64,000 bases of DNA from Bacteroidaceae bacterium (GTDB taxonomy: Bacteria; Bacteroidota; Bacteroidia; Bacteroidales; Bacteroidaceae), in NCBI GenBank assembly GCA_024398785.1, contig JAKSIO010000010.1, forward strand, positions 1 to 64,000. The letters are read 5' to 3'. A program made the position numbers and the translations under genes. The stretch's first letter is position 1; every line of letters begins with the position of its first letter. The notes below the pieces were generated by a model, which worked only from the letters and a program-made list of their open reading frames with translations, was not told where the DNA came from and searched no databases. Positions 1-64,000 of the stretch are shown piece after piece.

Positions 1-189
1 TGATTATTGTATTTTTCAGGAAATCAGATGTACTATTTTCAATAATAGAGAATAGCACAAAAATAGAGATACCGATTTTTACACTTCTACACCTGAAGGT
101 GTTCTGACCGCGTTTTTCGGGGATATGTATACTGTATGATTTTGTATAATTTTCGTTATTGCACAATTTTATAAGGCTGAAAATAATGT

Positions 190-1326
190 TCAACGCTGAA
201 TAAAATAACGTGCTCCGCTGCCAATTTTTATCAGATTCTGCATTTCCAGTTCCAGCATTTTAAGCGATAAGTTTTCCATTGGCAAATTACACTGCATGGA
301 GATCTCTTCAAGACTTATTCCGTTAGTAGACTTACAAATAATCTCGTATATCAGTCTTTGCGATTTGTCAAGCTTACTTATTCTGTCATCTGCAGATTGG
401 GCAAATATGTCCATTTGCCTGGGTACACCCCACCCCATTATGTCAGAGAAATCTCTTCCGGAAGTAATCAGATGAGCCATCTGTTTGCTTATCAAGGAAT
501 TACACCCTGCACTTTCCACACTGAATATGTTTTGTGGAAATGCAAAACATTCTCTACCATAATCAGAGCAGAGCTCTGCGGTTATCAACGACCCGCCTTT
601 TATTCCGGACTCAACTACCACGGTTGCATAAGACAATCCCGCAACTATACGGTTTCTGGCAATAAAATTACTCTGCCATGGTGTTGTGTCCGGTCCGTAC
701 TCAGTAAGCAGTCCACCACCCCGCTCTATCATTTCCCGTGCCAGATTACGATGCTCTGTAGGATAGATATTATCAAGTCCATGCGCAAGTACGCCGATGG
801 TTTTAAGATTGTTGTTTAATGCTCCACGATGAGAATGAGAGTCAATACCATACGCCAGACCGCTTACAACTACAGTATCCGGGACAAGATGGGAAATCTC
901 TCTGGTGAACTTTTCACATAGATCTGCTCCGTATTGGGTACATTTGCGTGTTCCTACCATACTTACCATATGAACAGAGTTCAGATCAGCACTGCCTAAA
1001 TAAAACAGCAATATGGGGGCATCGGCACACTCCGACAACAGTTGGGGATAATCCTCATCATTAAGTGTCAGCACACGGATTTGAGGATTCTTGTCAAGGA
1101 AACGCAATGTCTGTTCAACTTTGCAGGCAACATCACCGGCATAAAGGCTATCCCGTAACTGATCAATGGAGCAACCGGGAAAACAATCATACAAAACATC
1201 AGGATCTTTATAAAGAATCAAAGCATTTCCTGCAGCATTCAATAGTTTCTGTTTATCCAAGGCCCCGATATGGGTGTTCAAGGACAAGGCCATCAAGGCC
1301 TGAAATTCATTTTCAGGTGTTTTCAT
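190..1326 (-). CDS. dprA: DNA-processing protein DprA
   Basis: Single-strand DNA-binding RecA loader of natural transformation; in non-competent relatives its role is unclear. The 378-aa product has the DprA Rossmann core: VGTRKC at about residues 124-129, SGLAYGID at 155-162, the FIARNRI motif at 221-227 and GIKGGSLITA at 241-250. The C-terminal 70 residues resemble the winged-helix tail of longer DprA proteins. It follows murI on the minus strand after a 32-bp gap, so it is probably the last gene of an ompH-murI-dprA transcript. The 189 bases beyond its stop, up to the window edge, hold no convincing gene. Identification rests on these motifs and the length; function in DNA uptake in this organism is inference. 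Confidence 0.95.
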   Translation of the reverse strand: MKTPENEFQALMALSLNTHIGALDKQKLLNAAGNALILYKDPDVLYDCFPGCSIDQLRDSLYAGDVACKVEQTLRFLDKNPQIRVLTLNDEDYPQLLSECADAPILLFYLGSADLNSVHMVSMVGTRKCTQYGADLCEKFTREISHLVPDTVVVSGLAYGIDSHSHRGALNNNLKTIGVLAHGLDNIYPTEHRNLAREMIERGGGLLTEYGPDTTPWQSNFIARNRIVAGLSYATVVVESGIKGGSLITAELCSDYGRECFAFPQNIFSVESAGCNSLISKQMAHLITSGRDFSDIMGWGVPRQMDIFAQSADDRISKLDKSQRLIYEIICKSTNGISLEEISMQCNLPMENLSLKMLELEMQNLIKIGSGARYFIQR

Positions 1327-1358
1327 AATAATAGTTTAATTGTTCGTTATAAACAATG

Positions 1359-2192
1359 TCAAAGGCTTATAGTTTGAGCCTTGACATCTTGTTCCATAAA
1401 GATTCTTGCCACGCGCAAGAAATTCTCTACAGATTCAGTCGTATAATAACTGCAGCTGCCTCCACGGGTAATACATTTCTCCAACGCGGAATGACGCAAC
1501 AGATAATTGTTTAATGATTGGGCAACATATTCTCCCTGAGTCACAATTCTGATATTCTGCGGCACATATCGTCTTATTGTATCGTACAGAATGGGATAAT
1601 GCGTGCAACCAAGAATAATGGTGTCTATCAGATTGTCTTTCTCTAACAGAGATTGAACATATTTTCTGACAAAAAAATCAGTTCCGCTGCTGGAAATTTC
1701 CCCAGATTCAACCAAAGGAACCAGCATTGGGCACTCCTGCTGAGAAACAACAACATCAGGAAACAATTTCCCTATTTCAATAGTATAGGAATCTGAGATA
1801 ACCGTTCCGGGAGTTGCCAGGATGCCGATATGTTTATTCTTTGTAAGTGTCCCTACACATTCTGCAGTAGGTCTGATAATGCCAAGAACGCGCCGGCCGC
1901 TTGATACATCAAGGTTTTTCTGTTGAATTGTTCTCAGAGCCTTGGCCGATGCCGTATTACATGCAATTATCACAAGGTTTGAGCCCATCTGGAACAACTT
2001 CTGCACACATTGCAACGTATATTCATATACAACCTGAAACGAACGCGAACCGTAAGGTGTACGCGCATTGTCACCAAGATACAGATAATCATACTCCGGC
2101 ATTAGCAAACGTATCTGTTTAAGTATTGACAGTCCGCCGAAACCGGAATCAAAAATACCTATTGGACCTGGTGAAAGATTCAGTTGTTCCAT
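1359..2192 (-). CDS. murI: Glutamate racemase MurI
   Basis: Interconverts L- and D-glutamate in the cytoplasm to supply D-Glu for peptidoglycan stem peptides. At 277 aa it has the usual length. The pair of catalytic cysteines is visible in CNTASAKAL (C78) and GCTHYP (C196), and the N-terminal DSGFGG motif (D15) is present. Its ATG overlaps the TAA stop of the upstream ompH-like gene by one base (TAATG), which suggests translational coupling. No unusual features. Confidence 0.97.
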   Translation of the reverse strand: MEQLNLSPGPIGIFDSGFGGLSILKQIRLLMPEYDYLYLGDNARTPYGSRSFQVVYEYTLQCVQKLFQMGSNLVIIACNTASAKALRTIQQKNLDVSSGRRVLGIIRPTAECVGTLTKNKHIGILATPGTVISDSYTIEIGKLFPDVVVSQQECPMLVPLVESGEISSSGTDFFVRKYVQSLLEKDNLIDTIILGCTHYPILYDTIRRYVPQNIRIVTQGEYVAQSLNNYLLRHSALEKCITRGGSCSYYTTESVENFLRVARIFMEQDVKAQTISL

Positions 2193-2770
2193 TATTTAAC
2201 CTGTTTGAGAGTGTCTCCCAATGAAATAAGAGGATTGTCAAAAGAGCCGGAAACCTGTTCCTTTTCAATACCGAGTTCTACAAGGATATCGTGAGTGACA
2301 TCTACCCCATTACTTCCCATATAAAGATATGTATGGGCATCGGTATCAACTATATAATCCAGCTTCCGCCGCTTCCCTACCCTTTGTATAGCATAAAGAA
2401 GTGTTTCACGCAGAGAAAAAAGCATTTTGTCACGTTCATTCTGAAGTTGTTCCTGAGCATTCTTCTTGAAATTGATGCCATCATCCATCAGATTCTGTAA
2501 TTCCTTCTGTCTTTTCTTAAGAATAGACTCGCTCATTTTTGTCTGCTCATGGAGAAATTCTGCATACTGCCGGTTAAACTCGCGGTCCATTCGGTCTGCC
2601 TCGTTCTTATAACTTTCCTGCAAAAGATACAGACGCGTTTCATAATCTGCATATTCCGGCATCAGTTGCATAACGGAATTAAAACTTGTATATCCGAATT
2701 TTGACTGAGCAAACATGGGACATGCCAGCAATAGCAAAAAGAATAACAATGTGAACTGTTTAATTTTCAT
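2192..2770 (-). CDS. OmpH/Skp family periplasmic chaperone
   Basis: Probable periplasmic chaperone that holds unfolded outer-membrane proteins on the way to the BAM complex. The 192-aa product starts with a clear signal peptide (MKIKQFTLLFFLLLLACPMFAQ), followed by a long charged alpha-helical middle (about residues 45-120, rich in K, E, Q and R) that fits the Skp coiled-coil tentacles. I start it at the ATG at 2770, which puts the signal peptide at the N-terminus; an in-frame upstream start would add eight residues that spoil it. First gene of the leftward ompH-murI-dprA unit. A TAnnTTTG-like element (CAAAATTA on the plus strand, 2792-2799) lies just upstream. Confidence 0.88.
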   Translation of the reverse strand: MKIKQFTLLFFLLLLACPMFAQSKFGYTSFNSVMQLMPEYADYETRLYLLQESYKNEADRMDREFNRQYAEFLHEQTKMSESILKKRQKELQNLMDDGINFKKNAQEQLQNERDKMLFSLRETLLYAIQRVGKRRKLDYIVDTDAHTYLYMGSNGVDVTHDILVELGIEKEQVSGSFDNPLISLGDTLKQVK

Positions 2771-2855
2771 AGTCTGCCATATGAGTTGATACAAAATTAT
2801 TGATTATTCAGCAAATATGACTATTTTCAAACTGGAAAAGTAACAATAAATTTGG

Positions 2856-2863
2856 TATTTTTG
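2856..2863 (+). promoter_or_regulatory. Probable -7 element for mnmG
   Basis: TATTTTTG matches the Bacteroidota -7 consensus TAnnTTTG and lies 31 bp before the mnmG ATG. No good TTTG -33 partner is visible at 19-20 bp upstream, so the call is tentative. Confidence 0.4.
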
Positions 2864-2894
2864 CAATTTGAAAGTCAAAAACAGCTTACTATCT

Positions 2895-4769
2895 ATGGAT
2901 TTTGATTACGATGTCATTGTAATTGGTGCCGGACATGCCGGCTGCGAAGCTGCTGCTGCCGCCGCAAATCTTGGGTCAAAGACCTGCCTCATAACCATTG
3001 ATATGAACAAAATTGGTCAGATGAGTTGCAATCCTGCAATAGGCGGCATAGCAAAAGGCCAGATAGTTAGAGAAATTGATGCTCTTGGCGGATACATGGG
3101 GCTTGTCACAGACCGCACTGCAATCCAGTTCCGTATGCTCAACCGTTCAAAAGGTCCAGCAGTATGGAGCCCACGCGCCCAATGTGACCGCGGCAAATAT
3201 ATATGGGAATGGCGCTATGTTTTAGAGAACATACCTAATCTATATATATGGCAAGACTCTGTAACTCAATTGGTTACAAAAGATGGAAAAGTATGCGGGC
3301 TTAAAACGCAGAACGGAGCCGAATTTACTTGCCGCAGCGTAATTCTTACTGCCGGAACATTCCTGAACGGACTTATTCATATAGGCCGGACCATGATTCC
3401 CGGAGGACGAATAGCTGAACCGCCTGCGCTCAAGCTTACAGAGTCCATAACGGAACATGGAATCGAAACCGGGCGCATGAAAACCGGCACACCTGTCAGA
3501 CTTGACAAACGCAGTATTCATCTGGACGAGCTTGAAATACAGAATGGGGAAAATGATTTTCACAGGTTCTCATTTATCGGTCCCAAGCGCAAATTAAAAC
3601 AGCTGTGTTGCTGGAACTGCTATACAAACAGCAGAGTCCACGATATACTGCGCAGTGGTTTGAAAGATTCGCCGCTGTACAACGGACAGATAAAAAGCAT
3701 AGGTCCAAGATATTGCCCTAGCATTGAAACAAAAATTGTAACATTTCCCGATAGAGAGACCCACCAGCTGTTCCTTGAACCGGAGGGAGAAGAGACTAAT
3801 GAACTGTACCTGAACGGCTTTTCATCATCTCTTCCTATGGATATTCAGATACGTGCCTTACAGGAAATACCGGCATTCCGCGATGTCCGCGTATATCGCC
3901 CGGGATATGCAATAGAGTATGATTATTTCAATCCGACTCAACTGAAAAGCAATCTTGAATCCAAACTGATAGAAGGATTTTTCATGGCCGGACAGGTTAA
4001 TGGAACAACCGGATATGAAGAAGCAGCGGGGCAGGGTATAGCAGCCGGAATAAACGCCCACCAGTATTGCCATGGCCTGAATCCGCTTGTACTTGGACGC
4101 GATCAGGCATATATAGGAGTTCTGATAGACGACCTTATTACCAAGGGAGTTGATGAACCGTACCGAATGTTCACGGCAAGAGCAGAATACCGTATACTTC
4201 TCCGCCAGGACGATGCCGACATCAGATTAACGGAACTATCTTATAATCTGGGACTTGCGAAGCGTGACAGATATGATATGATGGTCTCAAAGAGAGAACA
4301 GATCAATATGATCATAGAGTTCTGCGCAAACTTTTCAATAAAACCGGCACTTATAAACCCGGTATTGGAAAACATAGGCACAACTCCGTTGAGAGAAGGC
4401 TGCAAATTGCTGGATTTATTGATCAGACCACAGATTACAATAGAAAATATTGCTCCGCACATATCTGCATTTTCATCAATGCTTGATAAGATTGAAGAGG
4501 GTAGGAGAGAGGAGATAATTGAAGCCGCTGAAATCAAGATAAAATACTGTGGATACATAGAGCGCGAGCGTGCTATCTCATTGAAAATGAGGCGATTAGA
4601 AGAATTATACATCAAAAATAAGTTCGACTACAACAGCATACAATCGCTATCTACAGAGGCCCGTCAGAAGCTGACACGCATCAATCCGGAGACTCTTGCC
4701 CAGGCTAGCAGGATACCAGGCGTTTCACCAAGCGACATAAACGTGCTTCTGGTCCTGATGAACCGCTAA
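2895..4769 (+). CDS. mnmG: tRNA uridine-5-carboxymethylaminomethyl modification enzyme MnmG (GidA)
   Basis: FAD-dependent enzyme that, with MnmE, installs the cmnm5 group on wobble U34 of certain tRNAs. The 624-aa protein has the N-terminal dinucleotide-binding motif (VIGAGHAGCEAA, about residues 9-20), the SCNPAIGG motif and the ARAEYR motif characteristic of the family, and a helical C-terminal domain. I chose the ATG at 2895; a TTG at 2868 in the same frame would add nine residues ahead of the conserved MDFDYDVIVIGAG. Its TAA stop touches a parS-like site that fills the gap to uvrC. The gene often lies near oriC in other bacteria, which fits the candidate origin 9 kb away. Confidence 0.97.
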   Translation: MDFDYDVIVIGAGHAGCEAAAAAANLGSKTCLITIDMNKIGQMSCNPAIGGIAKGQIVREIDALGGYMGLVTDRTAIQFRMLNRSKGPAVWSPRAQCDRGKYIWEWRYVLENIPNLYIWQDSVTQLVTKDGKVCGLKTQNGAEFTCRSVILTAGTFLNGLIHIGRTMIPGGRIAEPPALKLTESITEHGIETGRMKTGTPVRLDKRSIHLDELEIQNGENDFHRFSFIGPKRKLKQLCCWNCYTNSRVHDILRSGLKDSPLYNGQIKSIGPRYCPSIETKIVTFPDRETHQLFLEPEGEETNELYLNGFSSSLPMDIQIRALQEIPAFRDVRVYRPGYAIEYDYFNPTQLKSNLESKLIEGFFMAGQVNGTTGYEEAAGQGIAAGINAHQYCHGLNPLVLGRDQAYIGVLIDDLITKGVDEPYRMFTARAEYRILLRQDDADIRLTELSYNLGLAKRDRYDMMVSKREQINMIIEFCANFSIKPALINPVLENIGTTPLREGCKLLDLLIRPQITIENIAPHISAFSSMLDKIEEGRREEIIEAAEIKIKYCGYIERERAISLKMRRLEELYIKNKFDYNSIQSLSTEARQKLTRINPETLAQASRIPGVSPSDINVLLVLMNR

Positions 4770-4785
4770 TGTTTCACGTGGAACA
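4770..4785. promoter_or_regulatory. Candidate parS (ParB-binding) site
   Basis: The 16-mer TGTTTCACGTGGAACA differs by one base from the classical parS consensus TGTTTCACGTGAAACA and by one base from its fully palindromic form TGTTCCACGTGGAACA. It begins right after the mnmG stop codon and its last A is the first base of the uvrC ATG, so the whole intergenic space is the site. parS sites are normally clustered close to the replication origin, and a strong oriC candidate lies about 9.1 kb away. No parA or parB gene is in the window. Sequence match is direct; ParB binding is inferred. Confidence 0.8.
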
Positions 4786-6596
4786 TGAAAAAGACTAACC
4801 CTAATATTGAGGATTTAAAGGGAACCATAAACAATCTCCCTGAAAAACCAGGCTGTTATCAGTATTTAGATGATAACGGACGGATAATATACGTAGGGAA
4901 GGCCAAAAATCTGAAAAGAAGGGTGTCATCATATTTCAACAAAGAACATTCAGACATCAAGACAACACTGCTTGTGACAAAGATATGCCAGATAAAATAT
5001 ATCGTGGTAGAAACAGACCAGGACGCACTTTTACTGGAAAACAGTCTGATAAAAAAACACAAGCCAAGATATAACATACTGCTGAAAGACGATAAGACAT
5101 ATCCATCAGTATGCATAACAAAAGAACCTTTCCCCAGAGTATTTAAAACAAGAATCAGAAAAAACGACGGCAGCGCATATTATGGTCCGTACAGCCACGT
5201 AGCAACATTGAATATGATGCTGGAACTGATAGGAAATTTATACAATATACGCAGCTGCAGTTTAAGACTGACCCAGGAAAATGTTGACAACGGTAAATAT
5301 AAAGAATGTCTGGATTGGCATATAAAAAAATGCAACGCTCCATGCATAGGAAAACAAAGCAGAGAGGAATATAATTTGCAGATTGAACAGATAAGGGAAA
5401 TCCTGAACGGCAATATAAAACAAGTAGAAAAAAACATTCTTGAAAGAATAGAGGAGCACAGCACAAAACTGGAATTTGAAAAGGCACAGGTATACAAAGA
5501 AAAACTTGACAGTATAATTGCCTTCAAGGAAAAAAGTCAGGTAGTAAGTGTAGGAATCGAAAACACAGACGTTTTCAGCATAGAAAGCGACGGCGATATA
5601 TATTTCATAAATTATCTGCATGTAAGCAACGGATTCATAAACCAGGCTTACACAACAGAGTTCAAGAAGAAAATGGACGAAAGCGACACAGAACTGCTTA
5701 CAATTGGAATAGTGGAACTGCGCAATCGGTACAAGAGCAAAGCAAATGAAATAATTGTCCCTTTCAAACTGGATTACCAGATTGAGGGAGTAAAAATAAC
5801 AATACCGGAAAGGGGCGATAAACTGAAACTTCTCAAGCTGTCAATCCTAAATGTAAAACAATACAAGATTGACAGAGAAAAAAGAATGGACAAGCTGAAT
5901 CCTGAGCAGAAACAGACCAGGGTTCTTAAGGAACTTCAGAACAGTCTTGGATTGAAAAAAATACCAGTCAGAATAGAATGTTTTGACAACTCTCACATCA
6001 ACGGAGAAAGTGCTGTAGCAGCATGCATAGTTTGGGAAAAAGGTAAACCCAAAAAAGATGAATACAGATTATTCAAACTTGATCCGAATAATGGGGGAGA
6101 CGACTATGCATCAATGGCCGAAGTTATTACAAGAAGATATACAAGATTAAAAGAAGAAAGTGGCTGTATGCCAGACCTGATTCTTGTAGATGGAGGGAAA
6201 GGTCAGATGAGTATTGCATGCAAGATTATAGAGGAACTGAAACTTGAAATTCCTATAGCAGGACTTGTTAAAAATTCACAGCATAGTACCAGAGGTTTGC
6301 TATTTGGAAATGAAAGATCACAGGTAGGCATCAAACCAGGAAGCGAACTGTTCAAAATGCTGGAAAGAATGCAGGACGAAGTACATAGATTCGCTATAAA
6401 TTTCCATAGAAAAAGCCGCAGTAAAAAACAGGTTGAAAGCCAGCTTGACAAGATAAATGGAATAGGAAATAAGACTGCAGAAAAATTGCTTAAAAAATTC
6501 AAAAGTACAAAGAGAATAAAAGAGGCAAGCCTAGAAGAAATTGCAGAAGAAATTGGAATGGCAAAAGCAAAAATAATCAAGGAAAATTTAAACTAA
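4785..6596 (+). CDS. uvrC: Excinuclease ABC subunit UvrC
   Basis: Dual-incision nuclease of nucleotide excision repair, acting with UvrA and UvrB. The 603-aa protein shows the expected order: GIY-YIG nuclease domain (KPGCYQYL at 21-28, YVGKAKNLKRR at 36-46), a cysteine cluster (CLDWHIKKCNAPC, about 174-186), a UVR domain that contacts UvrB (about 205-240), an RNase H-like nuclease domain with D401, D469 and H534 in the positions expected for catalysis, and C-terminal helix-hairpin-helix motifs (about 550-600). The coding strand is strikingly rich in A. Its start codon overlaps the last base of the parS-like site; there is no Shine-Dalgarno sequence. Confidence 0.97.
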   Translation: MKKTNPNIEDLKGTINNLPEKPGCYQYLDDNGRIIYVGKAKNLKRRVSSYFNKEHSDIKTTLLVTKICQIKYIVVETDQDALLLENSLIKKHKPRYNILLKDDKTYPSVCITKEPFPRVFKTRIRKNDGSAYYGPYSHVATLNMMLELIGNLYNIRSCSLRLTQENVDNGKYKECLDWHIKKCNAPCIGKQSREEYNLQIEQIREILNGNIKQVEKNILERIEEHSTKLEFEKAQVYKEKLDSIIAFKEKSQVVSVGIENTDVFSIESDGDIYFINYLHVSNGFINQAYTTEFKKKMDESDTELLTIGIVELRNRYKSKANEIIVPFKLDYQIEGVKITIPERGDKLKLLKLSILNVKQYKIDREKRMDKLNPEQKQTRVLKELQNSLGLKKIPVRIECFDNSHINGESAVAACIVWEKGKPKKDEYRLFKLDPNNGGDDYASMAEVITRRYTRLKEESGCMPDLILVDGGKGQMSIACKIIEELKLEIPIAGLVKNSQHSTRGLLFGNERSQVGIKPGSELFKMLERMQDEVHRFAINFHRKSRSKKQVESQLDKINGIGNKTAEKLLKKFKSTKRIKEASLEEIAEEIGMAKAKIIKENLN

Positions 6597-6609
6597 AAAT
6601 ATATATAAA

Positions 6610-7497
6610 ATGGAACCGTTAAAAGATCAGGACGACTGCAGAATTTACAAGTATCTGGACACTATTGACAGCTATGCGGAAATTAACAACAAAACAGTTG
6701 ATAAAGCACTTGAAGAGATAATAATCAAGAAGGATATTGACATAGAGATTTTGAAAAAAATTTATAGCTGCATAGACATTACAACTCTGAAAAACGAGGA
6801 TAATGAAGAAAGTGTTCTGGCACTTACAGAAAGTATCAATAATTTATGCAATGAACATCCGAATATCAAGAATGTAGCTTCAATCTGCATATTTCCATAC
6901 TTCACAAAGCAGGTAAGCGAAACATTAGAGGTTGATGATGTCAAAATTACAGTTGTCAGCGGGGGTTTTCCGTACTCACAGACATATATGGAAGTAAAAA
7001 CCATAGAAACCAGGCTTGCACTGCTTGATGGAGCCAACGAAATAGACATAGTTATGCCATTAGGCCTGTTTGAGGACGGTAATTGGGAAGAAATATCGGA
7101 TCAAATAAGCGAAATTAAAGAAATTTGCCAGGAAAATACGCTCAAGGTAATACTCCAGACAGGGTTAATGAAAGATGCAAAAACAATTAAACAGGCAGCA
7201 CTTCTGGCAATGTACAGCGGAGCTGATTTTATAAAAACAAGCACCGGAAAAGATGGAGATATTGCAACACCTCAGGCAGTATTGGTAATGTGTCGTGCAA
7301 TAAAGGAATATTACCAGAGAACAGGCAGGAAAGTAGGTATTAAAATTGCAGGAGGAATGAAAACTCCGGCAGACGCATTTATGTTCTATTCCATAGTAGA
7401 AAAAGAATTAGGAAAAGAATGGCTTGAAAAGGAATATCTCAGATTCGGAACAAGCAGCGTAGCTAACAAAATTCTGGATATTATTCTTAAAGACTAA
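6610..7497 (+). CDS. deoC: Deoxyribose-phosphate aldolase
   Basis: Class I aldolase that splits 2-deoxyribose-5-phosphate into glyceraldehyde-3-phosphate and acetaldehyde during deoxynucleoside catabolism. The 295-aa product belongs to the longer DeoC form. The Schiff-base lysine lies in DFIKTSTGK (K209), and the second conserved lysine is in KIAGGMKT. It follows uvrC after 13 bp. It ends inside the 3' end of the convergent polyprenyl synthase gene, sharing four bases. Confidence 0.95.
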   Translation: MEPLKDQDDCRIYKYLDTIDSYAEINNKTVDKALEEIIIKKDIDIEILKKIYSCIDITTLKNEDNEESVLALTESINNLCNEHPNIKNVASICIFPYFTKQVSETLEVDDVKITVVSGGFPYSQTYMEVKTIETRLALLDGANEIDIVMPLGLFEDGNWEEISDQISEIKEICQENTLKVILQTGLMKDAKTIKQAALLAMYSGADFIKTSTGKDGDIATPQAVLVMCRAIKEYYQRTGRKVGIKIAGGMKTPADAFMFYSIVEKELGKEWLEKEYLRFGTSSVANKILDIILKD

Positions 7498-8483
7498 TAC
7501 TTGCGCTCAATTATCAGGTCAAAATAAGCAGAAAGCGCCTCAACAATATCTGTTGGGGCATTTTTGTTTATAGAGAAAAGCAATTCAAATGCATTATTCT
7601 TCAATTTCTGCATCATTGAATATGAGTATTCAATACCGCCGTTGTCTATAGTATATCTGATAACCTGGTCCAGAACTTCGTCAGATGCACTGCACGACTT
7701 GATTGCCGATATAGTCTGACTCCAGTCAAGATCTGAATTATTAAGAGCATATATTACCGGAAGGGTAAATTTACCTTCTTTCAAATCGTTACCCGACGTT
7801 TTGTTCATCTGTTCAGAAGGAACAATATCCATTATGTCATCTTTAATCTGGAAACAATTGCCTATTAAAAGTCCCAGATTCATGAACTTATCAACCAGTT
7901 GATCATCATAATCGGATAATATAGCAACCGACTTTGCACAAACACCAAACAGATAAGCCGTCTTTCGGTTGATTATATCAAAATACAAATCCTCAGAAAG
8001 AGTAGGGTGTGTAAGGGAATTAAGCTGCAGAATCTCACCTTCAGAGAGCTTTTCAGAAAGCAACGCAAATTCGCGTAACATGCTCATATTCTGTGTTTTA
8101 TGCAACTGTTCAAGAGATAAAGAAAGAACATAATCGCCTAAAAGAACAGCTATCTTGTTGTTGTACAAGGCATTAACAGAATGATTTCCACGCCTTACAA
8201 AACTGTTGTCCACAACATCGTCATGAACCAGACTGGCCGAATGCAGCAACTCAAAACTTGATGCAAGGCTATAAAGTTCCCTGTCTGATTTATATCCGCA
8301 GAACTTAGCCAGCAGAAGCACAAGCACCGGACGCATAAATTTACCGCTGTTCTGTACAAAATGCTGCAGAAGCATGTTCACATAAGCATTTTCATTGGTA
8401 AATAAAGACTTATAATACTCCCTGAATTGCGAAAATTCAGCAGTAATAGGGTTAATTATTTTAGAGTATAAATCTTCAGACAT
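7494..8483 (-). CDS. Polyprenyl diphosphate synthase (IspB-like, all-trans)
   Basis: Chain-elongating prenyltransferase that adds isopentenyl diphosphate units, probably to make the octaprenyl or longer side chain of menaquinone. The 329-aa protein carries both aspartate-rich motifs: DDVVD at 88-92 followed by RRG, and DDIMD at 215-219. I start it at the ATG at 8483; an upstream in-frame start would add 17 residues that overlap a TAAATTTG promoter element (8508-8515, minus strand). Chain length cannot be read from sequence with confidence. Convergent with deoC with a four-base overlap, divergent from polA. Confidence 0.92.
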   Translation of the reverse strand: MSEDLYSKIINPITAEFSQFREYYKSLFTNENAYVNMLLQHFVQNSGKFMRPVLVLLLAKFCGYKSDRELYSLASSFELLHSASLVHDDVVDNSFVRRGNHSVNALYNNKIAVLLGDYVLSLSLEQLHKTQNMSMLREFALLSEKLSEGEILQLNSLTHPTLSEDLYFDIINRKTAYLFGVCAKSVAILSDYDDQLVDKFMNLGLLIGNCFQIKDDIMDIVPSEQMNKTSGNDLKEGKFTLPVIYALNNSDLDWSQTISAIKSCSASDEVLDQVIRYTIDNGGIEYSYSMMQKLKNNAFELLFSINKNAPTDIVEALSAYFDLIIERKY

Positions 8484-8507
8484 TTGAAATTTAGGCCTAA
8501 CAATGCG

Positions 8508-8515
8508 CAAATTTA
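8508..8515 (-). promoter_or_regulatory. Probable -7 element for the polyprenyl synthase gene
   Basis: TAAATTTG on the minus strand, 25 bp before the chosen ATG at 8483. No clear -33 partner. Confidence 0.4.
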
Positions 8516-8559
8516 ATACAAAAAGGGGAAACACACAGCAGTTGTGACACAGAATTGAC

Positions 8560-8567
8560 TATATTTG
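8560..8567 (+). promoter_or_regulatory. Probable -7 element for polA
   Basis: TATATTTG matches TAnnTTTG and lies 25 bp before the polA ATG. The nearest upstream TTG is at 15 bp, shorter than the usual 19-20. Confidence 0.4.
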
Positions 8568-8592
8568 TAAGACACAATATAACTGAAGACTT

Positions 8593-11304
8593 ATGAAACT
8601 ATTCCTCATAGACGCATATGCGCTTATTTACAGGTCATATTACGCATTTATCAAGAATCCAAGGATAAACTCAAGAGGAGAAAATACAGGCACAATACTG
8701 GGCTTTATAAATACCCTTCTTGAAATAATTGAAAAAGAGTCCCCAACACACCTTGGAGTTGCTTTTGACCCTAAAGGAGGGAGTTTCAGAAACAAAATAT
8801 ATGAACAATACAAGGCTCAGAGACCGGAAACACCCGAAGATATTCAATGGGCCGTCCCACGTATAAAAGAGATTATCAGCGCCTTTGACATCCCAATTTA
8901 CGAAGTATCTGGTTACGAGGCCGATGATGTCATCGGAACACTGTCAAAACAAGCCGATAAACAGGGAATAAGAACATATCTCATGACTCCTGACAAGGAT
9001 TATTGCCAATTGGTTACCGAAAATGTTTTTCTTTACAAACCAAGCTACGGAGATCAGAAATACACTGTTTTGGGACCAAAAGAGGTGAAGGAAAAATACG
9101 GACTCGACAACTGCTCACAGGTAATAGACCTGTTGGGACTTATGGGAGATACTGCAGACAATATTCCTGGTTGCAAAGGAGTAGGGGAGAAAACTGCACC
9201 TGTTCTCATAAAAGAGTTTGGAACAATAGAAAACCTGCTGGAAAATACAGATAAAATTTCGGGGAAACTGAGAGATAAAATTGAAGCGGGCAGAGATGAT
9301 ATTATTTTCAGTAAGAAACTGGCAACAATTGAAACGAATGTTGACATCAACCTGAATCTTGAAGAACTGGAAGTCAACACGCCAAATTTGGAAAAGCTGG
9401 AAAAACTGCTGAAGGAACTTGAACTGTTTTCAATTATCAAAAGAATCAAAACAAAATTTTATCAGCCCGAAATCAAGCCAAAAAACAGCAATATACAACC
9501 CGATTTGTTTGAAATATTTCAGGCAGATAATCAACAGGCGGAATTATTTTCAAACGTCAGAGGGTCAGATTCATCTGAAATTGAATGCAATTACATTGTA
9601 AATCAGCAAGATATAGATAAAATTATTGAAAAAATTATTGCTCAGAAAAAATTTGCATTCTGCATATCCTTTGAAGGATTCAGGCTAAACCCTTCAAAAT
9701 TTACAGGTTTTTACATTTCAACTCAAAATAATGAATGCGACATAATACAACTGCCGGACAACAAAGAGCAGAGCAAAGAAATCATATGCAAATTCAAAGA
9801 GCTGTTTGAAAATCCGGAAATTGAAAAAATCGGATTTGATCTGAAACCGATGTTTCAAATTTTATGGAGCATTGGCATAAAACTCAAAGGAAAAATCTAC
9901 GACAATCAGATTGCCCATTACATTCTGCAACCAGAGCAGAATCACAAATTTGAAAACATAGTCTGGTCAATTTTGAACATAGAGCTTTACAACTCAAAAT
10001 ATTCAACGGAAATAAACATAACTGCACTAAGTCTGGAACTGAAAGAGAAATTGGAACAGCAACTCGAAAACGAGAACCAGACAGAATTGCTGCAGAATAT
10101 AGAGATGCCGCTGATTGAGGTTCTGGCCTATATGGAAAAAAACGGTGTAATCATTGACAGCACTTCACTTAAAGAAACAGAACTGGTTTATAAAAACAAA
10201 CTGGAATCTCTGAGTGAACAGATATACAGACTCAGCGGAGAAGAGTTCAATATATCCTCACCAAAGCAGGTAGGGCATATACTGTTTGAGGTGCTTGGGC
10301 TGGGAGACAAGAATAAAAAAACAAAATCAGGCGGTTTATCGACCAGTGAGGAGGTTTTGGAGGAGCTGTCCGATACTCATCCCATTGTTGGGCTGATATT
10401 GGAATACAGGGGAATTAAAAAGCTTTTAAGCACATATATTGAAGCATTGCCGGAACTTGTAAATTCAGAAACAGGTAAAATTCATACATTTTTCAACCAG
10501 ACGGTGACGGCAACCGGAAGATTGTCTTCAAGCGTTCCCAATCTGCAGAACATACCGGTTAGAAATCTTGAAGGAAGAGAGATACGCAAGGCATTCATAC
10601 CTGAAAGCGGCTGTAAATTTTTTTCAGCAGACTACTCTCAGATTGAACTCCGCATTATGGCGCATTGCAGCGGCGATACGAGCATGATACAGAATTTCAA
10701 CGAAAATATGGACATACATGCCTGGACAGCAGCAAAGGTATTTCACAAAGAAATTGAAGATGTAACCAAGGAAGAACGGTCAAAAGCAAAGAGCGCCAAC
10801 TTTGGCATCATTTACGGAATATCCGCATTCGGACTTGCAAGAGATATGAAAGTAAGCCGTACGGAAGCAAAGGAACTTATTGACAATTATTTTCTCACAT
10901 ATCCGCGCGTGAAAGAATACATTGACGAGTGTGTACAAGCTGCACAGCAGAACGGGTATATTGTCACAATGTTCAACCGTAAAAGATATCTGACAGACAT
11001 CAACTCACGCAATGCCGTTGTACGCAAGTATGCCGAACGCAATGCGGTAAATGCACCAATACAGGGAAGCGCAGCCGACATTATCAAGATAGCCATGATC
11101 AATATCTACAGGAAATTCGTGGAACTCAACCTGAAATCAACAATGATTCTTCAGGTGCATGACGAACTCAATTTCAACGTTGTACCTGGAGAAGAAAAAA
11201 CTGTTGAGCAGATTGTTATTGGCTGCATGGAACAGGCCGCCAGAATGCGCGTTCCTTTGCATGCTGATTGCGGCTGGGGCAAAAACTGGCTGGAAGCACA
11301 TTGA
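8593..11304 (+). CDS. polA: DNA polymerase I with degenerate proofreading domain
   Basis: Repair and Okazaki-fragment-processing polymerase, 903 aa. The N-terminal 5'-3' exonuclease domain (about 1-290) keeps its acidic motifs (DAYALIYR, VSGYEADDVIGT, MTPDKDYCQL, DTADNIPG). The polymerase domain is complete: motif A DYSQIELR (D680), the O-helix RSKAKSANFGIIYG and motif C QVHDEL (H856, D857). The central 3'-5' exonuclease domain looks inactive: where the active enzyme has DTE there is C357-I-S359, the motif II aspartate is replaced within DLKPMF (M420), and the YxxxD stretch is missing. It probably polymerises without proofreading. Convergent with the HhH-protein gene, seven bases apart. Confidence 0.96.
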   Translation: MKLFLIDAYALIYRSYYAFIKNPRINSRGENTGTILGFINTLLEIIEKESPTHLGVAFDPKGGSFRNKIYEQYKAQRPETPEDIQWAVPRIKEIISAFDIPIYEVSGYEADDVIGTLSKQADKQGIRTYLMTPDKDYCQLVTENVFLYKPSYGDQKYTVLGPKEVKEKYGLDNCSQVIDLLGLMGDTADNIPGCKGVGEKTAPVLIKEFGTIENLLENTDKISGKLRDKIEAGRDDIIFSKKLATIETNVDINLNLEELEVNTPNLEKLEKLLKELELFSIIKRIKTKFYQPEIKPKNSNIQPDLFEIFQADNQQAELFSNVRGSDSSEIECNYIVNQQDIDKIIEKIIAQKKFAFCISFEGFRLNPSKFTGFYISTQNNECDIIQLPDNKEQSKEIICKFKELFENPEIEKIGFDLKPMFQILWSIGIKLKGKIYDNQIAHYILQPEQNHKFENIVWSILNIELYNSKYSTEINITALSLELKEKLEQQLENENQTELLQNIEMPLIEVLAYMEKNGVIIDSTSLKETELVYKNKLESLSEQIYRLSGEEFNISSPKQVGHILFEVLGLGDKNKKTKSGGLSTSEEVLEELSDTHPIVGLILEYRGIKKLLSTYIEALPELVNSETGKIHTFFNQTVTATGRLSSSVPNLQNIPVRNLEGREIRKAFIPESGCKFFSADYSQIELRIMAHCSGDTSMIQNFNENMDIHAWTAAKVFHKEIEDVTKEERSKAKSANFGIIYGISAFGLARDMKVSRTEAKELIDNYFLTYPRVKEYIDECVQAAQQNGYIVTMFNRKRYLTDINSRNAVVRKYAERNAVNAPIQGSAADIIKIAMINIYRKFVELNLKSTMILQVHDELNFNVVPGEEKTVEQIVIGCMEQAARMRVPLHADCGWGKNWLEAH

Positions 11305-11311
11305 AATACTT

Positions 11312-13162
11312 CTAGAATTTGTACTGAAGCTGCAAGTCTGCCTTATATACCGGCTTATTGTCAAGTTTGCAGGTAGAACCTATTTTAATTCGTAAAGACA
11401 AGCGTTTTATCAAAGAGTCCAACTTGAAATTTCCCAATAATGCCAGACTTGCTCCAGTCCCGTAATAACTGTAGAAATTATAACTGTAAAGCATTCCTTT
11501 CTGATACATGGATATCCGTGAATAATATGAATCTGTACTGAAAACCGATGCCATCAGATCCAATGAAAAATTGCTTGCAGTATAAGAGATATTCTGCTGC
11601 AGGGCAAATCCGGATTGAAGAGAATTTCCGTCAGGAAAAAAATGACACACGTGGAACATTGTTCTATATTCAAAAAAATCTCCGGCAGTCCAACGCCAGT
11701 CCATGCGTAAACGCAACGTTTTGTCGCCCCCCTTGTAACGTGCCTTGATACTGGCGGAACCTACGCCGGCATCGGTTTTGAGACTACCATTCAGATTTAT
11801 ATCCGCTCCCAATATGTCCTTTGAACTGAAAAAATCCGCATAAGCATTGATATTCAGCTGTTTACGTTGAAGATTATATCCGGTATACAAACCAAATTCG
11901 TTATTTATGTCATTTTGGGCAAAGCCACCGGCAAATTTGGAATAGTAGTTCTTTGAATAATACCTGGGCATAATCCGGATTGAACTGTTGTCTCCCGTTT
12001 TAAGACTGAATATCACAATAGATGCAATACTTAAATCGTCGGAATTTTTCAAACCGGGAATTTTAGACATTGCACACTCTCCGGACAAAGAATACTGCGG
12101 GCGGTTTACCAAAAAATCAATAGATCCGTTAAATAAGGGCCCTTTTAAGGCCAAGGCTGAACTTTTATATACTTTACCCATCATCGGATGGTCAAACTTA
12201 AGAAAAGAGGCTGTAGCGCCAAAATTCACACCTTCGTGTTCTCTTTGCAGATGAACAACACTGTAATACTGGGCAACATTATGTTTTTTTGACTTTTCAA
12301 GAGCAGTCCTGTGATAGCCGTCTTCTTTGAAAGAACTTATACAATTCTGTTTGTTCAAAGTAGCATCTATCATAGTATGCGAGCAAGCAACGTAAAGTTT
12401 CTGACATCCGAATCTGAAAACCGCAGCCACACCGGACAGATAGTCATACTCCGTTGTTGATGAATGGGGTTTTATGCCGCCTGCATTCTGCTGACGCACC
12501 TGACCGGGCATAGTTTTAACAATGCCGAAACCCTGATTGGCCAGTAAACCTCTGCCGAACGATATTCTATAATTACCAACAACCACATTATCTACACATC
12601 CGCTGTTGCCCCACTGAAAGTAAGGTGAAATAAAATCGGCAAATTTTTCATCCCTGTCCCTTTGGGTAACAATTCCCAATTTAACTGATCCTTTTGAAAA
12701 CTTATATCTCAAAGCAGAGGAAAAAGGGTAGTGCAGATCAAGCAGAATTTCATTTGATGCTTTATTGTCAATTATTGTTTTCTCATTATCAATGCTGTTT
12801 CCTACAACAAGAAAAGGATACAAAAGATTGACTGTATTGTTGTCCATACTGTTCACTAACTGCAATTCACCAAGTGACAGCATTCCGTGGTTTACGTATA
12901 TGTATGCCAGCAGTTCCTCTATATTCTGTTGAGTCAGAAACGGTAACTGTCCCAGCTGCTGACGCGTAAGTGTATTAACATCTAACGGTTTTTGATAAAT
13001 AGAATACAAATCGGTATACAGGTTTTCTACTGCAATTTCGCTCAATTCACTTCCCACTTCCTGCAACGGATACATGGAGTTCAATATATTTTCAAACAGA
13101 TTGTCCCAACTTACAGGCACTACGCACCAAAGGGAAAACAGATATCCCGTAATCTTTTTCAT
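11312..13162 (-). CDS. Exported helix-hairpin-helix protein, probable outer-membrane barrel
   Basis: 616-aa protein of unknown function. The N-terminus (MKKITGYLFSLWCVVPVSW) looks like a signal peptide. Residues 60-118 form a ComEA-like helix-hairpin-helix region (PLDVNTLTRQQLGQLPFLT, then a second hairpin around GMLSLGELQLVNSM). The remaining 480 residues show alternating hydrophobic and polar residues with many aromatic ends and finish in LQLQYKF, the pattern of an outer-membrane beta-barrel. Similar HhH-plus-barrel proteins are known only as hypothetical in Bacteroidota. The ATG at 13162 was chosen for the signal peptide. A TACATTTG element on the minus strand (13199-13206) may be its promoter. 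A DNA-uptake role is speculation. Confidence 0.8.
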   Translation of the reverse strand: MKKITGYLFSLWCVVPVSWDNLFENILNSMYPLQEVGSELSEIAVENLYTDLYSIYQKPLDVNTLTRQQLGQLPFLTQQNIEELLAYIYVNHGMLSLGELQLVNSMDNNTVNLLYPFLVVGNSIDNEKTIIDNKASNEILLDLHYPFSSALRYKFSKGSVKLGIVTQRDRDEKFADFISPYFQWGNSGCVDNVVVGNYRISFGRGLLANQGFGIVKTMPGQVRQQNAGGIKPHSSTTEYDYLSGVAAVFRFGCQKLYVACSHTMIDATLNKQNCISSFKEDGYHRTALEKSKKHNVAQYYSVVHLQREHEGVNFGATASFLKFDHPMMGKVYKSSALALKGPLFNGSIDFLVNRPQYSLSGECAMSKIPGLKNSDDLSIASIVIFSLKTGDNSSIRIMPRYYSKNYYSKFAGGFAQNDINNEFGLYTGYNLQRKQLNINAYADFFSSKDILGADINLNGSLKTDAGVGSASIKARYKGGDKTLRLRMDWRWTAGDFFEYRTMFHVCHFFPDGNSLQSGFALQQNISYTASNFSLDLMASVFSTDSYYSRISMYQKGMLYSYNFYSYYGTGASLALLGNFKLDSLIKRLSLRIKIGSTCKLDNKPVYKADLQLQYKF

Positions 13163-13225
13163 GGTAATAAAATTTTGTTGTTTATTCGTTGTATAGTGCA
13201 AATGTAACACGAATAACTGATATTA

Positions 13226-13257
13226 TTTGCATTTATGAATACTCAATTTTACCTTTG
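13226..13257 (+). promoter_or_regulatory. Bacteroidota-type promoter for the DUF4294 gene
   Basis: TTTG at 13226-13229, 20-bp spacer, TACCTTTG at 13250-13257: a full -33/-7 match. Transcription should begin at about 13261-13264, at or within a few bases of the ATG at 13264, so the message may be leaderless. Confidence 0.7.
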
Positions 13258-13263
13258 TGACAT

Positions 13264-13875
13264 ATGAAAAGAAAACTGTTCATCATATTGACCTTTAGTT
13301 TACTAAACCTGCCGCCTGCATTCTCAAAAAAGGAAACTGTAGAATACAGTATCAGACAGCTGGCTCCCTCTGCCAACGTACGTCCGGAAGATCAGATACA
13401 GTCCTATATATTTCCCGACGTTGTCATCTGGGGCAGATACGCAGGGGCTCAGAAAAAGGAAAGACGTAAACTTGACAGAATGGTAGTAGCAGTAAAAAAA
13501 ACGTATCCTTATTCTCTGGAAATAAAAGGCATCCTGATTGAAACATATTTATACATGCAAACATTAAAAGATCAGGAAGAACGTGATAAATATATAAAAG
13601 AAGTAGAAAAGGGGGTATGGAAACAATATCTTCCGGAAATGAAAAAACTTACTCTTTTCCAGGGTAAAATGCTGATAAAACTAATTGACCGTGAATGTAA
13701 TCAGACAAGTTACGAATTGATCAAGGCATTTATGGGTCCTTTCAAAAGCGGATTTTACCAGATGTTTGCAGGGTTGTTCGGAGCAACATTAAAAAAAGAA
13801 TATGATCCTGAGAACTGTGAAGAGGATTCAATAATTGAGGAAATAATAGAAATGATTGAAAACGGAGAATTATAA
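13264..13875 (+). CDS. DUF4294 family exported protein
   Basis: 203-aa protein of the Bacteroidota-restricted DUF4294 family; function unknown. A signal peptide covers about residues 1-21 (ending PPAFS). The mature part has the family's conserved start (IFPDVVIWGRY, about 49-59), a basic helical middle and an acidic C-terminus (CEEDSIIEEIIEMIENGEL). Its promoter places the transcript start almost on the ATG. The gene ends at the left edge of the candidate origin. Family assignment is from recognised sequence pattern, not from a search. Confidence 0.85.
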   Translation: MKRKLFIILTFSLLNLPPAFSKKETVEYSIRQLAPSANVRPEDQIQSYIFPDVVIWGRYAGAQKKERRKLDRMVVAVKKTYPYSLEIKGILIETYLYMQTLKDQEERDKYIKEVEKGVWKQYLPEMKKLTLFQGKMLIKLIDRECNQTSYELIKAFMGPFKSGFYQMFAGLFGATLKKEYDPENCEEDSIIEEIIEMIENGEL

Positions 13876-14297
13876 TGCATTGTTGAAAACTCTGTTCATA
13901 ACCTGTTGATAAAGTTGATTTGTCGGTTAAAAGTAAGTTTATAAATAGAGTCTCATAAATTTGTAAGACTGACAAAAAAAATCTGATAAAACCAATTGCA
14001 ATAATCCAAAATTTTCAAGGGAAAAATTACAACTTTTATATAAACAGGAAAACAACAACATATAAACAGTCAAAAAAACAATATTTATCAACAGCTATAA
14101 TTATCAACAGCATGTTAATAAGTACATTATTACATTGAATATCAATAAATTAAGTTGTTAATTACTTTGTTTATAAACCAAAAAAAATTGTGGATAACCA
14201 TAAAACCCGTTACAGAGTATTAAAGTTATCCACAATTTCAACAATATACTATAACTACTATACTTTTTATAAAAAAATAAAAGTATATGTTGTATTA
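13876..14297. other. Candidate chromosomal replication origin (oriC)
   Basis: A 422-bp gene-free block between two genes that both end there, so it is not a promoter region. By my count bases 13921-14280 contain 82 G+C in 360 (about 23%). Two perfect DnaA boxes TTATCCACA occur at 14226-14234 (plus) and 14189-14197 (minus). One-mismatch relatives of TTATNCACA occur at 13893-13901 (minus), 13904-13912 (minus), 14085-14093, 14101-14109 and 14113-14121 (minus). The stretch between about 13920 and 14180 could serve as unwinding element. A parS-like site lies 9.1 kb to the left and the rpoBC operon is transcribed away from it. dnaA is not in the window. Strong circumstantial case; not proof. Confidence 0.75.
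14187..14236. repeat. Inverted pair of perfect DnaA boxes
   Basis: ATTGTGGATAAC (14187-14198) and GTTATCCACAAT (14225-14236) form a perfect 12-bp inverted repeat with a 26-bp spacer. Each arm contains the DnaA consensus TTATCCACA. A terminator function is unlikely because the spacer is long and no T-run follows directly. Confidence 0.8.
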
Positions 14298-15728
14298 TTA
14301 ACGTATGTATTCTTCTGGAATATCAGGCAGCAGTTCATACTTCAACAAATATTCAATAACATGTGCGAATGTTTCAGCATCAAAAAATTCCGCAGCTGAC
14401 ATTGTTTCTGTTCCATTGAATTCAATGAAAGGATTAATGGTGAAATCATCTCCTTTCTTAACTTCTTTCAGAGTAATAATGTTAGGTGTATAATTTATAT
14501 TTCTATAACCCAGACTGTTGCTCATATTGGAATTGAATTTTTCCACGTAATTTAATGTTTCAGTTGAGTCTGTTGTTTTTATACCGTTTTCAAAATCGGA
14601 AATAAACTTATAAGGATCTTTAATCATTCCTCTTATTTCAACTGAATCCATAATACCTATACAGTACTTGAGATCTTTTATTGAATCATTAAGGGTCATA
14701 TTGTTTTCAATTTCAATATCGTCAAATGATATGTCACCGCCCAATATTAAATCTTTTATATCTAAGTCAATATTGACTATTACATCACCTACAAGCATAT
14801 AATTGCCTTCAATTTCAGCATCAATATATTTTTCATAATCTTTCATATATCCTTCAATATAGGTTTTGGTATAACCGTTCTTAAAATCAATATTAAGTTT
14901 GAATCCCATATTGTTAACCTTTATGTCTGCTTTTGAGCTGATTGAACATTTGTTAGGATTATCAAAATATGAATTTATATCTGTTATGTCTGAATTGATA
15001 TTGGCACTTAAAAGTTCTACATTACCCTTTTTCAATGTAATGCCAATTTGACTTGGAATACTTATGTAAACAAGAGTCTCTTGAACGTCATATTCTCTTG
15101 TTAATTTACCGTCTATTACATTTTCGTTCTTTAATGTTCTTGTTCTGTTATACTTGCATATATACGCATTAGTTACGGTACCTTTTGCATTTATGGTAAA
15201 GGTATGTTTTGTACCTGTTGAATCATTAAAGTTGAATATCAGATTAGTTTTATTTTTTTTGTCTGTATTTTTCCATTCTTTATCGTCTGCTGTAAAAGTT
15301 CCCTTGAAATCTGTAATAGGAAAAGTTTCCATGGATTGAGTACAGTTTTCAATTATGGTTGAATCTGCAGTTTCCTTTACATTTCTTTTGGTTCCTTTGG
15401 ATTTGTGGCTACTTAATCCCGATATACCAATGCTCAAAAATTTTGTCTTAATATCATTAAAACCATAATTCTCATTATTCAAATAATGGTTATATGCATA
15501 CTGCAGTACGTTTATAGCATCATATATTTTGGGTTCGTTAAAGTTTTCTGTAAACTGTTTTGTAACTTCTGCAATATATGCCTTCTGTTCCTGCACACTG
15601 AATACTATTGGTTCTCCCGGTTGCGATGGATTTGGGTTATTACCCGGATCTACCGGTGACTCTTTTGAACATGAAAATGAAAGGACAAGTACTGTTGCCA
15701 GTGCTAATGATTTGAAAAATTTTTTCAT
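14298..15728 (-). CDS. Putative lipoprotein of unknown family
   Basis: 476-aa protein I do not recognise. It begins with a lipoprotein signal peptide with the acylatable cysteine at C20 (VLVLSFSC-SKE), followed by a proline-rich linker (residues 25-42) and a long, Asn/Asp/Lys-rich region of alternating beta-type segments. It is likely anchored in the outer membrane. The composition (many N, D, I, K) is typical of surface lipoproteins of this phylum. It is the last gene of the leftward cluster and ends at the candidate origin. The 76-bp gap to the next gene has only a poor promoter match, so it may be transcribed separately or with the DUF4249 gene. Confidence 0.75.
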   Translation of the reverse strand: MKKFFKSLALATVLVLSFSCSKESPVDPGNNPNPSQPGEPIVFSVQEQKAYIAEVTKQFTENFNEPKIYDAINVLQYAYNHYLNNENYGFNDIKTKFLSIGISGLSSHKSKGTKRNVKETADSTIIENCTQSMETFPITDFKGTFTADDKEWKNTDKKNKTNLIFNFNDSTGTKHTFTINAKGTVTNAYICKYNRTRTLKNENVIDGKLTREYDVQETLVYISIPSQIGITLKKGNVELLSANINSDITDINSYFDNPNKCSISSKADIKVNNMGFKLNIDFKNGYTKTYIEGYMKDYEKYIDAEIEGNYMLVGDVIVNIDLDIKDLILGGDISFDDIEIENNMTLNDSIKDLKYCIGIMDSVEIRGMIKDPYKFISDFENGIKTTDSTETLNYVEKFNSNMSNSLGYRNINYTPNIITLKEVKKGDDFTINPFIEFNGTETMSAAEFFDAETFAHVIEYLLKYELLPDIPEEYIR

Positions 15729-15804
15729 AATATGTTTGTTTTTTTTTGTTATTTATTAAATAAAAGATGGTTGCGAATATACAAATTATAAAATTCAGTT
15801 ACTA

Positions 15805-16683
15805 TCAATTCTCACTTTTTTCTGGCAGAAGAAGGGTATAAACACTGCTGTTGTATCCGAACCAATAGCCTTCTCCTCCCTTAATGTTTGCTTTTAGATT
15901 TCTTATCTCACCGGCCATTGCATTATTGTTCACAGAGGTACAAAAGTTGAAATTGTTCCAATATGTGAACGCTAATGAGTCAATGCATGAAAATTTTATT
16001 GTTACGCTATCTCCATACCTGAAGTTTGAAAAATAATCTTCATGGTATAGGGCACTTTTCAAAGGTTTTGATAATGTTACCATATTATTCCCTTTTTCAA
16101 AATATTCACCTTTGAATGTTCCAAAAAAGGAGGACATCAGCAAATCCTGTTCAGGTTGTGCGGCAATGAACGTATTGAGATACTTGCATTTGTTGGGATT
16201 TGAAACGTAAGCTGCGATTGTAAGCAGTGAGTCTGTCATTTTGTCGGGTTTTACTTTGAAAGAATCTATTACAGCTTGTTCCAAAGGAACAGTTGTGCTT
16301 GCTGTTGCAGTATATTCATCCCATTCAACGCTCAGATTATATGTTTTTCCCGCTTCTCCAATAATTTTGTCTGTTGTAAAAACATATGGAGGCACATAAT
16401 GTGTATCAATTTTTCCTTCCAGAGTTTCAGTTTGGTCTTCAGTGCTTACAATAACTTTTGCGCCTATTCCCACATAGCTTATGTCAACTGTCATTTTTTT
16501 GTTGTTCAACCCGGGGAAAATGGATTTTGTAACAATAACAACAGGATTCTGTCCATTGTCAATCCAACCTTCGATAACAATGTTATGATAATCGGATTCA
16601 TTATATCTTTTGATACATGAACAATTGAATATAGCAGTTAGAAGCAGTATCAGTATTATGTTGGAATATCGACGGTCAATCAT
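15805..16683 (-). CDS. DUF4249 family lipoprotein
   Basis: 292-aa protein resembling the DUF4249 family, Bacteroidota lipoproteins usually encoded beside a TonB-dependent receptor and thought to be its surface partner. The N-terminus is hydrophobic and followed by C21 and C23, either of which could be the lipidated residue. The segment with VIEGWIDNGQNPVVIVTKS (about 35-53) is the typical family opening, followed by beta-sandwich-like sequence. It starts two bases after the receptor gene's stop codon, so the two are surely co-transcribed. The substrate is unknown. Confidence 0.75.
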   Translation of the reverse strand: MIDRRYSNIILILLLTAIFNCSCIKRYNESDYHNIVIEGWIDNGQNPVVIVTKSIFPGLNNKKMTVDISYVGIGAKVIVSTEDQTETLEGKIDTHYVPPYVFTTDKIIGEAGKTYNLSVEWDEYTATASTTVPLEQAVIDSFKVKPDKMTDSLLTIAAYVSNPNKCKYLNTFIAAQPEQDLLMSSFFGTFKGEYFEKGNNMVTLSKPLKSALYHEDYFSNFRYGDSVTIKFSCIDSLAFTYWNNFNFCTSVNNNAMAGEIRNLKANIKGGEGYWFGYNSSVYTLLLPEKSEN

Positions 16684-16685
16684 TG

Positions 16686-18737
16686 TTAGAAGTTTATGAA
16701 ATAACTTAGTGACGGAATAATGTGTCTGAAATAAATCAGGTCATAGGTGACATGCATTGTTGGAATGTCGCCTTTATTGCTGCCTGCTCTAAAATGAATA
16801 TACATCGGATTCGGATGGCGTGTGGCATCGTATAATGAGAAAGATAATCCATGTTTGAAATTACCCTTGGTATTGAAATGATAATTGGCTGACAAGTCAA
16901 GACGCATGTAACTGTCCATTCTGTCAGAATTATGTCTGTTCAATTCCGGAACGGCTTTTCCGTTGATCAGATAAATCTGTTTTATGGAAGTGAAGGGTGC
17001 ACCGCTTGCGTAAACAAAACAAGCGCCAATATCCCAGTTCCTATTGAATCTGTATGTTGCCACAATGTTAAGTTCATGTGGCCTTTCTCCTGATGCGGGA
17101 TAATATTCATTGTAACCGTTGTTACTGAATGTCCGGCGTGAACGGGTAAAACAGTAGCTTATCCACCCGTTGAATTTTCCTTTATTCTTCTGTATCATTA
17201 TTGAGCCTCCGAAACTGTAACCATGCCCGTATAACAGGTAGTTGTCAGGATTTTGGTCTTGAAGGATTTCAAACATGTTGCCTCTGTATTCCACTTGTCC
17301 CAATAATTTTTTGCAGAAGCCGCACAATTCCAGAGCAAGTGCATCATTCAAAAAACTTTTTGTGTACGTAAGGTCGGCTCCTACAGCATATTGTGGTGCT
17401 CTATTGATGTCTGAGGGACTCAGATAAAAGTCATAGTTCATTCCAATATTCGATAATGATACCTTGGAAAGCGGTTGAGTTTGCCGGCCTAATCCCAATT
17501 CGATTTTTCCGATTGTATTGTTGGAATATGACAATGTAATGCTAGGATCAAGATTGAAATAAATATTATTGCATACAAACATTCCGCCTTTCAGTGCTCC
17601 ATGCAGTTCCCAATGAGTGTTGAAATAGTGTTTGTATTCTGCATACAGTGAATAGAATGTTGAAGCTGAATTCGGAGTGTTTTTTGAATTGCCGGAATAT
17701 GAATATACTCTTTGAGGCTGGATCATGAAATGTTGGATTCTTAGTCCGGCTGTCAGGAAATTGAAGTCAAAATTCAAATTATATCCAAGTTCTCTGGTGC
17801 GTGAGTCAATTTTGTATAGCAAATCGGTATTTGTTTCTTTTCCGACTGAGTTATATTCCGTGCAATAAACGTTGTTTGAAAGGATAAATCGGTCAAACGT
17901 ATGTCTGTGGTAAACCTGGCCCAACATATTTTGCCAGTTTAATTTCAAGTTGCCGCCATAATTCACATAGTCAAAACTGCAGTTGTCATTTCCGAAATAT
18001 GCGGCAACACGGATAAAGTCATTGGTTGTAGGCTTGCTCAGAAGTGTAAAGTTGTAATCGCTGAAATTATATGTAAGGTTGTAACCGGTGCCGCTGATAA
18101 GGTTGCCATACAATAGGTTCAGATAAGAGGTGCGTGCTGACAAAATAATTTTTGTTTTGTCATTTGCCTTTATTCTCAAGGAAGCTTGGGATGAAATCAG
18201 TCCAACTTCGGCATCAGCTGATAAAATCCTGTTCTGATCTGTGTCAGTGTCGGTGCTTACGTTGAATTCTCCGCCAATGAAATTTGACGCATTGGCGCTG
18301 AATGTATTGTATTTCAAGCTGAATTCAGAGAAGTGAAACGGATTGAATAGAGAAAATATACCCATCAGGTGCGCTGCTCCGTACACAGGAACACCGTCCA
18401 TCAGTATGCCGGTATGCTGCGGTTCAGCCCCCTGGATACTGATTCCACCTTCTGTTTCTGAATTGGTTCTGATGCGCGGCAGAAACTGGATAATGCGGAC
18501 AGGGTCGGCATTACCAAGTACCTTAGGCATCGTTTTGAATAATTCTTTGTTGAGAACTATTTCGCCTTTGGTGCTGATGCGGAATTTCGTATCAACTTTA
18601 TCTGCAACAATGTCAACGTTTTCAAGACTGATTGACGACGTATCCTGCAATGGAGCTGCAGACAAACTGCCAGTATAGCAGATAGATAAAATTAAGAGAT
18701 ATGTTGGTTTTAGAAATTCTTTGATTTTATTGTCCAT
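16686..18737 (-). CDS. TonB-dependent outer-membrane receptor
   Basis: 683-aa receptor with signal peptide (to about SLSAAP, residue 29), a plug domain (about 35-160, including GGISIQGAEPQHTGILMDGV) and a 22-strand-type barrel ending in YFINF with the terminal aromatic expected for outer-membrane insertion. Receptors of this subgroup often carry an N-terminal carboxypeptidase-like regulatory domain; here it is absent and the plug follows the signal peptide almost directly. Its start overlaps the 3' end of the hydrolase gene by 28 bp and its stop is two bases from the DUF4249 lipoprotein. Ligand not predictable; the hydrolase neighbour hints at an ester or peptide-like substrate. Confidence 0.88.
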   Translation of the reverse strand: MDNKIKEFLKPTYLLILSICYTGSLSAAPLQDTSSISLENVDIVADKVDTKFRISTKGEIVLNKELFKTMPKVLGNADPVRIIQFLPRIRTNSETEGGISIQGAEPQHTGILMDGVPVYGAAHLMGIFSLFNPFHFSEFSLKYNTFSANASNFIGGEFNVSTDTDTDQNRILSADAEVGLISSQASLRIKANDKTKIILSARTSYLNLLYGNLISGTGYNLTYNFSDYNFTLLSKPTTNDFIRVAAYFGNDNCSFDYVNYGGNLKLNWQNMLGQVYHRHTFDRFILSNNVYCTEYNSVGKETNTDLLYKIDSRTRELGYNLNFDFNFLTAGLRIQHFMIQPQRVYSYSGNSKNTPNSASTFYSLYAEYKHYFNTHWELHGALKGGMFVCNNIYFNLDPSITLSYSNNTIGKIELGLGRQTQPLSKVSLSNIGMNYDFYLSPSDINRAPQYAVGADLTYTKSFLNDALALELCGFCKKLLGQVEYRGNMFEILQDQNPDNYLLYGHGYSFGGSIMIQKNKGKFNGWISYCFTRSRRTFSNNGYNEYYPASGERPHELNIVATYRFNRNWDIGACFVYASGAPFTSIKQIYLINGKAVPELNRHNSDRMDSYMRLDLSANYHFNTKGNFKHGLSFSLYDATRHPNPMYIHFRAGSNKGDIPTMHVTYDLIYFRHIIPSLSYFINF

Positions 18738-19582
18738 TCAGCAGGAAAATCGCTTAAGTCTTTGTTTTTAAAGATCTTCTCTCCAAGTTCAGTTTTACCC
18801 TTAAGTTGATAGTCCAACCAGGCAATTGCCATTGGTGAAAATTCACCGCCGAACTCTTTCAGATATGTTCCTCCGTGACCAACGGGGAAATTTACTTGAG
18901 CGACAGGAAGAGTAGAATATTTTTCATAATCAATGTTGGCATTGTCATAAGCCATATCTGTCGGACCGCCAATAACATAAAGAATTGGTCCGTGAATTTT
19001 ATATACTGATTCAGGAGTGGCCTGGGCCATTGACAGATTTCCCATACCGCTATTCATGATAACGGATGTTTTTACACGTGGATCTGCAGATGCATATATA
19101 GCCTGGGCTCCTCCGCAAGACATTCCCATTGCACAAATCTTGTCAATATCAACTTTTTTATAATAATCTCCCTTTTTTGTATTGGATTGTGCGCATATCC
19201 AATCCATTGCTTCAATCAGCTGCTCAGGACTTGTACCTCCTTGAGGATGTGTTTGCGGTTCTCCATATTTTCCTTTATCAAACGGACCGATGCCGATTAC
19301 TACATATCCCATAGAAGCGACCTGGTTCAAATAATGCTCATGTTCAAGGCTTGAATTTGCGCAGGCTCCGTTACCGAAAACAATAATCGGGAGTTTTCCT
19401 TCCGCTTTGACTGCAGCTTTCATGTCCATAGGACGGTATATTGTAAATCCCGGCATATCTTTTTCCTGTACAGCAACTGCTTTGTACGGACCGTTTCCTC
19501 CGTTATCAATCATTTTTGTATCAAGAACTTCTGCATTGATACCCAGACATAATAATGGTAGAGCTAATAATAATTTCTTCAT
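18710..19582 (-). CDS. Exported alpha/beta hydrolase (chlorophyllase/dienelactone hydrolase-like)
   Basis: 290-aa secreted hydrolase. The signal peptide MKKLLLALPLLCLGINA is followed by an alpha/beta-hydrolase fold: IIVFGNGAC (about 66-74) near the oxyanion hole, the nucleophile elbow GMSCG (153-157, Ser155), and a C-terminal histidine in FPVGHGG (H237). D209 or D213 could complete the triad. The fold class is clear; the substrate is not. It is first in an operon with the TonB-dependent receptor (28-bp overlap) and the DUF4249 lipoprotein, so it may process what that receptor imports. A full-consensus promoter lies upstream. Confidence 0.85.
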   Translation of the reverse strand: MKKLLLALPLLCLGINAEVLDTKMIDNGGNGPYKAVAVQEKDMPGFTIYRPMDMKAAVKAEGKLPIIVFGNGACANSSLEHEHYLNQVASMGYVVIGIGPFDKGKYGEPQTHPQGGTSPEQLIEAMDWICAQSNTKKGDYYKKVDIDKICAMGMSCGGAQAIYASADPRVKTSVIMNSGMGNLSMAQATPESVYKIHGPILYVIGGPTDMAYDNANIDYEKYSTLPVAQVNFPVGHGGTYLKEFGGEFSPMAIAWLDYQLKGKTELGEKIFKNKDLSDFPAEWTIKSKNF

Positions 19583-19606
19583 TTTATGTTAAATTTAATG
19601 TTTCTG

Positions 19607-19638
19607 CAAATTTACATATATTTGCTATATCAGCCAAA
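19607..19638 (-). promoter_or_regulatory. Promoter of the hydrolase-receptor-DUF4249 operon
   Basis: On the minus strand TTTG (19638-19635), a 20-bp spacer and TAAATTTG (19614-19607) give a full Bacteroidota -33/-7 match. The expected leader before the ATG at 19582 is about 20 nt. Confidence 0.7.
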
Positions 19639-19645
19639 ATGTATT

Positions 19646-21307
19646 TTATAGCAAACTGTTTGTTTCAATGTTGAATATTTTGTTACAGATTTGCAACGAT
19701 GTCTCTCTGTGTGCAATGATAATAATGGTAATTCTATTATTGCTGTTATTGTTCAGTGCGGCAATGGATTTATTGACAGCTTTTTCAGTTTCTGAATCCA
19801 AAGCTGAAGTAGCCTCATCAAAGAATAAAACATCTGCACCTTTGTACAGTGCCCGGGCTATACCAATGCGTTGCTTCTGTCCTCCCGAGATACGGCTTCC
19901 GGCTTCTCCTATGCGGGTATCAAGTCCATCCGGTAATTCTCTTACAAAGTCATCCAATTCCGCCGCTTTTACAACTTGCTCAATACGTTTGTAGTCAATC
20001 TGGTCATGGGTACATCCAAGAGCTATATTTTCAGCAAGTGATATATCTCCGATAAAAACATCTTGTGCAACGTAACCTACACGTTTCTGCCAATTCGCAG
20101 TATTTTCTTCAGTAAGTTCTGTCCCGTCAATCTTTATTGAGCCTTTGTTTGCCGGGAAGAGCCCCAGCAGCAAATTGAATATGGTACTTTTTCCGGAACC
20201 TGTACGTCCTTTGAAGCCAAAGATATCACCTTTGTTTATGGTAAGGTTCACATTGTTCAGGAGAGGGTTGTCATCGTATCCGAAACAAAGGTTTTCAACT
20301 TTGATCTCCTTTTTGAAATCAAGAGGAATAATATCGTGAATGTGTTCTTTCTCTATAGGCTGACATTCGCGTTTTACAACATCTTTTGCGTATGTGGTAT
20401 TATTGATGATGTTATAGGTAGATATGAGTTCACGTATTGCCGGTATCATTCGCATTACTGCAACTGCAAATACACCAAGGAACAATTTCATGTCGTCAAG
20501 TTGTGTCTCATTAACAAAAACTACAAGTAATGCGGCAACAATTGCAATTCCTATTTCAAGAAGATATCCCGGCAAAGACTCGATTGAAACACGTCTTACA
20601 GAATATTTTGAGATAAGTGACAGTCCGCTTTCAAATCTGTCAAGCATCACATCGTATGCTCCGTTTATCTGCATTTCGGCATATCCTTTGAATGTTTCCT
20701 GCACAAGTTTCTGCTGGTCGCGCCGTTTACGGAACTCTTCCATACCAAGGCGTCGCAACTCTTTTTTTACCAGGAGCATATAAATGAGGATAATCGGTAC
20801 AATGGCGCAGAAGACAAGTGATGTGGATTTTATATCCGCTATCAGCAATCCGGCAATCAGTCCGATACAGAATATACTGTCTCCCACAAAACGGATAATT
20901 GAGGAAAAGTATCCCGTAGCAAAATCATAACAGGCTCCGTTAATGTCATACGCCAGTTCCGATGAGTTTGATTCTTTTACAAAAAGCAAACCTTTAGCAT
21001 ACAGATTGCGGAACATGGTGTTTGAATAGTGTCTGTAGAGGGATAACAGGTATTTATTCTGGTACCTTATGATCAGCATACAGAGAATTCCGCGTACTAT
21101 CATTGTCACAATGGTGGTGACGGCAACCTCAAATTTATAGTCAGCAAAGACAGAGTCTGACTCAAGCACCAGTGAAAGAACAGGAATCAGCAGTGCTATG
21201 CCACAAATGTCAAGAATTGATTTCAGTGGAATAAAAGCTACAGCAAGATAACCTTTGGATTTTTTTTCCGGTGGAATCATTTTCCACATTTCCGCAAATC
21301 TTGTCAT
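19646..21307 (-). CDS. ABC exporter half-transporter (MsbA/PglK-like)
   Basis: 553-aa fusion of a membrane domain (several hydrophobic helices within residues 20-300) and an ATP-binding domain. Walker A is GRTGSGKST (about 364-372), the signature is ISGGQKQR (about 473-480) and Walker B reads VLFFDEATSALD. The arrangement is that of homodimeric type IV exporters moving lipids, lipid-linked glycans or peptides outward. Some residues are compatible with glycan flippases such as PglK, but this cannot be decided. It is divergent from rnr; a TAACTTTG element with a TTG at 20-bp distance lies 28-58 bp upstream. Confidence 0.88.
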   Translation of the reverse strand: MTRFAEMWKMIPPEKKSKGYLAVAFIPLKSILDICGIALLIPVLSLVLESDSVFADYKFEVAVTTIVTMIVRGILCMLIIRYQNKYLLSLYRHYSNTMFRNLYAKGLLFVKESNSSELAYDINGACYDFATGYFSSIIRFVGDSIFCIGLIAGLLIADIKSTSLVFCAIVPIILIYMLLVKKELRRLGMEEFRKRRDQQKLVQETFKGYAEMQINGAYDVMLDRFESGLSLISKYSVRRVSIESLPGYLLEIGIAIVAALLVVFVNETQLDDMKLFLGVFAVAVMRMIPAIRELISTYNIINNTTYAKDVVKRECQPIEKEHIHDIIPLDFKKEIKVENLCFGYDDNPLLNNVNLTINKGDIFGFKGRTGSGKSTIFNLLLGLFPANKGSIKIDGTELTEENTANWQKRVGYVAQDVFIGDISLAENIALGCTHDQIDYKRIEQVVKAAELDDFVRELPDGLDTRIGEAGSRISGGQKQRIGIARALYKGADVLFFDEATSALDSETEKAVNKSIAALNNNSNNRITIIIIAHRETSLQICNKIFNIETNSLL

Positions 21308-21334
21308 ATAATGTCTTGGGTTTTATTGAAGTTA

Positions 21335-21365
21335 CAAAGTTAGCATAATTATGTTATCTTTGCAA
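21335..21365 (-). promoter_or_regulatory. Probable promoter of the ABC exporter gene, overlapping the rnr promoter
   Basis: Minus strand: TTG (21365-21363), 20-bp spacer, TAACTTTG (21342-21335). The plus-strand element TATCTTTG at 21355-21362, 26 bp before the rnr ATG, lies inside it, so the two divergent promoters share DNA. Confidence 0.55.
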
Positions 21366-21387
21366 TGTTATAACAAATTACCATAAT

Positions 21388-23556
21388 ATGGGACGTTCAA
21401 AAAGAAATGCATTCAAACAGGCTGCTCAACGGATAACCGATGCCATCATTGTGTTTTTCAGAGAAAACCAATCGGGACAATTTACTGCAAAACAGGTATG
21501 TAAATCCATAGGTCTCGGTTCAAACCAATATGCTGCATGTATTGAAATACTGGGCGATCTTGCATTTGACGGTTTCCTGAAAGAGGATAACGGTTTATTC
21601 TCAATCGCAATAAAAGACACATGTGTTGAAGGAACTATTGTCCGAAAATCAAGCGGTCGCTATCTGTTTGTGTCCGACAGTGATAAAGACGATAAGGTTC
21701 AGGTAGCCGAACGTAATCTAAACGGCGCATTGAACGGTGATAAGGTCCGTTTTGTCAGGTTCGCAACCCGTCTGCATTCTGCTCCTGAAGGAAAGGTACT
21801 TGAGGTTATCAGCCGTTCACGTGACACATTTGTAGGAACGCTGCAAGTGGATCGCAATTATGCCTTTCTGGCAACAGATAACCGTGTTGGATATGATATT
21901 TTTATTCCCAAAGGAAATTTAAAAGGTGGTCTTTCCGGTCAGAAAGCTGTGGTTAAAGTAGTAGAATGGCCAAGCAAGGGCAACCCCAGTCCTATAGGTA
22001 AAGTAGTGGATATACTTGGTCAGACGGGCGATAACAATACCGAGATGCATGCAATTCTTGCAGAATTCGGTTTACCGTACGATTATCCTGAAAATGTGGC
22101 GCAGGCAGCAGAACAAATCCCCGATAAAATCACTCCTGCTGCTCTTGATGGGCGTCTTGATTTCCGTTCAACTTTTACAATAACAATTGACCCGCGTGAT
22201 GCGAAAGATTTTGACGATGCCATTTCAATAAAGAGCCTTAAGAACGGCTGGTATCAAGTGGGAGTTCATATTGCAGACGTCAGTTATTATGTTCAGGAAG
22301 GCGGAATTATTGATAAAGAGGCATACAAAAGGGGTACTTCCATTTATCTTGTTGACAGAACAATACCCATGTTCCCTGAGAAGCTTTGTAACGACCTCTG
22401 TTCTTTAAATGAAAACACCGATAAATTGGCATATTCCGTCATATTTACAATTTCGTCTTCCGGAGTTGTTAAAGAAACCAATATTCAGCGTACTGTAATC
22501 AACAGCAATCGTCGTTTCACGTATGAACAAGTACAGGAAATTATTGATAAAAGAAACGATGAAAAGGCATTAAATACCCTTTTCGGACATGAATTTTCAA
22601 AGGAATTGCTTATTTTGAACGATATTGCGCAGAATTTGCGTGAAAAACGGTTCCAGGATGGTGCTGTGCGCTTTGATCGTGAGGAGGTGCGTTTTGAGAT
22701 AGATCAGACAGGTGCTCCAACCAGCGTTTATTTCAAAAAGTCTCTTGAGGCAAACAACCTTGTTGAAGAATTCATGCTTCTTGCCAACCGTGCTGTTGCT
22801 GAATTCATTGGTGATACAAAAGAAAAAACAAAGAAGACCTTTGTATATCGTGTTCATGAAAAACCCGATATTGAAAAACTTGAACGCCTGTCACAGTTTG
22901 TTGCAAGGTTCGGTCACCGCATTAAGATAGACGGATCCAAAAAGGAATTGAGCCGTTCTATAAATAAGCTTTTGAGCGATGTAAAGGGAAAACGTGAGCA
23001 GAACCTTGTTGAAAGTATTTCTTTACGCTCAATGCCTAAGGCTTTATATACAACCCACAATGTTGGTCACTATGGTCTTGCATTTGATTTTTATACCCAC
23101 TTTACATCTCCTATACGCCGTTATCCCGATTTGATGGTACACCGCCTTCTTACGCGCTATCTTGCAAGCGGGCGTAGTGTCAACCAGCAGAAACTTGAAG
23201 ATTGCTGTGAACATTGCTCCAATATGGAACAGCTTGCTGAGCAGGCCGAACGTGCCAGCATAAAGTACAAGCAGGTTGAGTACATGAGCAAGCACATGGG
23301 TATCCCTTACGATGCCACAATCAGCGGTGTAACCGAATGGGGAATTTATGCCGAAATAAATGAAAACAAGTGCGAGGGTCTTATTTCAATACATGACCTG
23401 GAAGGCGACTTTTATGTGTTCGACGAAAAAAATTATTGTCTAATAGGCCAGCGAACGCACAAGCGTTATACACTTGGAGACCAGATTAAAATTGAAGTAA
23501 GAAATTGCAATTTGGAGAAAAAACAGATGGACTACATTATCTCCAAAGAAAAATGA
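21388..23556 (+). CDS. rnr: Ribonuclease R
   Basis: 3'-5' exoribonuclease of the RNase II/R family, able to digest structured RNA. The 722-aa protein has an N-terminal winged-helix region, cold-shock domains (about 80-235), the RNB catalytic domain with the metal-binding aspartates in DPRDAKDFDDA (D268, D274, D276, D277), and a C-terminal S1 domain (about 640-720). The ATG at 21388 gives the standard N-terminus. It carries its own TATCTTTG -7 element and precedes comM by 45 bp. Confidence 0.96.
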   Translation: MGRSKRNAFKQAAQRITDAIIVFFRENQSGQFTAKQVCKSIGLGSNQYAACIEILGDLAFDGFLKEDNGLFSIAIKDTCVEGTIVRKSSGRYLFVSDSDKDDKVQVAERNLNGALNGDKVRFVRFATRLHSAPEGKVLEVISRSRDTFVGTLQVDRNYAFLATDNRVGYDIFIPKGNLKGGLSGQKAVVKVVEWPSKGNPSPIGKVVDILGQTGDNNTEMHAILAEFGLPYDYPENVAQAAEQIPDKITPAALDGRLDFRSTFTITIDPRDAKDFDDAISIKSLKNGWYQVGVHIADVSYYVQEGGIIDKEAYKRGTSIYLVDRTIPMFPEKLCNDLCSLNENTDKLAYSVIFTISSSGVVKETNIQRTVINSNRRFTYEQVQEIIDKRNDEKALNTLFGHEFSKELLILNDIAQNLREKRFQDGAVRFDREEVRFEIDQTGAPTSVYFKKSLEANNLVEEFMLLANRAVAEFIGDTKEKTKKTFVYRVHEKPDIEKLERLSQFVARFGHRIKIDGSKKELSRSINKLLSDVKGKREQNLVESISLRSMPKALYTTHNVGHYGLAFDFYTHFTSPIRRYPDLMVHRLLTRYLASGRSVNQQKLEDCCEHCSNMEQLAEQAERASIKYKQVEYMSKHMGIPYDATISGVTEWGIYAEINENKCEGLISIHDLEGDFYVFDEKNYCLIGQRTHKRYTLGDQIKIEVRNCNLEKKQMDYIISKEK

Positions 23557-23601
23557 TACAAAAGATTACCATGAAAAACATTATCAACGAATATAAATAC
23601 C

Positions 23602-25143
23602 ATGTTAGTAAAAGTCTATGGCAGCGCGGTTCAAGGAATCGACGCTTGCGTTATCACCATCGAAGTTCAGGTTGAACGTGGAATCAAATTCTTTTTGGTA
23701 GGTCTGCCTGACAGTGCTGTGCGTGAAAGTCATGAACGTATTGTTGCAGCATTGCAGTTAAGTGGTTTCAAATTTCCCTCAAGACAGGTCATAATCAATA
23801 TGGCTCCGGCTGATGTCCGCAAAGAAGGAGCAGCGTATGATCTACCTCTGGCTGTTGGAATCCTTTCTGCGTGCGGTGAGATCAGTTCCGATTTGCTGGG
23901 TTATTACACTATTATGGGAGAACTCAGTCTTGACGGATCTTTAATGCCGTTGCGTGGTGCATTGTCAATGGCAATTAAGGCTAAGGAGAGCGGTTTCAAA
24001 GGAATAATCATCCCGTCTCACAATATATCAGAGGCCAGTGTTGTTGCCGACAGTACTTTCTCAGTTTACGGGGCGGACAACCTGCTTGCCGTAGCTGAAT
24101 TCCTGAACGGCAACTTGGATTCGCTTCATAAGGCGACAACTGCATCTGAAGGAGAGGAATTTCAGGATGAATCAAATAATCTCGATTTCAGCGATGTTTA
24201 TGGGCAGGATTCCGTTAAGCGTGCAATAGAAGTAGCCGCCAGCGGCGGCCATAATCTCATCATGGTAGGCCCGCCTGGTAGCGGTAAGTCCATGATGGCC
24301 ATGCGCATCAATTCAATTCTGCCGCCACTGAGCCAATTGGAAAGTCTTGAAACAACACGCATTCATTCTGTAGCGGGGAAGACAGGCAGCGGCGGTCTTA
24401 TGCGTACCAGACCGTTCAGAGCTCCGCATCATTCAATATCACCGGTTGCTCTTGTAGGCGGAGGTTCCGCCGCATTGCCCGGAGAAATAAGCCTTGCCCA
24501 CAATGGCATACTATTTCTGGATGAACTTCCTGAATTCAGTAAATATACCCTTGAGATGTTGCGCCAACCTCTTGAAGACCGCCGTATTCGTATCTCCAGA
24601 GCAAAATATACAGTTGAATATCCATCAGGTTTTATGTTGGTGGCATCCATGAACCCTTGCCCCTGCGGTTATTACAACCATCCTACCAGGCCATGCACTT
24701 GCACACCCGGAGCAATTTCACGTTATTTATCCCACATATCCGGTCCGTTGCTTGACAGAATAGACTTGCAGGTACAGATCTTGCCGGTTGGCTTTTGTGA
24801 TCTCAGCAATGCAAAGCCAAGTGAAAGTTCTGCAACTATACGTGAACGTGTAATGAGGGTAAGACAGATTCAGTTAGAGCGTTTTGCAAATGACTGCGGA
24901 ATATTCTGTAACGCCCAGATGGACAGTTCTCTATTGCGCAAGTATGCTCAAACCGATGCCGCCGCCCGTCTGTTGTTGGAAAAGGCAATGGACCACCTTC
25001 AATTGTCTGCCCGGGCATACAGTCGTATTCTTAAAGTGGCACGTACAATTGCGGATATGAGCGGAGACAAAATTATCAGGGAGAATCATATTGCCGAAGC
25101 AATAAGTTACAGAATGCTGGACCGCAGTTCGTGGGGCGTATAA
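23602..25143 (+). CDS. comM: ComM/YifB-type Mg-chelatase-like AAA+ protein
   Basis: Hexameric helicase family; in Vibrio ComM promotes branch migration during natural transformation. The 513-aa protein has the N-terminal ChlI-like domain (AVQGIDACVITIEVQVERG start), Walker A GPPGSGKS (223-230), Walker B LFLDELPEF and a cysteine cluster typical of the family (NPCPCGYYNHPTRPCTC, about 352-368). Ends nine bases from the convergent deacetylase gene. With dprA at the other end of the window it is a second transformation-associated protein, although both are also common in bacteria not known to be competent. Confidence 0.93.
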   Translation: MLVKVYGSAVQGIDACVITIEVQVERGIKFFLVGLPDSAVRESHERIVAALQLSGFKFPSRQVIINMAPADVRKEGAAYDLPLAVGILSACGEISSDLLGYYTIMGELSLDGSLMPLRGALSMAIKAKESGFKGIIIPSHNISEASVVADSTFSVYGADNLLAVAEFLNGNLDSLHKATTASEGEEFQDESNNLDFSDVYGQDSVKRAIEVAASGGHNLIMVGPPGSGKSMMAMRINSILPPLSQLESLETTRIHSVAGKTGSGGLMRTRPFRAPHHSISPVALVGGGSAALPGEISLAHNGILFLDELPEFSKYTLEMLRQPLEDRRIRISRAKYTVEYPSGFMLVASMNPCPCGYYNHPTRPCTCTPGAISRYLSHISGPLLDRIDLQVQILPVGFCDLSNAKPSESSATIRERVMRVRQIQLERFANDCGIFCNAQMDSSLLRKYAQTDAAARLLLEKAMDHLQLSARAYSRILKVARTIADMSGDKIIRENHIAEAISYRMLDRSSWGV

Positions 25144-25152
25144 AGGCCGGGG

Positions 25153-25761
25153 TTACAATGTCTTGAATTCGTAACCCTGTGCAATGAGCCATTCAATTGA
25201 CCGTGCAAGGGAATTGTACAGATTATTGCATGAACGCAATGAGTCATGAAATACAATAATGGAACCGTTGCGGGTATATTTTTTGATAATGTCAAAGACC
25301 TTGTCCGCGCTGACCTGTTTGCTGTAATCACGGGTAACTACATCCCAGAATACCACCTGATATGTGTCAGAGAGATAATCCATCTCCCATGGACGTAACA
25401 CTCCGTGTGGGGGGCGGAACAGATTGGTTTTGAAAAAAGCGCCGCACTTGTCAACATTTGCAACATAATCGGAAGAACGCATTTTCATGCCGCGCACATG
25501 GTTGAACGTATGGTTTCCAATACGATGCCCCCGTTCCACTACCTGTTTGAAAATATCCGGGTACTTTCTTACATTGTCACCCACAACAAAAAAAGTGGCT
25601 TTTATATTGTACTGGTCCAGAAGATCAAGAACCCAGGGAGTTACTATAGGAATAGGCCCGTCATCAAACGTAAGGTAAACTGCATGTTCGTTCGGATCTT
25701 TTCTGCAAAGTCCGCGTTTGAATATCTTGGAATATAACCAGGTAGGTTGTTCTATCAGCAT
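25153..25761 (-). CDS. Polysaccharide deacetylase (NodB/CE4 family)
   Basis: 202-aa deacetylase with the catalytic motifs in order: TFDDGP (31-36), HTFNH (84-88, metal ligands), RPPHG (116-120) and a late IIVFHDS motif. No signal peptide is visible, so it may act in the cytoplasm or at the inner face of the membrane, or be exported by another route. Likely substrate is N-acetylated glycan such as peptidoglycan or an envelope polysaccharide; this is family knowledge, not shown here. It reads towards comM and away from the YtxH operon. Confidence 0.92.
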   Translation of the reverse strand: MLIEQPTWLYSKIFKRGLCRKDPNEHAVYLTFDDGPIPIVTPWVLDLLDQYNIKATFFVVGDNVRKYPDIFKQVVERGHRIGNHTFNHVRGMKMRSSDYVANVDKCGAFFKTNLFRPPHGVLRPWEMDYLSDTYQVVFWDVVTRDYSKQVSADKVFDIIKKYTRNGSIIVFHDSLRSCNNLYNSLARSIEWLIAQGYEFKTL

Positions 25762-25909
25762 ATATAGTCAGGACGGCAAGCCGGATTTTAATCAATAATT
25801 GCGTTTATTTTGCGAAAGTACATCATATTTCGGAAATATTTTATTCCTTTGCATAAAAATGCAATAATTGCGTTATTACCAAAGTTATTAATACATTAAA
25901 TTTGAGATT

Positions 25910-26107
25910 ATGAAAATTGGTTCAATTGTTTCATTCACATTAGGAGCAGCAATAGGAGCTGCCGCTGTTGCGGTCTATCTTTCAACAGAAGGAGGTTCAA
26001 CTGCAAGAGATAAAATTGCAGAAGGGTTAGACAAAATCTCTGATACAATTGAAGACTTGAAGAAGAAAGTTGTTAACGCAGATCAGGAAAAAGCTGATGT
26101 TGATTGA
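25910..26107 (+). CDS. YtxH domain protein
   Basis: 65-aa membrane-anchored protein: one N-terminal hydrophobic segment (LGAAIGAAAVAVYLS, about 11-25) followed by a charged helix. This is the small-gene pattern of YtxH family proteins, often found with phage-holin-like proteins in Bacteroidota. It is first in an operon with the holin-like gene, whose ATG lies 11 bp before this stop codon. Function unknown, perhaps envelope stress. Confidence 0.85.
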   Translation: MKIGSIVSFTLGAAIGAAAVAVYLSTEGGSTARDKIAEGLDKISDTIEDLKKKVVNADQEKADVD

Positions 26108-26450
26108 TTCAATTACTAAAATATTCGGGAGTCTTGAATCGGATACAAAGGCTCTTGTTGAAAATGAAACGGACCAGTTGCGCCTTAAAACAATAAAGGC
26201 TTTGTCTGTTGTGATGAGTGCGCTGGTTACCTGTTTTGTTCTGGCTCTTGTGCTTATGGCCGCCCTGTTGTTCCTGACTATGGCTTTGGGGCAGTGGCTT
26301 GGAGTCATATTGGAGAACGCAATATTGGGATACCTGATAGTAGGCGGTGTATTTCTTCTCATATTTGTTGTGTTAATGATTTCAAAAAGCAAATTGTTCA
26401 TCAACAGATTTGTTTCCCTATTTGTCAAACTGTTTTATTCTGAAAAGTAA
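26097..26450 (+). CDS. Phage-holin-superfamily-III-like membrane protein
   Basis: 117-aa protein with two strongly hydrophobic segments (about 45-65 and 75-100) and charged ends, matching the holin-X / YqjE-like membrane families that accompany YtxH genes. I start it at the ATG at 26097, overlapping ytxH by 11 bp; an earlier in-frame start would add nine residues. There is no sign of a prophage around it, so it is a chromosomal envelope protein rather than a lysis holin. Confidence 0.75.
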   Translation: MLIDSITKIFGSLESDTKALVENETDQLRLKTIKALSVVMSALVTCFVLALVLMAALLFLTMALGQWLGVILENAILGYLIVGGVFLLIFVVLMISKSKLFINRFVSLFVKLFYSEK

Positions 26451-26451
26451 A

Positions 26452-26610
26452 ATGAAAAGTAAATATGGAAATATAAAGAACATGAAAGAGCTTGATGCTG
26501 CTCTTGTTCTGCTGAAAGAAGAAAACTCGCACAAACGTGAGACAATTAAATTGAGACTGGAAACTTTCAGTTTTCTGTCAGTTCTGACAAAAATTTTAAA
26601 AAGAAAATAA
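26452..26610 (+). CDS. Small conserved-position protein, 52 aa
   Basis: Short, highly charged, helical protein (MKSKYGNIKNMKELDAALVL start; ends ILKRK). Its ATG lies one base after the preceding stop codon, and the next gene begins two bases after its own stop, so it is tightly packed in the operon, which is the main support that it is real. Small proteins in this position after YtxH and holin-like genes are common in Bacteroidales. No function known. Confidence 0.65.
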   Translation: MKSKYGNIKNMKELDAALVLLKEENSHKRETIKLRLETFSFLSVLTKILKRK

Positions 26611-26612
26611 GT

Positions 26613-27488
26613 ATGAAAAAATTTAGAAGTGTTGCAGTACTTGCTTCATTAGTTTTGGTTTCTTTACAGGCAACAGCACAGGAAGAAAAAGGCCCATGGT
26701 CACATAACGCTATTGCAGGATTGAATCTGTCTCAGACATCGCTTGTCAACTGGTCCGAAGGTGGAACAGGGTCATTAGCAAGTAATGTCTATTTCAACGG
26801 ATCATTGGATTACACAAAAAATAAACTGACATGGAATACCGCATTGGATGCCAACCTTGGTGCCACCAAGACATTTGAAGACGGCTCTGATTTCCGTAAG
26901 AGTATGGATAATCTGCAGTTTTCAACAAAGTTGGGCTATACAATGGCTGGAAAGTTCTATTATGCAGCAATGGCAGATTTCAAGACTCAGTTTGCCAATG
27001 GTTTTGAATATGACCCCAAAAGAAAGGTTTCATATTTTATGACCCCTGGTTATCTGAATCTCTCTCTTGGTATTGATTATAAACCGAATGAACATCTCAG
27101 TATCTATCTCTCACCTGTAGCAGGCAAGATGGTTTGTGTCAGCGATACTTTGTATGCAGAATCTTTCGGTGTCAAAGCCGGATATAATACAAAATGGGAA
27201 CTTGGTGCAACATTCAAAGGAACTGTAGACTACAAATTATGCAATGACAGACTCACAATCAAGAGTACATTGGATCTGTTTACTGCCTATAATGAAACAT
27301 TCGGAAATATCGATGTTGACTGGAAGTTCCTTGCCGGATATTCTGTAGTAAAGTGCCTTACCATCACTTTGCAGACAAATCTCAAGTACGATGACGACAT
27401 TCCGTTTATTGCAGCAGACGGTACAAAGAGCGGACCGCGTGTTCAATTCAAGGAAATTCTCGGACTTGGTGTAAGCGTTCAGTTCTAA
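26613..27488 (+). CDS. DUF3078 family outer-membrane protein
   Basis: 291-aa protein with a signal peptide (MKKFRSVAVLASLVLVSLQATAQ is cleaved near residue 23). It has a repeated beta-strand pattern and ends in LGLGVSVQF, as expected for an outer-membrane barrel. The opening GLNLSQTSLVNWSEGG (about 37-52) is the DUF3078 hallmark. It sits two bases after the 52-aa gene and 12 bp before porP, linking the YtxH group to the type IX secretion genes in one apparent operon. Function unknown. Confidence 0.85.
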   Translation: MKKFRSVAVLASLVLVSLQATAQEEKGPWSHNAIAGLNLSQTSLVNWSEGGTGSLASNVYFNGSLDYTKNKLTWNTALDANLGATKTFEDGSDFRKSMDNLQFSTKLGYTMAGKFYYAAMADFKTQFANGFEYDPKRKVSYFMTPGYLNLSLGIDYKPNEHLSIYLSPVAGKMVCVSDTLYAESFGVKAGYNTKWELGATFKGTVDYKLCNDRLTIKSTLDLFTAYNETFGNIDVDWKFLAGYSVVKCLTITLQTNLKYDDDIPFIAADGTKSGPRVQFKEILGLGVSVQF

Positions 27489-27499
27489 CTTGACTCATA

Positions 27500-28477
27500 G
27501 TGTCAGCAGTACACTGTAAATACAATATATTACGCCCTGCAATGTTGCTTTGTGCACTTTGCGGGGCGTTTATTACGGCACGTGCCCAATACGATGCCAT
27601 CTTCTCCTATTATTGGGAAACAGATTTTCTGCAGAACCCGGCTGCCATGAACAAAAATGAAACACTCAATATTGTTGCTTCATACAGCATGAAAATGGCA
27701 GGTTACACACGTGCCCCAAAAACAATGTTCATTGGAGCCAATTCAGTGTTACCGTTCGGAATGGAACGTCATTCGGTAGGTCTGGTTGTCTTGAACGATC
27801 ATGCCGGGTTATATATTCATAACCGTTTGTATCTGAACTACGCTTTCAAGTTCAATCTGTTAGGCGGAGCATTGAATATAGGTGTTCAGGGCGGATTTCT
27901 GCAGGAACAATTCAACAATTCAAAACTCGATATAGTAGATAGTAATGATCCGGCATTTCCAACTTCAAAAGAAAATGGAAGTTCAGTGGATTTCGGTGCT
28001 GGTCTATACTATTCCTGTCCGTCATGGTATCTTGGTTTCAGTTCCAACCATCTGGCCAGTCCGGTAGTATATTACGGGAAAGGCAATACTGTTTCGGCAC
28101 GTCTTACGTTGCATCCGCAATTCAATTTTGAAGGCGGATACAATATAAATCTCAAAAACTCGTTATTATCCTTGCACCCCTCATTTCAGGTGCAGACCGA
28201 CATGCGCGGTTCATTCAGGGCAGACATTACAATGCGTGGAGTCTATACAATAGAACGTAATGCGTTATTTGCAGCTCTGGGTTACAGTCCGCTGACATCG
28301 GTTTCTGTAATGATAGGAGGACGCATTAAAGATATTTCGTTAGGTTACGCCTATGAAATATACACAAGCGGAGTTGGTGCTTTGAATGGTGGACACGATT
28401 TGTTTTTGAGTTATTCCAAAGTCATGGATTTTGGAGGAAAACGTAAGAATGTGCACAAAACAGTAAGATATTTATGA
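27500..28477 (+). CDS. porP: Type IX secretion system outer-membrane protein PorP/SprF family
   Basis: 325-aa outer-membrane protein of the PorP/SprF family, partner of the trans-envelope type IX secretion complex. The signal peptide ends near ITARA-Q; the mature start (YDAIFSYYWETDFLQNPAAM) is the family hallmark, followed by barrel sequence. The start is probably the GTG at 27500, which supplies positive residues (K7, R12) before the hydrophobic core; an ATG at 27542 would leave the core without them. porK starts inside its stop codon (ATGA overlap). Confidence 0.88.
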   Translation: MSAVHCKYNILRPAMLLCALCGAFITARAQYDAIFSYYWETDFLQNPAAMNKNETLNIVASYSMKMAGYTRAPKTMFIGANSVLPFGMERHSVGLVVLNDHAGLYIHNRLYLNYAFKFNLLGGALNIGVQGGFLQEQFNNSKLDIVDSNDPAFPTSKENGSSVDFGAGLYYSCPSWYLGFSSNHLASPVVYYGKGNTVSARLTLHPQFNFEGGYNINLKNSLLSLHPSFQVQTDMRGSFRADITMRGVYTIERNALFAALGYSPLTSVSVMIGGRIKDISLGYAYEIYTSGVGALNGGHDLFLSYSKVMDFGGKRKNVHKTVRYL

Positions 28478-29904
28478 CAAAATTAAAGTCAATGCGAAAT
28501 TTTTGTTGTACAGCTATTGCCGGCTGTGCGGTTTTGCTGTTGTCAGGATGTTTCGGCAGCAGCCGTTCAACAGGCTCCGGTTACGAAGTGACCGGCATTC
28601 CGGCATCGTCTTTTCGTGAGCCTACACCTTATGGAATGGTACTGATAAAGAGAGGCTCAATAAAACTTGGTGGAGAACAGGAGGATTCATTGTGGGGCTC
28701 CAATGTCCCTCAAAAAGAGGTTTCTGTAGAATCTTTCTGGATGGACGAAAAAGAAGTGACAAATTCCAAATACCGTCAGTTTGTATTTTGGGTAAGAGAT
28801 TCCATTATCCGCACCCGTCTTGCCGATCCGCAATATGGAGGTGATGAATCTTACATGATTACAGAAGACAAGTATGGTGAACCTGTTACTCCACATTTGA
28901 ATTGGGCAAAACCTATCCCATGGGAAAAGCCTGATGAAGACCAGTTGCGTGCAATCAACAGTGTTTACATAATACATCCTTATACAAAAGAAAAAATGCT
29001 TGATGCCAGTCAGATGAATTATCGTTATGAAACATTTGATTATACTCAAGCTGCATTGCGTCGTAACCGTCTTAATCCTGACGAACGTAACAGAAATACC
29101 GATATTGCAACCGATGCCAGCCAGCAGGTCATCATTTCAAAAGACACCGCTTATATAAACGAAGACGGTCAGATAATACGGCAGACAATAAACCGTCCTC
29201 TGTCCGGTGCATACGATTTTGTGAACACATATATTGTCAACATTTATCCGGATACTACATGCTGGGTAAACGATTTTCCGAATTCAAGCAATGAAACATA
29301 CATGCGTCTGTATTTTTCTCATGCAAGCTACAATGACTATCCCGTTGTCGGTGTAAGCTGGGAACAGGCAAACGCTTTTTGCGCATGGCGTACAGAATAT
29401 CTCATGGCCGGACTTGGAGCGCAGGCAAAATACATACAACGCTACAGACTGCCTACTGAGGCGGAATGGGAATATGCGGCGCGTGGAATGGAAAACAACC
29501 GTTTCCCATGGAAGTCGGACGGTTCCAAGGATGATAACAGCTGCTATTACGCAAATTTCAAGCCTGAGCGCGGAAATTATACAAAAGACGGCAGTCTTAT
29601 AACTACTAAGGTGGCATCGTACAAACCCAACAGTTTCGGATTGTATGATATGGCCGGCAATGTGGCGGAATGGACATCGACCGAATATACGCAAGCGGGA
29701 GTACTCAAAATGAGCGATATGAATCCGGAACTTTCTTACAATGCAGCAAAGGAAGACCCTTATGACATGAAAAAGAAAACCATCCGCGGCGGTTCCTGGA
29801 AAGACCCCGAAAAGTTCATTGAATCATCGTGGAGAACGTATGAATATCAGAACGAGCAACGCTCATATATAGGTTTCCGTTGCGTTCGTACCCAAGTAAA
29901 TTGA
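28474..29904 (+). CDS. porK: Type IX secretion lipoprotein PorK/GldK
   Basis: Outer-membrane lipoprotein that, with PorN, forms the periplasmic ring of the type IX secretion system. The 476-aa protein has a lipobox (LLLSGC) and a formylglycine-generating-enzyme-like fold: FWMDEKEVTNSKYRQF, RLPTEAEWEYAARG, YDMAGNVAEW and the terminal IRGGSW / GFRCVRT. A long central insertion (about 150-260) separates the first two motifs, as usual in GldK. It overlaps porP by four bases and is followed by porL after 17 bp. Confidence 0.95.
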   Translation: MTKLKSMRNFCCTAIAGCAVLLLSGCFGSSRSTGSGYEVTGIPASSFREPTPYGMVLIKRGSIKLGGEQEDSLWGSNVPQKEVSVESFWMDEKEVTNSKYRQFVFWVRDSIIRTRLADPQYGGDESYMITEDKYGEPVTPHLNWAKPIPWEKPDEDQLRAINSVYIIHPYTKEKMLDASQMNYRYETFDYTQAALRRNRLNPDERNRNTDIATDASQQVIISKDTAYINEDGQIIRQTINRPLSGAYDFVNTYIVNIYPDTTCWVNDFPNSSNETYMRLYFSHASYNDYPVVGVSWEQANAFCAWRTEYLMAGLGAQAKYIQRYRLPTEAEWEYAARGMENNRFPWKSDGSKDDNSCYYANFKPERGNYTKDGSLITTKVASYKPNSFGLYDMAGNVAEWTSTEYTQAGVLKMSDMNPELSYNAAKEDPYDMKKKTIRGGSWKDPEKFIESSWRTYEYQNEQRSYIGFRCVRTQVN

Positions 29905-29921
29905 TAAAAGTATTATTAGTC

Positions 29922-30584
29922 ATGGAAGAAACAAAAAAAGGCTTTATGAGCCGTTTTCAAGCATATCTTGATACAGAGAAAGGACGTATCCTGCTGAATT
30001 ATCTGTACAGTTGGGGTGCCGCAGTCGTAATATTGGGTGCTTTGTTCAAATTGACCCATATCGGCGGAGCCAATCTTATGTTGTTTATCGGCATGGGAAC
30101 GGAGGTTCTGGTATTCTTTATTTCCGGTTTTGAAAAGCCGTTCGTGCCAAAACAGGATAATGATCAGGATGACAACGTCAATGTCAGTGTGCAGACAGGT
30201 CACATTCAGGTTGAAAACGCAACCATTCCGCAGACTTCCGGAACATTTGTGGGAGCGGATACCGCCCGTATTGCTGGTGTTGAAGATTTCTCCAACCAGT
30301 ATATCGAGCGTATTAAGGAACTTTCTGAAAAGTTGGCAAAAATTTCGCAGCAGAGCGAACACATGGCAGTCAGCACACAGGAGATTGAGACACTTGGCCG
30401 CAATCTGACAAGTATCAACCGTTTTTATGAGATGCAGCTGCGCAGTGTAAGTTCCCAGATGGGTACAATAGATCTGATAGGCGAGAAAACGCGTCAGATG
30501 GTGACACAGATAGATGAACTGAACAAGGCTTACGCACGTATAGTAGAAGCCATGAAATCTACAGGCATCAATAAACAGGCATAA
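29922..30584 (+). CDS. porL: Type IX secretion motor protein PorL/GldL
   Basis: Inner-membrane stator of the proton-driven type IX secretion motor. The 220-aa product has two transmembrane helices close to the N-terminus (about 19-40 and 45-65), with E61 of MGTEVL in the second helix as the candidate proton-carrying acid, then a long cytoplasmic helical tail. The ATG at 29922 gives the normal MEETKKGF start; an earlier in-frame start would overlap porK. Three bases separate it from porM. Confidence 0.93.
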   Translation: MEETKKGFMSRFQAYLDTEKGRILLNYLYSWGAAVVILGALFKLTHIGGANLMLFIGMGTEVLVFFISGFEKPFVPKQDNDQDDNVNVSVQTGHIQVENATIPQTSGTFVGADTARIAGVEDFSNQYIERIKELSEKLAKISQQSEHMAVSTQEIETLGRNLTSINRFYEMQLRSVSSQMGTIDLIGEKTRQMVTQIDELNKAYARIVEAMKSTGINKQA

Positions 30585-30587
30585 CAC

Positions 30588-32168
30588 ATGAAACGCAAAA
30601 TAATAGAACGCCCGCAGTCTCCGCGCCAAAGAATGATAAATCTTATGTATATCGTTCTTCTGGCAATGTTGGCTATGAACGTATCTACAGATGTACTGAA
30701 CGGTTTTTCTCTTGTGGAGGACAGCTTGCAGAAAAGTGCAGAAAACGCCACAAAGCAGAATAATGCCGTATATAAGAACTTTGAGCGTTCATATAACAAC
30801 AATCAGGAAAAAGTTGGCGAATGGTACAAGAAGGCTCTTGTTGTAAAAGAGATGTCAGACAATCTTTACAACTTTGCCGATTCTTTGAAGATGCTGATTG
30901 CAATAGAAGCAGACGGAAAAAATGCCGACCTTGACCATCTCAAGAACAGAGACGACCTTGAGGCAGCAACTCAGGTAATGCTTAATCCGAAACGCGGATT
31001 GGGACGCAAACTGTTTGAGAACATAGTCTATTATCGTATGGAAATTCTCAATATTGTAAACGATACATTACAACGTGAGATTATCCGTAACAACTTTTCA
31101 ACCGATGTTCCCGTTTCTGCAGGTTCGTTGGGAAAAAACTGGCAGGAGTATAACTTTGAGAACACTCCGGTAGCTGCTGCCATTACAATTCTGACCAAAT
31201 TACAGAACGATGTCCGTTATGCCGAAGGTCAGGTTCTTCACACCCTTGTTGAAAATGTCGATGCCAGCGATTTACGTGTAAACGCATTAAAAGCATACGT
31301 AATCCCTACAACTCAGAATGTAGTAAAGGGAAACAGCTTCTCAGGCCAGATTATTATGGCAGCTGTAGACACCACAGCGCGTCCTGTCATTTACATTGAA
31401 GGTAAAAAAATCACATCACCTGACGGTTATTTTGAAATCCCCACAAAATCCACAGGAGATTTCAAACTCTCGGGTTATATGGAACTCAACCAGGACGGAA
31501 GAATTCTGAAACGTGACTTTGAACAGAAATATAGTGTAGTACCGCCTTCCGCTACAGTATCTGCTACAATGATGAACGTATTGTATGCAGGCTATCAGAA
31601 CCCTGTCAGCATATCCGTACCGGGTGTACCGGCAAATAAAATATCTGTATCGGTAAAGAGCGGCAGTGCCAAACTGTCCAGCAAAGGTACAGATTATGTA
31701 ATTGTTCCTTCAAAGGTCGGACAGGATGTTGTCATAGCTGTAGGAGCAAAACAGCAGGACGGCAAGATTCAAAGCATGGGAGACTATACCTTCCGGGTAC
31801 GTCAGTTGCCTGATCCTACGCCGTTCATTGAATACACCGACGCAAACGGAACGCAGCAGCGTTATCGTGGTGGCGGTCAGCCGTTGCCAAAACGTTTCCT
31901 TATGAGCGCTCCAGGTATTGTAGCCGCTATTGATGACGGTTTGCTCAACATAGGATTCAAGGTAATCAGTTTTGAAACCACATTCTTTGACAATTTAGGA
32001 AACGCGGTATCTGAATTGTCAGACGGAGACCAGTTCTCCAAACGTCAGATTGACCGTTTCAACCGTCTTACCCGTGGCAAGCGTTTTTATATACAACGCG
32101 TAAAAGCGCAGGGCCCGGATGGCATAGAGCGTCAGTTGACCACTTCTTTGGAGGTAATTGTACAATAA
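30588..32168 (+). CDS. porM: Type IX secretion motor protein PorM/GldM
   Basis: Rotor shaft of the type IX secretion motor: one N-terminal transmembrane helix (YIVLLAMLAMNVSTDVLNGF, about 16-35) that packs in PorL, and a large periplasmic part made of a helical domain (about 40-220) and three beta-rich domains reaching PorK/N. At 526 aa it has the usual length, and the N-terminal RQRMINLMYIVLLAMLAMNV is the strongest family signature. Reads tightly between porL and porN. Confidence 0.95.
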   Translation: MKRKIIERPQSPRQRMINLMYIVLLAMLAMNVSTDVLNGFSLVEDSLQKSAENATKQNNAVYKNFERSYNNNQEKVGEWYKKALVVKEMSDNLYNFADSLKMLIAIEADGKNADLDHLKNRDDLEAATQVMLNPKRGLGRKLFENIVYYRMEILNIVNDTLQREIIRNNFSTDVPVSAGSLGKNWQEYNFENTPVAAAITILTKLQNDVRYAEGQVLHTLVENVDASDLRVNALKAYVIPTTQNVVKGNSFSGQIIMAAVDTTARPVIYIEGKKITSPDGYFEIPTKSTGDFKLSGYMELNQDGRILKRDFEQKYSVVPPSATVSATMMNVLYAGYQNPVSISVPGVPANKISVSVKSGSAKLSSKGTDYVIVPSKVGQDVVIAVGAKQQDGKIQSMGDYTFRVRQLPDPTPFIEYTDANGTQQRYRGGGQPLPKRFLMSAPGIVAAIDDGLLNIGFKVISFETTFFDNLGNAVSELSDGDQFSKRQIDRFNRLTRGKRFYIQRVKAQGPDGIERQLTTSLEVIVQ

Positions 32169-32184
32169 TGAAAATGTTCATGAT

Positions 32185-33213
32185 ATGAGATACATTTGTT
32201 TAATGACAGGATTGGTTCTAAGTATGGCCGTAATGGCCCAGCCAACCCGCAGAATACAGGAACAGGAACTGCGTGAACAGCAGGGTGGAGCGGTGGAACT
32301 CACCCAGCGCGCTCGTGCACAGTATAACACACAATCTGCCTTGGAGACGGATGTTGAGTGGAGTCGCGATATTTATCGTGAACTTGACCTCAACAATGAA
32401 CGCAATGCGGCACTTTACTATCCCTCTGAACCGTTAGGAGAGCAGGTCAATTTCTTTACTATGCTTCTGCGTCTGTTGCTGGACGGTAAAATCAAGGCCT
32501 ATGAATACCGTCTTGACGGTAATGAACTTTTTACAAAAGACAATGAACTTGATGTGAAAAACATGTTGGAAAAGTTCTACATATATTATCAGGAAGATGA
32601 AAACGGCAAACTTTCAGTAGCTCTTGAAGACATCCCCTGTGCTGAGGTACAGAAATACTATATCAAAGAATCCAATTATGTAGACCGCCGCACATCAACA
32701 TATTCCACTCATGTTATGGCAATATGTCCGGTAATCATGCGTGCCGACTACGGAGCAGAGCCTGTCCCGTATCCAATGTTCTGGCTAGATTATAACAACA
32801 TAAGTTCATATCTGCGCATAACTCCCGCAATGACAAGCAGTTACAACAATACTCGCAATATGTCTCTTGACGATTATTTTGTTATGGGACGTTACGAAGG
32901 CAAGATTTATAAGACCAGCAACCTGCAGAATAAACCATTGGCAGATTACTGTAAAACTGATTCCGCTATGGCTGCAGAACAGGAACGTATTGAAAGTGAG
33001 CTTTCTACATTTGAAAACCAACTTTGGAACAGCAGTTCAACACCAAAGAAAAACAAGGTGCAGAACAGTGAACCGGAAAGTGAAATTTCAGAAAACGGCA
33101 TATCCCAACAATCAAAGAAAGAAGACCGTGAACCGGTTACACGTGAAACAAAAACCAATAATAAACAAACTTCTGCAGAAAAACCCAGAATCAGTGTACG
33201 ACGTGAAAGATAA
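32185..33213 (+). CDS. porN: Type IX secretion protein PorN/GldN with charged tail
   Basis: Periplasmic partner of PorK in the ring of the type IX secretion system. The 342-aa product has a signal peptide ending VMAQ, the family core (VEWSRDIYRELDLNNERNAA and LYYP around 50-80, a conserved DYNNISSYL-type segment near 200) and then a low-complexity tail of about 60 residues rich in E, S, K and N (from about 280), which I do not regard as part of the usual fold. I start at the ATG at 32185; earlier in-frame TTG at 32158 lies inside porM. Confidence 0.92.
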   Translation: MRYICLMTGLVLSMAVMAQPTRRIQEQELREQQGGAVELTQRARAQYNTQSALETDVEWSRDIYRELDLNNERNAALYYPSEPLGEQVNFFTMLLRLLLDGKIKAYEYRLDGNELFTKDNELDVKNMLEKFYIYYQEDENGKLSVALEDIPCAEVQKYYIKESNYVDRRTSTYSTHVMAICPVIMRADYGAEPVPYPMFWLDYNNISSYLRITPAMTSSYNNTRNMSLDDYFVMGRYEGKIYKTSNLQNKPLADYCKTDSAMAAEQERIESELSTFENQLWNSSSTPKKNKVQNSEPESEISENGISQQSKKEDREPVTRETKTNNKQTSAEKPRISVRRER

Positions 33214-33247
33214 TTACTATATTTGTGGTTGTAATTAAACAAAAAAT

Positions 33248-33880
33248 ATGAAAATGAAAAAATCAACAATCATTCTTGCTATTGCTGCATTATTTGTAGC
33301 GATGCCTTCTAAAGCAAATCCTGACAATTCTTTTAAGTTTGGAGCAAGACTTCAGGGTAATGTAGTAGTTAATAACGTGAAAGAACTTAAAGGTACTGAC
33401 CTTACAAAAGGTGAAAGTTTTTCCGGCTTCTCTCTTGGTGCCACACTCAATACTCCGTCAATACTCGGCTTTTCACTTAATCTGAGTGCACTCTATGATT
33501 GGAGTCAGCAGATAGTTGAAGAAAAATGTATAGATCAGAATTACATTGATCTGCCTTTGTATCTGCGCTGGACATTCGGCTTTACAAACCTTAATGTATT
33601 TGTTCAGGCTGGTTATGAGTTTGACATCAATCTCAAGGGTGCTGAAGGATGGTCTTTGAAGAATCAGAGCGGAGAAAAGATTGGAGATTTCATTGCCAAC
33701 AAAACAAGACAGGGCGCTAATGTAGGTGCCGGTGTAACTCTCTTCAAACACCTTGAACTTGGTTTGAATTACCATTGGTCATTCGGTGACGAATCCAAAT
33801 TTGAGGATATGGAGAAGAATATCAAAAACATTAAATTGGGTTCACAGCAATTACAACTCAGTGCTGCTTATTATTTCTAA
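33248..33880 (+). CDS. Outer-membrane beta-barrel protein
   Basis: 210-aa protein with a signal peptide (cleaved near SKA-N, residue 23) and a small eight-strand-like barrel ending in LSAAYYF. It resembles PorT/OmpW-like small barrels, but I cannot name the family. A TATATTTG element at 33218-33225 suggests its own promoter 23 bp upstream, so it may be independent of the type IX secretion operon. It precedes priA by 12 bp. Confidence 0.75.
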   Translation: MKMKKSTIILAIAALFVAMPSKANPDNSFKFGARLQGNVVVNNVKELKGTDLTKGESFSGFSLGATLNTPSILGFSLNLSALYDWSQQIVEEKCIDQNYIDLPLYLRWTFGFTNLNVFVQAGYEFDINLKGAEGWSLKNQSGEKIGDFIANKTRQGANVGAGVTLFKHLELGLNYHWSFGDESKFEDMEKNIKNIKLGSQQLQLSAAYYF

Positions 33881-33892
33881 CAGAATATTGCC

Positions 33893-36133
33893 TTGTATTA
33901 TGTTGATGTAATACTTCCGTTGCCCCTCCGTACATTGTTTACATACGGGGTGGATGACAGCATAGGCAAAACCATAACAACAGGCTGTAGAGTTCATGTG
34001 CCTTTCGGCAAGAAAGACAAGGGCTATACAGCCATTGTTGTATCCGTACATAACAACAAACCCCGGGAGTACGATGTCAAGAATATAATTGACTGTCCCG
34101 ATCCGGAACCGGTATTTATGCCACTGCAGATGGCATTGCTCTCATGGATGAGCTCCTACTATATGGCTCCGCAAGGCGATGTTGTAAAATGTATGCTTCC
34201 ATCTCTGTTGCGTGACGGAGATGGTGCTACCGCAAAGTATAAGCCAAAAACAGTGCAGTATCTGCGTCTTGGCAGTATGGCATTTGATACCGGTATAAAT
34301 CTTACTGAAAAGCAGTCCGGATTATTTGATTGCTATAAAGAATTATCCGGGTACCATGAAAACGGTGTGGAAATTGTTCCCGTATCAAAGAAAACATTGA
34401 TTGAAAAATCCGGAACCAGCGATGTTCCGTTCAAAACACTTATTGATAAACACATACTTGAATATTATTCTGTGCAGATTGGGCGTCTTCCCGAATATAA
34501 TGGGGTTCTTGTATCTCCCAAACAGTTGTCTGCGGCGCAGAATACAGCAAAAATTCAGATAGAAAACTCATTTGCTCAAGGTAAAACATGTCTGCTGCAT
34601 GGCGTTACCGCATCGGGCAAAACGGAAATATACATAAACCTGATCAGGAAAACCATAGATAGCGGCAAGCAGGCATTATTCCTGCTTCCTGAGATTGCTT
34701 TGACAGTTCAGATAATGAAACGTCTGCAGGTGGTTTTTGGTCAGGATATGATTGTTTACCATTCAGGAGTGAGTGCTGCGGAACGTGTTGAAATCTGGAA
34801 AAAACAATTGGGGAACAATCCTTACAAAGTTGTTGTTGGCCCGCGTTCTGCACTAATGTTGCCGTATGCAAGTCTGGGACTGATTATTGTTGATGAGGAA
34901 CATGATTCAAGCTATAAGCAGGCCGACTCTTCACCGCGTTACAATGGTCGTGATTGCGCTATATGGCTTGCCAAGAAATGTGGTGCCAATGTTTTGCTTG
35001 GCTCCGCAACCCCTTCTGTTGAGAGTTATTACAATGCACTGTGTGGTAAATATTCATTAGTGGAATTGACAACCCGCTATAATAATATAGCTCTGCCTCA
35101 GATTATTGTGGCCGATATGCATGAACTGTATCACAAAAAAATAATCAGAGGCTATTTTTCTCCCCAGCTCACATCAGAGATAAAGAATGCTGTTGACAAT
35201 GGCTCGCAGGCTATAATCTTTCAGAACCGCCGTGGATATACCCCCGTTCTTATGTGCAAGGAATGCGGCTGGATAGCAGAGTGCGACAACTGCAATACCA
35301 CACTTACATATCATAAGAAAGAAAATAAACTTTCATGCCATTATTGCTCAGGTAATTATCAGATTCCCAAAAGTTGTCCAAAATGCGCATCAAAGACTTT
35401 TACTGTGAAAGGTCTTGGTACCGAACGCATTCAGGAGCAACTGGAGCAAATCTTCCCCAGTGTTGCGGTGGAACGTCTTGACCTGGACAGTGCAAATACA
35501 GTTTCGGAATATGAGAACATACTGCATTCTTTTCAGGAAGGTGAATTCCAGATTCTTGTCGGTACTCAGATGGTTACAAAAGGACTCGATTTTGACCGTG
35601 TAGGGGTAGTAGGAATTATGGAAGGGCAGAACCTTAGCGCAAGAGCGGATTTCCGGTCTTCGGAGCGCGCTTTTCAGCTGATTGCTCAAGTTGCCGGACG
35701 CGCGGGTCGCAAAGACAAACGCGGAACGGTAATACTGCAGACAACTCAACCTCAGGATATAGTGGTCAAATATGTTACGCGTAATGACTACAAGGGATTC
35801 TTTAATGAAATACTGGAAGAACGCCGCGCATTACTGTATCCTCCATTCTGCCGTCTTGTTGAGATTACAGTTAAACATAAAAATCCATCAACTGCAACTG
35901 CAGGAGCTAATGCTCTTGCACGTGAATTACATGCTCTATTGGGTGATTGTGTTCTTGGCCCCCAGTCTCCTGCAATAGACAAGATAGGCACGCTGTACAT
36001 ACGCAGAATTGTAATAAAGATTGCCGGAGCTTCGCTTGAAGATATAAAGGAACATATCTGCAGACTTGCAGAGAAACTTCCACTGAACAGACACTTTGCC
36101 GGTCTGCAAGTGCTGTTCAATGTTGACCCCTGA
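33893..36133 (+). CDS. priA: Primosomal replication restart helicase PriA
   Basis: Superfamily 2 helicase that reloads the replisome at stalled forks. The 746-aa protein has an N-terminal DNA-binding domain, Walker A GVTASGKTE (about 236-244), the DEEH box, and a zinc region with eight cysteines between about 455 and 505 (CKECGWIAECDNC, later CHYC and CPKC). The start is probably the TTG at 33893, since the stop of the previous frame lies at 33878-33880 and there is no ATG before the conserved YVDVILPLPL. Five bases separate its stop from the convergent phosphodiesterase gene. Confidence 0.95.
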   Translation: MYYVDVILPLPLRTLFTYGVDDSIGKTITTGCRVHVPFGKKDKGYTAIVVSVHNNKPREYDVKNIIDCPDPEPVFMPLQMALLSWMSSYYMAPQGDVVKCMLPSLLRDGDGATAKYKPKTVQYLRLGSMAFDTGINLTEKQSGLFDCYKELSGYHENGVEIVPVSKKTLIEKSGTSDVPFKTLIDKHILEYYSVQIGRLPEYNGVLVSPKQLSAAQNTAKIQIENSFAQGKTCLLHGVTASGKTEIYINLIRKTIDSGKQALFLLPEIALTVQIMKRLQVVFGQDMIVYHSGVSAAERVEIWKKQLGNNPYKVVVGPRSALMLPYASLGLIIVDEEHDSSYKQADSSPRYNGRDCAIWLAKKCGANVLLGSATPSVESYYNALCGKYSLVELTTRYNNIALPQIIVADMHELYHKKIIRGYFSPQLTSEIKNAVDNGSQAIIFQNRRGYTPVLMCKECGWIAECDNCNTTLTYHKKENKLSCHYCSGNYQIPKSCPKCASKTFTVKGLGTERIQEQLEQIFPSVAVERLDLDSANTVSEYENILHSFQEGEFQILVGTQMVTKGLDFDRVGVVGIMEGQNLSARADFRSSERAFQLIAQVAGRAGRKDKRGTVILQTTQPQDIVVKYVTRNDYKGFFNEILEERRALLYPPFCRLVEITVKHKNPSTATAGANALARELHALLGDCVLGPQSPAIDKIGTLYIRRIVIKIAGASLEDIKEHICRLAEKLPLNRHFAGLQVLFNVDP

Positions 36134-36138
36134 TTTTC

Positions 36139-38190
36139 CTATTTCTTTTCTTCAGGATATATTATCCTTGTATGATGCATGCTCTTAAGCTTCTCCTTGA
36201 ATACCTGTTTGACAGTATTAATTTCCCTCATAGTGATTGGGGCCTCGTCAAACATATGATCGGCAACCTGTCCGTTTATAATTCGGTCAACAAGTTCAGA
36301 GATTGATTTTTCATCAAAACTTTTAAGACTTCTTGATGCGGCTTCTATGGCATCTGCCATCATAAGAATAGCTGTTTCCTTATACTGTGGTGCAGGTCCT
36401 GGATATGTAAAAGGTTCCTTGCTGACTTCTTTTTCAGGATTACTGTTCACGGCCGACAGATAAAAATATTTAACCAGTCCCTTGCCGTGGTGCTGTGCAA
36501 TGCAATCCTTTATAACCTGTGGCAATTTGTATTTGTCAGCAAGCTCAAGACCCTGTGTAACATGACTGATAATAATTTTGGCGCTTTCTTCATTATTGAT
36601 CATATCATGCGGGTTCTGTCCTTTCTGATTTTCGGTAAAATAGATTGGACTGTTCATTTTTCCTATGTCGTGATACAGGGCTCCTGTTCTGGCAAACAAT
36701 GCGTTGGCTCCAACCGCGTTGGCTCCTTCAGCAGCAAGAACAGACACCTGCATGCAATGCTGGAAAGTACCTGGGGCTGTCTCGGATAATTCTCTCAGCA
36801 GCTGATGGTTTATGTTGGAAAGTTCAACTAATGTAACGTTGCTGGCAAATCCGAATACCTTCTCAACTATAAAAACAAGCGGATATGTGAATAATAAAAG
36901 TACGGCATTGATGCCAAACGAAATGAACGTCATGTAGTTGATTGATTTCCAACTTTCAAGATGAATCAGTTGAATGCTGAAGTGGAGTATGCAATATGTC
37001 AATAATACAAGCAATGTAGTCTTGAACAGTTGTGAGCGTTGTGTAAGGTCATGCATGCTGTATATAGCAACAAGTCCTGTAATCAATTGGATAATGATGA
37101 ACTCAGCTTGCGGACAGAACAGAAGAGCTGACAGTAATATCTGAGTAAGATATGTCATAAATGCTGAACGCGAGTCCATAAAAATTCTGAGAACAATTGC
37201 CGACATGGTGAACGGAAGAATATATATGTCCCATTCTGAACTCAATGTAAACACACCGGTTATTATTTGCGAGAATGTTACGGCGGCATATGTCAGAAAT
37301 ATCTTATGCTGATTGCGGATAATTGTAGGTCTGTAAATGAAAAGGAACAATCCGAGCAGAGCAAATAAAACAATGCTGAAAATAATCTGCCCAATAAGAG
37401 TAGAACGGCGGAATTCCTTTGAAAAGCTCATTTCGCCAACCTTGTTTTCAAGTGATTTGACTATCTGAAAGGTTTCTTCATCAACAATTGAACCGTAATC
37501 AATTATTTTCTGTCCTTCCACAACCTGACCTTTGTAGCGTGAAACACTATTAGTGATTTCATTCAATTCCAATTCAGTGCGCTCCCTGTCGTAACTTATA
37601 TTCGGTTCAATAATCTTGTCAATGTTGCATAATTGAATTATCTGACGGTCTTCCGGGAGTAAGATACCTGATATCAGTGCGTTATATGCACTTATAGGGT
37701 CATGAATCTTTTTTTTGTCCATTTGCTGTCCCTGATTGCCGTAGTAGATCTTTATATATTGGGAACTGAGAGAATTAATCTGTTCAAAGTCAGTTTCGCT
37801 GCATATTCCGTTCTTGCAAAGTTGATTGAAATTAAAGATTACGGCATCAAATAAAGAATCTGAAGGTATAAACAATCCATTCTTCAAAGCTTGTTCCACC
37901 GCATGTTCAATACGATTTTCAGTCTCAATGTTTCTGACAAAATACGGAGCAATGCTTTGCTTTATGCTATCAATCTCCTGTTCATATTTTTTTGGACTTT
38001 TTTCTATAGAGAAACTGATTGGAGCAATAAGAGTCTCATGCGCCCATGGAGCTCCCAGTGTGTATATAAAATTTGTTTTCTGCTCAAAAAAATATGGAAG
38101 AGCCAAAGCAGCGGTAATGGAAATGCATGAAAAGATACATAACTTGATTACGTCCTTGACCCTCCTTTTTCTATTCTTAGACTTGCTCAT
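36139..38190 (-). CDS. PgpH-type 7TM-HD c-di-AMP phosphodiesterase
   Basis: 683-aa membrane protein: an N-terminal transmembrane helix, a large extracytoplasmic domain (about 40-270), seven predicted hydrophobic helices (about 275-460) and a C-terminal HD domain. The HD motif appears as YHDIGKM (about residues 503-509), with further metal-ligand histidines in NPHDM and AQHHGKG. This is the architecture of PgpH/YqfF enzymes, which hydrolyse cyclic di-AMP. The matching cyclase is not in the window. Divergent from gltX. Confidence 0.9.
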   Translation of the reverse strand: MSKSKNRKRRVKDVIKLCIFSCISITAALALPYFFEQKTNFIYTLGAPWAHETLIAPISFSIEKSPKKYEQEIDSIKQSIAPYFVRNIETENRIEHAVEQALKNGLFIPSDSLFDAVIFNFNQLCKNGICSETDFEQINSLSSQYIKIYYGNQGQQMDKKKIHDPISAYNALISGILLPEDRQIIQLCNIDKIIEPNISYDRERTELELNEITNSVSRYKGQVVEGQKIIDYGSIVDEETFQIVKSLENKVGEMSFSKEFRRSTLIGQIIFSIVLFALLGLFLFIYRPTIIRNQHKIFLTYAAVTFSQIITGVFTLSSEWDIYILPFTMSAIVLRIFMDSRSAFMTYLTQILLSALLFCPQAEFIIIQLITGLVAIYSMHDLTQRSQLFKTTLLVLLTYCILHFSIQLIHLESWKSINYMTFISFGINAVLLLFTYPLVFIVEKVFGFASNVTLVELSNINHQLLRELSETAPGTFQHCMQVSVLAAEGANAVGANALFARTGALYHDIGKMNSPIYFTENQKGQNPHDMINNEESAKIIISHVTQGLELADKYKLPQVIKDCIAQHHGKGLVKYFYLSAVNSNPEKEVSKEPFTYPGPAPQYKETAILMMADAIEAASRSLKSFDEKSISELVDRIINGQVADHMFDEAPITMREINTVKQVFKEKLKSMHHTRIIYPEEKK

Positions 38191-38264
38191 TTAAGATAAA
38201 TATTTGTGAGTCATAAAGGTACAAAATTTTTAGAAAGGAGGGGTGGTAATTGGCAAAAAATAGG

Positions 38265-38272
38265 TACATTTG
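38265..38272 (+). promoter_or_regulatory. Probable -7 element for gltX
   Basis: TACATTTG matches TAnnTTTG and lies 28 bp before the gltX ATG. No clear -33 motif. Confidence 0.4.
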
Positions 38273-38300
38273 CAAGATTTTTCCAAGAAATAGTATCAAA

Positions 38301-39842
38301 ATGGCAGAGAATGGTCAGGATAACGGGAGAAGAGTGCGTGTGCGTTTTGCGCCAAGCCCTACCGGTCCTTTGCATATTGGCGGTGTAAGAACTGCTATCT
38401 ACAATTATCTTTTTGCCCGTCGCAATGGTGGTGATTTTGTATTTCGTATAGAAGATACGGACACAAACCGTTTTGTTCCGGGAGCTGAAGAGTATATTAT
38501 CCAGGCTTTTGACTGGCTGGGTATAAAATTCGACGAAGGAGTTTCTTTTGGAGGCAACTACGGTCCCTACCGCCAGAGCGAACGCCGTGATATCTATAAA
38601 AAATATGTCCAGATTCTGTTGGACAGCGGCAAGGCATACATTGCATTTGATACACCTGAACAGCTGGATGCCAAACGTGCTGAAATTCCAAACTTTCAGT
38701 ACGATGCCACCACCAGAATGGGTATGACAAATTCTCTCACACTTTCCAAGGAAGAAGTTGAGAAACGTATTGCCGCCGGTGAACAGTATGTAGTCCGTTT
38801 TAAGATAGAACCGGACATCAATGTTGAAGTGCATGACCTGATCCGTGGTCTTGTTGTGATTAATTCGTCAATTCTTGATGACAAAGTTCTCTTCAAGTCG
38901 GCAGATCAGCTTCCTACATACCATTTGGCAAATATTGTAGACGATCATCTTATGGAAATCACTCACGTCATTCGCGGTGAAGAGTGGTTGCCGTCTGCTC
39001 CGCTGCACGTTTTGCTTTACAAGGCTTTCGGATGGGAAGACACAATGCCGAACTTTGCTCATTTACCGTTACTGCTCAAGCCTGAAGGTAGCGGCAAGCT
39101 AAGCAAACGTGACGGCGATAAACTGGGTTTCCCCGTATTTCCGCTTGAGTGGCATGATCCCAAGACAGGCGAGGTATCTTCCGGCTATCGTGAAAAGGAT
39201 TATCTTCCCCAGGCTGTAATCAATTTCCTTGCATTGCTCGGGTGGAATCCCGGAAATGATCTGGAAATCATGTCTCTGGAAGAAATGGTCAATCTTTTCT
39301 CTTTGGAACATTGCAGCAAGGCAGGTGCCCGTTTCAATTACCAGAAACTTGTATGGTTTAACCACGAATATATAATGAACACTGCCGATGAAACCCTGGT
39401 TCAGATGTTTATGCCGATACTTCAGAAGAACGGCATCAACATTTCAATGGAGAAGGCTCAGACTGTTGTAGGCATGTTCAAAAACAGGTTGAATTTTATA
39501 AGTGAACTTTGGGATATGAGCAAATTCCTGTTTATTGCTCCGGAGGAATATGATGAAAAATCTGCCAAGAAATGGTGGAAAGAAGGTGCTGCAGAATATG
39601 TCTCACAACTTTGTGATTTCATTGAATCAGCTCCAACATTCAATGGTGCTGAACTGGAGCCCATGGTAATGGACTGGATAGCTTCCAAGGAATATCCTAC
39701 CGGAAAAGTAATGAACGCTTTGCGCGTAGCATTGGTTGGAGCAGCAGTAGGACCGCATATTTTCCAGATTACAGATTTTATTGGAAAAGAAGAGACTTTA
39801 CGCAGGGCGCGTAAGGCTATTTTGTACATGCAGCAAAACTGA
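38301..39842 (+). CDS. gltX: Glutamyl-tRNA synthetase
   Basis: Class I aminoacyl-tRNA synthetase charging tRNA-Glu. The 513-aa protein has the HIGH-type motif (HIGG, residues 25-28, in [15 protein letters not shown]) and the KMSKS-type motif KLSKR (about 266-270). I start at the ATG at 38301, which gives the usual MAENG...[12 protein letters not shown] opening; a TTG at 38250 in frame would add 17 residues and overlap the promoter. Not distinguishable from sequence by eye whether it also charges tRNA-Gln. Confidence 0.97.
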
Positions 39843-39849
39843 ATCAATA

Positions 39850-41070
39850 ATGTACACGCTGGGTCTGTTTGTTTTCATCCTTTTTATCAGAATAGCATCT
39901 GTTTTCAATAAAAAAGCAAGATTGCTTGTCAAAGGGCATCGTGAAACATTCAGAATCCTTGCCGCTAAAGTTGACAAAAAATCCAGCTACATATGGTTCC
40001 ATGTTTCGTCGCTTGGTGAATTTGAGCAGGGGCGTGTAATGATGGAACTGATCAAGAAACAAAATCCTGAGAAAAAAATTCTTCTTACTTTTTTTTCTCC
40101 TTCGGGATACACCGTCAGAAAAGATTGGAAAGGCGCCGATGTTGTATGTTATATGCCTTTTGATACGCCACGTAATGCAAAACGTTTTTGCAATGCAGTA
40201 AATATAAGCAGTGCGTTTTATGTCAAATATGACTTCTGGCCCAATTTTATATCATGCCTGAAAAAACGTAACATAAAACAATACTGCGTATCTGCAATAT
40301 TCAATCCTGACCAACTGTTTTTCAAGCCATACGGCGGCTTCTATAGAAAAATGCTCAGAAAACTGGATCACATCTTTGTTCAGGACCAGAATTCAAAAGA
40401 GTTGCTTCACGGCATTGGTTTTGACAACACAACCATTGTAGGCGATACCCGCTGTGACAGCGTACTGACTATAGCTCAGAAATGTCGGCAGAATCCGCTG
40501 ATAGAGCAATTTGTTGGTTGTGACAAGGTTTTAATTGCAGGAAGTTCATGGCCTGCTGATGAACGCGTTTATCTGCCTTTTTTCAATACGCATAATGATT
40601 GGAAACTTATTATTGCGCCCCATGAAATGAGCCCTATCCGTATGAAGTCTCTCATGGACAATCTTGGCTCGCGTAAAACATTGTTGCTGTCTCAGGCTGA
40701 CAGCCAGAATATAACCGGTGCTGATACTCTGATAATTGATTGCTTCGGTTTACTCTCCTCCTTATATAAATATGCTACAATCAGTTATGTTGGCGGAGGA
40801 TTTGGTGACGGTGTCCACAATACATTAGAGGCTGCCGTCTATGGTAAACCCGTGCTGTTTGGTCCAAATAACAAACGCTTTCGCGAAATTCAGGAACTGA
40901 AACGTATAGGTGGTGGCTTTCAGGTTAATTCAACATCTGAATTTATCACCATGATGGACAAGTTCATATCAAATCTGCAATATCTTGACAATACCGGAAA
41001 AATTGCGGCAGACTATGTAACAGCCAACGCCGGTTCTTCTCAAATAATTTTGTCTTCTGTATCGCTCTGA
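39850..41070 (+). CDS. waaA: 3-deoxy-D-manno-octulosonic acid (Kdo) transferase
   Basis: Inner-membrane glycosyltransferase that transfers Kdo from CMP-Kdo to the lipid A precursor. At 406 aa it has the expected length. The N-terminal membrane anchor (about 1-18) is followed by HVSSLGEFEQ (51-60) with E57 at the catalytic position, and the C-terminal domain has the nucleotide-binding SYVGGGFGDGVHN motif. The ATG at 39850 is seven bases after the gltX stop. Its last 31 bases overlap the 3' end of the convergent carbonic-anhydrase-like gene. Confidence 0.93.
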   Translation: MYTLGLFVFILFIRIASVFNKKARLLVKGHRETFRILAAKVDKKSSYIWFHVSSLGEFEQGRVMMELIKKQNPEKKILLTFFSPSGYTVRKDWKGADVVCYMPFDTPRNAKRFCNAVNISSAFYVKYDFWPNFISCLKKRNIKQYCVSAIFNPDQLFFKPYGGFYRKMLRKLDHIFVQDQNSKELLHGIGFDNTTIVGDTRCDSVLTIAQKCRQNPLIEQFVGCDKVLIAGSSWPADERVYLPFFNTHNDWKLIIAPHEMSPIRMKSLMDNLGSRKTLLLSQADSQNITGADTLIIDCFGLLSSLYKYATISYVGGGFGDGVHNTLEAAVYGKPVLFGPNNKRFREIQELKRIGGGFQVNSTSEFITMMDKFISNLQYLDNTGKIAADYVTANAGSSQIILSSVSL

Positions 41071-41576
41071 TACCACGATGCGTACATGTGGTAGTCACGT
41101 GCAATACGCTGGTTCATTTCCTGACTTTGCGCAGGGTCAACGTTCTTTATGAATTTTGCCGGGACTCCAGCCCAGAGTTCTCCCGGTCCGATAACGGTTT
41201 TCCCGGTAACAACACTTCCGGCAGCCACAATTGCGCCTTCTCCCACCTCGGCATGGTCAAGAACAACAGATCCCATTCCAATAAGAGCATTGTCATGTAT
41301 AGTTGCACCATGAATTGTAACATTGTGTCCCACAGACACATTGTCTCCGATAGTTGTTGTAGAACGCTGGTATAGTGTATGGATAACAGCACCATCCTGA
41401 ATATTTGTGCCGTTTCCTATACGGATGGAATTGACATCACCGCGCAAAACTGCGCCGAACCATATACTGCAACCCTCACCAATTACAACATCTCCTATAA
41501 TTGCGGCATTGTCTGCCAGAAAGCAGTCTTTCCCAATTTCAGGAACAAATCCGCGAACACTTTTTATTATAGCCAT
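41040..41576 (-). CDS. Gamma-carbonic-anhydrase-like hexapeptide protein (YrdA/PaaY type)
   Basis: 178-aa left-handed beta-helix protein built of hexapeptide repeats (IIGDVV, IGEGCS, IGNGTN and so on, residues 25-125). Histidines H66, H84 and H89 fit the zinc ligands of the gamma-carbonic anhydrase family, and the loop RGDVNSIRIG (45-54) is the family signature. It could be a carbonic anhydrase or an acyl-CoA-type hydrolase/transferase; this is not decidable by eye. Its C-terminal ten codons lie on the opposite strand of the waaA 3' end. Confidence 0.9.
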   Translation of the reverse strand: MAIIKSVRGFVPEIGKDCFLADNAAIIGDVVIGEGCSIWFGAVLRGDVNSIRIGNGTNIQDGAVIHTLYQRSTTTIGDNVSVGHNVTIHGATIHDNALIGMGSVVLDHAEVGEGAIVAAGSVVTGKTVIGPGELWAGVPAKFIKNVDPAQSQEMNQRIARDYHMYASWYQSDTEDKII

Positions 41577-41640
41577 CAGAATATTTTTTATTTTTGTGCG
41601 AATTTAATGCAAAAACAACAAACAAGTCTCTTTTTTTATG

Positions 41641-41648
41641 TAATTTTG
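41641..41648 (+). promoter_or_regulatory. Possible -7 element for mdh
   Basis: TAATTTTG matches TAnnTTTG, 75 bp before the mdh ATG. A second match, TATTTTTG at 41589-41596, lies further upstream. Neither has a convincing -33 partner. Confidence 0.35.
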
Positions 41649-41722
41649 CCATCCCAAGTTCTGGTCATTTTCAGAACTTGCTTAAATATAGAGCATTAAC
41701 TAATTTTTAAAGAATATTTGTT

Positions 41723-42721
41723 ATGAAATTCCTTACAGATGAAAAGTTGGTCATTTCCGGTGCTGCCGGTATGATTGGTTCCAACATGGCCCAGACAGCT
41801 CTTATGATGGGTCTGACTTCTAATTTGTGCCTTTATGATGTTTACATGCCTGGTCTTGAGGGTGTTGTTGAAGAGTTGCGTCACTGCGCATTCCCTGGAG
41901 CAAACATCACATATACAGATAATGTGGCAGAGGCTTTCAAGGATGCAAAATATATGGTTTCTTCAGGTGGTGCACCGCGTAAGGCCGGTATGACACGTGA
42001 GGATCTTCTTGTTGGCAACGCAAAGATTGCTGAGCAGCTTGGTAAGGATATCAAAACATATTGTCCTGATCTTAAGCATTGCGTTATTATTTTCAACCCG
42101 GCAGACATTACCGGTCTTGTAACACTTGTATATTCCGGTTTGAAACCAAGCCAGATTACAACACTTGCAGCTCTTGATTCAACCCGTTTGCAGAGCGCTC
42201 TTGCAAAACACTTCGGTCTGCAGCAGAGTCAGGTTACTACAGCACGTACATTTGGCGGTCACGGAGAGCAGATGGCAGTATTTGCATCAACAGCAAAAGT
42301 TGACGGCAAACCTCTGACAGATCTTATCGGAACTCCAGCTCTTACAGATGAGCAGTGGGCACAGATGAAACAGGATGTTATCAAGGGTGGTGCAAAAATT
42401 ATTGAACTGCGCGGACGTTCATCTTTCCAGAGCCCTGCATTTGTTTCAATTGAAATGATTGCCGCTGCTATGGGTGGTGAAAAATTTGAGTGGCCTGCAG
42501 GTTGCTACGTAAATACAGAAAAGTACAAGAATGTCATGATGGCCATGCCTTCAACAATCGATGCCACCGGAGTTCATTATTCCGACATCAAGGGTACAGC
42601 CGATGAAATTGCAAGCCTTGATGCAAGTTATGCACATCTTCAGGCTATGCGTGACGAGGTTATTTCACTTGGCGTTCTTCCAGCAGTAGCTGATTGGAAA
42701 AAGTTCAATTCAAACCTCTAA
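41723..42721 (+). CDS. mdh: Malate dehydrogenase
   Basis: NAD-dependent lactate/malate dehydrogenase family enzyme interconverting malate and oxaloacetate, in this phylum part of the reductive branch to fumarate and succinate. The 332-aa protein has the Rossmann motif SGAAGMIGSN (12-21), the APRKAGMTR substrate loop and the catalytic histidine in GGHGEQM. The T-rich third codon positions suggest high expression. Confidence 0.95.
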   Translation: MKFLTDEKLVISGAAGMIGSNMAQTALMMGLTSNLCLYDVYMPGLEGVVEELRHCAFPGANITYTDNVAEAFKDAKYMVSSGGAPRKAGMTREDLLVGNAKIAEQLGKDIKTYCPDLKHCVIIFNPADITGLVTLVYSGLKPSQITTLAALDSTRLQSALAKHFGLQQSQVTTARTFGGHGEQMAVFASTAKVDGKPLTDLIGTPALTDEQWAQMKQDVIKGGAKIIELRGRSSFQSPAFVSIEMIAAAMGGEKFEWPAGCYVNTEKYKNVMMAMPSTIDATGVHYSDIKGTADEIASLDASYAHLQAMRDEVISLGVLPAVADWKKFNSNL

Positions 42722-42742
42722 TATAAAAAAAATTGAGTTTTT

Positions 42743-42774
42743 TTTGGGGCGTATTAAATAATTACCTATTTTTG
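42743..42774 (+). promoter_or_regulatory. Promoter of rpsU
   Basis: TTTG at 42743-42746, 20-bp spacer, TATTTTTG at 42767-42774. A leader of about 40 nt, very rich in A near the ATG, is expected. Confidence 0.7.
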
Positions 42775-42817
42775 CGCCGCAAATTTGAAAACTAACTAAA
42801 AAAGAAAAAGCAAAATA

Positions 42818-43009
42818 ATGATTATTGTACCTGTAAAAGAGGGCGAGAACATTGAAAAAGCTCTCAAAAAATTTAAGAGAAAATATGAGAAAACCGGCGT
42901 AGTTAAAGAATTGCGTCGCCGTCAGCAGTTTGACAAACCGTCAGAGGTTAAAAGACTTAAGATGGAGCATGCAATTTACGTTCAGAAATTGCAGCAGGCA
43001 GAAGATTAA
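42818..43009 (+). CDS. rpsU: Ribosomal protein bS21
   Basis: 63-aa basic protein of the small ribosomal subunit, located near the 3' end of 16S rRNA. The sequence (MIIVPVKEGENIEKALKKFK start) is the Bacteroidota bS21 form and has Tyr at position 54, which I recall as one of the residues that sequester the anti-Shine-Dalgarno sequence in Flavobacterium ribosomes. The bases before the ATG are A-rich with no AGGAGG-like sequence. It has its own promoter and a strong terminator after it. Confidence 0.95.
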   Translation: MIIVPVKEGENIEKALKKFKRKYEKTGVVKELRRRQQFDKPSEVKRLKMEHAIYVQKLQQAED

Positions 43010-43033
43010 TTTTGTTTTTTCTTCAAAATGCGT

Positions 43034-43049
43034 GCTGTAGCGATACAGC
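43034..43049 (+). other. Small GNRA-type hairpin after rpsU
   Basis: GCTGTA-GCGA-TACAGC folds into a six-pair stem with a GNRA tetraloop, 24 bases after the rpsU stop codon and before the terminator. It may protect the mRNA 3' end; no T-run follows. Confidence 0.45.
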
Positions 43050-43083
43050 CGTATAAAAAGGGAATAGTTCTCTATCAATATAG

Positions 43084-43119
43084 AATACGCGGAGTATGTT
43101 GGCTCCGCGTATTTTTTTT
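43084..43119 (+). terminator. Rho-independent terminator of rpsU
   Basis: AATACGCGGAG (43084-43094) and CTCCGCGTATT (43103-43113) form a perfect 11-bp stem with an eight-base loop, followed by T's to 43119. Confidence 0.9.
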
Positions 43120-43197
43120 CAAAAAAAATCAGGAACACGCAACGTTTTCAAAAATAATCCTTATATTAGCGAAGGGTTACCTATAATTATTGTCGTG

Positions 43198-44094
43198 ATG
43201 AAAATAGTGATGGAGATAGAAAAGTTTGCCGATTACCTGAAATTGGAAAGAAATTATTCTGATTGTACAATATCAGGTTACAGGAAAGATCTTGAGCTAT
43301 TTCATAATTTCTTTGTCAGTCTTGACCATAATCTGACGTTCCAGACGGTAGACAATAATATTGTGCGTGCGTGGATAGTAGAACTGATGAAGAGCGGACA
43401 AGCCACAACAACTGTTAACCGTAAACTCAGCACCTTACGTTCCTTTTATAAGTTCCTGATGATGAATGGTTGTGCAGATCATTCACCGGTAACACTTATT
43501 AAAGGTCCCAAGAATAAAAAACCATTACCTGTATTTGTTCGTGAAAGTGAAATGGACCGTCTGCTTGACGACGATTCTTTATTTGGTGAGGGCTTTGATG
43601 CCGTACTGGGAAAAACAATAATTGAAACTTTTTACCAGACCGGAATCCGTCTGGCGGAGCTTTTGGGACTTACAGTATCCAGTGTTGACTTTTCTGCGGG
43701 CACTATCAAAGTGTTGGGTAAAAGGAACAAAGAAAGATATATTCCTTTCGGGGAAGAATTAAAGAATCAATTTGAAAAATATCTGGAACAGCGTAATTCG
43801 ATTGAGAATATATCAACCTCCTCATTTTTTGTTACTGAAAAAGGAGAACCGCTTCCGCGGCATAAGGTATATGCTCTGGTAAAAAACCTGTTGACCAAGG
43901 TGTCAACAGTCACAAAAAAGAGTCCGCATGTGTTGCGGCATACATTTGCTACAGCCATGCTTAATAACAATGCAGATTTGAGTTCTGTAAAAGAGATTTT
44001 GGGACATGCCAGTCTGGCTGCCACGCAAGTGTACACCCATACAACTCTTCAGGAACTGAAAGATATTTATAAACATGCCCATCCGCGGGCCTAA
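43198..44094 (+). CDS. Tyrosine recombinase XerC/XerD family
   Basis: 298-aa site-specific recombinase. The N-terminal SAM-like domain (about 1-100) is followed by the catalytic domain with Arg in TGIRLAELLG, His-x-x-Arg in PHVLRHTFATAM, and the nucleophile tyrosine in GHASLAATQVYTH. Probably one of the chromosome dimer resolution recombinases acting at dif; the conserved position beside hpf and tuf argues for a core gene and not an integrase. The start is ATG at 43198 or 43210; the latter gives the common MEIEKFADYL opening. No mobile element borders it. Confidence 0.9.
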   Translation: MKIVMEIEKFADYLKLERNYSDCTISGYRKDLELFHNFFVSLDHNLTFQTVDNNIVRAWIVELMKSGQATTTVNRKLSTLRSFYKFLMMNGCADHSPVTLIKGPKNKKPLPVFVRESEMDRLLDDDSLFGEGFDAVLGKTIIETFYQTGIRLAELLGLTVSSVDFSAGTIKVLGKRNKERYIPFGEELKNQFEKYLEQRNSIENISTSSFFVTEKGEPLPRHKVYALVKNLLTKVSTVTKKSPHVLRHTFATAMLNNNADLSSVKEILGHASLAATQVYTHTTLQELKDIYKHAHPRA

Positions 44095-44106
44095 AAACTA
44101 TTAGCT

Positions 44107-44406
44107 ATGGAAGTTAAGATTCAAGCGTTGCATTTCAATGCAACAGAGCAATTGCAAACGTTTGTAGAGAAGAAGTGTGCAAAATTGCAGAGAGTGTCTG
44201 AGGACATTGTCAGAGTGGAGGTTGTGCTAAAAGTTGTAAAACCCGAAACAGCAATGAACAAACAGGCTCAGATAACAGCCTCTGTACCTGGAAATGATGT
44301 CATTGCAGAAAAAACGTGTGATACTTTTGAACAGGCCGTAGATGAATGCCTTGATGCACTCAAAGGGCAATTGATAAAATTAAAGGAAAAATCACGGCAG
44401 AAATAA
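44107..44406 (+). CDS. hpf: Ribosome hibernation factor HPF/RaiA, short form
   Basis: 99-aa protein of the sigma-54 modulation / HPF family that binds the decoding region of idle ribosomes. It has the beta-alpha-beta-beta-beta-alpha pattern (MEVKIQALHFNATEQLQTFV start; VEVVLKVVKP strand; final helix to residue 99). The short form lacks the C-terminal dimerisation domain. It follows the recombinase by 12 bp and precedes the tRNA cluster promoter. Confidence 0.92.
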   Translation: MEVKIQALHFNATEQLQTFVEKKCAKLQRVSEDIVRVEVVLKVVKPETAMNKQAQITASVPGNDVIAEKTCDTFEQAVDECLDALKGQLIKLKEKSRQK

Positions 44407-44422
44407 AAAAAATAGCAAATAT

Positions 44423-44453
44423 TTTGCTGTTATTAAAATTGTGTATATCTTTG
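44423..44453 (+). promoter_or_regulatory. Strong promoter of the tRNA-tuf cluster
   Basis: TTTG at 44423-44426, a 19-bp spacer and TATCTTTG at 44446-44453 give the best Bacteroidota -33/-7 match in the window. The transcript would start at about 44458, 50 nt before the first tRNA, and can continue through four tRNAs into tuf. Confidence 0.85.
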
Positions 44454-44508
44454 CACCCGCTTAACACATGTGAATACATGCCACGTTAGGCGGGTGATGT
44501 TGAATTTT

Positions 44509-44582
44509 GCCTCTTTAGCTCAGTTGGCCAGAGCACGTGATTTGTAATCTCGGGGTCGTTGGTTCGAATCCGACAAGAGGCT
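44509..44582 (+). tRNA. tRNA-Thr (anticodon TGT)
   Basis: 74-nt cloverleaf. Acceptor stem GCCTCTT/AAGAGGC pairs fully, the D arm is TAGCTCAGTTGG, the anticodon loop TTTGTAA gives TGT, and the T loop is TTCGAAT. The middle pair of the anticodon stem is T opposite T. CCA is not encoded. Confidence 0.95.
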
Positions 44583-44603
44583 CAAAATTCAGACAAAGAA
44601 AAC

Positions 44604-44686
44604 GGGTACATTCCAGAGTGGCCAAATGGGGCAGACTGTAAATCTGCTGTCTCTCGACTTCGGTGGTTCGAATCCATCTTCACCCA
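44604..44686 (+). tRNA. tRNA-Tyr (anticodon GTA)
   Basis: 83-nt class II tRNA with a long variable arm. The anticodon arm GCAGA-CTGTAAA-TCTGC gives GTA, and the T arm is GGTGG-TTCGAAT-CCATC. The acceptor stem GGGTACA against TTCACCC has two adjacent mismatches at positions 5-68 and 6-67, unusual for a functional tRNA. Confidence 0.92.
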
Positions 44687-44702
44687 CGCATTAAATAGAG
44701 AT

Positions 44703-44775
44703 GCGGAAGTAGCTCAGTTGATAGAGCATTAGCCTTCCAAGCTGAGGGTCGCGGGTTTGAGTCCCGTTTCCCGCT
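44703..44775 (+). tRNA. tRNA-Gly (anticodon TCC)
   Basis: 73-nt cloverleaf. The anticodon loop CTTCCAA gives TCC; the T arm is GCGGG-TTTGAGT-CCCGT, mostly paired. Acceptor GCGGAAG against TTCCCGC has one A-C mismatch (5-68) and one G-T wobble (7-66). Confidence 0.92.
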
Positions 44776-44789
44776 CTTTTTTTGTCGCT

Positions 44790-44862
44790 GCTGTTATAGC
44801 TCAGCTGGTAGAGCACATCCTTGGTAAGGATGAGGTCTCGAGTTCAAGTCTCGATAACAGCT
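44790..44862 (+). tRNA. tRNA-Thr (anticodon GGT)
   Basis: 73-nt cloverleaf. Acceptor GCTGTTA/TAACAGC is fully paired, the anticodon arm ATCCT-TGGTAAG-GAT region gives GGT, and the T loop is TTCAAGT. It is followed by an 84-bp leader for tuf with a loose inverted repeat (ATTGAAT ... ATTCAAT). Confidence 0.95.
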
Positions 44863-44946
44863 CTGCCAGACAAGAAAGATAAGTTTAGGGAGCAACTTTA
44901 TTATTGAATAGTCAATTAAATAATTCAATCAATAGAACTTTAAATT

Positions 44947-46134
44947 ATGGCAAAAGAAAAATTTGAGAGGTCAAAACCTCACGTAAACATTGGTACCATT
45001 GGTCACGTAGATCATGGTAAGACAACTTTGACAGCTGCTATCACAACAGTATTGGCAAAGAAAGGTCTTTCTGAACTCCGTTCATTCGATTCAATCGATA
45101 ATGCACCGGAAGAGAAAGAGCGTGGTATTACTATCAACACATCACACGTTGAGTACGAGACAGCTAACCGTCACTACGCACACGTTGACTGTCCGGGTCA
45201 CGCCGATTACGTTAAGAACATGGTAACTGGTGCTGCTCAGATGGATGGTGCTATTGTAGTAGTTGCTGCAACTGATGGTCCTATGCCTCAGACACGTGAG
45301 CATATCCTTCTTGCTCGTCAGGTAAACGTTCCTCGTTTGGTTATCTTCCTTAACAAATGCGATTCTCCAGATGTTGACGGTGAGATGATTGACTTGGTAG
45401 AGATGGAAATGCGTGATCTCCTTTCTTCATATGAATTTGATGGTGACAACACACCTATCATCCGTGGTTCTGCTCTTGGTGCACTTAACGGTGTTGCTGA
45501 ATGGGAAGACAAAGTTATGGAATTGATGGATGCAGTTGATACATGGATTCCACTTCCTCCACGTGCAGTTGACAAACCTTTCTTGATGCCTGTAGAAGAT
45601 GTATTCTCTATCACAGGTCGTGGTACAGTTGCTACTGGCCGTATTGAGACTGGTGTTGTTAAGGTAGGTGACAAGGTTGAAATCCTTGGTCTTGGTGAAG
45701 AGAAAGAAACAGTTGTTACCGGTGTTGAGATGTTCCGTAAGATTCTTGACGAAGGTGAGGCTGGTGATAACGTAGGTCTGTTGCTTCGTGGTGTTGAGAA
45801 GACTGAAATCAAACGTGGTATGGTTCTTTGCCATCCGGGTCAGATCAAACCTCACACAACTTTCAAGGCTTCTATCTATGTATTGACAGCTAAGGAAGGT
45901 GGTCGTCATACAGCATTCCGTAACAAGTATCGTCCTCAGTTCTATATCCGTACAATGGACTGTACAGGTGAGATTACTCTTCCGGAGGGTACTGAAATGG
46001 TTATGCCTGGTGATAACGTTGAGATTCAGGTTAAGCTTATCTACCCAGTAGCAATCAACGAAGGTCTTCGTTTCGCTATCCGCGAAGGTGGCCGTACAGT
46101 TGGTTCAGGTCAGATTACTGCAATTCTTGACTAA
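44947..46134 (+). CDS. tuf: Elongation factor Tu
   Basis: GTPase that brings aminoacyl-tRNA to the ribosome. The 395-aa protein is full length with the P-loop [10 protein letters not shown] (about 18-27), switch [10 protein letters not shown], and NKCD for guanine recognition. Codon third positions are T-rich, as in the ribosomal genes that follow, in contrast to the A-rich uvrC and polA genes. Transcribed from the promoter before the first tRNA and ended by the hairpin 15 bp downstream. Confidence 0.99.
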
Positions 46135-46148
46135 TACATTTAATAATA

Positions 46149-46178
46149 AAGGCCGGTGTCATTTAGGCAGCCGGCCTT
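46149..46178 (+). terminator. Hairpin terminator after tuf
   Basis: AAGGCCGG (46149-46156) and CCGGCCTT (46171-46178) form a perfect 8-bp GC-rich stem with a 14-base loop. There is no long T-run, so it may only weaken transcription into the tRNA-Trp-secE operon. Confidence 0.75.
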
Positions 46179-46183
46179 AATAT

Positions 46184-46256
46184 ACGGGTGTAGCTCAGTT
46201 GGTAGAGCATCGGTCTCCAAAACCGAGTGTCGTGAGTTCGAGTCTTACCTCCCGTG
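46184..46256 (+). tRNA. tRNA-Trp (anticodon CCA)
   Basis: 73-nt cloverleaf. The anticodon loop CTCCAAA gives CCA, and the T arm is GTGAG-TTCGAGT-CTTAC. The acceptor ACGGGTG against CTCCCGT has a T-T mismatch at 6-67. The three bases after the discriminator G are CCA (46257-46259), so the tail may be encoded, unlike the other four tRNAs here. Confidence 0.93.
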
Positions 46257-46274
46257 CCAAAAAATAACATAATC

Positions 46275-46463
46275 ATGTTTAAGAAGTTTTTTTCTAATTG
46301 TAAGGAATCTTTCCAAGAGCTTGTTTACAAAACAACTTGGCCTTCAGGTAAAGAACTGGCTGGCAGCGCAATCACTGTTCTTATTGCTTCCCTTTTGATT
46401 GCTGTCGTTGTGTTCATTATGGATAAGGCTTTCCAGGGTATTATGACTACTGTTTATCCTTAA
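46275..46463 (+). CDS. secE: Preprotein translocase subunit SecE
   Basis: 62-aa subunit of the SecYEG channel, with a short cytoplasmic helix containing the conserved ELxxxTWPS (here ELVYKTTWPS) and one transmembrane helix (about 36-55). The ATG at 46275 is used because any earlier start would run into tRNA-Trp. Followed by nusG after 11 bp, the universal arrangement. Confidence 0.96.
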   Translation: MFKKFFSNCKESFQELVYKTTWPSGKELAGSAITVLIASLLIAVVVFIMDKAFQGIMTTVYP

Positions 46464-46474
46464 GTTTGTTAGAA

Positions 46475-47017
46475 ATGGCTGTTACTGAAAAAAAGTGGTA
46501 TGTTCTGAAAGCCGTTAGCGGCAAAGAGATTAAGGTCAAAGAGTATATCGAATTAGATGCTCAGAAGAATAATCTCCAGAATGTTATTTCTCAAGTTTTG
46601 ATTCCAACTGAAAAAGTTGTTCAGGTTCGTAACGGTAAGCGTATCATAAAAGAGCGCAGTTATTTGCCGGGTTACGTACTTGTTGAAGCAGCTTTGAATG
46701 GTGAAATCAAATTGCGTCTCAGAAACACCCCTAACGTACTTGGATTTTTAGGAGGAATGGATAGCCCTACTCCTTTGCGTCAGTCAGAGGTTAACAGAAT
46801 CTTAGGTTCTGTTGATGAACAGACTGAAACAATTGAGGAACCATTGATTACCTTTACTGTAGGCGAAACAGTAAATATTATCTTTGGACCGTTCTCTGGC
46901 TTTGAAGGTACTATCGACGAAGTCAGTGACGAGAAAAAGAAATTGAAGGTTAGTGTAAAGATCTTTGGTCGTAAAACACCAATAGAACTTGCTTACAATC
47001 AAGTAGAAAAAATCTAG
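46475..47017 (+). CDS. nusG: Transcription termination/antitermination protein NusG
   Basis: 180-aa factor binding RNA polymerase and, via its KOW domain, ribosome or Rho. NGN domain about 5-110 (KKWYVLKAVSGKE start), KOW domain about 125-180 (GETVNIIFGPFSGFEGTI). The ATG at 46475 gives MAVTEKKW; the in-frame TTG at 46466 is less likely. Confidence 0.97.
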   Translation: MAVTEKKWYVLKAVSGKEIKVKEYIELDAQKNNLQNVISQVLIPTEKVVQVRNGKRIIKERSYLPGYVLVEAALNGEIKLRLRNTPNVLGFLGGMDSPTPLRQSEVNRILGSVDEQTETIEEPLITFTVGETVNIIFGPFSGFEGTIDEVSDEKKKLKVSVKIFGRKTPIELAYNQVEKI

Positions 47018-47043
47018 AGTTCAATTTTTAAAAAATTTTTACA

Positions 47044-47469
47044 ATGGCTAAAGAAGTTGCTGGATTAATCAAATTACAGATTAAAGGAGGCGCTGCAAAT
47101 CCATCACCACCCGTTGGTCCTGCTTTAGGTTCAAAGGGCTTGAATATCATGGAGTTTTGCAAGCAATTCAACGCCAGAACCCAGGACAAGGCAGGTAAAA
47201 TATTACCTGTAATAATCACTTATTATGGTGATAAGTCTTTTGACTTTGTCATTAAAACTCCGCCAGTTGCTATTCAATTGAAGGAAGCATCAAAAGCAAG
47301 TAAAGGTTCAGCTGAACCTAACCGTAAAAAAGTTGCATCCGTTACAAAAGAACAAGTAGCTGCGATTGCTCAGGACAAGATGCCCGATTTGAACTGTTTC
47401 ACAATTGAATCTGCTATCTCTATGGTTGCAGGTACAGCAAGAAGCATGGGTATAACCGTTAAAGATTAA
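47044..47469 (+). CDS. rplK: Ribosomal protein uL11
   Basis: 141-aa large-subunit protein of the GTPase-associated centre, with the proline-rich N-terminus ([20 protein letters not shown]) and C-terminal rRNA-binding domain ending GTARSMGI. Standard length. Lies 26 bp after nusG. Confidence 0.99.
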
Positions 47470-47501
47470 TCCGGGGTAATCATTAAAAAAGTTATTAAGT
47501 A

Positions 47502-48200
47502 ATGGGTAAACTGACTAAAAATCAAAAGCTTGTAGCTTCAAAAGTTGAAGCTGGCAAAGCATATACCCTTAAAGAAGCTTCTCAGTTGGTTAAGGATATC
47601 ACAACAACCAAGTTTGATGCGTCTGTTGATATTGACGTTCGTCTTGGTGTTGATCCTAGAAAAGCCAATCAGATGGTTCGTGGTGTAGTTTCTCTTCCTA
47701 ACGGAACAGGTAAAGTAGTTAGAGTTCTTGCTCTTTGTACTCCTGATCAGGAAGCTGCTGCCAAGGAAGCCGGTGCTGATTATGTAGGCTTTGAAGAATA
47801 CATTGAGAAGATTAAGGGCGGATGGACTGATGTTGATGTCATTATAACAATGCCTGCACTTATGGGTAAACTTGGTCCGTTGGGTCGTGTTCTCGGTCCA
47901 CGTGGACTTATGCCTAACCCAAAGAGCGGTACTGTTACAATGGAAGTCGCCAAAGCTGTCAAAGAAGTAAAGCAAGGTAAGATTGACTTTAAGGTTGACA
48001 AAGCTGGTATTGTTCATACATCTATTGGTAAGGTTTCTTTCACCGCAGATGCTATTGCAGAAAACGCAAGAGAGTTCATGAATACAATTCTCAAGCTTAA
48101 ACCTGCTACTGCAAAGGGAACCTATGTTAAGAGTATTTATCTTTCAAGTACAATGAGCCAGGGTATCAAGATTGACACCAAGACTATTGACGAGAATTAA
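47502..48200 (+). CDS. rplA: Ribosomal protein uL1
   Basis: 232-aa protein of the L1 stalk that helps release deacylated tRNA. Family motifs [10 protein letters not shown] and [16 protein letters not shown] are present. Only 15 bp separate it from rplJ, so there is no room for a classical L10 leader here. Confidence 0.99.
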
Positions 48201-48215
48201 AAAAATTAATTTGAC

Positions 48216-48740
48216 ATGAAAAAGGAAGATAAATCATTAATTATTGAGAATCTGAAGCAGACAATTCAGTCATATGCAGCATTTTATCTTGTAGACGTAA
48301 CAGGTCTTGATTCTGCTGCTACAAGTGAACTGCGTAGAAAATGTTTCAAATCTGATATTAAGATGATTGTTGTCAAGAACACTCTTCTTGAGAAGGCTCT
48401 TGATCAGCTTGATACAGATTACTCTGCTCTTTATGGCTCACTTAAAGGAAATACGGCAGTATTCTTTGCTAATGTTGCCAATGCTCCTGCAAAGTTGCTT
48501 AAAGATGCTGCAGACAAGAAACTTACAGTTCCTGGCTTGAAGGCTGCTTATGCAGAAGAGAGTTTCTACGTTGGTGCAAACCAATTAGATGCTTTGGTTT
48601 CTATAAAGAGCAAGAAAGAACTTCTGGCAGATGTTATTGCTTTGCTGCAATCTCCTGCAAAGAACGTTATTTCTGCACTTCAATCGGGTGCTAACACCCT
48701 GCACGGAGTTCTTAAGACTCTGGGCGAAAGAGAAAACTAA
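48216..48740 (+). CDS. rplJ: Ribosomal protein uL10
   Basis: 174-aa base of the L7/L12 stalk. The N-terminal rRNA-binding domain (TGLDSAATSELRRK) is followed by the C-terminal helix that binds L7/L12 dimers (NVISALQSGANTLHGVLKTL). Confidence 0.98.
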   Translation: MKKEDKSLIIENLKQTIQSYAAFYLVDVTGLDSAATSELRRKCFKSDIKMIVVKNTLLEKALDQLDTDYSALYGSLKGNTAVFFANVANAPAKLLKDAADKKLTVPGLKAAYAEESFYVGANQLDALVSIKSKKELLADVIALLQSPAKNVISALQSGANTLHGVLKTLGEREN

Positions 48741-48775
48741 ACAATACGTAATAACAATTTAAAACTTATACTAAA

Positions 48776-49156
48776 ATGGCTGATTTAAAAGCATTAGCAG
48801 AAGAATTGGTTAACCTTACAGTTAAAGAGGTTAATGAACTTGCAACAATCCTTAAGGAAGAATATGGCATCGAGCCAGCAGCTGCTGCTGTAGCTGTTGC
48901 AGCTGGTCCTGCTACTGCAGGCGCTACTGCTGCTGCAGAAGAGAAATCTTCATTTGACCTTATTTTGAAGAGCTTCGGCGCAAACAAACTTGCTGTTGTT
49001 AAGGCAGTTAAGGAAGCTTGTGGCCTTGGTTTGAAAGAAGCTAAAGACCTTGTAGACGCTGCTCCTTCTACAGTTAAGGAGGGTCTTGCAAAGGACGAAG
49101 CTGAATCTTTGAAGAAAACATTGGAAGAGGCTGGAGCAGAGGTTGAACTTAAGTAA
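48776..49156 (+). CDS. rplL: Ribosomal protein bL12 (L7/L12)
   Basis: 126-aa acidic stalk protein that recruits translation GTPases. An N-terminal dimerisation helix, an alanine-rich hinge (about 39-60) and the C-terminal domain ([20 protein letters not shown] onward) are all clear. Followed by the hairpin ahead of rpoB. Confidence 0.99.
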
Positions 49157-49183
49157 TCCTGCCTGTCCTCAGGTAAAAGAACT

Positions 49184-49238
49184 GGTTAAGATCGCTTCCG
49201 GGCACTGAAATAGTGCCTGGATTGCGCTTAACCTTTTT
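49184..49238 (+). terminator. Long hairpin/attenuator between rplL and rpoB
   Basis: GGTTAAG (49184-49190) pairs with CTTAACC (49227-49233), and inside it CCGGGCACT (49198-49206) pairs with AGTGCCTGG (49212-49220, one G-T wobble) around a GAAAT loop. CGC/GCG pairs partly bridge the two stems. TTTTT follows at 49234-49238, so it looks like an intrinsic terminator placed inside an operon. It probably sets the ratio of ribosomal protein to polymerase subunit expression. Confidence 0.8.
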
Positions 49239-49277
49239 CTTAGTTTATAATAACAGGTTCAATTTTTCGTTCATCCC

Positions 49278-52200
49278 ATGTCTTCTACAACCCCTAATAA
49301 TTCACAAAGAATTAACTTTGCTTCCGTTAAGAATCCGCTTCAGTGTCCGGATTTTCTGGAAGTTCAATTAAAGTCTTTCAAAGACTTTCTGCAGTTGGAT
49401 ACACCGCAGGAAAAGCGTAAAAACGAAGGCTTGTATAAAGTCTTTGCAGAGAACTTTCCTATTGCAGATACTAGAAATAACTTTGTCCTAGAGTTTTTAG
49501 ACTATTATATTGATCCGCCCCGCTATTCTATAGAGGAGTGCCTGGAGCATGGTCTCACATATAGTGTTCCTCTCAAGGCTAAATTAAAACTGTATTGCAC
49601 AGATCCTGATCATGAGGATTTTGATACAGTTATCGAGGATGTGTTCCTTGGTCCTATTCCTTATATGACTGAACAAGGCACATTTGTAATTAACGGTGCT
49701 GAACGTGTTGTTGTTTCCCAGCTTCATCGTTCACCCGGTGTTTTCTTTGGACAGAGTATACATTCAAACGGTACACCTCTTTATTCAGCAAGAATCATTC
49801 CTTTCAAGGGCTCTTGGATTGAATTCGCTACTGACATAAATAATGTTATGTACGCATACATCGACAGAAAGAAAAAACTTCCTGTTACAACTCTTTTGCG
49901 TGCTATCGGTTTTGAAACCGACAAGGATATTCTTGACATTTTCAATCTTGCTGAAGAAGTAAAGGTTACCAAAACAAACTTAAAGAAATTAGTTGGCCGT
50001 ACTCTCGCCGCCCGTGTTATTCAGACACGTATTGAGGACTTTGTAGACTCAGATACCGGTGAGGTTGTTTCAATAGAGCGTAACGAAGTTGTTGTTGACC
50101 GTGAGACCATTTTGGAGGAGTCTCACCTTGAATCTATTCTTGAATCAGGTGTCGACACTATTCTTCTGCACAATGAAAATGTGAACCAGTCTGAGTTCTC
50201 AATCATTTTCAATACACTGCAGAAAGACCCGAGCAACTCTGAAAAGGAGGCCGTTCTATATACATATCGCCAGCTTCGTAATGCAGAACCTGCAGACGAT
50301 GCCAGCGCACGCGAGGTAATCCAGAATCTGTTCTTCTCCGAGAAGAGATATGATCTTGGTGAAGTAGGACGTTATCGCGTAAACAGAAAGTTGGGATTGA
50401 CTACTGATATCAGTGTAGGCGTTCTGACCAAAGAAGATATTATTGAGATTATAAAGTACCTTATTGAACTTGTAAATTCAAAGGCTGCTGTTGATGATAT
50501 TGATCACTTGAGCAACCGTCGTGTACGTACAGTAGGTGAACAGCTTTCTAATCAGTTTGCTGTTGGTCTTGCCCGTATGGCACGTACAATCCGTGAACGT
50601 ATGAACGTTCGCGACAATGAGGTATTTACTCCTACAGACCTTATCAATGCAAAGACTGTTTCCGCTGTAATCAATTCATTCTTCGGAACCAACGCATTGT
50701 CACAATTCATGGATCAGACCAACCCGCTTGCAGAGATTACTCACAAGCGCCGTATGTCTGCTCTCGGTCCTGGTGGTCTGTCACGTGACCGTGCCGGATT
50801 TGAGGTACGAGACGTACACTACACCCATTATGGCCGTTTGTGTCCTATCGAGACTCCTGAAGGTCCGAATATCGGTTTGATATCTTCTTTGTGTATATAT
50901 GCAAAGATCAACAACCTTGGTTTCATTGAAACTCCGTACCGTAAGGTAAGTGGTGGTGTAGTCAATCTTAATAATAATGAGATTGTTAATCTTACCGCCG
51001 AAGAAGAGGAAGGTAAAATTATAGGTCAGGGTAATGCCCCATACGATGAAAAAGGAAAATTCATCCGCACAAGAGTAAAATCCCGTCAGGATGCTGATTT
51101 CCCGGTAGTTGACCCGCAGAGTGTGGAACTTATGGACGTTTCACCGCAGCAGATTGCTTCAATTGCAGCTGCACTTATTCCTTTCCTTGAGCATGACGAT
51201 GCTAACCGTGCTTTGATGGGATCAAACATGATGCGTCAGGCAGTTCCGTTGATGCGTTCAGAGGCTCCTATTGTAGGTACCGGTATTGAAGCTCAGCTTG
51301 CACGTGACTCACGTACCCAGCTTGCTGCCGAGGGTGATGGTGTAATATCATTTGTTGATGCTTCAAGAATAGTTATAGATTATGACCGTACAGAGGAACA
51401 GGAGTTTGTAAGCTTCGAGCCTGCAAGCAAGGAGTATAAGATTCCTAAGTTCCGTCGTACTAACCAGAACATGACAGTTGACTTGCGTCCTATCTGTAAG
51501 AAAGGTGACCGTGTAACAAAGGGTCAGATTCTGACAGAAGGTTATTCAACAGCCAACGGTGAGCTTGCTCTCGGTAAGAACCTTCTGGTAGCATATATGC
51601 CTTGGAAGGGTTACAACTACGAGGATGCTATTGTTCTGAATGAACGTATGGTTCGCGAAGATATCCTTACATCAGTTCACGTAGAAGAATTCACTCTTGA
51701 AGTACGTGAAACAAAACGTGGTGTTGAGGAACTTACAAACGATATTCCTAATGTTAGCGAAGATGCTACCAAGGATCTTGATGAGAATGGTATTATTCGC
51801 GTTGGTGCTTATGTACAGCCGGGCGATATACTTATCGGAAAGATTACTCCTAAGGGTGAATCTGATCCGTCTCCTGAAGAGAAACTTTTGCGTGCTATCT
51901 TCGGTGACAAGGCAGGTGATGTGAAAGATGCTTCTCTCAAGGCTTCTCCATCTTTGAAGGGTGTTGTCATTGACAAAAAGCTCTTTAGCCGTGTTATCAA
52001 AACACGTGCGTCAAAGAGTGCTGACAAGGCAAAACTTCCTTTGATTGACGAAGAGTTTGATGAGAAGGTAGGCCAGTTGAAAGGCATCATGATAGAAAAG
52101 TTACTCAAACTTACTGAAAAGAAGAAAAGCGCCGGTATTACCGACTTTATGGGTAGCGAGATTATCAAGAAAGGCCTTGGCTTTACAAAATCAGAGTTGG

Positions 52201-53096
52201 AAGCTATCGATTATACAGCCGTTCAGACAGACGGTTGGACTAACGATGAGCACACCAATGAACTCATCAGCCAGTTGATAATTAATTATTTGAGAAAATA
52301 TAAAGAGTTTGACGCTGAAATGAAGCGTAAGAAATTTGCGCTGACAATCGGTGATGAACTCCCATCAGGTATTATTCAGATGGCTAAAGTGCTTATCGCC
52401 AAGAAACGTAAGATTGGTGTTGGTGATAAGATGGCAGGTCGTCACGGAAACAAGGGTATTGTTTCACGTGTAGTGCGTCAGGAAGATATGCCGTTCTTGG
52501 CTGACGGTACTCCGGTTGACATCGTTCTTAACCCTCTGGGTGTGCCTTCACGTATGAACATCGGTCAGATATTTGAGGCCGTTCTCGGTTATGCCGGTTC
52601 AAAACTTGGTGTCAAGTTTGCTACACCTATTTTTGACGGTGCAACAATTGATGACCTGAATGAATGGACAGACAAGGCCGGTCTTCCGCGTTACGGTAAG
52701 ACACAGCTTTACGATGGTGGTACCGGTGAACCGTTTGACCAGTGTGCAACAGTAGGTGTTACCTATATGCTCAAGTTGGGTCACATGGTTGAAGACAAGA
52801 TGCACGCACGTTCAATAGGTCCGTACTCTCTTATCACTCAGCAGCCTCTTGGCGGTAAAGCTCAGTTTGGTGGTCAGCGTTTTGGTGAAATGGAGGTTTG
52901 GGCACTCGAGGCATTCGGTGCAGCTCACATTCTTCAGGAAATACTTACTATCAAGTCTGATGATGTTAACGGCCGTTCAAAGGCTTACGAGGCTATTGTT
53001 AAGGGAGAACCGATGCCTACACCTGGTATTCCTGAATCTCTTAACGTATTGCTGCACGAGTTGCGCGGTTTGGGTTTGAATGTTATTCTTGAATAA
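49278..53096 (+). CDS. rpoB: RNA polymerase subunit beta
   Basis: 1272-aa catalytic subunit, standard length for Bacteroidota. The rifampicin region reads [20 protein letters not shown] with the sensitive residues (Q, D, H, R, S) all in the wild-type state. The conserved GHGNKG-type motif [12 protein letters not shown] and the C-terminal [20 protein letters not shown] are present. It follows the rplL-rpoB hairpin and is 18 bp from rpoC. Confidence 0.99.
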
Positions 53097-53114
53097 TACT
53101 AAATTCCGGTTACT

Positions 53115-56100
53115 ATGCCTATCAATAAAAAAGATAATAAAGTAAAGAGTAATTTCTCTAAGATAACCATTGGTCTGGCTTCACCTGAACAGATACTTGA
53201 ATGTTCAAGCGGTGAGGTTCTCAAACCGGAGACCATTAACTATCGTACTTACAAACCTGAACGTGACGGTTTGTTCTGTGAGCGCATTTTTGGTCCGGTA
53301 AAGGACTATGAGTGTAACTGCGGAAAGTACAAAAGAATCCGTTATGCCGGCATCGTTTGTGATCATTGCGGTGTTGAAGTAACTGAAAAGAAGGTACGCC
53401 GTGAGCGTATGGGACACATTGCACTTGTTGTTCCGGTTGCTCATATATGGTATTTCCGTTCACTTCCTAATAAGATTGGTTATCTGTTGGGAATTCCTAC
53501 CAAGCAGTTGGATGCAATCATCTACTACGAAAAGTATGTGGTTATTCAGCCAGGTATTTATGCTAACCAGGAGGCTCTTGGCAGCAACAAACTTGATTTG
53601 CTGACAGAAGAGGAGTATCTTGATATCCTGGATAAGCTTCCAAAAGAGAATCGCTTCCTGGAAGACTCTGATCCTAACAAGTTCGTAGCAAAGATGGGTG
53701 CAGAAGCCATCTATGATCTGTTGGCTAACCTTGATTTGGATGCTCTTTCATATGAATTGCGTAACCGTGCCGGCAGTGATGCCAGTATGCAGCGCAAGAC
53801 TGAGGCTCTGAAACGCCTTCAGGTTGTTGAGTCTTTCCGTTCTTCAAAAGAGTTGAACCGTCCTGAATGGATGATTCTGAAAATAATTCCGGTTATTCCT
53901 CCTGAATTGCGTCCTTTGGTTCCATTGGACGGTGGCCGTTTTGCTACTTCAGATTTGAATGATCTTTACCGTCGTGTAATTATCAGAAATAACCGTTTGA
54001 AACGTCTTATCGAAATCAAAGCTCCTGAGGTTATTCTCCGTAACGAGAAGCGTATGTTGCAGGAAGCTGTAGATTCATTGTTCGATAACTCAAGAAAGGC
54101 CAGTGCCGTTAAGAGTGAGGCTAACCGTCCGCTCAAGTCACTGTCTGATTCTTTGAAAGGAAAACAGGGACGTTTCCGTCAGAACCTGCTTGGTAAGCGT
54201 GTTGACTATTCTGCACGTTCAGTTATCGTTGTTGGTCCTGAGCTCAAGATGGGTGAGTGCGGTATTCCAAAACTTATGGCTGCCGAACTCTACAAACCAT
54301 TTATTATCCGCAAGCTCATTGAGCGCGGAATTGTTAAGACCGTTAAGTCAGCAAAGAAGATAGTAGACCGCAAGGATCCTGTTATCTGGGACATCCTTGA
54401 ATATGTAATGAAAGGTCATCCGGTACTTCTGAACCGTGCTCCTACATTGCACCGTCTGGGTATCCAGGCATTCCAGCCTAAGATGATTGAAGGTAAAGCT
54501 ATTCAGTTGCATCCGCTTGCATGTACAGCGTTCAACGCCGACTTTGATGGTGACCAGATGGCTGTTCACTTGCCTTTGAGCAACGAGGCCGTACTGGAAG
54601 CTCAGATGCTTATGCTGCAGAGCCACAATATATTGAACCCTGCCAACGGTGCACCTATCACCGTTCCTTCTCAGGATATGGTACTTGGTCTTTACTATAT
54701 TACCAAGTTGCGTAAGGGTGCCAAGGGTGAAGGTTTGGTATTCTATGGTCCTGAAGAGGCACTTATTGCCTACAATGAAGGCAAGGTAGATATTCATGCC
54801 ATTGTAAAGGTTCTGGTAAACGATGTTGACGAAAACGGCGCTTACGTAAAGAAACTTACAGAAACATCTGTTGGCCGTATCATACTGAACGAGGTTGTTC
54901 CTCAGGAAGTAGGATACATCAACTACATAATTTCAAAGAAAACATTGCGTGATCTTATCAGCGATGTTATCAAGAAAGTTGGTGTAAGCCGTGCTTGCGA
55001 ATTCCTTGACGGAATCAAGAATCTTGGTTACAAGATGGCGTTCCAGGGTGGTTTGTCATTCAACCTGAGCGATATCATCATTCCTGAAGAGAAGGAAGAA
55101 CTTGTCAAGAAAGGAAATGAGGAGGTTGAGAGCATTATGGCTGAATATAATATGGGTCTTATTACCGATAACGAGCGTTACAACAAAGTTATCGATGTAT
55201 GGACACACGTTAACGAAGACCTTTCCAAGGTTCTGATGAAGACTATTTCTTCAGATGACCAGGGCTTCAATTCAGTATATATGATGCTTGATTCCGGAGC
55301 TCGTGGTTCTAAGGAACAGATCCGTCAGTTGTCAGGTATGCGTGGTTTGATGGCCAAGCCTCAGAAGGCCGGTTCTGAAGGAGCCCAGATTATTGAGAAC
55401 CCTATTCTTTCCAACTTTAAGGAAGGACTTTCAGTACTTGAGTACTTTATCTCTACTCACGGTGCTCGTAAGGGTCTTGCCGATACTGCTTTGAAGACAG
55501 CCGATGCAGGTTATCTTACACGTCGTCTTGTTGACGTTTCACACGATGTCATCATTACAGAAGAAGACTGCGGTACACTGCGTGGTCTTGTATGTACTGC
55601 TCTTAAGGAGAATGACGATGTTGTAGCATCTCTATATGAAAGAATTCTTGGTCGTGTTTCAGTTCACGATGTTATCCATCCTGTTACAGGCGAACTGATT
55701 GTTGCCGGTGGAGAGGAAATAACAGAAGATATCGCCCGTCAGATTGACGAATCTCCTATTGAAAGCGTAGAGATCCGTTCAGTATTGACTTGCGAATCCA
55801 AACATGGTGTATGTGCAAAATGTTACGGACGCAACCTTGCTACCGGTCGTCTGGTAGAAAGAGGTGAGGCTGTTGGTGTAATTGCCGCACAGTCAATCGG
55901 TGAACCTGGTACTCAGTTGACATTGCGTACCTTCCACGCCGGTGGTACCGCAAGTAACATTGCTGCAAACTCACGTCTTGTTGCAAAGAACGATTCACGC
56001 ATCGAATTTGAGGAAATACGTACAGTAGAAGGAATAAAGGCTACCGGTGACAAATCAAATATTGTTGTTGGTCGTCTTGGTGAAATCAAGTTTGTTGACG

Positions 56101-57419
56101 AGAATACAAATATTACACTTTCTTCTCATCCTCTGCCATACGGTTCAACGTTGTATGTCAAGGATCAGCAGGTAGTTAAGAAGGGTGATCTGATAGCTGA
56201 ATGGGATCCGTTCAACGCTGTCATCATTACTGAATCTGCCGGTACTGTTAAACTTGATTCTGTAATAGAAGGTGTTACATATAAAGTTGAATCTGACGAG
56301 GCAACAGGTCTTGAAGAGATTATCATTATTGAGACCCGTGACCGTGCCAAGATTCCTACAGCTATCATTGTCGATGCCAACGGACAGGAATTGCGTTCAT
56401 ACAACCTGCCGGTAGGCGGACACGTAGTTGTCAAAGACGGTCAGGCTCTGAATGCCGGTGACATCATCGTCAAGATTCCGCGTATTCAGGGTAAAGCCGG
56501 TGATATTACCGGTGGTCTGCCTCGAGTAACTGAATTGTTCGAGGCTCGTAACCCGTCCAACCCTGCCATCGTTTCCGAAATTGACGGTGAGGTTCATATG
56601 GGCAAAATCAAACGTGGTAACCGTGAAATCTCAGTTGTTTCACGTTCAGGTGATGAAAAGAAGTATCTTGTTGCTCTTTCAAAACAGATTCTTGTTCAGG
56701 AAGGTGACTATGTACGTGCCGGAACCCCATTGTCTGACGGTGCTATCACTCCTTCTGACATTCTTGCCATCAAGGGTCCTACGGCTGTTCAGGAATATAT
56801 TGTTAACGAAGTTCAGGATGTATACCGTCTGCAGGGTGTGAAGATTAACGATAAGCACTTTGAGATTATCGTTCGTCAGATGATGCGTAAGGTAGAAATC
56901 AACGAACCGGGCGATACACGCTTCCTTGAGCAGCAGGTTGTTGATAAACTTGAGTTTATGGAAGAGAATGACCGTATCTGGAATAAGAAAGTTGTTATAG
57001 ATGCAGGTGATTCTGAAACACTCAAGCCAGGTCAGATAATCACAGCACGTAAGTTGCGTGATGAATTGAGTTATCTCAAGCGCAGAGACTTGCGTCCTGT
57101 AATTGTTCGTGATGCTGTTCCTGCAACATCTACTCAGATTCTTCAGGGTATTACACGTGCTGCACTTCAGACACAGAGCTTTATGTCTGCCGCATCATTC
57201 CAGGAAACAACAAAGGTATTGAACGACGCTGCTATCAACGGTAAGTACGATTCTTTGTTGGGTATGAAGGAAAATGTCATCTGTGGTCACTTGATTCCTG
57301 CTGGTACCGGTATGCGTGAATATGACCGCATAGTAGTTGGTAGCAAGGAGGATTATGAGAAACTTCAGAATGACCGTGATGCTCGCTTTGCTCAAGCTGC
57401 TTTTGATGTAAACGATTGA
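53115..57419 (+). CDS. rpoC: RNA polymerase subunit beta-prime
   Basis: 1434-aa catalytic subunit. N-terminal zinc ribbon ([20 protein letters not shown]), the active-site NADFDGDQM motif with three Mg-binding aspartates, the second zinc site ([14 protein letters not shown]) and the trigger-loop/bridge-helix region [14 protein letters not shown] are intact. A strong terminator follows 17 bp after the stop codon. Confidence 0.99.
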
Positions 57420-57436
57420 TTATTTTATTGATATTT

Positions 57437-57479
57437 GAGGGCTCTAATCCGTGAAAAGGTTAGGGCTCTCATTTTTTTT
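57437..57479 (+). terminator. Rho-independent terminator of the rpoBC operon
   Basis: GAGGGCTCTAA (57437-57447) pairs with TTAGGGCTCTC (57460-57470) over 11 pairs, two of them G-T wobbles, followed by eight T's (57472-57479). The T-run ends seven bases before the glsA start codon. Confidence 0.88.
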
Positions 57480-57485
57480 ATCGTA

Positions 57486-58295
57486 ATGAGTGATATAATT
57501 GATTTTGAAGCTCTGCTGGAGCAGAAACTTGGCGAAAGGTCAAGGCGGATTCCGCGTTTTGTGATACGTTATCTGCGTAAGATTCTGCACATAGATGCCC
57601 TTAACGATATTATACAGAAATCAAACGGCCTTACAGGATGGCGCTTTGCCCAATTCGCATTGCAATATCTTAATATAGAAATAGTTGTAAAGGGCCTGGA
57701 AAACCTGCCGTCATACAACCGGTTGATATTTGTAAGCAACCACCCGCTCGGAGGACCGGACGGACTGGCGTTGGCATCGGTCTTCGGAAAAGAATACAAT
57801 GACAATATTGTCATGCCGGTAAATGATTTTCTGATGATGGTCAAGCCTCTCTGCCCATTGTTTATTCCAATCAACAAGGTCGGTGGCCAAAGCCGTAATC
57901 TTCCTGGAATAATCAACAGTATTATGGCTTCCGACAGTAATATTATTATTTTCCCTTCAGGCAGTTGTTCACGTAAAATCAACGGTAGGATACAGGACAG
58001 GCAGTGGACAAAAACATTTGTAAGGTCCAGCATTGAAAACCGGAGAGATGTTGTCCCGATACATTTTTTCGGAAGAAATTCGTCACGTTTTTATTTTCTT
58101 GACAGGTTGCAGAAATTCTTTGGAATCAAGTTCAGCATCCCAATGTTATACCTTGTAGATGAAATGTTCCGTCATAAGGGAGAACAATTCAGATTTGTTA
58201 TTGGAAAACCGATTTCTTATACTAACTTTGACGATACAAAGACACAAGTGCAATGGGCTTCTTATGTCAGAGATTCAGTTTATGAGTTAATGTAG
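57486..58295 (+). CDS. glsA: Glycine-lipid O-acyltransferase GlsA-like (PlsC family)
   Basis: 269-aa acyltransferase with the NHPLGGPD motif (H86, D92), the NHx4D catalytic signature of PlsC-like enzymes, and IFPSGSCSRK as the phosphate/glycerol-binding-type second motif. It pairs with the GNAT-type gene 11 bp downstream, as in the glsB-glsA pair of Bacteroides thetaiotaomicron, where GlsA adds the second acyl chain of glycine lipids. The ATG at 57486 sits directly behind the rpoC terminator, so its promoter would have to overlap that terminator or it relies on read-through. Naming is by homologous arrangement. Confidence 0.8.
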   Translation: MSDIIDFEALLEQKLGERSRRIPRFVIRYLRKILHIDALNDIIQKSNGLTGWRFAQFALQYLNIEIVVKGLENLPSYNRLIFVSNHPLGGPDGLALASVFGKEYNDNIVMPVNDFLMMVKPLCPLFIPINKVGGQSRNLPGIINSIMASDSNIIIFPSGSCSRKINGRIQDRQWTKTFVRSSIENRRDVVPIHFFGRNSSRFYFLDRLQKFFGIKFSIPMLYLVDEMFRHKGEQFRFVIGKPISYTNFDDTKTQVQWASYVRDSVYELM

Positions 58296-58306
58296 CGTTA
58301 TAACAG

Positions 58307-59338
58307 ATGGCTAGTTGTGATGAACAGGAAATAATCCAACCGGTAGACAGGGAACTTCTGAAGGCCGAGCTTTCTGAGCAGAACCGTTTGCGTTTTACTT
58401 GCAAAAACAATAATCAGATTTATGTCTTCACTGCGCAGCAGGCTCCTAATCTGATGCGTGAGGTAGGGCGTCTGCGCGAATTGTCCTATAGGGCAAGTGG
58501 CGGAGGACGGGGAAAAAGTGTCGACATTGATGAATTCGACACCATGGAGATTCCATATCGCCAGCTTATTGTATGGGATCCCGATAATGAAGAAATTCTA
58601 GGTGGTTACAGATTCATTGTCGGTACCGATGTCTGTTTTGACACTGACGGTCAGCCTATTCTTGCCACTGCGCATAGTTTCCATTTTTCCCAGAAGTTTA
58701 TTCAGGAATATCTTCCCTATACAATTGAATTGGGTAGGGCTTTTGTCCAGCCTGCGTATCAGTCCACCCAGCAGGGGGCCAAGAGCCTGTTCGCTCTTGA
58801 CAATCTTTGGGACGGACTGGGGGCGTTGCTTGTAATGATACCTGAATGCAAGTATTGTATTGGAAAGATGACAGTTTACCGTAGTGTCCCAGTGGGTTTG
58901 CGTGATATTCTGCGTTTCTTCCTTGTCAAGTACTATGCTGATAAGGAATCCCTTGTTTATCCCACTGACCCTCTTGAATATCAGACAGATAAGGAAACAT
59001 TAGCCACTTTGGTTTCCGGCAACAATTTCAAAGAAGATTATCTGTTTGTCAAAAATTACATGCGTCATGCAGGCTTCTGTATTCCTCCGCTTATCAATTC
59101 CTATATTCTGCTTGCCAACTCAATGAAAATATTCGGTAGTGCAGTCTGTTCGGATTCCACAAAAGAAGAAGATACCGCCATGCTTATGAGTATTGACCAG
59201 ATGAACCCTGACAAACTGATGCGCCATGTGCTTACATTCAGCAGAGAGAGTGCCCTTTCCTTGCGTCTGGGTCTTCTGTTCAGGGTAAATCGCGTGCGTA
59301 TCCTGCGCCGGTTGAAACTTAAACAGCAGGAAGGCTAG
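58307..59338 (+). CDS. glsB: Glycine N-acyltransferase GlsB-like (GNAT/OlsB family)
   Basis: 343-aa protein of the GNAT/OlsB-like acyltransferase type (MREVGRLRELSYRASGGG, then YRFIVGTDV and ELGRAFVQPAYQ). In Bacteroides GlsB joins a 3-hydroxy fatty acid to glycine as the first step of glycine-lipid synthesis. It follows glsA in the same operon. Its last 20 bases overlap the convergent dgt gene. Function assigned from family knowledge and gene pairing. Confidence 0.8.
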   Translation: MASCDEQEIIQPVDRELLKAELSEQNRLRFTCKNNNQIYVFTAQQAPNLMREVGRLRELSYRASGGGRGKSVDIDEFDTMEIPYRQLIVWDPDNEEILGGYRFIVGTDVCFDTDGQPILATAHSFHFSQKFIQEYLPYTIELGRAFVQPAYQSTQQGAKSLFALDNLWDGLGALLVMIPECKYCIGKMTVYRSVPVGLRDILRFFLVKYYADKESLVYPTDPLEYQTDKETLATLVSGNNFKEDYLFVKNYMRHAGFCIPPLINSYILLANSMKIFGSAVCSDSTKEEDTAMLMSIDQMNPDKLMRHVLTFSRESALSLRLGLLFRVNRVRILRRLKLKQQEG

Positions 59339-60668
59339 TGCCGTTAATCTTTCTGTACAGATCCACGGCAAAGACATCGGTCATTCCCGAAATATAGTCC
59401 AATACTGCCATCAGCCGCTCATACAGAACGGGACTATTAATCTCATACTGGCTTGATACTCGGTTGATAAGAAGCTTGGAATACGCCTTTTCAGGATTCA
59501 GTATGGCATCAACCATAAGGTCAAGCAGAGTGTAAATAATCTTTACACCGGCCAGTTCCACATCAAGAACCTCTTTTGCCCTATAAATGCGTTCGTATGA
59601 TATGGCGCTGCTGTTGCAGTAGGCATCGCGTTGTTTTGGAGAAATATGTTCAATAAGCGAACCTTGGAATTTTCCGTCAAGTATGGCCTGTTCATTATCA
59701 ACAAATGCCTGGATACATTCATTGATAAGCAAACCGATAAGTTTTGAACGCAGATATGCAATCTGTTCGTTGGTGTCACTTACAACACTGCAGATTTCAT
59801 TTATGTGGTTCTGTTCCTCCTTGTCAAAGAATTTCATCATTATATCTTTTGCCTCGCTTGTGGAAAGAACTTTCAGCTTGTGTGAATCCTCAATATCCAT
59901 TACCTCATAACAGATGTCGTCTGCAGCCTCAACAAGATAGACAAGCGGGTGACGGCAGTAACGCAACGGCTCATTCTCCTTGCTGAGTTTTATCATGCCC
60001 AATTCATCAGTTATTTTGATAAAATTCTCTTTCTCGCTTTCAAAGAATCCAAGTTTGTGTTTGTGGTCTTGATTCAGTTCTGCATAATATGATGAATACG
60101 GATATTTTATTATTGCGGCCAGTGTGGGGTATGTTAACGCAAAGCCTCCGGTGCGGCGTCCTAAAAATTTGTGTGTAAGCAGACGGAAACTGTTGGCATT
60201 ACCTTCAAAGTTGGTAATGTCGCTCCATTCCAACGGATTGTCCTTAAAGTTGTCTTTAAGTGCCAGTCCTTTTCCTTCTGTAAAGAATGATGCAATAGCC
60301 TTCTCTCCGGAATGACCGAATGGTGGATTTCCCATATCATGGGCCAGACATGCAGCTGAAACAATATTACCAATTTCACCGATAAGTGAATTTTTCAGTT
60401 CAGGATGTCTTTCCAGCAGAACTTTAGCAACTCCGTTGCCAAGTGAACGTCCAACGCACGATACTTCCAGACTGTGAGTAAGTCTGTTGTGCACAAATAC
60501 ACTTCCCGGCAACGGGAATACCTGTGTTTTGTTTTGCAGACGTCTGAAAGGAGCAGAAAAAATCAGACGGTCATAATCTCTGATAAAGATTGAACGGTCA
60601 TCTCTGTTTTCAAATTGAATCCCTTCCAATCCCACTCTTTTCGTTGAAATAAGCTGTTCCCAATTCAT
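59319..60668 (-). CDS. dgt: Deoxyguanosinetriphosphate triphosphohydrolase (dGTPase)
   Basis: 449-aa HD-domain enzyme that hydrolyses dNTPs to deoxynucleoside and triphosphate. HD-type ligands appear in RLTHSLEVS and in AHDMGNPPFGHSGE, with a conserved N-terminal RDYDRLIFSAPFRRLQNKTQVF region. I start at the ATG at 60668; the in-frame start seven codons upstream would overlap the TAAATTTG promoter element. Neighbouring dut, on the other strand, is another dNTP-pool enzyme. Confidence 0.93.
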   Translation of the reverse strand: MNWEQLISTKRVGLEGIQFENRDDRSIFIRDYDRLIFSAPFRRLQNKTQVFPLPGSVFVHNRLTHSLEVSCVGRSLGNGVAKVLLERHPELKNSLIGEIGNIVSAACLAHDMGNPPFGHSGEKAIASFFTEGKGLALKDNFKDNPLEWSDITNFEGNANSFRLLTHKFLGRRTGGFALTYPTLAAIIKYPYSSYYAELNQDHKHKLGFFESEKENFIKITDELGMIKLSKENEPLRYCRHPLVYLVEAADDICYEVMDIEDSHKLKVLSTSEAKDIMMKFFDKEEQNHINEICSVVSDTNEQIAYLRSKLIGLLINECIQAFVDNEQAILDGKFQGSLIEHISPKQRDAYCNSSAISYERIYRAKEVLDVELAGVKIIYTLLDLMVDAILNPEKAYSKLLINRVSSQYEINSPVLYERLMAVLDYISGMTDVFAVDLYRKINGTSLPAV

Positions 60669-60686
60669 ATTACATCTCTTTTGATG

Positions 60687-60694
60687 CAAATTTA
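60687..60694 (-). promoter_or_regulatory. Probable -7 element for dgt
   Basis: TAAATTTG on the minus strand, 18 bp before the dgt ATG. No good -33 partner. Confidence 0.4.
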
Positions 60695-60764
60695 AGAAAT
60701 TTTTTAAGTGCGGTGTCCCTTAAATATTACAAAGAATGACTATTTTCGTAAAAAATATAGACAA

Positions 60765-61196
60765 ATGGAAGTAAAGATTATCAACCGTTCAAAGCATGAC
60801 CTGCCACAGTATGCAACTGCACTTTCTGCAGGTGTTGATCTTAGGGCAAATATTGACACACCCATCGTTCTGAAACCTTTGCAAAGAGTCCTTGTTCCTA
60901 CAGGGTTGTTCATTGCTCTTCCTGCCGGTTTTGAGGCGCAGGTACGTCCGCGCAGCGGTCTGGCACTCAAAAAAGGAGTTACTGTTCTGAATACTCCCGG
61001 TACAATCGATGCCGATTACCGCGGCGAAATAGGTGTGATTATGGTAAATCTGTCTGATGCCGACTTTGTCATTGAAGATGGCGAGCGCATTGCGCAGATG
61101 GTAATAGCACGCTATGAACAGGTTGACTGGAAACAGGTTGATTCTCTTGATCAGACAGAGCGCGGTGCAGGTGGATTTGGACATAGCGGTGTATGA
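60765..61196 (+). CDS. dut: dUTP diphosphatase
   Basis: 143-aa trimeric dUTPase that keeps uracil out of DNA and supplies dUMP. All five family motifs are present: [27 protein letters not shown], the RIAQM segment and [10 protein letters not shown] at the C-terminus. The ATG at 60765 gives the normal start. The next gene's ATG overlaps its stop (ATGA). Confidence 0.97.
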
Positions 61197-62548
61197 TTAA
61201 CCGTTATCTTTCACATTTAATCATTATTCTTTCTCTCGTCAGCATACCTTTGAGTGTATGCGGAAAGAAAAAGGTCCCTTTGGAAACAGATAATAAAAGG
61301 AACCAGCCTGAAGTTTTGTACAATTATCTGTGCAATGAAGCTGTTCCATATCTGTATAAAAGCAAGGGTTCCGCAGCATTTGATCTATTGACTGCAGCTC
61401 ATGACATCTATCCTCAAGGTGCCGGCGCATGTTATATATTGGCAAATACATATTTCAATTTGAGAGAATTTGCCAAAGCGCATAAACTTATTGAACAGGC
61501 ATTGGCAAGTGATTCTGCAAATCTGGATTATCTTGATTTGCAGGCATCCGTTTATGAATCTGAACACAAGCCTGATTCTGCAGTATTGATATTTGACAAA
61601 ATAGTGGAATTGTCCCAGTCAGTAGAAGACAAAGTGTTGTATCTTGGTCATATTTATGATATTTTGTCGCAGACTGGAAGTTTTGAAAGGATGCTGGGCG
61701 TTCTGCAGCAGGTAGAGGATTTGCAAGGGCAGGATACCGATGTTCTGTTGAAAAAAGCGGAAATTTATTCAAATCTCAGAGATGTTGAAGGTGTTGAAAA
61801 ATGTGTAAGAACTCTATGTGATATCAACCCGCGCAATGCGTATGAATTCCTGACAATATTGGCTCTGACTTATGGAGATCTGAGGATGGACAGTCTGGCA
61901 ATTGAAACTTTTGACAAGATACTGGAGTTGAATCCTTCTGCATTTCATGGGAAACTTGGCATGCTGGATTTCTGGATGGAGCGCGGGCGCACTGACAAGT
62001 TCAAGGAAGTTCTCATATCAATGCTTGTTGATCCACAGACTGATGCCGGTTTCAAGAAACAGATCCTGGCTGAGATATTGATTGGTTATCAGCAGATGAA
62101 TCTGTCTATTCAGGATGTTGATGATATCTACCGGAACTATTTCAGTATTGAGCAGGCAGATTACATGACCATGAATAATTTTGCTTATTCAATGGCTATC
62201 AGCGGAGAATACCAGGACCTTTCATACTTATTGAACCTGAGTGCAAAGACGCTGGAGAGTGAACCGCTGAACGGAACTTTTCTTGACACTTATGCCTGGA
62301 TTGCTTATTTGACGGGACAATACAGAACAGCTGCTGAATATATTTCAAAGGCAATGAATGTGATGGATGAACCAAACCCTGAACTATATGATCACGCCGG
62401 AGACATATTGTATCAGGTTGGTAGTGTTTCAGGCGCTCTTGAGTATTGGCAGCGGGCAGTTGAGGTGCTTTATCAAACCCGCTCAGGTGAAATAAACAAT
62501 ACTTCCATTGAAAGTTTGCATAGGAAAATCAGAGCAAATAAAAAATGA
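61193..62548 (+). CDS. Exported TPR protein
   Basis: 451-aa protein with a signal peptide (about 1-23) and tandem tetratricopeptide repeats over most of its length (for example [40 protein letters not shown] and a C-terminal [20 protein letters not shown] repeat). It overlaps dut and the DUF4292 gene by four bases each, so it is part of dut-TPR-DUF4292-murein hydrolase. Likely a periplasmic scaffold; partners unknown. Confidence 0.88.
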
Positions 62549-63258
62549 AAATGAAAATATTATTGAGACATAGCTTATCTTTATTGGTACTGTTTTCTTT
62601 GGTTTTATTGGGCGGATGTAAAAGCAGCAGATACCTTTCGGAGTTGAATAAGATACCTGAATACAGTTCGGCAAAATTCACTCCCGGCGGAATACGCCTT
62701 GACATGTGCAGGGATAATTATATCATTGCAAGGATTGTTCCATTGGGACTTGCCGAAATAGTGCGTGCCGAGATTACTCCTGCAGGAATAGTTCTTTATA
62801 ACCGTCTTGCACACTGGTATATGGAAATGGACTATAAAGATATTCCGCACAACGGAATCCTGAAAGTTGATTTTGAAACTGTGCAGGGCTTGGTCAGCGG
62901 TCAGGCTTTTTCCAAGGTAAAGAAGAAAAAAACAAAGGAAGGGATATATTGGGAAAATAATTCCGGTTACAGATTTTATTTTGATTCTTACGGACAATTG
63001 TCAAGAACTGAGCGGGCTCTGTTAGGACACTCCGTATCTTTGGAGTACGATGTTTATGAATATTCTTCAGGAAAAGTCATGCCTACAAATTACTATCTGA
63101 CCTATACCGGGAAAGATGGAAAAAGACATCGTTATGAGGGAGGTTTGAATGAACTCCGTATTTCTTCAAAACCTTCAACAGCACTTATTACCGACAGGAG
63201 CGGTTGGACAAAGAAACCATTCAATCCGGACTTATTAAAGGAATTGTTGAATTATTGA
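62545..63258 (+). CDS. DUF4292 family lipoprotein
   Basis: 237-aa protein with a lipoprotein signal peptide (LVLLGGC, C25). The mature sequence matches the Bacteroidota DUF4292 family, in which a LolA/LolB-like half-barrel is suspected. It sits in the conserved dut-TPR-DUF4292-M23 order. Role in lipoprotein or peptidoglycan handling is inferred only. Confidence 0.85.
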   Translation: MKMKILLRHSLSLLVLFSLVLLGGCKSSRYLSELNKIPEYSSAKFTPGGIRLDMCRDNYIIARIVPLGLAEIVRAEITPAGIVLYNRLAHWYMEMDYKDIPHNGILKVDFETVQGLVSGQAFSKVKKKKTKEGIYWENNSGYRFYFDSYGQLSRTERALLGHSVSLEYDVYEYSSGKVMPTNYYLTYTGKDGKRHRYEGGLNELRISSKPSTALITDRSGWTKKPFNPDLLKELLNY

Positions 63259-63267
63259 TAAAGAACC

Positions 63268-64000
63268 ATGAAGCATAAGGTTTTGTATGTGTTATTAGGG
63301 ATTGCATTATCGCTCTCAACAGGTATAATGGCTCAGACTGCTACTCAGGATAAGATTAAGCAGATGGAAAACGAGCGTGCCGAGTTGAATAAAAAACTGG
63401 AACAATCCAAGAAACAGGTCGAAACTAACCAGCGTGATATTTCAAAACAGATTTCCAATCTGAATGTAATCAATGCGCGTCTTGAAGAAAGGCGTAAAGC
63501 AATAAAAAACACTCGTGCCGACATCAATGTTCTCAGTAAGGATTCCATTACTTTGTCAAAAGAGATATCTTCCATTAAAAAAGAGCTTGCAATATGTAAA
63601 GACCGGTATGCCCAGGCATGCCGCTTTTTCCAGAGCCAGCAGATAAATTTTAACGCCGTTTCCTTTCTGTTTTCGGCTGAAACATTCTCTCAGGCAGTTA
63701 GTCGCGCAAGATATGTGCGCGAGTACAATAATTCAATAGACCAGCTTGCACATCAGATTCTGGAAAAAGAGGTCTCGCTGAACTCCCGTCAGCGTGATAT
63801 CAGTCTGATAAAGACCGAAAAAGTATTGCTTGCTCAGGATTTAAAGAAAATGGAAGAACAGCTTCAGGCAGAGGAAAAAACAAAACGTACAGCGTTAACC
63901 AATCTTCAGAACAAGAACAAGCAGATTCAGGAACAGATAAAAAAACAGCAACAGGAAATAAACAAGTTGGGCAAAGAGATTGACAGACAGATACAATTGG
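63268..64000 (+). CDS. EnvC-like murein hydrolase activator, N-terminal part (truncated by window end)
   Basis: The first 244 codons of a gene running off the window. A signal peptide (ending IMAQ, residue 23) precedes an almost unbroken coiled coil (residues 27-244, heptad-like K/E/Q/I pattern), broken by a short CRFFQSQQINFNAVSFLFSA segment as in EnvC. The C-terminal M23 (LytM) domain is expected beyond the edge. The ATG at 63268 is nine bases after the DUF4292 stop. Confidence 0.85.
   Translation, partial: MKHKVLYVLLGIALSLSTGIMAQTATQDKIKQMENERAELNKKLEQSKKQVETNQRDISKQISNLNVINARLEERRKAIKNTRADINVLSKDSITLSKEISSIKKELAICKDRYAQACRFFQSQQINFNAVSFLFSAETFSQAVSRARYVREYNNSIDQLAHQILEKEVSLNSRQRDISLIKTEKVLLAQDLKKMEEQLQAEEKTKRTALTNLQNKNKQIQEQIKKQQQEINKLGKEIDRQIQL

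Follow-up and report, generated by a model that had tools for sequence, protein, structure and literature searches.

The AT-rich intergenic block at positions 13876–14297 of the window (the whole 64-kb stretch of DNA analysed) is very probably the chromosomal origin of replication, oriC. This reading, put forward in the initial annotation, is supported by the correspondence of the block to the skew-minimum block of two Bacteroidaceae chromosomes, and by a strand-corrected switch in base composition at or next to it. A DnaA-box cluster, AT-richness, conservation of position, the skew switch and proximity to a parS-like site coincide at the block, which would give an uncultured Bacteroidales lineage an origin of precise position that can be tested.

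The block is 422 bp long and lies between two convergent genes, and its coordinates and the termination of both genes at its edges are as first described (Table 1). The G+C content is 23.2% over the whole block and 22.5% over 13921–14280, where about 23% had been given. The lowest-GC 300–360 bp of the window lie inside it, and the stretches of 50, 100 and 300 bp that are thermodynamically weakest in the window, by nearest-neighbour energies, are all in or at the block, with the weakest 50 bp starting at 14250. An easily melted AT-rich stretch beside the boxes, as expected of an oriC, is thus present. The lipoprotein-like ORF to the right has no Pfam match. No G+C-rich terminator is found within the block, and an AT-only hairpin near its right end is possibly the terminator of the lipoprotein-like gene or a piece of the unwinding element.

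Table 1. Coordinates of the proposed origin and associated features in the window.
Feature	Position	Strand	Basis and remarks
Proposed oriC (AT-rich block between genes, with clustered DnaA boxes)	13876..14297	.	Boxes, composition, positional counterpart of relatives' skew-minimum block
DUF4294 (PF14127) protein gene	13264..13875	+	3' end at 13875; conserved origin neighbour in Bacteroidaceae
Lipoprotein-like ORF	14298..15728	-	3' end at 14298; lineage-specific right neighbour of block
TTATCAACA box, left member of inward-facing pair with 14101	13904..13912	-	One mismatch to TTATCCACA
TTATCAACA box	14085..14093	+	One mismatch to TTATCCACA
TTATCAACA box, right member of inward-facing pair with 13904	14101..14109	+	One mismatch to TTATCCACA
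Degenerate box TTATTAACA	14113..14121	-	Relaxed match
Degenerate box TTATAAACA	14168..14176	-	Relaxed match
Exact 14-bp inverted repeat holding both TTATCCACA boxes head-on	14185..14238	.	Hand reading; arms 14185-14198 / 14225-14238
Perfect DnaA box TTATCCACA	14189..14197	-	Exact match
Perfect DnaA box TTATCCACA	14226..14234	+	Exact match
Least stable 100 bp of window, candidate unwinding element beside perfect boxes	14211..14310	.	Nearest-neighbour energies; role inferred
AT-only 9-bp hairpin TATACTTTT/AAAAGTATA	14259..14287	.	Inverted-repeat search
parS-like GTTTCACGTGGAAC, between mnmG and uvrC, 9.1 kb from block	4771..4784	.	Sequence match; also between these genes in G001 and G011

The two perfect TTATCCACA boxes claimed for the block are there, they are the only matches to this sequence in the window, and they lie head-on with 28 bp between them. 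Both are held in an exact inverted repeat, as had been proposed, and only its length needs correction, from 12 bp to 14 bp by hand reading; a repeat-finding tool reports the same structure as 86% complementarity over 22 bp. One-mismatch boxes are also present, and five had been counted; a strict count gives three, all of them TTATCAACA, and nine boxes are found in the block if one mismatch to TTATCMACA is allowed. Two of the TTATCAACA boxes, 13904(-) and 14101(+), form an inward-facing pair 197 bp apart.

The cluster exceeds chance and is unique in the genome, as expected of an oriC. A 331-bp stretch of the block contains five TTATCMACA boxes. A first-order Markov model built on the block predicts 0.027, and in 20,000 simulated sequences the count never rose above two. 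The whole assembly (2,073,052 bp in 41 contigs) contains 98 TTATCMACA sites and has no second place where more than two lie close together; the head-on TTATCCACA pair occurs once in the genome, and the density of relaxed boxes in the block is the highest in the approximately 527 kb of this genome scanned. A box cluster could instead serve to titrate DnaA or to regulate, as at datA or DARS of Escherichia coli, without being an origin, and both the lineage-specific nature of the strict head-on pair and the displacement of the raw skew minimum by about 11 kb are consistent with such a role. We nevertheless consider this very unlikely, as the genome has no other box cluster to act as origin, the block is the AT-richest DNA of the region, and in two chromosomes the counterpart block coincides with the skew switch.

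The parS-like DNA claimed about 9 kb away corresponds to GTTTCACGTGGAAC, which is also present between mnmG and uvrC in two relatives of the same genus (G001:C23:21566 and G011:C19:178474), 8.5–9.4 kb from the block. In Phocaeicola vulgatus and Bacteroides fragilis a single parS-like site is found about 94 and 103 kb, respectively, from the trmH block. Two further parS-like sites were seen, a second, GTTACACGTGAAAC, at 33136–33149 of the window near the 3' end of gldN, and a third, GTTACACGTGTAAC, at G000:C1:13747 of the same genome. The DnaA protein of this genome, encoded on G000:C5, has a C-terminal domain with the canonical box-reading motif GGRDHATVLHA, so that a DnaA with the box-reading domain expected for an oriC is available. 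The gene is not near the block, as was first remarked, and lies on another contig; this is normal for the phylum, since Bacteroidetes often have their origin at a distance from dnaA (PMC4755523). Indeed, in every genome checked dnaA is either on another contig or, on single-record chromosomes, more than 500 kb from trmH; the P. vulgatus record is numbered from dnaA, which is at base 400. The main text of a paper on the DnaA-trio and basal unwinding element makes no mention of Bacteroidetes (PMC8287927).

The window's contig (C2) begins at dprA. The genes further left in G001 include bamA, which in this genome is at C1:6044, so that contig C1, reversed, probably precedes C2, a junction predicted from synteny with G001. 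Across this join the skew drops at about 22 per kb through the 400 kb on the left and climbs on C2 to the right. The raw cumulative minimum, predicted to fall within 1 kb of 14.1 kb, does not do so: it is at about -42 kb or, when a low-GC island is left out, at window position 2657, approximately 11 kb from the block on the parS/mnmG side. In G001 and G011 it is likewise on the parS/mnmG side, 8.5–10 kb from the block, and the raw minimum of the genus is close to the mnmG–uvrC parS-like site. The island (G000:C1 32,500–42,500) is a 10-kb segment with a G+C content of 0.37 and skew of opposite sign; it lies about 40 kb from the left end of the window and is possibly a mobile element. We rejected raw cumulative skew as a locator at 1-kb resolution, as it is ambiguous here, being distorted by the C1 island (about 32–42 kb) and by the mnmG–polA gene block. 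Transcription of mnmG, uvrC, deoC and polA runs toward the block, and this orientation plausibly accounts for the offset of the minimum.

Strand effects were corrected by taking third codon positions of minus-strand genes only, five on each side of the block. Third-position skew is positive to the left (dprA +0.11, murI +0.16, ompH +0.32, pps +0.21, HhH gene +0.06) and negative to the right (lipoprotein-like -0.13, DUF4249 -0.23, TonB -0.35, hydrolase -0.01, ABC -0.14). Its sign thus flips between the two sides of the block (p=0.0095 in a 20-kb test), and the two best points at which to split the window by strand-corrected skew are on either side of DUF4294, the gene adjoining the block. The switch in strand composition expected of an oriC is therefore found at or next to the block after correction, with the raw minimum offset by about 11 kb. 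Strand-corrected change-point fits over whole contigs of G001 and G032 were uninformative and did not return the block as the best split.

The Escherichia coli origin adjoins gidA (mnmG), and an origin at mnmG/parS, at about 2.7–4.8 kb of the window, would reduce the block to an AT-rich gap. The raw skew minimum lies there in this genome and in G001 and G011, and parS is located there, but the intergenic gaps measure merely 73 and 15 bp, there is no TTATCMACA site, and mnmG, uvrC, pps, polA and the HhH gene all show left-arm skew once strand is corrected for, while transcription of mnmG–polA toward the block would itself shift the raw minimum. We give this location even less credence than a titrating or regulatory cluster.

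Support for an origin at the block comes also from the family. We assembled 80 loci around DUF4294 from public genomes, mostly of Bacteroides and Phocaeicola. In 69 of these trmH is near DUF4294, mostly immediately after it, with an AT-rich block 5' of trmH, so that the usual order in Bacteroidaceae is DUF4294, trmH, AT-rich block; the window block shares the DUF4294 side of this neighbourhood. In P. vulgatus ATCC 8482 (one record of 5,163,189 bp) the sampled skew is negative over 0–1.54 Mb, positive over 1.54–3.87 Mb and back to negative values at 4.39 Mb, and a fine scan places the minimum at 1,539,822, on the right-hand boundary of the AT-rich 300-bp stretch that lies 5' of trmH (match at 1,538,754–1,539,275). 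The single 4.03-Mb scaffold of B. mediterraneensis gives the same two-arm pattern, with more noise, and its fine-scan minimum, at 3,789,620, is inside the AT-rich 300 bp 5' of trmH. Judged by skew in the usual way, the origin of both chromosomes is thus the block 5' of trmH, of which the window block is the positional counterpart.

An inward-facing box pair spaced by 195–201 bp is present in 41 of 73 family blocks, against 0.05 expected after shuffling, although these genomes are related and the counts are not independent events; the 13904(-)/14101(+) pair of the window block corresponds to this arrangement of about 198 bp. The block of P. vulgatus and other Bacteroidaceae has in common with the window block the DUF4294 side, low G+C, the inward pair and the skew minimum, but differs in having trmH adjacent and weaker boxes with no strict head-on pair, whereas in the window trmH has moved away. 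Because the block lies in the origin neighbourhood of the whole family, it is not a new kind of element. No explicit published trmH-side origin in Bacteroides was found in the literature searched, nor did we find the family-wide positional rule, a predicted origin 5' of trmH beside DUF4294, stated in the papers searched.

A further sequence, TAACTTTGC, is positioned mid-origin in 63 of 73 family blocks (for example L150, L143 and L113), and its orientation, where read, is away from trmH and toward a nadA-like gene. We rejected it as an origin motif, as it is promoter-like and absent from the window block; we take it to resemble the -7 element of Bacteroides promoters, and it suggests conserved transcription inside the family origin.

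In the closest relative, G001, the block is in the same place and is the lowest-GC stretch of a 170-kb contig. Its identity to the window block is 80%, counting aligned columns only, in an alignment that is gapped and AT-rich. The same 46-bp head-on TTATCCACA pair is present, with an inner 28 bp that differs in sequence but is equal in length. Beyond G001 the strict pair was not found in the other relatives searched, and no TTATCCACA clusters were found in the DNA adjoining DUF4294 of other congeners. Conservation of the block beside DUF4294, initially proposed as a check, holds for G001, down to identical spacing of the box pair. A block of 20–30% G+C is directly 5' of trmH in all 18 of the other congeners whose trmH locus was read. 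DUF4294 no longer adjoins the block in G011, and the congeners read have the block after trmH. Over 400 kb each of G011 and G032, the 300 bp of lowest G+C (22% and 19%) fall between porZ and trmH, with polA or DUF4294 close by. That the block is an ordinary AT-rich spacer between convergent genes, which often hold AT-rich terminators, with boxes present by chance, fits the 9-bp AT hairpin but is almost certainly wrong given the Markov simulations, the box spacing kept in G001 and the family-wide conservation.

A trmH-side origin in Bacteroidaceae is expected directly 5' of trmH, and the window block does not lie there. In this genome trmH is at G000:C1:89391 and porZ at about 63 kb of C1, both with no AT-rich block, such that the window block is the counterpart by its DUF4294 side only; trmH and porZ have moved away, leaving the block beside DUF4294. 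In G001 porZ also has no AT-rich block, and the trmH locus is apparently cut on its 5' side by a contig end. A regulator-like ORF of 376 aa (G001:C23 31521–32651) directly to the right of the block in G001 is absent from the window, and the right flank seems prone to insertion. The strict TTATCCACA pair seems to be lineage-specific and to have strengthened an older arrangement of weaker boxes. Tentatively, and with somewhat more doubt than conviction, we suggest that the origin was rebuilt in this lineage, through loss of trmH and porZ from its side and addition of the head-on TTATCCACA pair to ancestral weak TTATCAACA boxes about 198 bp apart, and that DnaA loading has changed relative to other Bacteroidaceae.

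If the block is the origin, DnaA would anchor on the head-on TTATCCACA pair and spread over the weaker TTATCAACA and TTATAAACA boxes, opening the adjacent very AT-rich DNA, most likely at 14211–14310, where the helicase would be loaded and replication would start in living cells. Forks would leave in both directions, to the left through polA–mnmG and then contig C1, and to the right through the rnr–gld–rpoBC side. The E. coli oriC is alike in having TTATCCACA boxes beside an AT-rich unwinding region and mnmG (gidA) in the neighbourhood, although it differs in box order, spacing and neighbours. Chromosome I of Prevotella intermedia OMA14 has a predicted oriC (PMC4755523) which, like the Bacteroidetes origins in DoriC, resembles the block in having multiple DnaA boxes in a short region, a GC-skew transition and a location far from dnaA; the comparison covers boxes, skew and distance from dnaA, and the strict head-on pair is a feature of the lineage described here.

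No experimental origin work in the Bacteroidetes was found in the papers searched, and the conserved pair of weak inward-facing boxes, spaced by about 198 bp, would offer initiation studies in the phylum a concrete target. Read-depth methods for growth rate and work on strand bias in gut Bacteroidaceae depend on the right origin position, which the family rule would place 5' of trmH beside DUF4294 and not at dnaA. As a separate observation, 22 of the 25 TTATCMACA sites on contig C1 of this genome are on the minus strand, so that along the left arm they are strongly biased in strand.
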